From: a virus
Direction: 5' to 3' (one strand)
Virus record (IMG/VR): IMGVR_UViG_3300020385_000028
Coordinates: 1 to 37,425 of that record
Length of the DNA stretch: 37,425 nt
Made by a program: the position numbers and the translations under genes. The notes beneath the pieces were generated by a model. The model was not told where the DNA came from, searched no databases, and worked only from the letters and a program-made list of their open reading frames with translations. The first letter of the stretch is position 1, and each line of letters begins with the position of its first letter. Positions 1-37,425 of the stretch are shown here, piece by piece.

Positions 1-49
1 AGGCATAGGGATGCATGGTGCGAGGGCAGTTCGATTCTGCCCATCCCAC
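1..49 (+). tRNA. 3' end of a tRNA-like gene, cut by window start
   Basis: Positions 25-41 form a T arm: stem GGCAG, loop TTCGATT (fits TTCRANY), stem CTGCC, closed by the usual G53-C61 pair. It is followed by a 7-nt strand CATCCCA (42-48) that could be the 3' half of an acceptor stem and by an unusual C at the discriminator position; CCA is not encoded. The 5' half lies outside the window. The bases upstream of the T arm do not give an anticodon loop with T33 at normal spacing. They contain a short GCA/TGC hairpin (13-21) that could be a long variable arm. It may be a class II tRNA, a tmRNA end or a degenerate tRNA, and the amino-acid identity cannot be read. Confidence 0.4.
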
Positions 50-54
50 AAAGA

Positions 55-86
55 TTTGGAATTGTCATTTCAGTTCCTTACCTTTA
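55..86 (+). promoter_or_regulatory. Candidate Bacteroidota-type promoter for the first leader genes
   Basis: TTTG at 55-58 is followed after 20 nt by TACCTTTA at 79-86, one base off the Bacteroidota consensus TTTG-N19/20-TAnnTTTG. It lies between the tRNA-like 3' end and the ATG at 116. Transcription would start near 91, giving a leader of about 25 nt. Confidence 0.5.
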
Positions 87-115
87 CAAATGTTTAACAA
101 ATAAATTACTAACTA

Positions 116-313
116 ATGATAAAAATTTCGGAAGAAACAATTAATGAATTAGCTTCAGATATATTTTTTGAATTTATATCTGAAATAGAGGGAACTGAAT
201 TGTATGATAAATTTATAATTCAGCACCAAGATTATACTGAAAACACTCCACGAGGAAGTGAGTTATATTACAGAATAGAAGATAAGCTATGCAAGTTAAT
301 TCAAAACAAATAA
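116..313 (+). CDS. Small acidic leader protein, function unknown (65 aa)
   Basis: This is the first ORF of the plus-strand early block. The protein is acidic and mostly helical in character, with no Cys pair, membrane segment or motif that I recognise. The ATG at 116 is preceded by an A/T-rich leader (ataaattactaact) without a Shine-Dalgarno sequence, as usual in Bacteroidota. A candidate promoter ends 30 nt upstream. It is probably a fast-evolving early phage protein, possibly acting on the host, but nothing in the sequence assigns a role. Confidence 0.6.
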   Translation: MIKISEETINELASDIFFEFISEIEGTELYDKFIIQHQDYTENTPRGSELYYRIEDKLCKLIQNK

Positions 314-318
314 TAAAA

Positions 319-519
319 ATGCTAAAGGAGATTGACAACGAGGCTATCGATGTCGGTCTTCACTCTACCTGTCCTGTCACTGACAAGAAGGTTGGACTGG
401 GTGTTAAATTAATTAACACACCTGTGAGGTCTCAAAGACCAGTAGATAATCTCTTTGCTATGCAGAACTTTGCAATGCAAGAGATGTTAAAAGCTATAAC
501 TAAAAAACCTAGCTTATGA
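319..519 (+). CDS. Hypothetical early protein (66 aa; longer form possible from 289)
   Basis: I prefer the ATG at 319, five bases after the preceding stop, because the alternative ATG at 289 would overlap the upstream gene by 25 nt. The 289 form would be 76 aa. The product is soluble, has one Cys and a Met-rich C-terminal helix (FAMQNFAMQEMLKAI), and I do not recognise its family. Its stop overlaps the start of the next small ORF (ATGA), which suggests translational coupling. Confidence 0.6.
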   Translation: MLKEIDNEAIDVGLHSTCPVTDKKVGLGVKLINTPVRSQRPVDNLFAMQNFAMQEMLKAITKKPSL

Positions 520-614
520 TTTCAGAATGTTGTGATGCGATGCCATGGGGTGATGTAGCTTCTGGCATCTGTAGTGACTGCAAAGAACACTGCGATTTTT
601 ACATTGAAGAGTAA
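516..614 (+). CDS. 32-aa Cys-rich microprotein, zinc-binding candidate
   Basis: An ORF of 32 codons starts with the ATG at 516, overlapping the upstream stop (ATGA), and ends at TAA 612-614. Its peptide carries five cysteines: a CC pair near the start (ECCDA) and CSDCKEHC near the middle. This arrangement could hold one zinc ion as a minimal zinc ribbon. Very small CC...CxxC proteins of this kind occur widely in marine phage genomes as I recall; their function is unknown. The tight coupling, the conserved-looking Cys layout and the terminator starting 6 nt downstream support a real gene. Confidence 0.6.
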   Translation: MISECCDAMPWGDVASGICSDCKEHCDFYIEE

Positions 615-620
615 TTAATT

Positions 621-675
621 TGTCCCCCAATATACGAAGCCGATTATGATTGGTAGTGAGGGGGACATTTTTTTT
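621..675 (+). terminator. Rho-independent terminator after the first leader genes
   Basis: TGTCCCCC (621-628) pairs perfectly with GGGGGACA (660-667) and is followed by eight T residues (668-675). The 31-nt loop holds a second small hairpin (CCGAT/ATTGG). It ends the short first transcription unit before the next promoter. Confidence 0.85.
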
Positions 676-677
676 CT

Positions 678-697
678 TTTGACTTGCATAAGTCAAA
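678..697. promoter_or_regulatory. Palindromic operator candidate overlapping the -33 region
   Basis: TTTGACTT (678-685) and AAGTCAAA (690-697) form a perfect 8-bp inverted repeat around GCAT. It covers the -33 position of the promoter whose -7 box is at 707-714, the usual place for a repressor or activator dimer site. No regulator gene is visible in the window, so the ligand protein is unknown; a simple hairpin role is the alternative. Confidence 0.45.
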
Positions 698-714
698 TCT
701 TTGTATTACCTTTG
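683..714 (+). promoter_or_regulatory. Candidate early promoter with perfect -7 box, likely leaderless start
   Basis: TACCTTTG at 707-714 matches the Bacteroidota -7 consensus TAnnTTTG at every fixed base. CTTG at 683-686 fits the -33 TTTG at 3 of 4 positions with a 20-nt spacer. Only 4 nt (TCAC) separate the box from the ATG at 719, so the transcript would begin at or next to the start codon. Confidence 0.6.
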
Positions 715-718
715 TCAC

Positions 719-904
719 ATGATTTTAACCTGTAGCAAATGCCAGAGCCAGAACTTAGAAGTTCTTCACGATGAATACCATGGTGAGTACACAAGCTTGA
801 CTTACATTTGTTCAGATTGTCAAACTAAAACAACTAACTATTATGATGCAATTTTTACTTTCAATACCGGCCTTCCGAAGATACAGAAGGAAGAGGTTAC
901 ATAA
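719..904 (+). CDS. Small zinc-ribbon protein (61 aa)
   Basis: The sequence has two CxxC knuckles, CSKC at residues 5-8 and CSDC about 30 residues later, separated by a hydrophilic hairpin. This is the layout of a classical zinc ribbon found in many transcription- or nucleic-acid-associated small proteins. A longer reading from a TTG at 701 is possible, but it would place the start inside the promoter box at 707-714, so the ATG at 719 is chosen. It is the first gene of the unit that includes the recombination genes. A regulatory or nucleic-acid-binding role is a guess from the fold only. Confidence 0.65.
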   Translation: MILTCSKCQSQNLEVLHDEYHGEYTSLTYICSDCQTKTTNYYDAIFTFNTGLPKIQKEEVT

Positions 905-923
905 AGATTATGTATATAGCAAT

Positions 924-1127
924 ATGCTTCAGCTTAGAAATGAAGCAGTCAGATTACTTATATCTGTAAGTAATGGAGATGACATCCAGAAGGTCAGAGA
1001 TTCAAGACAAAAACCTTATGTGATTTGCAAAATATCTCAAGGTGATTTATATTTACTTAAAGAAGCAAAGAAAAAATATTCTTTAGCTTCTAAATATAAA
1101 AGAAGACTTCAACTCCTAAACTTTTAA
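924..1127 (+). CDS. Basic hypothetical protein (67 aa; longer form possible from 843)
   Basis: A Lys/Arg-rich soluble protein with no recognised family. The C-terminal half is strongly basic (KEAKKKYS, KYKRRLQ), compatible with nucleic-acid binding. The open frame extends back to an ATG at 843 (94 aa), but that start overlaps the zinc-ribbon gene by 62 nt, so the ATG at 924 is preferred. It is followed two bases later by the next small gene. Confidence 0.5.
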   Translation: MLQLRNEAVRLLISVSNGDDIQKVRDSRQKPYVICKISQGDLYLLKEAKKKYSLASKYKRRLQLLNF

Positions 1128-1129
1128 TT

Positions 1130-1297
1130 ATGCCACAAGAAAAAACATTTGAAGAGTTAAGAATTGAAACTATAGTAAATCTAATTAAAGATGCTTTAGA
1201 AGATTTAGAAATATTACAATCGAGTAGTGGTAATATGTCTTATGACCAAGACCAACGATTGAAAAAAATAATAACTAATCTTAAAAAAATACAATGA
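1130..1297 (+). CDS. Small acidic helical protein (55 aa)
   Basis: The ORF runs from the ATG at 1130, two bases after the upstream stop, to a TGA at 1295-1297 that overlaps the next gene's ATG (ATGA). The peptide is one or two amphipathic helices rich in Leu, Ile, Glu and Lys (for example NLIKDALEDLEIL) and may form a short coiled coil. It is tightly coupled to the DnaA domain IV-like gene. No family is recognised. Confidence 0.6.
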   Translation: MPQEKTFEELRIETIVNLIKDALEDLEILQSSSGNMSYDQDQRLKKIITNLKKIQ

Positions 1298-1596
1298 AAG
1301 AATATATCTATCAACAATATTTAAATAACATCTGTTCCCACATAGGAATAGAGAGTTCTGATTTGTTTGTTAAGTCAAAGGAGACAGGAGTGGTCGATGG
1401 AAGACAACTCCTGTACTACCTTTGTTATAACAATAGCAATATGAAGCTAACAGAAATCAGTACATACACAGGTAACCAAGGATTCCATGAAGACCAAGCT
1501 AATATATCTAGGTCTGTTGAATCATTCACTAAAAAGCTAGAGTCAGACAAAGACCTTCAGGCTATCGTTGATAAAATTAAAAGGGTTGAAGTGTAA
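1294..1596 (+). CDS. Stand-alone DnaA domain IV-like DNA-binding protein (100 aa)
   Basis: The whole protein resembles the C-terminal double-stranded-DNA-binding domain of DnaA and lacks the AAA+ part. There is a first helix (YLNNICSHIGIESSDLF), a basic/VVDGRQ stretch matching the R-x-x-VxxRQ region, and the YYLCY helix. An 'LTEISTYTG' helix corresponding to SLxEIG follows, then a last segment equivalent to the DHTTV signature, here degenerate (HEDQANISRSV). DnaA domain IV recognises DnaA boxes. A free domain could mark the phage origin, recruit host replication proteins or titrate host DnaA sites. The ATGA overlap with the previous gene fixes the start. Similar small proteins occur in Bacteroidota phages as I recall. 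Fold call fairly firm, role inferred. Confidence 0.65.
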   Translation: MKEYIYQQYLNNICSHIGIESSDLFVKSKETGVVDGRQLLYYLCYNNSNMKLTEISTYTGNQGFHEDQANISRSVESFTKKLESDKDLQAIVDKIKRVEV

Positions 1597-1978
1597 CAAT
1601 TTACAGGAGGTATTTGACCAAGCTAAGCATTCCTATGGGTGTGTAAATATAGATGGGTCTGGATACCAAGCCTATATCTATCTGGGGGTGAAGATTTCCA
1701 GAGATGACCTGACCGAAGAGATAATAATATATGACCCACAAAAAAGCATACATTATTATGTTGAGATTGAGAAATATTTATATGACTTGTTTCTTGAAAA
1801 AGGTTGGAGAGATGCAGTCATTCATATAACACTAGAGAAATACAAATTAAAACTTGAGAGAATCAAGGAGGGTATTTCAAAAGAGATGAATGGAAGCCAA
1901 AGTCCTAAGCGACTAAGAGTTCTCAAAGAGATGCGAGAGCAAATATTAAAGAAGTATTATAAACTAACACAAAAATAA
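1568..1978 (+). CDS. Hypothetical protein with TTG start (about 136 aa)
   Basis: The frame has no ATG until about residue 107, so translation must begin at a non-ATG codon. TTG at 1568 overlaps the upstream gene by 29 nt, and TTG at 1586 is the alternative. The N-terminal half looks like a mixed alpha/beta fold (YQAYIYLGVKISRDD, EEIIIYDPQ). The C-terminal half is a long Lys/Glu-rich helix that could form a coiled coil. It sits between the DnaA-like gene and erf in one operon, suggesting a part in replication or recombination, but no family is recognised. Confidence 0.55.
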   Translation: MIKLKGLKCNNLQEVFDQAKHSYGCVNIDGSGYQAYIYLGVKISRDDLTEEIIIYDPQKSIHYYVEIEKYLYDLFLEKGWRDAVIHITLEKYKLKLERIKEGISKEMNGSQSPKRLRVLKEMREQILKKYYKLTQK

Positions 1979-1981
1979 CTA

Positions 1982-2554
1982 ATGAAAAATTTATATAAAT
2001 CTCTGGCTAAGTTCCAGAAAGAATTGAAAGGGATACCAAAGGATTCCTCTGGGTATGGTTACAAGTATTGTAAACTAGAAACTCTAATTAAAATTGTTAC
2101 CCCAATATTAAACGACAATGGGCTGGTTCTTATTCAGTCTATTGATACTGATGAGCAGTCTAGGTTGCCATCTGTTAAGACAACTCTTGCACACATAGAT
2201 TCTGGTGAGGCTATTGAGAGCTGGACTCCAGTCTCTGAGGTCAAGCTTGGTTCAATGAACCTTTACCAAAGTGTAGGAGCTGGTATAACTTACTATAGAA
2301 GATATGCTTTAGCTGGTATGCTAGGTATTGCACCTGATGAGGACATCGATGCAAACGATGACCCAGCTCCAGCATCTGTATCAAAAACTTCAAAGCCTAT
2401 TATGAGTGATGCTAATTATAAAAGCATACTAATGAGTGCTAAAGCAAAACAAAAAGACAAGAAGACTTGGAAGCAAATACAAGCTTTAATCTCTGAGAAC
2501 TTTGTTATTGATATGAAGTTCATGAACAAATTAGAAAAAGAGCTTTATGGATAG
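1982..2554 (+). CDS. erf: ERF-family single-strand annealing recombinase (190 aa)
   Basis: Residues about 5-125 match the ERF superfamily of phage annealing proteins. There is an N-terminal helix (LYKSLAKFQKEL) and the GYKYCKLETLIKIVTPIL segment leading to 'NDNGLVLIQSI'. The strongly conserved 'GAGITYYRRYALAGMLGI' core follows, with an acidic DEDIDAND end. The family anneals complementary single strands during phage recombination and genome concatemer formation. A linker and a C-terminal helical tail (130-190) follow, as usual for Erf. The next gene, an exonuclease starting 8 nt inside its 3' end, completes the recombination pair. Confidence 0.92.
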   Translation: MKNLYKSLAKFQKELKGIPKDSSGYGYKYCKLETLIKIVTPILNDNGLVLIQSIDTDEQSRLPSVKTTLAHIDSGEAIESWTPVSEVKLGSMNLYQSVGAGITYYRRYALAGMLGIAPDEDIDANDDPAPASVSKTSKPIMSDANYKSILMSAKAKQKDKKTWKQIQALISENFVIDMKFMNKLEKELYG

Positions 2555-3362
2555 AGATAAAATTATAGAGCAACTTAAGGATGATGAGTTATACTATGGT
2601 GAGTTTGGAAAGCAGTTTTTATCTAACTCTGATATAAAAGTTTTAAGAACTGATTATAAATCTTTTCGTTCAAAGAAAAAGTTTACTGAAGCTGAGCTTA
2701 AAAATTTAGAGTTGGGGAAATACTTTCATCAGCTCATGCTTGAGCCAGACAAAGCAAAAAACTTTCCTATGGTGGATGTTAGCTCAAGAAGAAATAAAGA
2801 GTACAATCAATACAAAGAAGACAACAACCTTGATTATGCTCTTAGAACATCTGAGGCAAAAGAGATTGAGGATTTAGTCGACTGGATTTTAAACCCAAAG
2901 TCTGAGCATGGTTCTGATATAGTCAGAGCTTTACTTAATAACCAAATTGCACTTAAAGAGCAACCAGCAATTGCTGAGTTACATGGTCACATGTTTAAAG
3001 GTAAGGCAGACCTTATTACTTTAGATGTGGATGGTCAGTATGTTATAATAGATTTAAAAACCACTGGAAGTAATCCATCTGATATTAATATATATAGGAT
3101 GCGAGATTTTGGATACGATTCCCAGTGCTATTTATACAAAGAGCTTTTTGGAATGGACTTTAAGTTTATCTTCTTTGGAAAGAAACAGAAGGTCAACGAA
3201 AGTGGTGAAATTTATTATGACATTGAAGAGATAACTCCATCAGACCAAACTCTTGAGAGTGGTAAGATGGCAGTTATGAATGCACTAGCAAACTACGATA
3301 AGTTTTTTGGGGAAGGTGCAACACACGATGTGCGAAAGTCGTACACGAGAAGAGTAATTTAA
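2547..3362 (+). CDS. RecE/RecB-like PDDEXK exonuclease (271 aa)
   Basis: The catalytic signature is clear: H61 in GKYFHQLML, D155 in GKADLI, D169-x-K171 in VIIDLKTT, and the Q193...Y197 motif (YDSQCYLYKE). This order is that of the lambda-exonuclease/RecE-type PD-(D/E)xK nucleases that resect DNA ends to give 3' single strands. The product is then loaded with the Erf annealing protein encoded immediately upstream (8-nt overlap). Length is normal for the phage family. Activity on linear duplex DNA is inferred from family knowledge. Confidence 0.88.
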   Translation: MDRDKIIEQLKDDELYYGEFGKQFLSNSDIKVLRTDYKSFRSKKKFTEAELKNLELGKYFHQLMLEPDKAKNFPMVDVSSRRNKEYNQYKEDNNLDYALRTSEAKEIEDLVDWILNPKSEHGSDIVRALLNNQIALKEQPAIAELHGHMFKGKADLITLDVDGQYVIIDLKTTGSNPSDINIYRMRDFGYDSQCYLYKELFGMDFKFIFFGKKQKVNESGEIYYDIEEITPSDQTLESGKMAVMNALANYDKFFGEGATHDVRKSYTRRVI

Positions 3363-3372
3363 ATATATATAT

Positions 3373-3609
3373 ATGAGTGATTATAAACACAAAGATGGTA
3401 TGGGTTCTTTATTTCCTAATAAGTATAAGGAGAAAGAAAACCAGCCTGACCATAAGGGTACAATGACAGACCTTAATGGACAAGTTTGGGAGATTGCTGG
3501 GTGGAATAGTACTACCCAAGCAGGTGACCCAAAGATTTCCATCAAGCAAAGCAAACCCTATGTCAAGCCTGAAGATAAGGAAGACAAAAAAGGTGAAGAC
3601 CTTTTCTAG
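3373..3609 (+). CDS. Small protein of the recombination unit with acidic C-terminal tail (78 aa)
   Basis: The N-terminus has the pattern 'GSLFPNKYKEKENQPDHKG' followed by a strand-rich middle (QVWEIAGWN, DPKISIK). I associate this with small phage/plasmid proteins of unknown function carrying a G-x-LF-N...K...PDxxG signature. The C-terminus is charged and ends in EDLF, loosely recalling the acidic-aromatic tail of single-stranded DNA-binding proteins (DDDIPF). Position directly after the annealing protein and exonuclease, and directly before a terminator, fits an accessory or SSB-like role. That role is inference. Confidence 0.6.
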   Translation: MSDYKHKDGMGSLFPNKYKEKENQPDHKGTMTDLNGQVWEIAGWNSTTQAGDPKISIKQSKPYVKPEDKEDKKGEDLF

Positions 3610-3632
3610 TTAATTAAATTTAATTTATAACA

Positions 3633-3688
3633 GGAGTGAGGAGATTTTTTCTTTTTCATATTAATTAGTTTTCTCCTCCTCCTTTTTT
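3633..3688 (+). terminator. Rho-independent terminator after the recombination genes
   Basis: GGAG (3633-3636), a bulged T, and GAGGAGA (3638-3644) pair with TCTCCTC (3672-3678) and CTCC (3679-3682), giving 11 bp with one bulge. Six T residues follow (3683-3688). The 27-nt loop is T-rich. No clear promoter lies between it and the next gene, so partial read-through is likely. Confidence 0.75.
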
Positions 3689-3702
3689 AACAAACAAACA
3701 AA

Positions 3703-6102
3703 TTGAAAACAGAAGTAACAATATTTAAAAACATACTGGAGACCGATACGCCTTTTCACAGAGATGTGATGTTCATACTGGACAGGATTAAAGAGGGAAA
3801 GAATAGTGAATTGGTTAAAAAAATAAGAAACGAAAAGAATAAGTCAGAGAGAAACGAGCTAAAGAAAAAGCTTCCATCAATATGTTTCTCTGGAATATTT
3901 AACAAGCGTTCTGATTCAGCATTGGTTGAGCATAGTGGTCTTATCTGTTTAGATTTTGATGGATATGAGAAGAAGAAAGATTTGACAGATGACAGAGCAA
4001 AGTTTGAAAAAAATAAGTTTGTCTTTGCAGTTTTTGTTTCACCTTCTGGTAATGGACTTAAGGTTTTAGTTAGGATACCAAAGGACTCAGAGAACCACAC
4101 TAAGTATTTCAATGCTCTTAAAAAACATTTCGCATCTCCCTACTTTGATACTACATCAAAAAATATTTCAAGAGTATGCTATGAAAGCTTCGATAAACAA
4201 CTTTATGTAAATGAAAAAAGTAAACAATGGGAAAAATTAGAAGAAGAAGAGTACCAAGAAAAGCATTTAGCACAAGGACAACCACTGCTAAAAATTACAG
4301 ACGAAAGAAAGATAGTAGAGATACTGCTCAAGTGGTGGCAATCTAAGTACCCTATGACCGAAGGTCAGAGAAATCACAATGTATATGTGATAGCTCAGGC
4401 GTTAAATGAGTTTGGTATCAACAAGACTACTGCATCTATTATATGTAACAACTATGCGACTCAAGACTTTCCATCCAGAGAGATAGACAATACAATTGAC
4501 TCAGCATATAGCAAGACACACCTGTTCAACACAAAGTATTATGAGAATACTGAGATAATAGATAATGTAAAGCAAAGACTCAAAAGAGGTGAGCCAAAGA
4601 AAGAGGTAAAGAAAGACCTTCAAAGGAGTGATTTGCCTGACCATACAATTGAGGCAGTTATAAAGAAAGCAGAGGAGGGAAAGGATGAGGAGTTCTGGAC
4701 TAAGAGTGAGAAGGGTGTGATAAAGATTGTTCCATTATACTTTAAGAAGTTCTTAGAGGATAGTGGATTCTATAAGTATGCACCAGAAGGAAGTAAAAGC
4801 TTTGTGTTTGTAAGGGTGACCAATAATTTAATAGACCATTCAACCGAGAAGGAGATAAAAGATTTTGTTCTAGACTATCTGTATCAGATTGAAGATGTGT
4901 CAATTTACAATTACTTTGCTGAGCAGACAAGGTTTTTTAAAGAGGAGTTTCTTACCTTAATAAACACAATCGATGTATATTTTATAGAAGATACTAAGGA
5001 TACATCTTATTTATATTTTAAAAATTGTGCTGTTCAAATTAAAAAATACGAGGTCTCAGCTATAGACTATGTAGACCTTGATGGGTATGTATGGAAAGAC
5101 CAAGTAATCGACAGGGCGTTTCGTGAGTGTCTGATTACAGAGTGTGACTACAAAACATTCATACATAATGTGTGTGGACAGAATGAAAAGAGAACTCTTT
5201 CGATGGAGTCAACCATTGGATTCTTAATGCATGGTCATAAGAACTTATCTTATTGTCCTGCAGTTATACTCAACGATGAGGTTATCTCTGACAATCCAGA
5301 AGGTGGGACAGGTAAGGGTATCTTTATGAACGCTCTGAGTCACATGAAAAAGCTTGTAACTATTGATGGTAAAGCTTTTGCTTTTGAGAAATCATTTGCA
5401 TATCAATTGGTATCGGTAGATACTCAGATTCTCTGCTTTGATGATGTCAAGAAGTATTTTAATTTTGAAAGACTCTTCAGTGTTGTGACAGAAGGTCTAA
5501 CTCTGGAGAAGAAAAACAAGGATGCTATTAAGATACCATTTAGCAAGAGTCCTAAGATAGCTATCACCACAAACTATGCTATAAAGGGTACAGGTAATTC
5601 TTTTCAAAGAAGGAAGTGGGAGCTAGAACTTTATCAGCACTATACTAAATCTTATACACCACAAGATGAGTTCGGAAAATTATTCTTTGGCGATTGGGAT
5701 GATGATGAGTGGTGTGTGTTTGATAATTATATGATTGAATGTCTTCAGTTGTATTTGAAAGAGGGGTTAATAGAAAGTGAGTTTGTAAATCTTAAAATCA
5801 GACAACTCTCAGCCTCAACATCTCATGACTTTATTGAGTGGTGTGGATTGTTAGCTGACTCAAATGAAAATGATAAGCTAGGGGTGGGCTTAAAAATATA
5901 TAAGAATGAATTGTATTTTGACTTCATTAATGAATACCCGGACTACGGACCGAAGTCTAAGATGACTATAAGCAGACAAGTCTTTTATAAGTGGCTACAT
6001 TCTTATGCGGAATATGCGACAGGTCATCCACCTGTAGAAGGGAAGGATATGACAGGTCGATGGATAGAATTGACAGAACCAGACATTGAACCAGCTTTCT
6101 AA
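3703..6102 (+). CDS. Primase-polymerase / SF3 helicase fusion replication protein (799 aa)
   Basis: Residues about 1-170 match the VirE_N/BT4734-like primase domain of Bacteroidota elements: TPFHRDV near the start, the metal-binding LICLDFD at about 80-87, and SPSGNGLKVLVRIP. A PriCT-like helical segment follows (KWWQSKYPMTEGQRNHNVYV, about 205-290). The C-terminal half is a superfamily 3 helicase with Walker A NPEGGTGKG at about 531-539, Walker B ILCFDDVKK near 576, and the sensor ITTNYAI near 622. Such proteins start and unwind phage replication forks. The start is TTG at 3703; the first ATG would remove the conserved N-terminus. No DNA polymerase is seen in the window. Confidence 0.88.
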   Translation: MKTEVTIFKNILETDTPFHRDVMFILDRIKEGKNSELVKKIRNEKNKSERNELKKKLPSICFSGIFNKRSDSALVEHSGLICLDFDGYEKKKDLTDDRAKFEKNKFVFAVFVSPSGNGLKVLVRIPKDSENHTKYFNALKKHFASPYFDTTSKNISRVCYESFDKQLYVNEKSKQWEKLEEEEYQEKHLAQGQPLLKITDERKIVEILLKWWQSKYPMTEGQRNHNVYVIAQALNEFGINKTTASIICNNYATQDFPSREIDNTIDSAYSKTHLFNTKYYENTEIIDNVKQRLKRGEPKKEVKKDLQRSDLPDHTIEAVIKKAEEGKDEEFWTKSEKGVIKIVPLYFKKFLEDSGFYKYAPEGSKSFVFVRVTNNLIDHSTEKEIKDFVLDYLYQIEDVSIYNYFAEQTRFFKEEFLTLINTIDVYFIEDTKDTSYLYFKNCAVQIKKYEVSAIDYVDLDGYVWKDQVIDRAFRECLITECDYKTFIHNVCGQNEKRTLSMESTIGFLMHGHKNLSYCPAVILNDEVISDNPEGGTGKGIFMNALSHMKKLVTIDGKAFAFEKSFAYQLVSVDTQILCFDDVKKYFNFERLFSVVTEGLTLEKKNKDAIKIPFSKSPKIAITTNYAIKGTGNSFQRRKWELELYQHYTKSYTPQDEFGKLFFGDWDDDEWCVFDNYMIECLQLYLKEGLIESEFVNLKIRQLSASTSHDFIEWCGLLADSNENDKLGVGLKIYKNELYFDFINEYPDYGPKSKMTISRQVFYKWLHSYAEYATGHPPVEGKDMTGRWIELTEPDIEPAF

Positions 6103-6121
6103 CATGCTGATAATCAACTCA

Positions 6122-6153
6122 TTTGTTTATTTTGTAAAACTTTTGTATCTTTG
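6122..6153 (+). promoter_or_regulatory. Full-consensus Bacteroidota promoter, likely leaderless start
   Basis: TTTG at 6122-6125, a 20-nt spacer and TATCTTTG at 6146-6153 match TTTG-N19/20-TAnnTTTG at every fixed base. Only 4 nt (TTGT) separate the -7 box from the ATG at 6158, the same arrangement as at 707-719. It lies in the 55-nt gap after the replication gene. Confidence 0.75.
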
Positions 6154-6157
6154 TTGT

Positions 6158-6556
6158 ATGAAAGTAATTGACATTCGACATAAACAACAAGAGGTTGGTC
6201 GAAGAAAAACTTTGAAAACAAATCTTTACATACATCCAAAGTCTAAGTACATAGGATACAAAGTACGAGGAGGAGAAGGTAGAGATGGAGCACAGTTTAA
6301 AGACTGGTATGGATTTTATAGACAAACAAATAAATTGTTTACTTTAAATCACAGGGGAGACTTCCCTAAAGTGTTTAGCTATGGCAACTCTATTGCTAAA
6401 TCAGCAAGTAATGCTCGTGACTGGTATTCACACAAGATACCAAGCACTGGCTGGGAAAAGGTTCAGTTTGTATATCATGAACCAACAACATTCAGAAAAC
6501 AAAATCCAGGGGATTGGTATCCAAAGTTTCTTAAATATTTATTAAATGAAATTTAG
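6158..6556 (+). CDS. Hypothetical protein, first gene of the helicase/nuclease unit (132 aa)
   Basis: The open frame extends upstream to 6086, but that part lies across the promoter and the previous gene's end. The ATG at 6158 right behind the promoter is chosen. The protein is basic and aromatic-rich (DWYGFYRQTNK, DWYSHKI, GDWYPKFLKYLL), soluble, and has no motif I can name. It overlaps the helicase gene by 11 nt, so it is translated with it and may be a partner or cofactor. The many Trp-Tyr pairs could make a nucleic-acid-stacking surface, but that is speculation. Confidence 0.65.
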   Translation: MKVIDIRHKQQEVGRRKTLKTNLYIHPKSKYIGYKVRGGEGRDGAQFKDWYGFYRQTNKLFTLNHRGDFPKVFSYGNSIAKSASNARDWYSHKIPSTGWEKVQFVYHEPTTFRKQNPGDWYPKFLKYLLNEI

Positions 6557-7790
6557 AGAATACCAAACCACTATCATAGAAAAAGCGAAGGGTGTGCTTC
6601 AGGCACACCGCTTCGTTTATCTTTCAATGGAGGTGAGAACAGGAAAGACTCTGACTGCTTTGGGAGTGGCAGAGAAACTAGGTATAAAGAACCTTTTATT
6701 TGTTACAAAGAAAAAAGCTATTAGTTCAATCGAGGCTGATTATAATAAGTTAAAGCCAAACTACAATATAACTATAATCAATTATGAAAGCCTTCATAAG
6801 GTTAGAATCAATCAACCCAACAGTATTGATTTAATTGTACTTGATGAAGCACACACCTTGGGTGCATACCCAAAGCCAAGCAAGAGAACTAAGCTAGTAA
6901 AAGAAATTATTTTAAGACAGAATCCTTTTGTAATCCTGATGTCTGGAACTCCTACTCCAGAATCATTCAGTCAGATATACCATCAGGTGTATGCTTGTCC
7001 TAAGAATCCATTTATTGAGTATAAAAGCTTTTATAAGTTTGCTAAGGAATATGTTAATGTAGTTCAGAAAGTAATCAACTCCTTTCACATAAACAACTAC
7101 GATGATGGTAAGCCTGTGATACTAGACAGGATGAAACCATACATGATAAGTTATACTCAGAAGGAGGCAGGCTTCAAGTCAGAGATAAAAGAACATGTCT
7201 TAAAAGTAGAGATGAGTAAACTGACATACGACTTTGTCAAAGAGATGAGAGAGCATGGTATTATTACAGGAAAGAAAACAAAGGAAGTTATACTAGGAGA
7301 TACTGGGGTAAAGAAGATGTCAAAGATACACCAGCTTTTCTCTGGAACTGTGAAGTTAGAGAATGGAAAACGTATGGTAACTGACTTATCAAAAGCTAGG
7401 TTTATAGGCGCTGAATTTAAAAGCAGGAAGATAGGTATATTCTATAAGTTTAAAGCAGAGTATGATGCCTTAAAACAAGTCTATGGGGATAATATTACTA
7501 ATGACTTGCAAGAGTTCAAGACAACCAATAAAAATATAGCACTTCAGATTGTTAGTGGGCGTGAGGGAATAAGTTTAAAGGAAGCGGATTGTCTTGTGTA
7601 TTACAATATAGATTTCTCAGCTCTAAGTTATTGGCAGTCTCGTGACAGGATGACAACTAAAGATTCTAAGGTAAGTGATGTGTACTGGATATTTGCAGAC
7701 AGAGGAATTGAAACCAAGATATATAAAACTGTAACCAATAAAAAAGATTACACCCTCAGACATTTTAAAAAAGATTTACTAAGTTTATAA
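6546..7790 (+). CDS. SF2 (SNF2-like) DNA helicase/translocase (414 aa)
   Basis: The superfamily 2 motifs are in order: FREYQ at residues 3-7 (Q-like motif), Walker A RTGKT at 31-35, the DEAH box at 100-103, and SGTPTP at 133-138 (motif III). The C-terminal lobe has VSGREGISLKEAD and QSRDRMTT (motifs V and VI, the latter with arginine fingers near 370). Size and layout fit compact phage SNF2-like helicases that remodel or process DNA in replication and recombination. It is followed by a coiled-coil gene and two small PDDEXK-type nucleases, a common linkage in phage replication regions. Confidence 0.88.
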   Translation: MKFREYQTTIIEKAKGVLQAHRFVYLSMEVRTGKTLTALGVAEKLGIKNLLFVTKKKAISSIEADYNKLKPNYNITIINYESLHKVRINQPNSIDLIVLDEAHTLGAYPKPSKRTKLVKEIILRQNPFVILMSGTPTPESFSQIYHQVYACPKNPFIEYKSFYKFAKEYVNVVQKVINSFHINNYDDGKPVILDRMKPYMISYTQKEAGFKSEIKEHVLKVEMSKLTYDFVKEMREHGIITGKKTKEVILGDTGVKKMSKIHQLFSGTVKLENGKRMVTDLSKARFIGAEFKSRKIGIFYKFKAEYDALKQVYGDNITNDLQEFKTTNKNIALQIVSGREGISLKEADCLVYYNIDFSALSYWQSRDRMTTKDSKVSDVYWIFADRGIETKIYKTVTNKKDYTLRHFKKDLLSL

Positions 7791-7792
7791 TT

Positions 7793-8011
7793 ATGAAAGA
7801 ACAAAAATTAATAGAGATGATGAACAAGCTGGACAAGCTTGACAACATCATGCAAGAAGTCATCAAAGAGATGATGAACATTAGAAGCCTATCGGTTGGA
7901 ACACTTGAAGCTCTCAAGAGAATGAAAGGGTACGACAAAGCTATCGAGCAACTTAAAAAGGATGCAGCGAAAGATAAAGAGAAAGCTGAAAATGAAGGAC
8001 AGAAAAACTAA
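7793..8011 (+). CDS. Small coiled-coil protein (72 aa)
   Basis: Residues 1-45 form a heptad-patterned helix (LIEMMNKLDKLDNIMQEVIK) and the C-terminus is almost all charged (KKDAAKDKEKAENEGQK). Long helices of this type act as oligomerisation or bridging modules. It begins two bases after the helicase stop and its end overlaps the next nuclease-like gene. It may therefore couple the helicase and nuclease products, but this is inferred from position only. Confidence 0.65.
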   Translation: MKEQKLIEMMNKLDKLDNIMQEVIKEMMNIRSLSVGTLEALKRMKGYDKAIEQLKKDAAKDKEKAENEGQKN

Positions 8012-8390
8012 TTTCGATTACGATTTAATTATTGGTCAGCAAGGAGAAAAATTGATTGACCATATTTTTAAAAATGCAACCATTGAAGTTAAAAGAGATT
8101 TCTGGACAGGAACGACAGGTAATATAGCTGTTGAGTTTGAAAGCAGAGGTAAACCTTCTGGAATTTCTAAAACTAAATCAGATTATTACGCATTTATTTT
8201 AGCTGAACAGTTCAGAGATGAAATAATAATAATAATAAAAACTAAAAGACTAAAAGAGATAGCTAGGGAATATTATTCAAAAGGGTGCGTGAAAGAAATG
8301 GGGGATGACAAAACATCACTATCGGTTTTAATACCAATAAAAGATTTAAGTAACTTTGCATATAATGACAGAGCAACAGATACAAACTAA
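7992..8390 (+). CDS. PDDEXK-like small nuclease candidate (132 aa)
   Basis: The core reads GQQGEKLIDHIFKNATIEVKRDF, with E32-x-K34 as the ExK part of a PD-(D/E)xK centre and E17/E19 upstream. The segment NIAVEFESRGKPSGISKT then leads to DYYAFIL. This pattern (EVKRD...VE.ESRGKPSGI..T..DYYAF) recurs in phage proteins treated as Holliday-junction- or restriction-type nucleases. The frame extends to an ATG at 7962, but the ATG at 7992 reduces overlap with the coiled-coil gene and keeps the motif region whole. Catalytic activity is inferred; only part of the active site is certain. Confidence 0.65.
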   Translation: MKDRKTNFDYDLIIGQQGEKLIDHIFKNATIEVKRDFWTGTTGNIAVEFESRGKPSGISKTKSDYYAFILAEQFRDEIIIIIKTKRLKEIAREYYSKGCVKEMGDDKTSLSVLIPIKDLSNFAYNDRATDTN

Positions 8391-8604
8391 AAAGATTAAG
8401 GAGTTGGAAGCTGATGGTTACTTTGTTATTAAATTAATTAAGACTAATAAGAATGGTATACCAGATGTATTAGCATTACACCCTGATTATGGTATAGAAT
8501 TTTATGAAATTAAAACCAAGAAGGGTAAGGTGTCTAAGCTTCAGGAGTACCGAATGAAAGAACTAAAAGAATATGGATTTACCGCAGAGATATACAGGGG
8601 ATGA
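8365..8604 (+). CDS. VRR_NUC-type nuclease (79 aa)
   Basis: A minimal VRR_NUC domain: GIPDVLAL (D34), the EFYEIKTKKG stretch with E48-x-K50, and Q60 in SKLQEYRM, ending GFTAEIYR. These are the PD-(D/E)xK residues in the family's order. Stand-alone phage VRR_NUC proteins of 80-120 residues are thought to cut branched DNA and often lie beside an SNF2-like helicase, as here. It overlaps the upstream nuclease-like gene by 26 nt. The ATG at 8365 is chosen over the TTG at 8356. Confidence 0.85.
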   Translation: MTEQQIQTKKIKELEADGYFVIKLIKTNKNGIPDVLALHPDYGIEFYEIKTKKGKVSKLQEYRMKELKEYGFTAEIYRG

Positions 8605-8617
8605 GCACTACTACGAG

Positions 8618-8917
8618 ATGGAAGAAAACTTTTTGGAGGAGCTAGAGACTTTACCTCCACTATATAGTGCTGGAATTATAATGCAGTTAGATAAACTAGC
8701 GAGTGAAATGCATGAAGAAAAAAAATACGCTGATGAACCAAGAAAGTTTGGTATGGTCGCAGGTGTTGTTGCTATGCAAGACCCTTTGTTTTTTAGTGTA
8801 GAATATCTTAACTCAAGAAGTATGTTTCCTTTGTTTTATAAATTTAATATAATATCTTCGGATGAATACTTAGACTACTTAAACCTAAACAAAACTATTG
8901 ACTATGAAAACAATTGA
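8618..8917 (+). CDS. Acidic hypothetical protein (99 aa; longer form from 8573)
   Basis: An acidic, soluble, helix-rich protein with a central hydrophobic segment (FGMVAGVVAMQDPLFF) too polar to be a confident membrane helix. No family is recognised. An upstream in-frame ATG at 8573 would add 15 residues but overlap the nuclease gene by 32 nt, so the ATG at 8618 is preferred. It overlaps the following DnaA-like gene by 14 nt. Confidence 0.6.
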   Translation: MEENFLEELETLPPLYSAGIIMQLDKLASEMHEEKKYADEPRKFGMVAGVVAMQDPLFFSVEYLNSRSMFPLFYKFNIISSDEYLDYLNLNKTIDYENN

Positions 8918-9434
8918 AATAAAAGAATCCACAAAATTAAAAGCAATAAGAGATGAAGTCGTTAATAAATTTAATGCAGACATTACAAAGAAAAACAGAA
9001 ACCGAGAGCTAGTGTATGGAAGAGCTGTTTATTATAAGTTATGCAAAAATTTAACCAGCCACTCTCTATCTGACATTGGCACATTTATATATAAAGACCA
9101 CGCTACTGTGCTTCATGGTCTAAAAGTTTTTGAAACTTTTGAGTTAAACAATGATTATTATTACCTCAATGCTTATGAAGAAATGTTTAATAAATTAAAA
9201 TTAAACTATGCAATCAATATAAAAAACCCTAGAGATTTAAAAACAAAATATTACAAGTATGTAAATGAAAACGTTAATTTAAAAGAAAAAAACAAATCCA
9301 TGCGTATTCTAATTAAAAATGAATTTAAAGATATATTTAATGAGTCTCGAAAAGAGTTTGGGTATGTTCCGCAAACTGCATACTTGAAGCAAAGATTTGC
9401 AAAAATTAATGAAATGTTGAAAAAAATTTCATAA
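8904..9434 (+). CDS. Second DnaA domain IV-like protein with C-terminal extension (176 aa)
   Basis: Residues about 28-80 carry the DnaA box-binding signature almost intact: RELVYGRAVYYKLCKN (the VxARQIAMYL helix), HSLSDIGTFIYK (SLxEIG) and DHATVLHGLK, against DHTTVLHA in DnaA. There is no AAA+ ATPase part. A further roughly 95 residues, basic and helical, follow (KEKNKSMRILIKNEFKD) and could mediate contacts with other replication proteins. It is the better-conserved of two such proteins in this window. The ATG at 8904 is chosen over a TTG at 8898. The fold call is strong, the role (origin marking or host DnaA competition) inferred. Confidence 0.78.
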   Translation: MKTIEIKESTKLKAIRDEVVNKFNADITKKNRNRELVYGRAVYYKLCKNLTSHSLSDIGTFIYKDHATVLHGLKVFETFELNNDYYYLNAYEEMFNKLKLNYAINIKNPRDLKTKYYKYVNENVNLKEKNKSMRILIKNEFKDIFNESRKEFGYVPQTAYLKQRFAKINEMLKKIS

Positions 9435-9455
9435 CTTTAAGCTGCATTGATACTT

Positions 9456-9683
9456 ATGTCTTATAACATAGATGACATTGAAAAGATTCTAAACTTCACG
9501 AGCTGGAGTAATAAAAGGAAAATAGATACTCTTTTTGAGATTGACGCTGACCTTTATTGTAATTTAGGTAGCGACTCTAATAAGACTGAAGTTGAAAAAG
9601 TAAAGAAACAGTCACGTAAAATTTACAAGGCTGTAAAAAGAATCGATGAGTACACAGGAAGGTTATTGTTAAGAGAACAGTAA
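9456..9683 (+). CDS. Basic hypothetical protein (75 aa)
   Basis: A Lys-rich helical protein (KRKIDTLFEIDADLY, EKVKKQSRKIYKAVKRIDEY). Small proteins with the same 'KRKIDxLxEIDA...LG(S/T)DSxKTE' wording occur in Bacteroidota phages as I recall, always unannotated. The ATG at 9456 is chosen over a TTG at 9447. It lies between the DnaA-like gene and the metallophosphoesterase. Confidence 0.65.
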   Translation: MSYNIDDIEKILNFTSWSNKRKIDTLFEIDADLYCNLGSDSNKTEVEKVKKQSRKIYKAVKRIDEYTGRLLLREQ

Positions 9684-9693
9684 ACCTTAAAAA

Positions 9694-9882
9694 ATGAATA
9701 TAACACCGCTAGAGCAAAAGCGTCTTCAAAACATTAACTTTATAATGGAAGATATTCATGACTCAGTAAATCAAATATACGAAACATTGGTAGACCAAGA
9801 GTATGATGAAACTCGAAAGTCTATACTGACTCTTAATAGTAAATTAAAAACTATTAACGAATCAATAAACGATGAGCTATAA
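9694..9882 (+). CDS. Small acidic coiled-coil-like protein (62 aa)
   Basis: Almost entirely helical by composition, with Ile/Leu at heptad-like spacing (QNINFIMEDIHDSVNQIYET) and no Cys, Trp or membrane segment. Function unknown. Its last 11 nt overlap the start of the metallophosphoesterase gene, indicating co-translation. Confidence 0.6.
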   Translation: MNITPLEQKRLQNINFIMEDIHDSVNQIYETLVDQEYDETRKSILTLNSKLKTINESINDEL

Positions 9883-10588
9883 AGATTTCAGACCACGATT
9901 AAAAGGAGATAAAAAAATTGCATACGATAACCTAACTAAAAACGAGAGAAGGATTCTGGTTGTAGGAGATTTGCATGCACCATTTGAACTTGATGGATAC
10001 TTAGATTTCTGTCAAGAAACTTACGCAAAGTATTTATGTAACCAGGTAATATTCATTGGAGATATTATAGACAACCATTACAGTTCTTATCACGAGACTT
10101 CCTCTGATGCGCTTGGTGGAGCTGATGAGTTAGACTACGCAATACAAACAGTGAGTCATTGGAACAGAGCTTTTCCAGAAGCTGATGTAATTATAGGAAA
10201 CCACGACAGAATGGTAATGCGGAAAGCTCAGACCTCAGCTATACCAACTATGTGGATTAAATCTTACAACGAGGTACTGGGAACTAAATGGAACTGGGTG
10301 GAAAGAATAGTGTATGATAATGTACAGTACATACACGGTGAGGGTGGAACGGCTAGAACAAAAGCCAAAAATGATATGATGTCTACTGTGCAGGGGCACA
10401 TACACACGCAAGCCTATATCGAATGGATGGTAGGTAGGAACTTTAGAGTCTTTGGTATGCAGGTAGGTTGTGGTATAGATACTACATCATACGCAGCTGC
10501 TTACGCAAAGCATTTTAAAAAACAAGCTATTGGTTGTGGCGTTGTTCTGGGTGGACACACAGCTATTAATTGTCTTATGAATCTGTAA
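9872..10588 (+). CDS. Calcineurin-like metallophosphoesterase (238 aa)
   Basis: All five metal-binding motifs are present in order: D33-x-H35 in VGDLHAP, GDIID (D64, D67), GNHD (N110-H111-D112), H155 in YIHGEGG, and GHIH (H176, H178). The fold binds two metal ions and hydrolyses phosphomonoesters or diesters. Phage members are suspected DNA- or nucleotide-directed enzymes, but the substrate cannot be read from sequence. It is the last sizeable gene of the plus-strand early block. Confidence 0.88.
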   Translation: MSYKDFRPRLKGDKKIAYDNLTKNERRILVVGDLHAPFELDGYLDFCQETYAKYLCNQVIFIGDIIDNHYSSYHETSSDALGGADELDYAIQTVSHWNRAFPEADVIIGNHDRMVMRKAQTSAIPTMWIKSYNEVLGTKWNWVERIVYDNVQYIHGEGGTARTKAKNDMMSTVQGHIHTQAYIEWMVGRNFRVFGMQVGCGIDTTSYAAAYAKHFKKQAIGCGVVLGGHTAINCLMNL

Positions 10589-10674
10589 TGAATAAAAAAC
10601 ACTTGATAGAGTTTGTAGTGGTGATAGTAATTAACTTACTTATTTTTTACTCTTTCTATTTACTCCTCTTCTAG
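10588..10674 (+). CDS. 28-aa single-span membrane microprotein (tentative)
   Basis: An ATG at 10588 overlaps the metallophosphoesterase stop and opens 28 codons ending at TAG 10672-10674. The peptide has a basic start (MNKKHL) and then about 20 hydrophobic residues (EFVVVIVINLLIFYSFYLLL), a complete transmembrane helix with the N-terminus inside. It is too short to call a holin with confidence. It overlaps the 3' end of the converging minus-strand gene by 35 nt. Translational coupling supports it; the short length argues against. Confidence 0.4.
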   Translation: MNKKHLIEFVVVIVINLLIFYSFYLLLF

Positions 10675-10828
10675 CTCTACGTTGCGTAAGTCTTCTACGA
10701 GTATTGGTCCTGGGGTGTAACCTGTTAGGAAGAGAATCTGGGTCAGATGTTTCTTTCTCAAACTCCTTAGCCATCTCTGGCTTGTTTATGTGCATCCATC
10801 TACGTTGTGCTTTACTTTGGAAAGGCAT
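10640..10828 (-). CDS. Small basic phage protein, SKAQRRWM family (62 aa)
   Basis: The N-terminus MPFQSKAQRRWMHINKPEMA is a pattern I recognise from many phages (SKAQRRWMYANxPEMAxxWExET), always near virion genes and without known function. The C-terminus is strongly Arg/Lys-rich (TRRRLTQRRARRGVNRKSKK), suggesting nucleic-acid contact, possibly with packaged DNA. It starts two bases after the giant virion protein's stop and is the last gene of the minus-strand block. Confidence 0.75.
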   Translation of the reverse strand: MPFQSKAQRRWMHINKPEMAKEFEKETSDPDSLPNRLHPRTNTRRRLTQRRARRGVNRKSKK

Positions 10829-10830
10829 AA

Positions 10831-13800
10831 TTAATCTATATCAAAATCTGTTTTTAAATCAAGGTCAAGGCTGGTATCAAAATCAAAATCTAATCCTTTA
10901 CTTTTTTTACCAGAAGAACCAAACTTTAATTTCTTAGCTTTTTTCTGAGGCCCACTTATAGCATACTCACTAAAGTTAAATATTCTAAGCACGTCTTCTC
11001 CTGCCCCATCTGTTTCCCCATTGATTACTTTCTGCAGATTATTTACCCACCTTTCAATTATGCTATATGGTAAACCATTTCTATTTATAAAATCAAACAT
11101 TTCTTTATTTGCTTTGTCATAATCAGATTGTTTACCCGACCTATAGGCTTTACCTAAAGCATTAACAATAACCATAAAATCTGTTGCTGTCTCAAAAAAT
11201 GGAAGAGAATTTGTTTGCCTCCACCATGGTTTATCTTGATATGCATCAGCAAATTGAGTAAATACTTTACCCCAAAGGAACAAACCATTCATATTACCTA
11301 TAAAAGCTGCTCTCATTAATGAGTCATCATCATCATCTCTTGGGTCTCTAGCAAGTCCTGGAAGTCCAAGAGATGTATATGCAAATAAAACAGGCATAAA
11401 CGCATGATAAAATGCTAATTGAGAGAATGCTTGAACAACATTAGGAGCGTTTTTATTTTTATCACCTTTAGCAAATCTTTTTGCCGCTCTTATCATTTGT
11501 CTATATCCTGTTATTTCCCTTCTTAGGTATTGCTTTGGCGTTGTCAAAAACATGTTTAACCCACGAGAAAAAGGGTCTCTGTTTTGATGAACGTCCCTAT
11601 CCTGTAAATCATAAGATTGCTGTGTTGACTTTACATCTTTTTCAAACTTTCTTATAGCATAATCTATAGCTTGCTGTTCTGTAGCGTTTGGATTTTCTTT
11701 TTGAAACTTAGCTTTATAAAAAGAATAATTAGGTAGACCTCCCATTAAAATTGCGCTTCTATCAGCTACTTTAATCATACCCATTAATATATCTATAGCA
11801 AAGTTTTGAGTTGTTTTTGGAATAAAGCTTTGAAATCTTTCCGGGCTATAAGTTTCTATATTACGCAGTATACTTGTTGCAGCTCTATCTTTTAGATAAA
11901 CTGAGTTTTCTAATACTTCTCTATAAACTTTTAATTGTTGAGTTTTATTTTTTACAGCATATTTAATCCAGTTAGCTGGGCCAACTTCTGGCTCTAGGGC
12001 AAAAGTTGGTATGGATGTTAGCTGTTTTATTGCTATTGCAGGAGAAAGCATTAATCTAGAAACTTGAAAAACATTATTAAAAAAGTTAAGAATTTGTGTA
12101 CCAAATAAATTTAATTGTGATTTTCCAGCCATGGCAATATTGTTAATCATATTATCAATTAACTTATAAAATTTTTCACCATGAATGCTTTCAATTATAA
12201 TCTTAGCATCTTTGTTTGTAAACAATCTTGATATGGTTTGCAAATTTTCAGCATAAGCATCAAAATATTCCATGTCCTGCGTGTACTCCATCATTGCATC
12301 TACTAAGGTGCTGTTTTTAATTTTATCTTTGCTTTTAATTCTTAGTTTTGTATAGTTTGAGCCTACCGTAGCATTGTATTTACTAGCTCCTTGAAGCAAA
12401 TGAAACTCTTCTGTTTTTTCTCCTTCTCTTCTAATAGGCCCGGCATAGTATTTATTATAAGGCATATCAGTGTAATAAATTCTTTTATATGTTTCATTAA
12501 ACCTTTGATGCATAATAGGATAAAACTCATTGACCTGCCACTCACCAAATGCTCTAACTCTATCATCTAATTTTTCATTCATTTCTCGCATTACTCTTTG
12601 ATACTGCTCACCATACATGTTTTTAAATGTTGGATGCAGCGCAGGGTCTTCATATTGAAAAACCATATACCCCATTTGTTCTTGAGATAATATAATTTCA
12701 TTTTTCGCTAGAACATCTCTAAGATTATTTTTGTTTTCATCATTTCTATTATTATCATATTTAGCTTGAGCCGACTCAACCTCTTGTGGGTTTTTATAAA
12801 ATATATTATCTGTTTGATTTAAATTTCTTAAAGTAAACCTATAATTTTTACCATAATATTTAATTAAATTTTCTTCCAGTAATTGTGAAAATTCAAGCAT
12901 TCTGTTTTTATATTGCCTTGTAGATTCGTTAACCTTTGCTGTAACTATCTCTTGAAGCTGACCACCAAACACTACTCCAGGAAACTCTGCTAATTGGTCA
13001 ATTAATCCTGTTAAATCTTGAGCAGCTCCAAAACCTATAACGTTACTAAAGTTTCTCATCAATCTTTTAACTTTAACAATCACGTTCTTGCTAACTTTTT
13101 CTTTATTTGCAATTCCTTCTCTTGTTTCAGAAATTTTTTCTACTTCTGTTTTAAAGTCTTTGTCATCGGGATTTAGTTCTTGATTTGTTGTTTCTTTAAT
13201 AAGTATAGATAGGTTTTGCATATACTGTTTATGCTTTTCTTGTAGTATACCTGCCTGTATATCTCTACCTCTTACTACTATGTTTTCCAGTTGTGCGTAT
13301 GCTCTTGTTAAGTTTTCAAGTCTTGAGATATCAGTGGGGTCTTGCAGCATTGCCTCATTATAATTCAGTGCGGTTGTAATGTCAGCAATCCTCATTAAAG
13401 TTTCTGGAGTCAACTCTTGGTTTTCTGTATCATTATTGCTTTCTAATAAACTTTTAAGCTCATCTCTTAATTTATCCTGTGTCTTCTCTATAACCTCAAC
13501 ATCAGTACTTGTTACGAGTAAAGATGCAATGGTTTTTAATCTTTTTTTTGTATCAACATCTATCTTAACACCTTTAGGTTTTCCCGAAACCACAACTTCA
13601 TACTTACCGTTTAACAATCTTTTAATTCTATTAAGTACGTTTTTATTGTTAAGATTAGTTACAATTCCTTCTATTTCATCTACAATGTTTTCTAAGTTGT
13701 TTCCTTTTAAGTCTGCCGTACTTAGGTCTTGAATTTTTCTAACTATATCTATTACCTCTGATTTAGTAAACAAAGACTTAGGAAGATTTCTTCTTAATAA

Positions 13801-16800
13801 ATTTATAAGTATCTGTTGTTGACTTTTAACAGTTGTAGCACTTTTCTTTTTATCTCTAAGACTTTGTCTAGCTTTTACTATTTGGGCAGTAACTGTTTGA
13901 GATGGTCTTGCTTCGAGTATACTTGTAAGGTCACTAAGCATTTGTGCTTGAACTGTTGATAAACCTTTTTTAGTTTTGGTCTCGCCTTTTACTTTATAAG
14001 TTTCAGCTAAACCTTTAAACTGTGGCCTTTCCATTAAATAATTAATAACTGAATCAGCTTCAGCCGTTTTACTTAAAGGTTTTTTCTTGTTAGCTTTTCT
14101 TTGTTTTAAAATAAAAGTTTCTAATTGTAAAAATAGTTTTGTTCCAGCAGCATCTCCAATCTTTTTAAAACTATCAGGCACTCCTCCTAATGTTAAAGAC
14201 TGGATGTCTAATATATCTTTAATCTTTGTTTCAGAAAGTTTATACTGTCTTCTAAGTGTATCAACTATAAGCTCTTCTCTTACCTTTCTATCTCTTAACT
14301 GGCTTGCAATGTCTACATAGAAGTCATCGCTTCTCTGACCTCTGCCCGTCAATTGATTTGTATCAATTTCGTATGGGTTTATAAACTTATTATTTTTAGT
14401 AACATAAAGTGAGCCACTCCTAGCTCTTGCCACTCCATATCCTAATGGTTCTGCTGCCTTTCTAAATTGAAACTCATCTACCATTGGATTAGCAAACCCT
14501 GCTGTATCTACATTATAAAACTGTGCAACCTCTTGTATTGTTTTCTCTCTTTGCTCTCTAGGTGTAATTTTATTAATTTGAGCTACTTTAGGAATAGAAC
14601 CTGAGCTACTAGCTACATTAGATTTTTTAAATGAATCTTCCCCTACTTCTTCTTTTACTGAAACCGTTGTACTTGCTATATTATATTTAGTGTATGTATC
14701 AGTTACCTCTGAGGATTGATAAAATAAATCAGGTTGATAGATACCTTCTATATTCGCCTTTATAGTGTATGCGAATGAAGGGTGGTAATCTACATCACCT
14801 ACATTAGGCTTAGTTATTTGTAAATCTCTGTTGTCAAACTTTATTAAACTAATTATATCGAAACTATTAGAGCCTACGTTTAATGGGTCTTGAAATTTTT
14901 TAACAAAATCAATTTTGTTATTAACTTTTAAAGCGTCTTTGTATTTAGCATTACCAGAATATCTATCGTTAAACAATTTTCTTAATTCAGGTGAGTAATT
15001 ATTTTTAATGTCTAGCAATTCCACAAGCTTTTTTGGATTATCTTTAAAAGAATTAAAATCTTTTATGTTTAAGTTAGATTTTTTATTAAAAACATTTAAA
15101 GCTTTTTTACCATCAATATTGGTTAATGCACTATTAAAAAGAGTTATCAACTCTTCATTAGTTAATATATTATTATCTAAAGCGGCATAAGTTAATTGTT
15201 CAAATATGTTTTGTTGGAATTGCCATGATTTTTCTAAAGTTCCTACATGAGGGGCAAATAAGCTTACGTCTCCCTGCTCTACATTTCTTTTAAATGTTTC
15301 AGCATTAACATCAGTGTTAAATGCGGCTAAGTTAGAAAAGTCACCAATGTTTAAACCTTGTTTTTCCATCATTAAAGGCACATAGCTTTTACCCCCATAC
15401 AAATTTAGCACGATACCAGGTGCAATTTCTGTTGGACCAGCACTTGTAAAATCATACATGTTAGTTATAATTTTTTGATTTTTAAAATCCTTTACACTTT
15501 TATCAGTTATCAATGAGGAGAAAGACCTTGTGTCTGTTTTAACGCTTGGCGCTCTTTGTTCTCTTCCGGTTGGGGGGAAAGTAAGCGTACCCACTTGACC
15601 CCCCTCTCCTTGCTCTTGTTCTTTATCTAACCCTGACTGTTCTTCAATTATTTGTACATCTGTTTCTGTTATAGTTTCTCCAGTTGAAATTTTACCAGCA
15701 AGCGTATTAAATAAATCTACTACATCAGAGTCTTGCTGTGTAAACTCAGAGATGTTTATATTTAAACCAATCTTATTTGCAAGCTCTTGTAGGAACTTAA
15801 TTACTTTATTTTTCTGTGGCTTAGTCAGCATTGTATAATCAGCAGCCATTATACCCATGAGTTCTGCTAACCTTTCTTCATTTTGTAAGTCAGGTTGGTC
15901 ATCGTATTTTGCTGCAAACTCATCTATTCTTCTAGCAATAGCACTGTTTTTTGGTAATGCTTTTCTGATTGACCTCATCATATTCTCAGCTAGCTTAGCT
16001 GCTTCAGCATCAGTTTTAATTTTACTCAGTAAAGTTGCATGAAATATTTCGTGGGGCACTGTTGTCGCAAGAGCTTTATTTAAATCAACATGTATAACAT
16101 TCTCATTAGTGTCATAAAAACCCCTGTTGCCAGCTGGAGCAAATCTTTCAAACTCAGTTGTGCTTTCGTGTAATATTATTTTAGTCTCAGGAAAAAGTTT
16201 CTGTATTGCTTTTGCTCCTGTTTTTGCTATTCTTTTAACTAAGCTTCGTCTTGTTGTTTGGTCAGGCTCTAGGTTGTCTGGTTGCTCATTAGTATTTATA
16301 ATTAAATTTTCAGAAACCTCTTCAACATTTTCAGTTTTCTTTTTACCAAAGAAAGTGTCCGTAGCACTCTCTTTTGTCTCTTGTACAGGAGCAGCTGATT
16401 CAGCTTCTTCAACTACCTCTGTTATATCTTTAGACTCTTGTTGTGTAGCGCCTTTCACTTGTGTATCTGTGGTAGGCTCGTTTATTTTAGAAAGCTTTTC
16501 ATTAATCTGTTGTATCTCAAGGTTGTCTTGTTTAACCGAACCAAGGTTCTGGTCTATTGGAGGTGCAGTTCTGTCTTCTAAAATTTTCTTTCTTATTTTT
16601 AAATCCATAGCCTCAGCAAAATTAGGATTGTCAATACCCCCTGGCAATTCATTTGCTAACCCTATAGCTAATTCATAGTCTGCTTTAATCTGTTTACCCT
16701 GTTCTGTAGTTATCTCTCCACCATTAATCTCCATCTTTATAAGATTTGTTAAAGCTGATTGAGATATTTTGGGATTATTTTTTATTTCTCTAAATATTTG

Positions 16801-19008
16801 TATCTGCTGCTCTGTAAGATTTGCAAATTTATTTTCACTAACAGCTGCTGACACTGCTGGTATTGTTCCCAAAACAAACCCACCTACAGCTTCTTGAGCT
16901 GATGCATAAGCAACTTGACCTAATAATTCTGCAAAACTTTCAGGAGTATCAAATAATTCTTTCCCTTTAATAAGGTTATATATTTCTTTAAATCCTATAT
17001 CACTAAACTCTTGAAATGCACCAGTTTCTGCTTCAGCAAGCGTTGCTCCCCCTAAAACTAAAGCTCCTTTGGTGGCAGAGTTTTTAACTTCTTGGTCTAA
17101 AAACTCTTTAAATGTTCTTGCTGAACCTCCTTTAGGCATTTTATTTAAGACCTTTGTTAATACATTGGCAACAAACCCACCTTTATCAAACACATTTCTA
17201 ATACCATAATTTTCTAATGCCGCAACTGTAAGAGCGGCTGGCACTTTAAATAAAACTTTTTCATTTTCACTTATATTTGCAAAATCAGGATTGTTACTCA
17301 TCTGCTCATCGAGCTTACCAGATGTAAGCATAAACAAACTTGCTAGCCTACCAGGCCCAGCAAATAAAGATGGTATAGATTCTGCTACACCAGATAATGC
17401 TCCTAAGAAAAATCCTTTTTGTTTTGTTGCTGCATATTGTTCGGTAATTGATTTACCTCCTAATCTTTTTTGCCACCCATCTCTTATATTAGTTATAATT
17501 CCGCCTTGTCTAACCCCATCTATCTCTTCACCATACTTCACATCTTTTATATACCTGTCTTTTATTTTTCCTTGAATAACATCAAATTCACTCATAGGTG
17601 TTAACATACTTTTTTTACCAGAATCTTTTTTATAAAACTCTTTTAAATCATCAACACTCATGCCTTCTAAGTCTTCTTCTAATGGCGATGCATATTCTAA
17701 TAGTTTAGCTGCACGCAAAATTTCATCTTTAAATTTATCATCACCCATCTCTTTTTGTAAATCCACTACTCCTGGAAGACCAAGCTTTGCAGTTAATGCA
17801 TAATTTGCTACTTCAGAAATTGGAGTACTTACACCACTTGCCAAGTTGTACTTCATTAAAAGACCAAAGTTTCCTTGCTCTTTCTGCATGTCGTAATACT
17901 TTCCAACTGCTGTATTTAATTCTGCTTTTTGTAAATCTAAATTATCTCCTTCTTCTAATAACTTTACACCTGCCGCTTCATGTAGGTTAACTCTACTGTT
18001 ATAGTCATCAATTTGTTCTTGATTCATTGACTCCCTGTTTTCAAAATCTTTTTCCAGCCTTAGACTATTTGCGCTGTATTGCTGAAGACCTTGATTAAAT
18101 CTGTCTTGCCTTTTAGTTATAGAAGATAAAGATTCATTCATCTCTTTATCATTTCTAAACTTTATGTTGTTAGCTTCATAACCAACAACAGTTTTAGCTA
18201 ATGCCTGACTAGCTTCTTTGTTTTCTTCTATAAACTCTAGCAACTCTTTAGCAGGTTCGTCTTGAAAAACTCCTATATTAATTTTTATAGAAGGGCCATC
18301 ATCAAATCCATTTTCTCCTCTTGCTGAAACTTTAATTTTTTGCCCAAGAATATCTGCTTCTTCAAATTTAAAACCTTGGTCTCTATATAAGTAGTTTAGT
18401 TTTGGTACAATAAAACTTTCATTTTTATTCAACAAATCTTTGACATCTTTAAACTCTTGAGATAAATCGTTTACCTTTGATAGTTCCATATCAGTAGAAA
18501 CTATTTCTCCTTCTCTTTTTTTCTGTTCTTCTATGTTTGTATTATCAAAACCTACTGTAGGTTTTATAAGAGCATCCCTTTGCTCAGTTAAAGATTCTAA
18601 CTCTATCATTGCAGGGGTTTTCTCTGCAGGTTTACCTAAAGGATATAATTTTTCTTCTTCTTCAGATAAAGGAGTTTCAGCTTCTGTTTGAATTTGTTTT
18701 TCAAGGTCAGCTATTTGAATAGAAAGGGTGTCTATTTTACGACCAGCTTGTAGCTCTTGGTCTTCTGATAAATCCGAACCACCATCCTCCGAAGGAGAAT
18801 CCATAGGTTCGTCTTCGATTTTTTTTTTTGAAGAATACTGATTGTTAAAAGTTTCTTTGTCTTTTGAATAGAGCTTTCTATCGGTGACCACATTGTAAAC
18901 TTTATCTACATATTCAGGGTCAGAAAACTGCTGTTCAAATTCTTCTAAAGATTTTGAATAAAGTTTTTTATCTATTAATACGTTATATAATTTTTCAATT
19001 TCTTCCAT
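10831..19008 (-). CDS. Giant internal virion/ejection protein with HExxH metallopeptidase motif (2725 aa)
   Basis: Two N-terminal repeats (LYNVLIDKKLYSKSLEEF, VYNVVTDRKLYSKDKETF; residues about 5-60) are of a type seen in Bacteroidota phage virion proteins. Hydrophobic Gly/Ala-rich stretches lie around 560-780 (GALSGVAESIPSLFAG, ATKGALVLGGATLA). H986-E-x-x-H990 in VPHEIFHATLL is a zincin site. Long polyvalent-protein-like segments follow (about 1200-1500), then coiled-coil regions. A C-terminal region at about 2315-2560 (LSPAIAIKQLTS, FSRGLNMFLTTPKQYLRRE) recalls large polyvalent-protein-associated domains. Position after two smaller internal virion proteins parallels T7 gp16, which is ejected into the host with the DNA. 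The protein probably crosses the envelope and cleaves a target or itself; the enzymatic role is inferred. Confidence 0.72.
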   Translation of the reverse strand: MEEIEKLYNVLIDKKLYSKSLEEFEQQFSDPEYVDKVYNVVTDRKLYSKDKETFNNQYSSKKKIEDEPMDSPSEDGGSDLSEDQELQAGRKIDTLSIQIADLEKQIQTEAETPLSEEEEKLYPLGKPAEKTPAMIELESLTEQRDALIKPTVGFDNTNIEEQKKREGEIVSTDMELSKVNDLSQEFKDVKDLLNKNESFIVPKLNYLYRDQGFKFEEADILGQKIKVSARGENGFDDGPSIKINIGVFQDEPAKELLEFIEENKEASQALAKTVVGYEANNIKFRNDKEMNESLSSITKRQDRFNQGLQQYSANSLRLEKDFENRESMNQEQIDDYNSRVNLHEAAGVKLLEEGDNLDLQKAELNTAVGKYYDMQKEQGNFGLLMKYNLASGVSTPISEVANYALTAKLGLPGVVDLQKEMGDDKFKDEILRAAKLLEYASPLEEDLEGMSVDDLKEFYKKDSGKKSMLTPMSEFDVIQGKIKDRYIKDVKYGEEIDGVRQGGIITNIRDGWQKRLGGKSITEQYAATKQKGFFLGALSGVAESIPSLFAGPGRLASLFMLTSGKLDEQMSNNPDFANISENEKVLFKVPAALTVAALENYGIRNVFDKGGFVANVLTKVLNKMPKGGSARTFKEFLDQEVKNSATKGALVLGGATLAEAETGAFQEFSDIGFKEIYNLIKGKELFDTPESFAELLGQVAYASAQEAVGGFVLGTIPAVSAAVSENKFANLTEQQIQIFREIKNNPKISQSALTNLIKMEINGGEITTEQGKQIKADYELAIGLANELPGGIDNPNFAEAMDLKIRKKILEDRTAPPIDQNLGSVKQDNLEIQQINEKLSKINEPTTDTQVKGATQQESKDITEVVEEAESAAPVQETKESATDTFFGKKKTENVEEVSENLIINTNEQPDNLEPDQTTRRSLVKRIAKTGAKAIQKLFPETKIILHESTTEFERFAPAGNRGFYDTNENVIHVDLNKALATTVPHEIFHATLLSKIKTDAEAAKLAENMMRSIRKALPKNSAIARRIDEFAAKYDDQPDLQNEERLAELMGIMAADYTMLTKPQKNKVIKFLQELANKIGLNINISEFTQQDSDVVDLFNTLAGKISTGETITETDVQIIEEQSGLDKEQEQGEGGQVGTLTFPPTGREQRAPSVKTDTRSFSSLITDKSVKDFKNQKIITNMYDFTSAGPTEIAPGIVLNLYGGKSYVPLMMEKQGLNIGDFSNLAAFNTDVNAETFKRNVEQGDVSLFAPHVGTLEKSWQFQQNIFEQLTYAALDNNILTNEELITLFNSALTNIDGKKALNVFNKKSNLNIKDFNSFKDNPKKLVELLDIKNNYSPELRKLFNDRYSGNAKYKDALKVNNKIDFVKKFQDPLNVGSNSFDIISLIKFDNRDLQITKPNVGDVDYHPSFAYTIKANIEGIYQPDLFYQSSEVTDTYTKYNIASTTVSVKEEVGEDSFKKSNVASSSGSIPKVAQINKITPREQREKTIQEVAQFYNVDTAGFANPMVDEFQFRKAAEPLGYGVARARSGSLYVTKNNKFINPYEIDTNQLTGRGQRSDDFYVDIASQLRDRKVREELIVDTLRRQYKLSETKIKDILDIQSLTLGGVPDSFKKIGDAAGTKLFLQLETFILKQRKANKKKPLSKTAEADSVINYLMERPQFKGLAETYKVKGETKTKKGLSTVQAQMLSDLTSILEARPSQTVTAQIVKARQSLRDKKKSATTVKSQQQILINLLRRNLPKSLFTKSEVIDIVRKIQDLSTADLKGNNLENIVDEIEGIVTNLNNKNVLNRIKRLLNGKYEVVVSGKPKGVKIDVDTKKRLKTIASLLVTSTDVEVIEKTQDKLRDELKSLLESNNDTENQELTPETLMRIADITTALNYNEAMLQDPTDISRLENLTRAYAQLENIVVRGRDIQAGILQEKHKQYMQNLSILIKETTNQELNPDDKDFKTEVEKISETREGIANKEKVSKNVIVKVKRLMRNFSNVIGFGAAQDLTGLIDQLAEFPGVVFGGQLQEIVTAKVNESTRQYKNRMLEFSQLLEENLIKYYGKNYRFTLRNLNQTDNIFYKNPQEVESAQAKYDNNRNDENKNNLRDVLAKNEIILSQEQMGYMVFQYEDPALHPTFKNMYGEQYQRVMREMNEKLDDRVRAFGEWQVNEFYPIMHQRFNETYKRIYYTDMPYNKYYAGPIRREGEKTEEFHLLQGASKYNATVGSNYTKLRIKSKDKIKNSTLVDAMMEYTQDMEYFDAYAENLQTISRLFTNKDAKIIIESIHGEKFYKLIDNMINNIAMAGKSQLNLFGTQILNFFNNVFQVSRLMLSPAIAIKQLTSIPTFALEPEVGPANWIKYAVKNKTQQLKVYREVLENSVYLKDRAATSILRNIETYSPERFQSFIPKTTQNFAIDILMGMIKVADRSAILMGGLPNYSFYKAKFQKENPNATEQQAIDYAIRKFEKDVKSTQQSYDLQDRDVHQNRDPFSRGLNMFLTTPKQYLRREITGYRQMIRAAKRFAKGDKNKNAPNVVQAFSQLAFYHAFMPVLFAYTSLGLPGLARDPRDDDDDSLMRAAFIGNMNGLFLWGKVFTQFADAYQDKPWWRQTNSLPFFETATDFMVIVNALGKAYRSGKQSDYDKANKEMFDFINRNGLPYSIIERWVNNLQKVINGETDGAGEDVLRIFNFSEYAISGPQKKAKKLKFGSSGKKSKGLDFDFDTSLDLDLKTDFDID

Positions 19009-19009
19009 A

Positions 19010-20644
19010 TTAATCTAATATAAATTCTTGCTCAACATCGCCTTCGTATGTGTACTCTGGGTTGCTTCTTCTAAATAAAGCATATATCTCATCTTCACTT
19101 CCAGCTATCAATGCTGTCTTTAACAACTCCATTCTTTCTTTCGTTACGTCTTCACCTAAGTTTAATACCGCTGTGTTACCATTATAAACTATAACCTTCT
19201 CGTCATCATCTTTTTGAATATTTAAACCAAGAGGTGTGAGTAAAGTTTCGATTTCAGCATCAGTATATACATCACCATCCGCAGGATTTACAAATCCTCC
19301 GTCAACTGTAAATAAATTCTTGTTTAAATAAGTTTTTGCTTCATCTATTTTAATAGCATTTCTTAGAGCTTTTTCATTTTCTAATTGTTCTTTCAATGCA
19401 GTAGCAGATATTTTTACAGGAACATCTGTAAACATTCCACTACCTAATGCAGATGACAATGCTTCAAAATCTAAACCACCTTTAGCACTAGCTAATAAAA
19501 TACCTAAACTATCTTTATCTATTACTTGCCCACTTCTCTGTGCTATTAATGTTAAATCTAATATTGTTTTAATATTATCATCAAAATTACTGGTTTGTAT
19601 AGGGTCTACTCTTGTGTAATCAGCAGCACCTTTAAGCATTTGTTCAGCATTTTTTAAAATAATTTCTTTGCCTTTGTCGCTTTCATATAGTCTACCTGAT
19701 AAATCTTCATAAAATAAGTATGGATTTTTGTCTTGTAATTTTTTCAATTCATTTTCTGGAATATACCCTCCAACTGTATAATCATTTATATTTGTAGTAG
19801 CATAATTAAATTCAACAACTTCATCGGTAAGGTTTCCTTTTTCATCAATATTGTAAATTGTGTTTGCCATAGCAAACCCTCTTAATGCTGTGGGTTGTGA
19901 TAACATTGCTTGAGCTGCGTTTTTCAATGCTGATTTACCTTCATCTGTTTGTATAAACGCACCAACTTCTTGCTTTCCCTGAGCAGTAGTAATGTCACGT
20001 TCACCTGCAAAATTTTTAAGTGTAGAGTTTATTGCACCCGCAGTATCATACTGGCCTTGAAACTTCATGTTAACACCATTGAAATATTGATTTATCGGCA
20101 TCACTTCATAACCGCCTTCTTTTCCTTCTCCTACTTTAATTAAACTAGCTTGATAAGAATTAGGGTCAAAAGCTATACTTACATTACCTAAATCAGAAAA
20201 CTTTTGTAGCTGGCTTAGTTTAAATAAATCGTAATCACTTAATTCGCCCGCTGCTTTTTTTTCTTCTATATCGTTAACCATTGTTGCGTACTTAGTCATA
20301 GAATCTACGGTCATAGAAACCTGAGAGTTTAAGTTAGCCATAAGGATATCATAAGTTCTCTTATCTATATCTCCGTTATTAAATTGTTCATTTACTTTAG
20401 ATGCAGATTGCATTGCAGCTTGAGATGTGTCACCAAAAAATCTATTGTATTCCTGGTTAAAACTTGTAGGCATTTTACCTAGCAGCTCTGCAAACTCACG
20501 ACTTGTAGTTGCTACACCTGCTGTTTCATCAGCTTTCTTTTGTTCGTATGCTTTTAAATCGTCACTAAGACTCTTAGTAACTGTAGCCATGTCTATGCCT
20601 AAAGCATCTCCTGGTTTTAATCTTTCGTATCCGTAGTATGACAT
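19010..20644 (-). CDS. Probable internal virion protein, T7 gp15-like position (544 aa)
   Basis: A soluble, mainly helical protein with no signal, membrane helix or catalytic motif. It is rich in Asp, Lys, Gln and Asn, with segments such as 'SREFAELLGKMPTSFNQEY' and 'YDILMANLNSQVS'. It ends one base before the giant protein's start codon and follows the Ala-rich internal protein. By order and size it is the middle member of a three-gene ejection set like T7 gp14-gp15-gp16. No sequence similarity to gp15 is visible by eye, so the assignment rests on context. Confidence 0.6.
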   Translation of the reverse strand: MSYYGYERLKPGDALGIDMATVTKSLSDDLKAYEQKKADETAGVATTSREFAELLGKMPTSFNQEYNRFFGDTSQAAMQSASKVNEQFNNGDIDKRTYDILMANLNSQVSMTVDSMTKYATMVNDIEEKKAAGELSDYDLFKLSQLQKFSDLGNVSIAFDPNSYQASLIKVGEGKEGGYEVMPINQYFNGVNMKFQGQYDTAGAINSTLKNFAGERDITTAQGKQEVGAFIQTDEGKSALKNAAQAMLSQPTALRGFAMANTIYNIDEKGNLTDEVVEFNYATTNINDYTVGGYIPENELKKLQDKNPYLFYEDLSGRLYESDKGKEIILKNAEQMLKGAADYTRVDPIQTSNFDDNIKTILDLTLIAQRSGQVIDKDSLGILLASAKGGLDFEALSSALGSGMFTDVPVKISATALKEQLENEKALRNAIKIDEAKTYLNKNLFTVDGGFVNPADGDVYTDAEIETLLTPLGLNIQKDDDEKVIVYNGNTAVLNLGEDVTKERMELLKTALIAGSEDEIYALFRRSNPEYTYEGDVEQEFILD

Positions 20645-20648
20645 AAAA

Positions 20649-21380
20649 TTAACTTGTTTCTGATTGACCTCTAAACATCGATGTATAGTCTATTGAAGGC
20701 TGTGGTGCTAATGATGTAACTCCGTCAAGTAATTCAAAACCTGATGGCATATTTATGTCTACGCCTAAACCAGGTGCTTGCCCTCCTATAAAACCGCCAA
20801 ATGGGTCAACTGGTGTTTCATCGCCTCCCTTTTTACCGTCTAATAAACCTGATGTTGCTAGTCCTGAAAGACCTCCCTCTAATTGACTAAACCCTTGCTG
20901 CATATTATAAGTACGCATCTTCATAGCATCTTGTGCTGCAGCTTGTGCTCCTGCTGCCTCAGCTAAATCTACGGAGGCTCTTGCTGAACCAAGTCTTGAT
21001 TCTTCTTGAGCTACAAGCCTATCTAATTGTGACATCTCTTGCGACATAGCCGCTCTCTGTCTAGCTAAACCTGCTTGCTGTGCTTGTACAACTCTACCTG
21101 CTGTAGCTGCCGCACCTCTTGGGTCTCCCGCAACACCTGCCGCTAATGCGCTAGCTCCAGCCTGAGCCAAAGCTTCTCTTTCTAATTCATAAGGTTCTTT
21201 TGCAATTGATAACCCTTTCATATAATTTATTGATAATTCTTTTTTAGCTTGAGCTGCTGACTTCGCTGCAGCTGCCTGTGCTTTCTTCATTGCATCTCTC
21301 TGTTTCTTTGCTTCGCCAAAACTAAATATAGAGCCAACAATTTGTACTCCAGCCGCTGCCAATAATAAAGGGTTTGCCAT
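20649..21380 (-). CDS. Ala-rich internal virion protein, T7 gp14-like (243 aa)
   Basis: The start has a hydrophobic segment (MANPLLLAAAGVQIVGSIFSF). A long Ala/Gln/Lys helix follows (KKAQAAAAKSAAQAKKEL), then further Ala-rich helices (about 60-150), and a Gly/Pro-rich tail. This layout is typical of T7 gp14-like core proteins, which insert in the outer membrane at DNA ejection; T7 gp14 is 196 aa. It heads the set of three internal proteins, 4 nt before the next gene, and has its own -7 box 18 nt upstream. Confidence 0.72.
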   Translation of the reverse strand: MANPLLLAAAGVQIVGSIFSFGEAKKQRDAMKKAQAAAAKSAAQAKKELSINYMKGLSIAKEPYELEREALAQAGASALAAGVAGDPRGAAATAGRVVQAQQAGLARQRAAMSQEMSQLDRLVAQEESRLGSARASVDLAEAAGAQAAAQDAMKMRTYNMQQGFSQLEGGLSGLATSGLLDGKKGGDETPVDPFGGFIGGQAPGLGVDINMPSGFELLDGVTSLAPQPSIDYTSMFRGQSETS

Positions 21381-21398
21381 AATAAATTTTTATAATTA

Positions 21399-21406
21399 CA
21401 AAGATA
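21399..21406 (-). promoter_or_regulatory. Late promoter -7 box upstream of the internal virion genes
   Basis: Read on the minus strand this is TATCTTTG, a perfect TAnnTTTG, ending 18 nt before the ATG at 21380 in the 32-nt intergenic gap. No TTTG is found 19-20 nt further upstream, so the -33 element is missing or different. Confidence 0.5.
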
Positions 21407-21412
21407 CTAATT

Positions 21413-23194
21413 TTACGGATAGCTTTTCATTACATCGCTCTCTACCGCAAACAATTCCGTAGCTTGAGTGTTATAGTTTGTTATAGTAAATATACAATAA
21501 TGTCCTAGTAAACCATGAGATTCCGCTTCAGAACTTTTTATAAACATAATGTATGGGTCATTTAATGGAAAAGCTACAGTGTTTGCAGAGGTTGTACTTA
21601 CAATTAATTCATTGATTCCGTTTTGTAAATCTACATTTATCTGAGTTACAATTCCACCATAAGAAACCTCAGTGTATTGAGGTAGAGAATGGTATACATA
21701 ATCACCTATGCTTATAAAATTACCTATCGATACAAGTGGGTTTGTAGAAAAACTAAGAGTTGTTGTCCCTTGTGTGATAGCTACATTAGATGTTTTTCCT
21801 ATACCATTAGCAGACCTCATTGCATATTGTCCTTCAAGTGCTGGCACTTCTCCGCTTTGTCTAAGATATGCAAACCACGCTCCTTCTTTCTTTTCAAACC
21901 AACCATCTTGCATAAACCCGTTTATTTGTATATCTGTTTCTAAATAAGATTCCCAAGCATCATTAGATTCTAAATTCAAAGTTTTAAAAACTTTATTTTC
22001 TAATGGATTCTGATTAAACACACTTGTTATTTGTGAATTAAATTGCTCACCATAGTAATTATTTCTTAACTCATTAGTGTTGTGTCGATATAAATTACCT
22101 CCTTTAAATGTGTAAAAGAAGTTATTCATTCCTATCATATACTCTGGTATATAAGAATAAAATGATGGCCAACCTTTAGAGTTTTCACTATAACTAACTG
22201 TCCACTCAGTGTTAACTGGCGACGGGATGGGAGGTACAACACTTTTAGGTGTTGGCGCTGGAGTGGCTGGGGTAGGGACTGGAGGTGTAGATGGATTACA
22301 ATCAGTTGAAAATCTTAAATTATTTTGACCTAAAAAATATGCTCCATTTGTAGACATTGGATATAGAGTCTGATAACTTATAGCTCCAAAATCTCCATTT
22401 ACATTTAATGTTATTGTACCTGAATAAAAATCATATTGATTTCCATCTAATGCAGTTGCGGTTTTTTCTTTATTATCAGCATTTCCAGTGTATGAAATTG
22501 CATTTTCTTTTCCATTATTTAAAAAAGCAATTGGATACCTTTCTGGTACATCTTTTATTTGGTATACTCCAGTGTTAACCCCGTAAATTCCCCACGCTCC
22601 ATTTATAACATAAAAATTTGTAGTAATATCTTGATAGGTTACTTCACTGACTGAAAGAGTATTATTAAAACTCAAACAATATTGAGCTACACCTGGTGGT
22701 GATGGTGGTGGTGATGGTGGTGGTGATGGTGGTGGGGCTATACCAGTAGCACACGTCGCACAATCGCTATAGCTTGGAATATTTTCGATATCTAAATTTG
22801 ATGGGTCTGCTTGATTTACACCATTTGTCCAACAAATAGATTGATAAGCTAAAGTGTTTGGCCACCCAGTAAAACTAACCGGTGCTCTAAATATTTGTTT
22901 TTGACTAGAGTTGTTGCAGTTTTCATATTCATAATAGTTATATTCTTGTACAGGTGTTCGGTCAGCATCACCACACTTTGTTGAACAGTTTTGTTCTGCG
23001 TCTCTTGCAAAACCATAAACAGATGTTTTTCTAATTTCAGAACCACGCTCTAAACAATATACGTGAATATCATTTGCAGGAACTTTTATATTTATTTTAT
23101 CACCACTATTACAAGTGACTACCCACGTACATTGACCATTCTCGTCACCTATGTGGTCTATAGGGCATTCAAAATTAAAAGCAGCACCAGCCAT
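21413..23194 (-). CDS. Pro-rich modular virion/fibre protein with extensin-like Ser-Pro3 linker (593 aa)
   Basis: Residues 1-150 form a Cys-rich region whose second half repeats the module seen in the neighbouring fibre protein (YNYYEYENC...SICW...YSDCATC). A linker at about 153-168 is PPPSPPPSPPPSPP, the Ser-Pro3-4 motif of plant extensins. A second Cys-containing domain follows, then a second linker (PVPTPATPAPTPK, about 305-325). The C-terminal 260 residues (GWPSFYSYIPEYMIGMNNFF, FKGGNLYRHN) recall a segment I know from crAss-like tail stabilisation proteins. It is probably a tail fibre or spike attached to the nozzle. It is the last gene after the modification cassette and has its own -7 box. 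Confidence 0.7.
   Translation of the reverse strand: MAGAAFNFECPIDHIGDENGQCTWVVTCNSGDKINIKVPANDIHVYCLERGSEIRKTSVYGFARDAEQNCSTKCGDADRTPVQEYNYYEYENCNNSSQKQIFRAPVSFTGWPNTLAYQSICWTNGVNQADPSNLDIENIPSYSDCATCATGIAPPPSPPPSPPPSPPGVAQYCLSFNNTLSVSEVTYQDITTNFYVINGAWGIYGVNTGVYQIKDVPERYPIAFLNNGKENAISYTGNADNKEKTATALDGNQYDFYSGTITLNVNGDFGAISYQTLYPMSTNGAYFLGQNNLRFSTDCNPSTPPVPTPATPAPTPKSVVPPIPSPVNTEWTVSYSENSKGWPSFYSYIPEYMIGMNNFFYTFKGGNLYRHNTNELRNNYYGEQFNSQITSVFNQNPLENKVFKTLNLESNDAWESYLETDIQINGFMQDGWFEKKEGAWFAYLRQSGEVPALEGQYAMRSANGIGKTSNVAITQGTTTLSFSTNPLVSIGNFISIGDYVYHSLPQYTEVSYGGIVTQINVDLQNGINELIVSTTSANTVAFPLNDPYIMFIKSSEAESHGLLGHYCIFTITNYNTQATELFAVESDVMKSYP
22695..22736 (-). repeat. 12-bp tandem repeat coding the Ser-Pro3 linker
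   Basis: On the plus strand the unit GGTGGTGGTGAT repeats about 3.5 times without error. It codes for PPPS repeats on the minus strand. The unit is a multiple of three, so copy-number change would alter linker length without a frameshift. Confidence 0.85.
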
Positions 23195-23212
23195 AAAGAA
23201 ATTATTTGTTTA

Positions 23213-23220
23213 CAAATTTA
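23213..23220 (-). promoter_or_regulatory. Late promoter -7 box upstream of the 593-aa virion protein
   Basis: The minus-strand reading is TAAATTTG, a full TAnnTTTG match, 18 nt before the ATG at 23194 in the 46-nt gap after the glycosyltransferase gene. No good -33 TTTG is seen. It would let the fibre gene be transcribed independently of the modification cassette. Confidence 0.45.
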
Positions 23221-23240
23221 CGAAATTAATACTTACCTAT

Positions 23241-24074
23241 TTAATTTACCATCCACTCCTTAACCAAGTTATAAAAACCATTGTCAGGGTATTTGCATAT
23301 ATCGTGATTTGGAAAAGTTCTTTTATTAAACACAGGGTCAACACTATAATGAGCAAAAAAATGTTCTTGTTCATTATAATGATTAAAATTAGGAATATAC
23401 GTATTGTTTTTGCCAATCATTTTAATTTTATTATTATGACATACTATTGATAAAGCAGTCATACAACTCCACCATTTCCAAGTAGGCTCTTCTTTTGATT
23501 CTACAATTTGTTCAGCTACAGATATAATTTCATCTATAATGTTTTTTAAAACTTTCACCTTAATAAATATAGGGACAAACCCTCCGTTCATATACTGTCC
23601 GTCTTCGTGTTTTAAATAAGGCTTTATTTTAGTATAATTTTTTTTATGAGAATTAGCTATAAACATGTGCCAGTCTTCATATCCATCATAACATATTATA
23701 GAATTATCATCAGGCAAAGGACCTGTGTATGGCTTTAAACTTACCATGTCCATATCACATAGAACCAGTATATCATCATCTTTGTATTGTGACAGTAATG
23801 GTTTTAAAGAAGAAATAACATTAATTACAATACAGTTATCATTTCTGCTTGACACATAATTCCATATAGGTGGACAAATATAATAAGGCAAACCTTTTAA
23901 ATCCCAATCAATTGAATTATATGTAGGACTATTTACAGTGTTTTGTTTTACCACTGTAACCAAACTATTAAACACTGCTTTATCTTTATATGATTTCTGT
24001 TGAGCATAAGCCCAAAAGTTCGCCATCCATTTATAACGTTCATCAACTATAGCGCTAGGTATAAATCTAATCAT
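23241..24074 (-). CDS. Putative GT-A type glycosyltransferase (277 aa)
   Basis: The centre reads DDDILVLCDMDMVSLKPYTG: a hydrophobic strand ending in a DxD motif (D-M-D), which binds the metal and sugar nucleotide in GT-A enzymes. A later segment GQYMNGGFVPIFIKV resembles the acceptor/ribose loop 'xxNGGxxxx' of such transferases. Trp/His-rich parts follow (TWKWWSCMTAL, EHFFAHYSV). No membrane helix is present, so it acts in the cytoplasm. It is the last gene of a four-gene cassette with a dioxygenase, an RmlB-like dehydratase and another transferase. Family number not recognised; donor and acceptor are inferred only. Confidence 0.62.
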   Translation of the reverse strand: MIRFIPSAIVDERYKWMANFWAYAQQKSYKDKAVFNSLVTVVKQNTVNSPTYNSIDWDLKGLPYYICPPIWNYVSSRNDNCIVINVISSLKPLLSQYKDDDILVLCDMDMVSLKPYTGPLPDDNSIICYDGYEDWHMFIANSHKKNYTKIKPYLKHEDGQYMNGGFVPIFIKVKVLKNIIDEIISVAEQIVESKEEPTWKWWSCMTALSIVCHNNKIKMIGKNNTYIPNFNHYNEQEHFFAHYSVDPVFNKRTFPNHDICKYPDNGFYNLVKEWMVN

Positions 24075-24077
24075 AAA

Positions 24078-24761
24078 TTAATATGTTTGACCAGGTACAG
24101 GTTCTTGAATATGTTCATGTTTTAAATCAATAGTATTATGAATCAAAACCTTTTCTTCATCTTTTATTGCTATAGGAAATAATAACTGGTCTTGAACGTG
24201 ATAATATTTTTGAGTATACTCTTCCATTTTTTGTTTTATAATTTGAAACCTTTGATGTGTTGTATTATAAACCATCATACCTCCATAAAATAATTTTAAA
24301 TCCTCATAACCTTTATTTTCATTTTCTTTAATTGTTCTTATCATTTCATTTATATCATTTTTATATCTTGGAAAACTTAATGATTTAAAAAATTCGTGAT
24401 ATATACTTGAGGTGTTTATAAAAGATAAAAAAGAATTGTTGCCAATTAACTCTATTAATTTTATAGCGTGATTATGTTGTATTTTATATTTATGGTCTAT
24501 ATAAATTACATACTTTGTTTTAACAATATGATGTTTTAAAAATTTAACATACTTGGATTGTCTTGTGCCTTCCCTCAGGTCGTATGTATGTGTAAATGGT
24601 AAGATGCGAACCTCCCATCCATTTTGGTTAGCATGTTCATTAAATTCAACATCTCTTAATGTAGTATATACTATAGCATTCTTAATATTTGTTTTATGTA
24701 CCTTATTAAAATATCCGGTTACACAAGTAACAACAGTATAATCATTTATATCTGCAGCCAT
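24078..24761 (-). CDS. TOD1/MUCI70 (DUF616)-like glycosyltransferase (227 aa)
   Basis: The pattern 'TGYFNKV...REGTRQSKYVKFLKHHIV...YVIYIDHKYKI' matches the DUF616/TOD1_MUCI70 family as I know it: a basic stretch before a strand that ends in D-H-x, in place of the common WxD. A second block (YGGMMVYNTTHQR) and a late QDQLLFPIAI (equivalent to the RDQ motif) complete the fold. Plant members of the family are Golgi glycosyltransferases. The gene overlaps the RmlB-like gene by 16 nt and is followed 3 nt later by the second transferase, so the three products are made together. Substrate unknown. Confidence 0.65.
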   Translation of the reverse strand: MAADINDYTVVTCVTGYFNKVHKTNIKNAIVYTTLRDVEFNEHANQNGWEVRILPFTHTYDLREGTRQSKYVKFLKHHIVKTKYVIYIDHKYKIQHNHAIKLIELIGNNSFLSFINTSSIYHEFFKSLSFPRYKNDINEMIRTIKENENKGYEDLKLFYGGMMVYNTTHQRFQIIKQKMEEYTQKYYHVQDQLLFPIAIKDEEKVLIHNTIDLKHEHIQEPVPGQTY

Positions 24762-25762
24762 CTTTTATTATTCATTGTCCAGTCAACAGTTTCTTTTAAT
24801 TTATTATAAACCTCACTAGGTGTCCAACCGATAGATTTCATTTTATTTCCACAAAGAGCATATCGTAAATCGTGCCCAGGTCTTGAAGAATGAAAATCAA
24901 TTATTTCATAATTTAATTTTTTACCAAGCACATCAGCAATATAGGACGCTAATGACAGATTGTCTATTTCTTCTGAACCTACTATGTTATATTTAGGACA
25001 TTTAATACCAGTGTCATCAGCAACAGAGGGAGTGTTATTATTTAATAAAAACAACAATGCATCAGCAACATCTTTAGCATGAATATAATGTCTGCTTCCG
25101 GCTTTATTTTTTTTATCATTACCGTGTATAAATATTTTTTCACCTTTCAAAACCTTATTAATACACATAGGTATAAATTTTTCTGGATGTTGTCTCTCAC
25201 CAAATACATTCATAGTATGTGTTATAATATTTGGCATTTTATATGTGTTTTCAAAAGCTACAACTAACTCCTCTGCACCTGCTTTTGTAGCGCTATATGG
25301 ATTTGTTGAGTTATATCTATCATTCTCTTTATACTTTACGGCCCCTGGAGCTGGACCAAATACTTCATCTGTACTGAAATAAACAAACTTATCTAAACTG
25401 TCTATAGATTTAGCGTATTCAAGAATATTAGTTGTTCCTACTACATTATCCATAACAAACTCCATAGGATAATCTATACTTCTATCTACGTGTGAACCGG
25501 CAGCCAAATGTGCTATATAATTAATATTGCCTATAGCTGAAACTATTTGTGAATTTAATGGAGCTTTTAAATCGTGATGTATAATTTTAACTCTATTACT
25601 ATCTTTACGACCGCCTACTACTTCTTGTAATCTATTTAGATTACCACTGAAATCAAGTCTGTCTAAAGATACAATTGTCCAATCAGTATTATCTAATATA
25701 TTTTCTATAACGTGATGAGCTATAAAACCTGCTCCACCTGTTACTAAAATTGACTTACTCAT
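24746..25762 (-). CDS. RmlB-like NAD-dependent nucleotide-sugar 4,6-dehydratase (338 aa)
   Basis: An extended short-chain dehydrogenase: NAD-binding TGGAGFIAHHV near residues 8-18, the active-site STDEVFG typical of sugar-nucleotide 4,6-dehydratases, and YSATKAGAE with the Tyr-x-x-x-Lys pair. NVFGERQHPEKFIP and the RHYIHAKDVADAL segment near the C-terminal part complete the match. RmlB makes dTDP-4-keto-6-deoxyglucose; related enzymes use UDP- or GDP-sugars, and the nucleotide cannot be fixed here. It would supply the donor for the two transferases downstream. The ATG at 25762 overlaps the dioxygenase stop (ATGA), preferred over a TTG at 25777. Confidence 0.85.
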   Translation of the reverse strand: MSKSILVTGGAGFIAHHVIENILDNTDWTIVSLDRLDFSGNLNRLQEVVGGRKDSNRVKIIHHDLKAPLNSQIVSAIGNINYIAHLAAGSHVDRSIDYPMEFVMDNVVGTTNILEYAKSIDSLDKFVYFSTDEVFGPAPGAVKYKENDRYNSTNPYSATKAGAEELVVAFENTYKMPNIITHTMNVFGERQHPEKFIPMCINKVLKGEKIFIHGNDKKNKAGSRHYIHAKDVADALLFLLNNNTPSVADDTGIKCPKYNIVGSEEIDNLSLASYIADVLGKKLNYEIIDFHSSRPGHDLRYALCGNKMKSIGWTPSEVYNKLKETVDWTMNNKRWLQI

Positions 25763-27060
25763 TGTTTGTAAACCCAATCTTTTAATTGATAATGAACATA
25801 AAAGTTTCTAAAAAAAGCGCCGCCTAGAGATTCTTTTCTTCCGTGTTCACAAACTGCCGATTCGTATAGTATCATGTCGCCTGGCTGCGCATACACCTTA
25901 TACCACTCTCCATCGTGACCTTGTATGTCTAAGGGCCAATCATCTGCATATTTTTTATTTTGACATCCACATCTTAAATCTTTATCTACTATAATAATTG
26001 ATGAAACGTGATGAGTAGCAATTCTATCTACGTGTGGTGTTAATGTAGCCCCTTTGGTATATGACCTTATGCCATAAATAAATGAAGGCGTTAAAGATTC
26101 TTTTATCCAATCCTCATGTGTTTTTAATAATTGTTTATGAATCAAATTTTTTACGCTTGGTAAGTGGTCAAATGACATAATCTCAGTATCTCCCCCTACT
26201 ATAAATTCTTTTTTTCCATCAAACTCCTCTGTTTGTTTTTTGTCTTTTAACAACTCATAAGACTCGTTAATTAAGTTCCAAGTTTCTTCTGGACACTTTA
26301 TTAAAGTAAAACCATTATCAGTAAGTCTTGGAAAGTCATCTACATTAGTAAACTCTTTTTTTTCAATTTTTTGTTTTAAATTTTGTGTCTCTGATGCTTT
26401 AACTATATAAGATTTATTCTGCATACCTTCAACAATTTTTGACTCTTCAACTTTTTGCACAGGTTTTTCTTTTTGCGAATCATAATACATTTTTTCATCA
26501 CCAGCTCCATCCCAACCTTTTTCTCTCCACCAAGATGTTACAATGTATTTTTTACCCTCGTCTACAGTTACACCTTCATGAATATATTGGTCTTGTAATT
26601 TATCTTCTTTTAAATTATACCACCATAAAGCTTTACCTGTCTTAGGTTCTACAGTTTTTTGTAGAGTAGGAAAGTGAGTGCCTCCTCCTACAAAATCTTC
26701 GTTTAAATATATCATTAAAGTATGCGTTCTATTTCCAGAAGCTTTACAATGCATGTCATAAGCAGCTCCACTAAAAAAATCATTATGGGGTTTAAAATAC
26801 TGACCCGGCTGATATAATTGACCTTGAAGCGCCTCGCCTTTGTGTGGCTCTAATCCTAGTGTGTCAGCTATTTTGTTTTTTATTTTAGACATTATTGGAT
26901 TATTCATATCTAAATTTGATGTGCTTGATGTTCTGTAGTCCGTGACATCACTTCTATCTGTTCCCCCTACAACAACAGATGAGCGTGTGTGATTAGCATC
27001 AATCATTTTAATAAGTTCTTGACACTCCTCAGGCGTAATAAAATTATGTATTTCCTCCAT
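25759..27060 (-). CDS. Double-domain prolyl 4-hydroxylase-like 2OG-Fe(II) dioxygenase (433 aa)
   Basis: Domain 1 (about 1-185) has the prolyl 4-hydroxylase site: H92-x-D94 in FKPHNDFF, GNRTHTLMIYLN, GGGTHFP, H161 in YIHEGV and K171 (2-oxoglutarate) in GKKYIVTSWWRE. Domain 2 (about 235-430) has a second iron site: H343-x-D345 in TPHVDR, H406 in CEHGRK and R418 in FFRNFYVHY. A charged linker lies between. Prolyl 4-hydroxylases add 4-OH to proline in proline-rich peptides using Fe(II), O2 and 2-oxoglutarate. The gene follows the Pro-rich fibre gene and overlaps the RmlB-like gene, making fibre linkers the obvious substrate. That substrate is inferred. Both catalytic sets look intact. Confidence 0.85.
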   Translation of the reverse strand: MEEIHNFITPEECQELIKMIDANHTRSSVVVGGTDRSDVTDYRTSSTSNLDMNNPIMSKIKNKIADTLGLEPHKGEALQGQLYQPGQYFKPHNDFFSGAAYDMHCKASGNRTHTLMIYLNEDFVGGGTHFPTLQKTVEPKTGKALWWYNLKEDKLQDQYIHEGVTVDEGKKYIVTSWWREKGWDGAGDEKMYYDSQKEKPVQKVEESKIVEGMQNKSYIVKASETQNLKQKIEKKEFTNVDDFPRLTDNGFTLIKCPEETWNLINESYELLKDKKQTEEFDGKKEFIVGGDTEIMSFDHLPSVKNLIHKQLLKTHEDWIKESLTPSFIYGIRSYTKGATLTPHVDRIATHHVSSIIIVDKDLRCGCQNKKYADDWPLDIQGHDGEWYKVYAQPGDMILYESAVCEHGRKESLGGAFFRNFYVHYQLKDWVYKQ

Positions 27061-27081
27061 TTGATTTGATTAAATTTTAAA

Positions 27082-27089
27082 TAAAGTTA
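27082..27089 (-). promoter_or_regulatory. Weak -7 box upstream of the dioxygenase gene
   Basis: The minus strand reads TAACTTTA, one base off TAnnTTTG, 21 nt before the ATG at 27060 in the 53-nt gap after the fibre gene. It may give the modification cassette its own transcript; no -33 TTTG is clear. Confidence 0.3.
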
Positions 27090-27113
27090 ATGATAATTAT
27101 TTAAAATGAAAAA

Positions 27114-29633
27114 CTATGGACAATTAGTAACAGTACACGATAATGTAAATGATGAACCATTCCAGTATCTATAGAAACTTCCGTTATTATAGTAACCTGC
27201 AAATGCAGCTCTATCACAATTTGGAGTTCTGTATAAAAGTGTTGCAGTACAGAAATTATTTGTGTTTATATAATAAAACTCATAGTCGTCACACGCAATA
27301 TCATTTACGCTTGCTACAAGCTCTAAATTAACAAGGTTACAAGATGGACTTGGGGCTGGTGTCGGTACTGGTGTTGGAGTTGGTGGATTTTGACAATCTA
27401 AACAAAGATTGAATGACGCATATAAAGTATATGAACCATTAACACCTGAACCAGCGTTTGAGTCAAAAGAAAAACACACCGACCCACTTTTTAAAACATT
27501 AGGGAATGTAGTGCCAAATGGTGCGCTTACATCTAATAAATTACTAGGGTCGTCACAATCTAAGTATCTTCCATATATTGTAGTTGGAGTTGGAACTGGA
27601 GTTGGTGGAGTTGGCGTAGGAGTTGGAGCAGGACAAGGCCCATTGAAAACAACATTACCGTTACCGCTTGTTACAGTAGGCATCCCTAATGCACAAACTG
27701 GTATTGAATCACCATCCGGTACACTTTCAGTTTGCGAACTACCACTACAATCTGTGTAACTGAACGTTCCGCCACCAGAGCCTCCTTCTAACTCCCATTC
27801 ATTACAACCACTTGGTGTGGGAGCTGGTGTCGGTACTGGTGTGGGAGTTGGTGGATTAGCTGTTAAACAAGCAGTACAATCTACATAAACATTTATATAG
27901 TCGTTAGTATTTGCTGGTGCTGTATCTTCTGTTATCTCATAACATTTACCATCATTCATTTCTACTATATCATTTGGTCCAACACCACTTGCAAATGTTG
28001 CTCTAACAGTAGTAAGTGTTGCACTACCTCCTCCTGGACAAATAGTAACTTGATAGTAGTTATAAGAAGGCGTAGGCGTAGGTGGTGGCGGCGTAGGCGT
28101 AGGTGGAGTACAAGGTCCTACTAATGTAACACTACCTGAGCCACTTGTTAAAGTAGGTAATCCTAATGCACAAACTGATGCTGAATCTCCATCATCCACA
28201 CTTTCTGTTTGCGCAACTCCATTACAATCAGTATAACTAAAGTTTCCAACTGAACCTGGACCTCCTTCTAAATCCCATTCATTACAACCACTTGGTGTAG
28301 GAGTTGGTGTAGGTGGAGGCGGTGTAGGAGGTGGTGGATTATCTGCTATACATGCATCACAATCTACGTAAACATTTATATAGTCGTTAGTATTTGCTGG
28401 TGCTGTATCTTCAGTTATCTCATAACATCTACCATCGTTCATTTCTACTATATCTCCTGGTCCAACACCACTTGCAAATGTTGCTCTAACAGTAGTATAT
28501 AAAGTACCTCCTCCTCCTGGACAAGCAGTAAGCGTATAATAATTATAAGTCACCGTTACACAAGATGTAATAGATAAAACTTCACCATTTGAATTAATTA
28601 AAAATGCATATCCATTATTTAAATTTGGATAGTGACCGTTTACATTTGTTACACCATACCATTTTAAACCACCGTTAAATATATTTGTAAGTGTGTTGTT
28701 AGTGTAAAAGATATCACCAACCTGAACCGATGCAACATTTGCTCTCGATGTGTATATAGAAACTGAAGTTTGTAATACACATGCAGCGCTTGATGAACTT
28801 TGACCAAGGTTAACATTGTTAGTTGAAAACAATTGTATTCCTGGTGGCGGAGTTGGAACTGGTGGTGGAGGCGCTGGTACAGGTGTTGGCGTAGGCGTAC
28901 ACGCACCACAATTAGCAAATGAAGGTAATCCTGCAGCATCCACTAATGAAGTGGAAGTTGTAGATGATGGGCTCCCATAACAAATATTATTATATTTATA
29001 GACTGGCTGGAATGTTCCTCCAGATACTAATCTAAAAATTTGTGTCGCCGAGCCATTACAGTCAGTGTATTCTTTATAGTCGTAAGAAACCGTAGGCACT
29101 GGTGGCGGTGGCACTGGCACTGGCACTGGCACTGGCACTGGCACTGGCACTGGCGTAGGCGTTGGGCCTGGCGTAGGCGTTGTAGGCGTAGGCGTTGGGC
29201 CTGGCGTAGGCGTTGGCACAGGTGGGGTTGGAGGAGTACCACAATCAGTACAACTAGTATAACTTGGAAATGCATTTACATTTATAGTTGACGTTAAACC
29301 TGTTAACTGAGGGTCTCCATAACAAACACTATTATACAAAACACTTCCTGGAAAAGTTCCTCCTGTTACTAATCTAAAAACTTGAGTTCCACTTCCAGCA
29401 CATTCTGAATATATTCTGTAATCATAAACTATTGGACTTGGAACTGGCGTTGGCGAAGAACAATTAGGGCAAGAGCTTTCAGCAAACAAAACACCTGACG
29501 CTTGCTGCCTATATATTGACTCATCAGAATACCATCCATCAGGAGCAAAAGAAGTTAACTCTGTATCTGTAAACAATGCAGTTGCAGTTGAAAAACTTGA
29601 CGAGCTATAATAATATGTTCCTGTTGTTGCCAT
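27114..29633 (-). CDS. Pro-rich multi-module tail fibre/adhesin protein (839 aa)
   Basis: A chain of Cys-containing modules of about 45-90 residues (YDYRIYSEC, YDYKEYTDC, YNYYTLTAC, CNEWDLEGG, YNYYQVTIC, CNEWELEGG, YGRYLDCDD) joined by linkers of Pro with Thr, Val, Ala or Gly. The longest linker (about 133-183) includes seven Pro-Val units. Modules usually close with C-x-x-C, suggesting disulphides or metal binding. There is no signal peptide and it lies directly after the nozzle gene, so it is a virion fibre. The extended linkers resemble plant proline-rich glycoproteins and are likely substrates of the hydroxylase/transferase cassette just downstream. A perfect -7 box lies 11 nt upstream. 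Confidence 0.75.
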   Translation of the reverse strand: MATTGTYYYSSSSFSTATALFTDTELTSFAPDGWYSDESIYRQQASGVLFAESSCPNCSSPTPVPSPIVYDYRIYSECAGSGTQVFRLVTGGTFPGSVLYNSVCYGDPQLTGLTSTINVNAFPSYTSCTDCGTPPTPPVPTPTPGPTPTPTTPTPGPTPTPVPVPVPVPVPVPVPPPPVPTVSYDYKEYTDCNGSATQIFRLVSGGTFQPVYKYNNICYGSPSSTTSTSLVDAAGLPSFANCGACTPTPTPVPAPPPPVPTPPPGIQLFSTNNVNLGQSSSSAACVLQTSVSIYTSRANVASVQVGDIFYTNNTLTNIFNGGLKWYGVTNVNGHYPNLNNGYAFLINSNGEVLSITSCVTVTYNYYTLTACPGGGGTLYTTVRATFASGVGPGDIVEMNDGRCYEITEDTAPANTNDYINVYVDCDACIADNPPPPTPPPPTPTPTPSGCNEWDLEGGPGSVGNFSYTDCNGVAQTESVDDGDSASVCALGLPTLTSGSGSVTLVGPCTPPTPTPPPPTPTPSYNYYQVTICPGGGSATLTTVRATFASGVGPNDIVEMNDGKCYEITEDTAPANTNDYINVYVDCTACLTANPPTPTPVPTPAPTPSGCNEWELEGGSGGGTFSYTDCSGSSQTESVPDGDSIPVCALGMPTVTSGNGNVVFNGPCPAPTPTPTPPTPVPTPTTIYGRYLDCDDPSNLLDVSAPFGTTFPNVLKSGSVCFSFDSNAGSGVNGSYTLYASFNLCLDCQNPPTPTPVPTPAPSPSCNLVNLELVASVNDIACDDYEFYYINTNNFCTATLLYRTPNCDRAAFAGYYNNGSFYRYWNGSSFTLSCTVTNCP
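27640..28550 (-). repeat. Tandem duplication of a two-module unit (period about 480 bp)
   Basis: Two adjacent units, each a YNYY module, a Pro-rich linker and a CNEW module, are nearly identical in DNA. Matching stretches at 27877-28016 and 28360-28499 are offset by 483 bp, and the CNEW parts at 27781 and 28261 by 480 bp. The 3-bp difference is an in-frame linker change. Confidence 0.8.
29110..29151 (-). repeat. 6-bp microsatellite (GGCACT)7 coding Pro-Val repeats
   Basis: Seven perfect copies of GGCACT on the plus strand encode alternating Pro and Val on the minus strand inside the longest linker of the fibre protein. The unit is in frame, so slippage changes linker length by two residues per copy. 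Confidence 0.9.
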
Positions 29634-29644
29634 TTATAATTTTA

Positions 29645-29652
29645 CAAAGTTA
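29645..29652 (-). promoter_or_regulatory. Late promoter -7 box upstream of the 839-aa fibre gene
   Basis: The minus strand reads TAACTTTG, a perfect TAnnTTTG, 11 nt before the ATG at 29633 in the 24-nt gap. The -33 position lies in the nozzle gene's coding end and shows no TTTG. Confidence 0.45.
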
Positions 29653-29657
29653 ACCAT

Positions 29658-32600
29658 TTATACTGAACATCTTGAATCTCCACATCCTGCTACACGTACT
29701 GTTACTTCTCCACTATTACCATTTCCGCCAGTTGCGTATAAAGAAGCACAACCTTCCACGTTACCACCAAATGAATATTGTACCTCATCCCCAACTACAA
29801 CTCCAAGAGTTTGGTCAGATTTTAAATATACCGCTTCTAAAGAAACACAATCAATCCCAATAAAATAATCATACACAGGTATTACTGGAGTTGGAACTGG
29901 CGTAGGTGTTGGTACGGGTGTTGGCGTAAATGTACAATTACAACACGCATCAAATAAACTTGTTTGAGAATAACACAATTCTTGTCCAACAGAATTTCTT
30001 AAATCATAAATTAAATATAATTTGTTTCCACCTGTAGGCAATCCAAACTCAGCGCTATATAAATCAGGAGCACCAGAGGTGTTTATTGGAGTTGCTTTTA
30101 TCGAAGCAGCTAATAAAATACCCATGTCAGTTGAATTGTTTTCAAACAGAGCATCAGTTCTTAAATATCTAAACTCGTTTTCTGCAGGGTCAAATTGAAA
30201 ATTATCAAAATCTATTTTATTTGACCTCATTATAATAGTTGCGCCATCAGGCGGAATTATGTTTGAACCTTGAGGACCTTCTAATTCTCTATACTGAGAT
30301 ACTATTGGGTCATTAGGACTTGATAAAAATGTAACTAAATCACTTTGAATAGGAGATACAACTGAAGCATCTCTCCAGCCAAATTCTGTGTGTGAAAACT
30401 GGTTTGCATTAGCATTTGTTGTTAGCGTAATACTATAAACGCTAAACAACTCTTCTTCAGGACATTTAACCGTAACTTGTATTGTGTCATTTTGTAAAGA
30501 ATCTGAGGTAACTATTAACACTACTTCTGATGGTGTAGGATTAGGTTTTGGAAAAACTAAAGTTCCACTTTGATAAACAACTCCAGTTGTGTAAGTTACC
30601 CCATCATATATAGCTTGAATTGTATATCCAGTTCCAGATACTTGACCTTCCGTTTCTAAATCCAATCCTGCTTCTGAAACCATTTGCTGCTCAGTTCCTT
30701 CTGTTACAATTAAATCAGTATCTTCAAAAGGTATAACATAATCAATTTCAACATAATACAATTTAGATGGCGGCCCAGTATCCTCTCCAATATCAACACA
30801 GTAAACATATTCCTGACCCGCAACAATCGTAATGTTTTTTGTGACCCCACAAGCTGTACATAATTCTGTTTCAGGTTTTACAATTGTATTTGTTGTAAAC
30901 ACATACTCTTGCATATAAGGGTCATACCCACCTAATTTTTGTGTTGATGAAGCATCAGCAAATAAATCTCTAAACCAACTTCTCATACCTTCATTAGATA
31001 TAACCGTAAGAATTTCATTTTGAGCTGAGCTTCCTGTTAATTTAATAACCACATTTCTTTTTGCGTCTGTAAAAAATTTGTTTGCACCAAATTCTGCAAA
31101 ACTTTCAGGATGATTACTTATACCATAATCTTCAATACGAGCTATTTGCGTCCCTAACACTTCAGGTACAGATGTAACTACTCCACCTCCAGTTGAGTCT
31201 GATAATAAATTTTTACCAGCAAGTACATAAGATATTTTATCTTCTTGTAAAACAAGAATATCAGTTTCTCTAGCAAATAATATCTCGACATCACCATAAG
31301 TTTCTTCTAATGCTTTAAAATTAAGTAATCCTAAATTGAACTCATTAAGTCTATTTACATTTGATTCATCATTAAAAACACCACTGTATGTTAAGTCAGC
31401 AAACCTGTGTGCTTTTTTATATTCTTCATTAGACGTGGTAAATGTTCTATTACCTAAAGTAACTTGTTCACCTTTTATAGAGTCTCTTATTTTATTACTT
31501 TCCACTCCATTCCCATAAGAGTAACAATCAAAAAATCCTGTATTTACAATTCCAGGCTGATTTAATGTTTGGTTTTGTACGTTCCCTAAATGAAAATCAC
31601 CATTTATATCATAAGACTCACTATTTTCATACCACACATCTGGTAATGCTTCTTCTGGTTCTGTTTCAAACACATAAGTTGAGTTGCTTGCTGATACTGT
31701 AAAATTAACTTTTACTGATGATTCTCTGTGTTCTTCTCCAGCTCCACCACCACAAGAACTAGAACCTGATACTAATAAATATATGTTGTTTAAAACTTGG
31801 TCTACATAAAACCTATAATAAAACTCAGTGTTTGGTTGGGTGGCTGTAGAGCCAAAATACTCCGCTGATTTAATTTCATCTGCTGTTAATACTGCATTGT
31901 ATTGAGTTACACTTTTTGTTTGTGGTGGAGTAAGATTTACTGGAAACGGTGGGAAATTTTGAGATGTGTTAGGCGTAGGTATATAGCTGTTTATTATAGT
32001 TTCATCATCAGCTACATCTTCTATGCCTTCATTTAAAGTTGAAGCTATATTGTCACCTTCAAACCACTCTTGCATGTTTCCATAATTCCTAGAAGCAGTA
32101 AATTCTTTTTCTAAGGTGTAGCTTTTTTTTAAACAATCTTCGTTTTTACTAACTCCATCCCTTCTAAACTCAAACTCCATTTTTATTCTTGTGCCCACAG
32201 GAACATCGTAAACTAACGTAGTAGCAACCAGACCAGACCCTTCAGTAACAGTAAACATTGGGTATGCTACAACTGGATATGAATTTTGTTGTCCTCTTGC
32301 AGTGCTTGGCAATACTTGACTGTTAATAATTGAATCTTCGCGTGTATTAATTGAAAAATTAGAAGCATTAATCTTCATATATGTTCCTCCAAATACTTCT
32401 AGTTCATTTCCAGCTTCATCATAAATATTTATAAACCCTGAGCCTTGAGCTTGTTTTTCTAAAACAGTTGCATAGGTACACGTGTTTAATGCCCCTGTAG
32501 CATCTGCTTTAACTATTAACCTATCTCCTACTTCAACTTTTTGAGCGTTTTCTCCATCTAATAAAAAGTATGAGGAATTAGTTCCTGATTCACTATAAGC

Positions 32601-34631
32601 TATATTACTATAAATTGTTTGATAATTTGTAGCCGTAGGCTTTATAACAAACTTATATTTAGTTGCCCATGAAGGAGCAAGTTGAGATTCAGGTATTTGT
32701 ACTTGTATGAAATTTTTAGTATTTGAAACACTACAAGGTAAATTAACACTATTTAAATCACTTACTTGAGCTGTAGATGCGCGATTAAAATCATCCATAT
32801 ACACCATACCTATCTCATACCCTCTATTACTATGTAAACTTCCTATTGATGGCGATGTTCTTATAGAAGCTGTTACATTAGTAAATCTAAAATATGAAAT
32901 AATTGGGTCTAAAGGTGCACTACCTTTATCATAAACAGCAGCGTTTGCTTGTATACCAAATCTCGTGCTTGATGCAGTTGTTATAATTTCTAAAGGCTGT
33001 CCAGCTGGTGCTGTAGGTGTTGAACTTGTTCTACCAGTTTGAACTATATTAGTATATGTAGCATCAAAAGCTATCGGTAAAGCTGCGTTAAAAGCATCAG
33101 TCAAGGTTGTTCCTTCTGAAGCAGTATTAATAGGTTTTATATTAGTTAGCGTTCCTATCTTATCTACGAAATCTACATCAGTGGCTAAGGCATTAACAGA
33201 TATATAACTTCTAATTAGAGTGTAACTCCAAGTTACGTAATACACATCTTCCAACGGAACTGGCGTAGGTGAACCAGTGGCATAACTACTAGAGTATGCT
33301 ATTCCAAATGTAAACGTAAGAGTAGCTCCAGCTGTTAAAAAACCTGTTGGATTATTTGGTAACGGTAAAGCTGGTAATAATTCTACAAAAAAAGCACTAT
33401 CATCTATTTCAACCGCTGGTGCTGTACTGCCTGGAGGGTTAATTGAATATTCAGCACCTTTAGATTCATTAGCACTTAAACCGGTAAGATTGATAGTTTC
33501 ACTTTTTAGTATAGATTCAAATCCAAATTTAATTTTGCTTCCACTTGAAGTTTTTAAATCATATCCTTCAAAATAATTTCCATACACTAATCTATTTCCC
33601 ATTAACGTTTGAGCTTTTGCAAGCTGAGGTACGTTATCAAATAATCTTAATATTTCTGAATCTGGTAAAACTGTATATATTTTACGATTAGTAAATGTTT
33701 CACTTCTTAATGAGTTTACAGGATATCTAACTCTATTACTTACATCATAAGTCTCTAATACTTTTATAGTAGATGAATTAGATTCTTTAAATACCACTTG
33801 AACATCTGTAACACTTTTATCTCCAGAGTTAAAAGTAATTGTTACAGCATTAAACCTGTTTATCATTCCTTCATTCAAATAACTATTTGAACTAAAATTA
33901 AAAGAAGAAGGGCTAAATGCTGGTTCTGTAAACTGAGATATTGCTGAATACTCTTCATTATCATATTTATATCTATATCCAAAACAAATAAACTTATCTT
34001 CTAAATAAGAGTCAGTAATACTAGGTACTGTAAATGAATTTATAGTAGGAGCAGTAGTAGGAGGTTTTTTAATTACAAGAATTTCATCTTGATTAAAATC
34101 ATCTGTAAGGACAGCAGGCCTAGGGTCTCCATAATTTTTATTAATATTTACTACTCTAGGAGGATTATAATTGTCTGTAAAAAATAATAGGTTATCTATT
34201 TTATTTACACCTGTAATTAAAAAATTAGGATTAAAATTTAATGTTGTATTTATACCCTCTCCATTATCTATACTTATAACATGATAAATTAATTCTCCAG
34301 TTTCAACATCAAATGAAATTATTAAATCTAGCTTACCTGTAGCTCCTTGAGTAAAAGCAGGGTCATGAACAAACCAATAAATAACCAAATTAGCTCCATC
34401 TTCAAAAGCCCCTATACATCTTGCTTGAGAACTTAATTTAGTTCCATCAACATATTGAATTTCTGTTAAAGGTACATTTCCTTTAGAGTTTTCAACAGCA
34501 CCAATCTCAGAATCTTCAGTAGAACCAAGCCTTACATTTATAGCATTTACATACTCTCCATTTGGGACAAGCCTTTCATCAAGGCTTTTGTTCATTCGGC
34601 CCGCTATAAAATTTCTTTGAATGTTTGCCAT
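29658..34631 (-). CDS. Tail nozzle / 'stabilization' protein with Pro-Thr C-terminal extension (1657 aa)
   Basis: The N-terminus NFIAGRMNKSLDERLVPNGE, followed by YVNAINVRLGSTEDSEIGAVENSKGN, is the hallmark of the P22 gp10 / crAss-like stabilization (muzzle) family. In podoviruses this family forms the tail nozzle and plugs packaged DNA. Beta-rich propeller-like segments fill the first 1000 residues, and 'ASSTQKLGGYDPYMQEYVF' lies near 1240. At about 1565-1585 a linker TFTPTPVPTPTPVPTPV leads to a terminal Cys-containing module (YDYFIGIDC...). That linker and module style is shared with the two fibre proteins, so the extension is probably a fibre docking or adhesion unit added to the nozzle. 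It lies 1 nt after the adaptor gene. Confidence 0.82.
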   Translation of the reverse strand: MANIQRNFIAGRMNKSLDERLVPNGEYVNAINVRLGSTEDSEIGAVENSKGNVPLTEIQYVDGTKLSSQARCIGAFEDGANLVIYWFVHDPAFTQGATGKLDLIISFDVETGELIYHVISIDNGEGINTTLNFNPNFLITGVNKIDNLLFFTDNYNPPRVVNINKNYGDPRPAVLTDDFNQDEILVIKKPPTTAPTINSFTVPSITDSYLEDKFICFGYRYKYDNEEYSAISQFTEPAFSPSSFNFSSNSYLNEGMINRFNAVTITFNSGDKSVTDVQVVFKESNSSTIKVLETYDVSNRVRYPVNSLRSETFTNRKIYTVLPDSEILRLFDNVPQLAKAQTLMGNRLVYGNYFEGYDLKTSSGSKIKFGFESILKSETINLTGLSANESKGAEYSINPPGSTAPAVEIDDSAFFVELLPALPLPNNPTGFLTAGATLTFTFGIAYSSSYATGSPTPVPLEDVYYVTWSYTLIRSYISVNALATDVDFVDKIGTLTNIKPINTASEGTTLTDAFNAALPIAFDATYTNIVQTGRTSSTPTAPAGQPLEIITTASSTRFGIQANAAVYDKGSAPLDPIISYFRFTNVTASIRTSPSIGSLHSNRGYEIGMVYMDDFNRASTAQVSDLNSVNLPCSVSNTKNFIQVQIPESQLAPSWATKYKFVIKPTATNYQTIYSNIAYSESGTNSSYFLLDGENAQKVEVGDRLIVKADATGALNTCTYATVLEKQAQGSGFINIYDEAGNELEVFGGTYMKINASNFSINTREDSIINSQVLPSTARGQQNSYPVVAYPMFTVTEGSGLVATTLVYDVPVGTRIKMEFEFRRDGVSKNEDCLKKSYTLEKEFTASRNYGNMQEWFEGDNIASTLNEGIEDVADDETIINSYIPTPNTSQNFPPFPVNLTPPQTKSVTQYNAVLTADEIKSAEYFGSTATQPNTEFYYRFYVDQVLNNIYLLVSGSSSCGGGAGEEHRESSVKVNFTVSASNSTYVFETEPEEALPDVWYENSESYDINGDFHLGNVQNQTLNQPGIVNTGFFDCYSYGNGVESNKIRDSIKGEQVTLGNRTFTTSNEEYKKAHRFADLTYSGVFNDESNVNRLNEFNLGLLNFKALEETYGDVEILFARETDILVLQEDKISYVLAGKNLLSDSTGGGVVTSVPEVLGTQIARIEDYGISNHPESFAEFGANKFFTDAKRNVVIKLTGSSAQNEILTVISNEGMRSWFRDLFADASSTQKLGGYDPYMQEYVFTTNTIVKPETELCTACGVTKNITIVAGQEYVYCVDIGEDTGPPSKLYYVEIDYVIPFEDTDLIVTEGTEQQMVSEAGLDLETEGQVSGTGYTIQAIYDGVTYTTGVVYQSGTLVFPKPNPTPSEVVLIVTSDSLQNDTIQVTVKCPEEELFSVYSITLTTNANANQFSHTEFGWRDASVVSPIQSDLVTFLSSPNDPIVSQYRELEGPQGSNIIPPDGATIIMRSNKIDFDNFQFDPAENEFRYLRTDALFENNSTDMGILLAASIKATPINTSGAPDLYSAEFGLPTGGNKLYLIYDLRNSVGQELCYSQTSLFDACCNCTFTPTPVPTPTPVPTPVIPVYDYFIGIDCVSLEAVYLKSDQTLGVVVGDEVQYSFGGNVEGCASLYATGGNGNSGEVTVRVAGCGDSRCSV

Positions 34632-34632
34632 T

Positions 34633-35553
34633 TTATTTTAACCACTTATCTTCACCTCTAAGATTCATAAGCAATCTACTAGGGTGAATGTTACTTAATC
34701 TGATTTTAGCATTTCTTAATAAAGCCTGTTTATTTTTTCTTGCTCTATTAACAATATACTCTTGCACTCCAAATTTACTATTTAATATAGCATATTGTAC
34801 ATAAGCATATATATATTCTTCAAATAATTTATTTACACTTATTTTGGAGTCATCACCATTTTCCATTCCATCAGATATATATTGCAATACACACTGTTGG
34901 CTAGCCATAGTAGAATCAAAATTAATAACACCAGCTTTTTTATCTATAGTAAACGTAGGGTTTATATTAGCTGTTTCAGTATTTAAACCATATCTAGCTC
35001 CTATTCTATAATTATATATATCACTGTCATAATTATATACATTAGGATTTACATTCTCATCTATTTCATCATTTAAATATATACTCTTTAATGAACCGTT
35101 TTTTCTTTCTGTATCTAAAGTTGAATCAACCTCAGTTGCATTACCATCACCATCATAAGTAAATGAAGCTGTAGCAGATTGTATATAAGACACTGCTGAT
35201 TGTACTTGAATATTTTCTGTTAATTCTCTTAACACATTATCTTTTAATAAATAAAGCTTTACCCAATTTACATAATCTGAAGGTAGAACAAACCTTAAAT
35301 CGTCATATACCTGTAGTTCTATAGATTTAATTTCTTTAAACGCATCATAGTTTAATTCTTGTATACCACGTTTTGCATGAAACAATATTTTAAATCTATT
35401 TTCATTGTTAATCAACTCATGGTTACCAGCATACATTAGTTCAAAATTATTAACAATATCTTTTAAAGTAACATATTGATATGAACCCCAATTTTCATCT
35501 GTAGGGTTTACACCATCATTAGTATAATATTTTCTTTGATTTATATAAGCCAT
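34633..35553 (-). CDS. Tail tube adaptor, T7 gp11-like / crAss-like ring protein (306 aa)
   Basis: A helical N-terminal part (YVTLKDIVNNFELMYAG, FHAKRGIQELNYDAF) is followed by 'IELQVYDDLRFVLPSDYVNWVKLYL' and the C-terminal 'SRLLMNLRGEDKWLK'. I know this wording from tail tubular/ring proteins of crAss-like and marine Bacteroidota podoviruses. Such proteins form the ring between portal/adaptor and nozzle. The gene sits directly before the nozzle gene (1-nt gap), the order seen in T7-like tails (gp11 then gp12). Confidence 0.75.
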   Translation of the reverse strand: MAYINQRKYYTNDGVNPTDENWGSYQYVTLKDIVNNFELMYAGNHELINNENRFKILFHAKRGIQELNYDAFKEIKSIELQVYDDLRFVLPSDYVNWVKLYLLKDNVLRELTENIQVQSAVSYIQSATASFTYDGDGNATEVDSTLDTERKNGSLKSIYLNDEIDENVNPNVYNYDSDIYNYRIGARYGLNTETANINPTFTIDKKAGVINFDSTMASQQCVLQYISDGMENGDDSKISVNKLFEEYIYAYVQYAILNSKFGVQEYIVNRARKNKQALLRNAKIRLSNIHPSRLLMNLRGEDKWLK

Positions 35554-35555
35554 GA

Positions 35556-36287
35556 TTAAAGGTTAGTTTGATTTTGTTGTTGCTCCTCTATTTGTCCAAA
35601 CTGAAATACATCAGCCTCCCTTATTGATATTCCAGCGTATTGCAATATTTTAGCTACTAAATTATTAGTATCATCTATTGGTAATTCAAAGTCTTGATAA
35701 TCAGCTTGTGTTTGGTCAAACAATGGTTCACCTCCATATAATGTTACATACGTCCATTTAGGGTCTAAAGGATATCTTATATATTGAGCTTGAACATCAT
35801 TTGCCCCATTAAATGTATCAGGGTATACAACAACCCCATCAGCTTCCTGTGTATAGGCTGGAAACATCGTAGATGGTGATGTAAGTAGTGAACTGTTTAA
35901 CATAGTAATCTTACTATTTGTTACTTTTTCAGCTTCACCTTTTAATAAACCCCCCGAAAAACATAATACTTTATTTAATAAATAATAATCAGACCCAGTA
36001 GTAGAGGCTGATGGTAAAAAATAAACATTTTGATTTTTTTGAGTTAAGAATGATGTAACTGAAAAAGTATCTATAACCTCTTCGTATCCTTTTTTAATAT
36101 CAGCATAACCAGTTCCAGATATCCTTGCATTCTCTTCATTTATCTGCTGGTTATATCTTATGAAATATTCGTCAAATATATCTAACTGAGCTTGTTTTGC
36201 AAACAAATTAAAATCACCCGGAGAAATATATCCATAGTTATTTTTGTTGATAATAGCAAGCACAGTATTTCTTACAGAATTTATCAT
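35556..36287 (-). CDS. Head-tail connector/ring protein (243 aa)
   Basis: The start 'MINSVRNTVLAIINKNNYGY' and ISPGDFNLFAKQAQLDIFDEY, the middle ITMLNSSLLTSPSTMFPAY, the YIRYPLDPKWTYV strand and DYQDFELP...LVAKILQYAGISIRE are strongly reminiscent of crAss-like connector genes next to the tail tube adaptor. The fold is probably a helical bundle with a beta domain, as in gp4/gp6-type adaptors. It lies 2 nt before the tube adaptor gene. A terminator and a perfect -7 box precede it, so it opens a late transcription unit. Confidence 0.72.
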   Translation of the reverse strand: MINSVRNTVLAIINKNNYGYISPGDFNLFAKQAQLDIFDEYFIRYNQQINEENARISGTGYADIKKGYEEVIDTFSVTSFLTQKNQNVYFLPSASTTGSDYYLLNKVLCFSGGLLKGEAEKVTNSKITMLNSSLLTSPSTMFPAYTQEADGVVVYPDTFNGANDVQAQYIRYPLDPKWTYVTLYGGEPLFDQTQADYQDFELPIDDTNNLVAKILQYAGISIREADVFQFGQIEEQQQNQTNL

Positions 36288-36302
36288 TTGAAAATCTTTT
36301 TA

Positions 36303-36310
36303 CAAAGATA
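36303..36310 (-). promoter_or_regulatory. Late promoter -7 box for the connector-tail operon
   Basis: The minus strand reads TATCTTTG, a perfect TAnnTTTG, 15 nt before the ATG at 36287 and directly after the T-run of the preceding terminator. The -33 position falls inside the terminator hairpin and has no TTTG. Confidence 0.55.
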
Positions 36311-36312
36311 CA

Positions 36313-36346
36313 TAAAATAAAAAAGCATCTAGGAATTAGATGCTTT
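36313..36346 (-). terminator. Rho-independent terminator after the capsid-linked gene
   Basis: AAAGCATCTA (36322-36331) and TAGATGCTTT (36337-36346) form a perfect 10-bp stem with a GGAAT loop. On the minus strand the stem runs into TTTTTT-A-TTTT. It ends the transcript of the 267-aa gene. Confidence 0.9.
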
Positions 36347-36393
36347 CTCGCTGTCGATAGTAAAGGAAGGAATAAATTTTTTCTAAAACAAAG

Positions 36394-37197
36394 TTACGAA
36401 TTTTTTACTAAGGCTTTTAAATGTTTAAAAGACTCTAATCCATCATCACTTTGAAAGTATGAACCTATTATAAATAAAGGGTCTTCACCGTATGGTATAT
36501 TACACATTTTCTTTTTATTTGAATCTGTGTTAAACCACACCTCCTTTTTATTGTTTCTTAACTGTATTAGATTTTTATCTAAAATGTTTTGAATATCTGC
36601 GTTAAATTTAAGAGCTGGGTCTTTCAGTAAATTCATAAAACCACTAGGGTTTTGTCTAGCAAATATTAATATATCTCTTCTTAACTCTGCAGTAGTAACC
36701 TTAGAAACATCTTTTTGAAATAAAACTCTAGCTACGTTTTCAACTTGTTCCACTGTCAGCTGTCTAGCTTCTATTAAAGCATCGACTTCTAAGTTTAAGT
36801 CTTCAACTAATTCTGCAGCTTCTTTTGCTTTATTAACTTCTACAAATAGTCTATCTTTTCCTGGATGTAAATCCATAAACTTTTGTAATACTTGATTATT
36901 TTTTGGAACATGTAGGAATCCATCTTCAAATACAATAGGCTCAATTATAGCGTTATTATCTTGCTCATCTTGAAAAGGAGAGTTTTGATTTCTTGCATAT
37001 CTCAAAGGCCTGTTTATACCTGTGTCCTCATCAAAGTGTAACAACGGAAACCTTGTTGTATGCCTTGATGCTAATATCAAAGATAAGGGAGCTGTTTCTC
37101 TTGTAAGTTTATATTGTTTATCTACAAACTTTGGTGTAGATTTTTTGGGAGTAATTTTTACTGTGTCCATTTTAGGACTTGTATTTTCTTTTTTCAT
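36394..37197 (-). CDS. Capsid-linked conserved protein of Bacteroidota phages (267 aa)
   Basis: The protein has a Lys/Pro/Thr-rich start (NTSPKMDTVKITPKKSTPKF). 'RHTTRFPLLHFDEDTGINRP' and LRYARNQNSPFQDEQD follow, then an acidic helical middle and the end part NNKKEVWFNTDSNKKKM. I recall the same wording next to the major capsid gene in several Bacteroidota phages, where it has no assigned role. A capsid accessory or scaffold-linked function is plausible from position after the capsid gene. The 64 nt on its upstream side hold the capsid gene's terminator. Confidence 0.65.
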   Translation of the reverse strand: MKKENTSPKMDTVKITPKKSTPKFVDKQYKLTRETAPLSLILASRHTTRFPLLHFDEDTGINRPLRYARNQNSPFQDEQDNNAIIEPIVFEDGFLHVPKNNQVLQKFMDLHPGKDRLFVEVNKAKEAAELVEDLNLEVDALIEARQLTVEQVENVARVLFQKDVSKVTTAELRRDILIFARQNPSGFMNLLKDPALKFNADIQNILDKNLIQLRNNKKEVWFNTDSNKKKMCNIPYGEDPLFIIGSYFQSDDGLESFKHLKALVKNS

Positions 37198-37221
37198 TTG
37201 ATTTAATTTAATTTAAAATTT

Positions 37222-37249
37222 AAAAAAGGGGCATATTACTACGCCCCTT
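37222..37249 (-). terminator. Rho-independent terminator after the probable capsid gene
   Basis: AAGGGGC (37226-37232) and GCCCCTT (37243-37249) form a GC-rich 7-bp stem with a 10-nt loop. On the minus strand the stem runs into TTTTTT. It lies 11 nt past the stop at 37261, as expected for a highly expressed capsid transcript. Confidence 0.85.
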
Positions 37250-37260
37250 AAAATTAATTA

Positions 37261-37425
37261 CTAGTCTTGGAATAAGAAGAAGTTGTTTGCACCTAAAGTA
37301 CATACAGCTCTCTCACTCAAGAAGTTTACTTGCATGTTATCGATATCCGACGTTGCAGCACCACCAGCAGAGCCAGTAATCCAAGTCTTATATCTTCTGT
37401 CTTCAGTTTCTGAAGCTCTATATCT
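37261..37425 (-). CDS. C-terminal 54 residues of a probable major capsid protein (partial)
   Basis: An open frame enters from the right window edge and ends with TAG at 37261-37263. The peptide contains ETEDRRYKTWITGSAGGAA and ends SERAVCTLGANNFFLFQD. The wording resembles the ends of major capsid proteins of Bacteroidota podoviruses that I recall. A strong terminator directly downstream and the following capsid-linked and connector genes support this. The 5' part is outside the window, so the call rests on a short fragment and context. Confidence 0.55.
   Translation of the reverse strand, partial: RYRASETEDRRYKTWITGSAGGAATSDIDNMQVNFLSERAVCTLGANNFFLFQD

Follow-up and report, generated by a model that had tools for sequence, protein, structure and literature searches.

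An open reading frame encoding two 2OG-Fe(II) oxygenase domains in the viral record IMGVR_UViG_3300020385_000028 raises the question of what such a phage protein modifies (the window, as used here, is the whole stretch of 37,425 nucleotides that was analysed). In this marine crAss-like phage, the gene stands within the tail-tip (muzzle) locus and is flanked by two proline-rich virion genes (Table 1); nucleotide-sugar and glycosyltransferase genes follow it closely in the same direction, and the flanking virion genes encode long X-Pro and Ser/Thr/Val-Pro(n) linkers. Going beyond the reading of an earlier note on this DNA, the oxygenase belongs to a modification cassette of several genes inside the tail-tip locus, and this setting suggests that the phage may hydroxylate and sugar-coat its own tail, as plants modify their cell-wall proteins.

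Table 1. Coordinates of the oxygenase, the proline-rich virion genes and the sugar genes in the window.
Feature	Position	Strand	Remarks
Two-domain 2OG-Fe(II) oxygenase	25759..27060	(-)	433 aa; ATG start; D1 about aa 1-184, linker, D2 about aa 242-430
Domain 1 (D1), prolyl 4-hydroxylase (P4H) type	26509..27060	(-)	H92, D94, H161, K171
Domain 2 (D2), second double-stranded beta-helix oxygenase	25762..26337	(-)	H343, D345, H406, R418; conserved Cys364/Cys366
839-aa protein, candidate substrate	27114..29633	(-)	8 Pro-rich segments, 212 residues; TPTP, VPVP, PPPP
Longest Pro-rich segment of 839-aa protein	29076..29249	(-)	58 aa, with run of VP
1657-aa virion protein (phrog_14478)	29658..34631	(-)	TPTPVPTPTPVP linker in C-terminal part; phi18:3 gp114 homologue
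Nucleotide-sugar enzyme, nearest to dTDP-glucose 4,6-dehydratase	24746..25777	(-)	Overlaps oxygenase gene by 19 bases
227-aa probable glycosyltransferase (cluster C3)	24078..24761	(-)	Relative L046 weakly GT34-like, E 0.012
277-aa HPAT-like glycosyltransferase	23241..24074	(-)	Resembles plant hydroxyproline O-arabinosyltransferase; conserved D107-M108-D109
593-aa muzzle protein	21413..23194	(-)	C-terminal PF25729 domain; N-terminal part with two Pro-rich linkers
PPPSPPPSPPPSPP linker of muzzle protein	22676..22753	(-)	Extensin-like Ser-Pro3
Second Pro-rich linker, muzzle protein	22214..22303	(-)	

Regarding the oxygenase itself, D1 matched Pfam PF13640 (8.4e-15) and the P4Hs of the PDB (2.4e-24 with the single sequence, 3.3e-35 with a profile) and D2 matched phrog_2954 (3.5e-18), so that the two domains are not a product of chance; no Pfam match was detected for D2 of the window protein. 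The PHROG labels 'ferrochelatase', 'DNA endonuclease' and 'DNA endonuclease V' on parts of the oxygenase were rejected as carried-over names, because the matched regions bear 2OG-oxygenase motifs. Two oxygenase folds are present in the AlphaFold model (mean pLDDT 78), and the iron triad, the basic 2OG residue and the double-stranded beta-helix that define the 2OG-Fe(II) oxygenase superfamily were found in both D1 and the D2 of the window. Matches, residues and folds thus agree with the earlier note, which had claimed two complete domains in one ORF and had named the site residues at the positions listed in Table 1. Its view that the halves are not close copies also holds, with no detectable sequence similarity between D1 and D2 (best BLASTP E 0.96) and an hhalign probability of 0.3% for the two profiles, the aligned part being only the region round HxD.

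A scan of viral contigs with the oxygenase gave 112 relatives, the best 80 of which were analysed together with the window protein; all have two domains and 407-438 aa (L034 is cut by the contig end), and 56 are distinct, with 62-98% identity to the window protein. A D1-only architecture in L144 was rejected, as this locus has frame breaks in the P4H and HPAT-like genes and a shortened muzzle ORF. Median pairwise dN/dS was 0.07 for D1 (124 pairs), 0.15 for D2 (123 pairs) and 0.45 for the linker (113 pairs). Among genome contigs, a pattern-based scan for hosts with D1, which may miss others, returned one weak match, to Rhodanobacter (28%).

By sequence and predicted fold, D1 is of the prolyl 4-hydroxylase type. 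The residues H92, D94, H161 and K171 are each present in 56/56 distinct rows, and the D1 model aligns at Z 20.3 with the algal P4H 3gze_A, which was solved with a (Ser-Pro)5 peptide and with whose substrate-side residues R43, T44, S45, E76, R111 and W177 of D1 align. D1 thus combines similarity to proven P4Hs in sequence and fold with the 2OG-site Lys and a substrate-positioning Arg/Glu pair, roles in substrate positioning being described for Glu127 and Arg161 (PMC5684110). The earlier note had recognized the P4H pattern in this domain, and the PDB matches and the fold uphold it. The exception is F89; it replaces the catalytic-loop Tyr (Tyr140 of Cr-P4H) that is highly conserved among P4H sequences (PMC9676403), and it is invariant in all 56 distinct rows. 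D1 is therefore called only 'P4H type'.

D2 is of the same fold class and, judged from sequence and model, of a different branch, as had been supposed earlier; HxD...H together with an Arg is seen in the window protein and most relatives. Over the 56 distinct rows, H343 is present in 54, D345 in 51 (with Glu in five), H406 in 56 and R418 in 55 (one gap), so that the window and 51/56 distinct relatives have an intact HxD...H and five have an altered one; the D2 model (residues 220-433) matches 6n1f_B at Z 14.7 among the fold matches listed, most of which belong to D1, and further families may therefore be related to D2. H343 is absent from D2 of two distinct relatives, L037 and L040, and the iron site of D2 is therefore dispensable in one lineage. 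The earlier note would be refuted by a D2 without a usable pocket; at the level of the fold, the D2 model is as expected. The loss of an iron ligand in these two relatives weighs against the preferred explanation given below.

Tpa1 and OGFOD1 are prolyl hydroxylases with two domains, of which the second, also an oxygenase fold, is non-catalytic, and D2 could similarly be mainly a substrate- or partner-binding domain. Both proteins are among the Foldseek matches, and the whole-model alignment was obtained only at 17-19 A rmsd; the loss of H343 in L037 and L040 and the Glu at D345 in five distinct rows point the same way. Against such a role, all four site residues are present in the window, HxD...H is retained by most relatives, the dN/dS of D2 is 0.15, and all five departures fall in the lineage with a radical SAM gene in the variable slot described below. 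A binding role is thus possible, though doubtful, and would be compatible with the preferred explanation given below.

Regarding candidate substrates, the muzzle protein scored 65.6 bits against the Crassvirales muzzle family PF25729 (cut-off 27), and gp114 and gp115 of Cellulophaga phage phi18:3, the annotation of which cites MS/MS proteomics, are homologues of both virion genes. The Pro-Val and Ser-Pro3 peptides that the earlier note had put forward as test substrates are present in the adjoining virion proteins; two SPPP motifs occur in the muzzle linker, which resembles extensin repeats in sequence alone, and no SPPP was found in the 839-aa protein. Across the relatives, the first upstream ORF longer than 200 aa is Pro-rich in all 68 loci having one (13/81 are without one in the available sequence), and the muzzle protein is Pro-rich in 71/72, the exception being a 116-aa end piece. 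With duplicates and loci of fewer than 15 counted prolines excluded, the mean Pro-Pro share was 0.35 in loci with GT32-like alone vs 0.02-0.13 in four slot types with GT60. It is not claimed that the type of transferase dictates the type of linker, since ancestry fits equally: L077, without a slot gene, has a share of 0.33, like its GT32-like kin, and ancestry therefore explains the linker type as well.

The sugar genes of the window start with the dehydratase gene, whose best NCBIfam and PDB matches are both to the dTDP-glucose 4,6-dehydratase family; the match to TIGR01181 (3.9e-74, 249.6 bits) lies below the equivalog cut-off of 365.1, and an enzyme of this type suggests that the sugar is a 6-deoxy one and not arabinose, a point against the preferred explanation given below. 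No family match was found for the 227-aa C3 protein itself. The third protein scored 19.8 bits against PF23452, below the gathering cut-off of 23.9, and is therefore named HPAT-like; among its relatives, those of L035 (33.3 bits), L135 (33.0) and L012 (25.2) pass and that of L143 (23.4) is just below. Within this family, 8/13 distinct members match HPAT at E 0.1 and 5/13 give none, L131 also giving none. Its structure model, built from 13 sequences, is poor (pLDDT 48), and the kinship to HPAT therefore rests on sequence profiles; when the alignment of this family was searched as a profile against the PDB, no relevant match appeared (best E 0.17).

Among the best 80 of the 112 relatives, the muzzle gene lies downstream of the oxygenase gene in 71 loci, and in the other nine the sequence ends first. 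The gap between the two genes is a variable slot that holds, with cluster families assigned from the representatives tested, C0 (GT32-like and/or GT60) or C2 (HPAT-like) in 66/71 loci, only C1 (O-FucT family) with C7, C8 or C10 in four, and nothing in one (L077). GT60 (PF11397, cut-off 21), to which the GlcNAc-transferase acting on Skp1 hydroxyproline belongs (PMC6939170), was detected in L037 (136 bits, 2.3e-39), L065 (111 bits, 9.7e-32), L013 (91.5 bits), L026 (52.5 bits) and L091 (253 bits, 6.7e-75), and was not found among the ten window proteins scanned. For O-FucT (PF10250, cut-off 31.5), L065 passes with 49.9 bits, and L013 (23.6 bits) and an 86-aa piece in L145 (22.1 bits) are below. 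Published families of hydroxyproline glycosyltransferases, HPAT-like (up to 33.3 bits) and GT60, thus recur in the slot.

Polysaccharides, too, are made with the help of GT32-like and nucleotide-sugar enzymes, and the highly variable content of the slot is like that of surface-altering islands, so the sugar genes might alter the host surface (superinfection exclusion or receptor masking), unconnected with the oxygenase. This is the least probable of the alternatives considered, as the described members of GT60, HPAT and O-FucT are protein-directed, the sugar genes adjoin Pro-rich virion genes, and in P4H-less loci only the GT60 of L091 was found.

The association between hydroxylase, transferases and linkers was also seen when the HPAT-like family alone served as query in viral contigs: D1 was present on 27/27 contigs and both domains on 26, nine of the 27 lying outside the best 80 of the 112 oxygenase loci, in a pattern-based scan that missed L096, where HMMs recognize both oxygenase domains as well as an HPAT-like gene. 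Searched by HMM, 43 P4H-less loci (L082-L127) gave no match for HPAT-like, C3, GT32-like, C1, D1 or D2 and a GT60 match in L091 only, and GT60 was found in 0/20 records without linkers. In loci with the full muzzle core, a Pro-rich muzzle was present in 79/79 with P4H and 0/33 without (by ORF), a table in which some loci overlap on one contig (38/23 at <97% identity), in which L091 has to be corrected as described next, and which amounts to about one event because the crAss-like phages with P4H and Pro-rich proteins form one clade. The P4H-less relatives outside this clade are without Pro-rich linkers. Inside it, L091 has kept Pro-rich proteins and the strong GT60; no P4H was found on its 33.5-kb partial contig by a search in which 3/3 positive controls were recovered, and its sister L094/L131 (one contig) has a D1 whose beginning is out of frame with the remainder. 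Two loci have a different phage context: L143 has ribonucleotide reductase, the double oxygenase, a GDSL-like protein, an HPAT-like gene and a Pro-rich protein, and L145 has the small and large chains of ribonucleotide reductase, the double oxygenase and the start of an O-FucT family protein.

The case of L091 would fit transferases that act directly on Ser/Thr of the X-Pro linkers in mucin-like fashion, the oxygenase having a separate role such as stiffening of the polyproline helix. GT60 includes a polypeptide GlcNAc-transferase of Trypanosoma cruzi (PMC6939170), the GT95 family of HPAT is related to GT96, the extensin Ser-galactosyltransferase family (PMC8012813), O-FucT takes its name from protein O-fucosylation, and many linker prolines are preceded by Thr or Ser. 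Direct Ser/Thr glycosylation is nevertheless rather unlikely: HPAT-like genes were not found without D1, either on the 27 contigs or in the 43 P4H-less loci, and the linkers also contain long runs of VP and PP in which Ser/Thr is missing. Still less probable is that the oxygenase is an ordinary auxiliary gene, placed here by chance, that modifies a host protein; its constant tail-tip position in all loci reaching the muzzle gene, its occurrence where the virion proteins are Pro-rich and its absence where they are not, and its return beside HPAT-like and Pro-rich genes in a different phage setting all speak against this, even though prolyl-hydroxylase-like proteins occur widely among the phages of marine bacteria (PMC12774648) and BaP4H, the nearest solved relative, interacts with and modifies EF-Tu according to the title of 5v7y.

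The explanation preferred here, which is probably correct though by no means assured, is that a phage-encoded hydroxylation-plus-glycosylation cassette turns the tail tip into a glycoprotein rich in hydroxyproline. D1 would convert prolines of the virion linkers to 4-hydroxyproline, D2 may oxidize these linkers, or the parts flanking them, a second time, and the glycosyltransferases (HPAT-like here; GT60, GT32-like or O-FucT in relatives) would add sugars to hydroxyproline and perhaps to neighbouring Ser/Thr. A phage-specific donor would come from the dehydratase or from a different sugar-nucleotide enzyme. That the two domains might hydroxylate two positions or two residues in turn, as proposed in the earlier note, is a conjecture. 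The outcome would be stiff, sugar-coated and protease-resistant polyproline spacers at the tail tip, the surface chemistry of which could be varied by exchange of the transferase gene. The chances are about even for the broader reading, in which phages would modify their own virions by a hydroxyproline-glycosylation pathway that is both complete and exchangeable, consisting of a two-headed prolyl hydroxylase and interchangeable unrelated transferases (HPAT-like, GT60, GT32-like, O-FucT) and mobile between lineages; interchangeable transferases would then mean different sugar coats, and the system would be a bacterial-virus counterpart of both plant extensins and the Skp1 pathway.

No phage hydroxyproline-glycosylation system was found in a literature search that had bioRxiv and most subscription papers outside its scope. 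If the preferred explanation is true, hydroxyproline O-glycosylation would join the known modifications of phage tails, a reason would be suggested for P4H-like genes in other marine phages, and small candidate hydroxyproline-glycosyltransferases would be available for engineering. Candidate substrates, hydroxylase and transferases lie in one operon, and self-hydroxylation and glycosylation by a virus are therefore directly testable in a bacterium.

Regarding known systems, the P4H of Bacillus anthracis (3itq, 5hv0, 5v7y) is the closest solved sequence to D1 and differs in being a single domain reported to modify EF-Tu. The prolyl 3-hydroxylases Tpa1 and OGFOD1 similarly have two oxygenase folds per chain, the prolyl hydroxylase first, but act on a ribosomal substrate and at position 3, not 4. 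Lysyl hydroxylase LH3, to which D1 is a weaker fold match (Z 13.7), and mimivirus L230 carry out hydroxylation and then glycosylation, as proposed for the phage cassette, though on lysine and with the activities fused in one protein. The vCPH of chlorovirus PBCV-1 (5c5t/5c5u), likewise a virus-encoded P4H (D1 fold Z 18.1), is single-domain and is not known to have a linked sugar cassette. The PBCV-1 prolyl hydroxylase has been known since 1999, and hydroxyproline was not found in PBCV-1 virions in the account given by PMC7019647, an observation that counts against a reading of virion hydroxylation. The Skp1 pathway of Dictyostelium and Toxoplasma (PMC6939170) is alike in that a P4H lies near a GT60 (PF11397) gene in the phage relatives; it modifies one Pro, whereas the window has an HPAT-like gene and many repeat prolines, and the phage GT60s are known by sequence. 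Compared with the P4H, GT95 HPAT and extensin Ser-galactosylation of Chlamydomonas and plants, the phage differs in having a virion rather than a cell wall as target, no ER/Golgi route, a second oxygenase domain, Phe for the conserved Tyr, a donor that is probably not UDP-arabinose, and a window HPAT match below the cut-off, but resembles them in the P4H fold and the peptide-side residues of D1, and it shares with the plant extensin system Ser-Pro3 and X-Pro repeats and an HPAT-like transferase, here in the phage operon.

The earlier note's observation of a two-domain oxygenase stands: the eight active-site residues it named all occupy their assigned positions in the protein, the two halves (D1 and D2) are not close copies, their similarity being undetectable by sequence and profile comparison, and D1 has the prolyl 4-hydroxylase (P4H) pattern, with matches to PF13640 (8.4e-15) and to solved P4Hs (5iax, 2.4e-24; 3.3e-35 in the profile search) and a predicted fold nearest to Chlamydomonas P4H (Cr-P4H). 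Family matches of D2 were phage ones only (phrog_2954, 3.5e-18; phrog_3531, 5e-6), and their label, like that of BFVD E3SI68, is probably a carried-over misannotation. Of 11 named phage records that matched the protein anywhere, cyanophage S-SCSM1 was alone in matching D2 (29.8%, residues 244-431; two entries, one phage), and no record spans 80% of the protein in a single stretch.

Features of the window phage and of loci on related viral contigs (L-numbers)
Location	Strand	Length	Feature
Window 25759-27060	(-)	433 aa	Two-domain oxygenase ORF
Window 25762-26337			D2, matched by phrog_2954 and phrog_3531, both labelled 'ferrochelatase'
NC_055853 41802-46283			Flavobacterium phage elemo: one annotated protein with homologues of the 1657-aa protein and the muzzle domain
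L082:16665-17213			'Putative glycosidase' gene between two muzzle-locus parts of P4H-less relative MW202828, at the cassette site of the window phage
L037:11236-12135 and kin			Radical SAM/SPASM gene beside GT60; sole lineage with altered or missing D2 iron ligands
L032:11661-12209; L065:5800-6348		183-187 aa	Small weakly PhyH-like protein, last in carbamoyltransferase-bearing cassettes
L077:4620-5873			Oxygenase-muzzle distance only 54 bases; slot without sugar gene, Pro-rich linkers kept
L091:3-10036			Pro-rich virion proteins, strong GT60, 762-aa GT32-like protein
L143:1-5071			Oxygenase adjoining GDSL-like gene, HPAT-like gene and Pro-rich protein
L145:1-4528			Oxygenase adjoining start of O-FucT family gene
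L144:8014-12669			Frame breaks in neighbouring oxygenase and HPAT-like genes, muzzle ORF shortened; probably a low-quality contig

An AlphaFold model built from 56 sequences had a mean pLDDT of 78 and a pTM of 0.50, so that single domains are usable and the relative placement of D1 and D2 is not. The nearest fold to D1 was 3gze_A, Cr-P4H with a (Ser-Pro)5 peptide (Z 20.3, 2.5 A, 171 residues), and B. anthracis P4H 5v7y_D gave Z 19.7; D2 (span 220-433) was nearest to 6n1f_B (Z 14.7, 3.5 A, 172 residues), followed by HalD and BesD (Z 14.1). In the profile alignment, D1 residues R43-T44-S45, E76, R111 and W177, present in 56/56 distinct sequences, fall on Cr-P4H R93-T94-S95, E127, R161 and W243; the last three are named with the iron ligands H143/D145/H227 in PMC5684110, and the numbers of R93 and S95 were counted in this analysis. 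The conserved Tyr140 of Cr-P4H is Phe89 in D1, invariant across the oxygenase family. D1 is classed as a P4H-type oxygenase that deviates at a single residue. Model confidence is low for residues 26-46 of D1; in Cr-P4H two loops, a hairpin (residues 77-94) and betaII-betaIII, shut over the peptide (PMC9676403).

A viral-contig scan found 112 oxygenase relatives, and the best 80 of these, with the window protein, are all two-domain proteins (56 distinct). The D1 triad and Lys are kept in 56/56 distinct sequences; in D2, H406 is kept in 56/56, H343 in 54/56, R418 in 55/56 (one gap) and D345 in 51/56, with Glu in the remaining five, and an iron ligand is gone in two distinct relatives. The five D2 departures (L037, L040, L045, L049, L051) all come from a single lineage, whose slot between oxygenase and muzzle genes opens with a radical SAM gene (C6); there a second modification may have been taken over by the radical SAM enzyme. 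Median pairwise dN/dS was 0.07 for D1 (124 pairs), 0.15 for D2 (123 pairs) and 0.45 for the inter-domain linker (113 pairs); purifying selection acts on both domains, more loosely on D2.

The window spans an entire IMG/VR virus record (37,425 bases). Regarding gene order, ten measured genes between 34.6 and 10.8 kb are all minus-strand; no gap among them exceeds 53 bases, and two pairs overlap. A 1657-aa virion protein, an 839-aa protein in which eight segments are Pro-rich, the oxygenase and a dTDP-glucose-dehydratase-like enzyme are followed by a 227-aa protein, a protein like plant hydroxyproline O-arabinosyltransferase (HPAT-like) and a 593-aa protein with a C-terminal crAss muzzle domain and two Pro-rich linkers, one being PPPSPPPSPPPSPP. 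Pro-rich length in the two Pro-rich proteins (212 and 56) was never equalled in 1000 residue shuffles (maxima 152 and 33). The single elemo protein places the window cassette within a split muzzle locus.

The muzzle gene was reached downstream of the oxygenase in 71/80 loci, the available sequence stopping earlier in the other nine. The slot contents, as protein clusters, were C0 alone (29), C3-C2 (9), C1-C0-C5 (9), C6-C0 (7), C4-C9-C2 (4), C1-C7-C0-C8 (4), C4-C3-C2 (3, the window type), C1-C7-C10-C8 (2), C1-C7-C8 (2), C2 (1) and empty (1). By their representatives, C0 is GT32-like (L061, PF04488, 3.7e-8), GT60 (L037, 2.3e-39; L065, 9.7e-32; L013, 9.3e-26) or a GT32-like/GT60 fusion with the PF04488 half under cut-off (L026); C1 is O-FucT (L065, 4.5e-13; L013, 4.6e-5, under cut-off), C2 HPAT-like, C4 and C5 nucleotide-sugar enzymes, C6 radical SAM/SPASM, C7 a carbamoyltransferase and C8 weakly PhyH-like (0.002 and 0.017, under cut-off), perhaps a third oxygenase; C9 and C10 representatives had no match. 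The window HPAT-like protein falls under the family cut-off, and its gene is not assigned to GT95. Besides the Skp1 hydroxyproline GlcNAc-transferase, GT60 includes a polypeptide transferase of T. cruzi (PMC6939170), and HPAT is GT95, the related GT96 including the extensin Ser-galactosyltransferase (PMC8012813).

As a control, the muzzle of P4H-less phage MW202828 was used as scan query and gave 44 loci. Pooling all sets gives 112 loci (some overlap on one contig) whose muzzle core is 225 aa or longer; by ORF, the muzzle is Pro-rich in 79/79 with and 0/33 without P4H, the latter count being corrected by L091, which is truly Pro-rich without P4H. Under 97% identity, 38 and 23 loci remain, respectively. 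In the P4H-less loci L082-L127 other than L091, no ORF longer than 150 aa contains more than 21 Pro-rich residues. None of the 43 P4H-less loci of that set was matched by an HMM for HPAT-like, C3, GT32-like, C1, D1 or D2, and GT60 matched only L091; the three P4H-bearing loci of the set were matched by D1 and D2, two of them by HPAT-like. The P4H-bearing group forms one clade (99/100) in the muzzle tree with L091 inside, so the pattern amounts to roughly a single joint gain followed by one loss rather than to dozens of separate events. An HPAT-like-only scan found 27 contigs, nine outside the oxygenase-relative list, with D1 in 27/27. L143 and L145 add independent weight; they are short contigs whose two-domain oxygenase (53% identical to the window's in L143) follows ribonucleotide reductase genes rather than lying in a muzzle locus; the module appears to move between phage lineages.

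No P4H was found on the 33.5-kb partial contig of L091, where positive controls of the same search matched, and in L094/L131 the first part of D1 is out of frame. These loci suggest that P4H loss can be tolerated, L091 being partial, which favours some Ser/Thr glycosylation; L091 is a natural test of transferase action without hydroxylation. Three further points count against the system proposed below: the iron ligand of D2 missing from two distinct relatives, the window HPAT-like protein scoring under the family cut-off, and L077, whose linkers are accompanied by no sugar gene in the slot. The nearest isolates grow on Flavobacterium, Cellulophaga, Tenacibaculum and Maribacter, and the host is accordingly likely to be a marine flavobacterium. 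Most probably the oxygenase supplies the hydroxylation step in a system of tail-protein hydroxylation and glycosylation, which would work like the plant extensin pathway and the Skp1 pathway.
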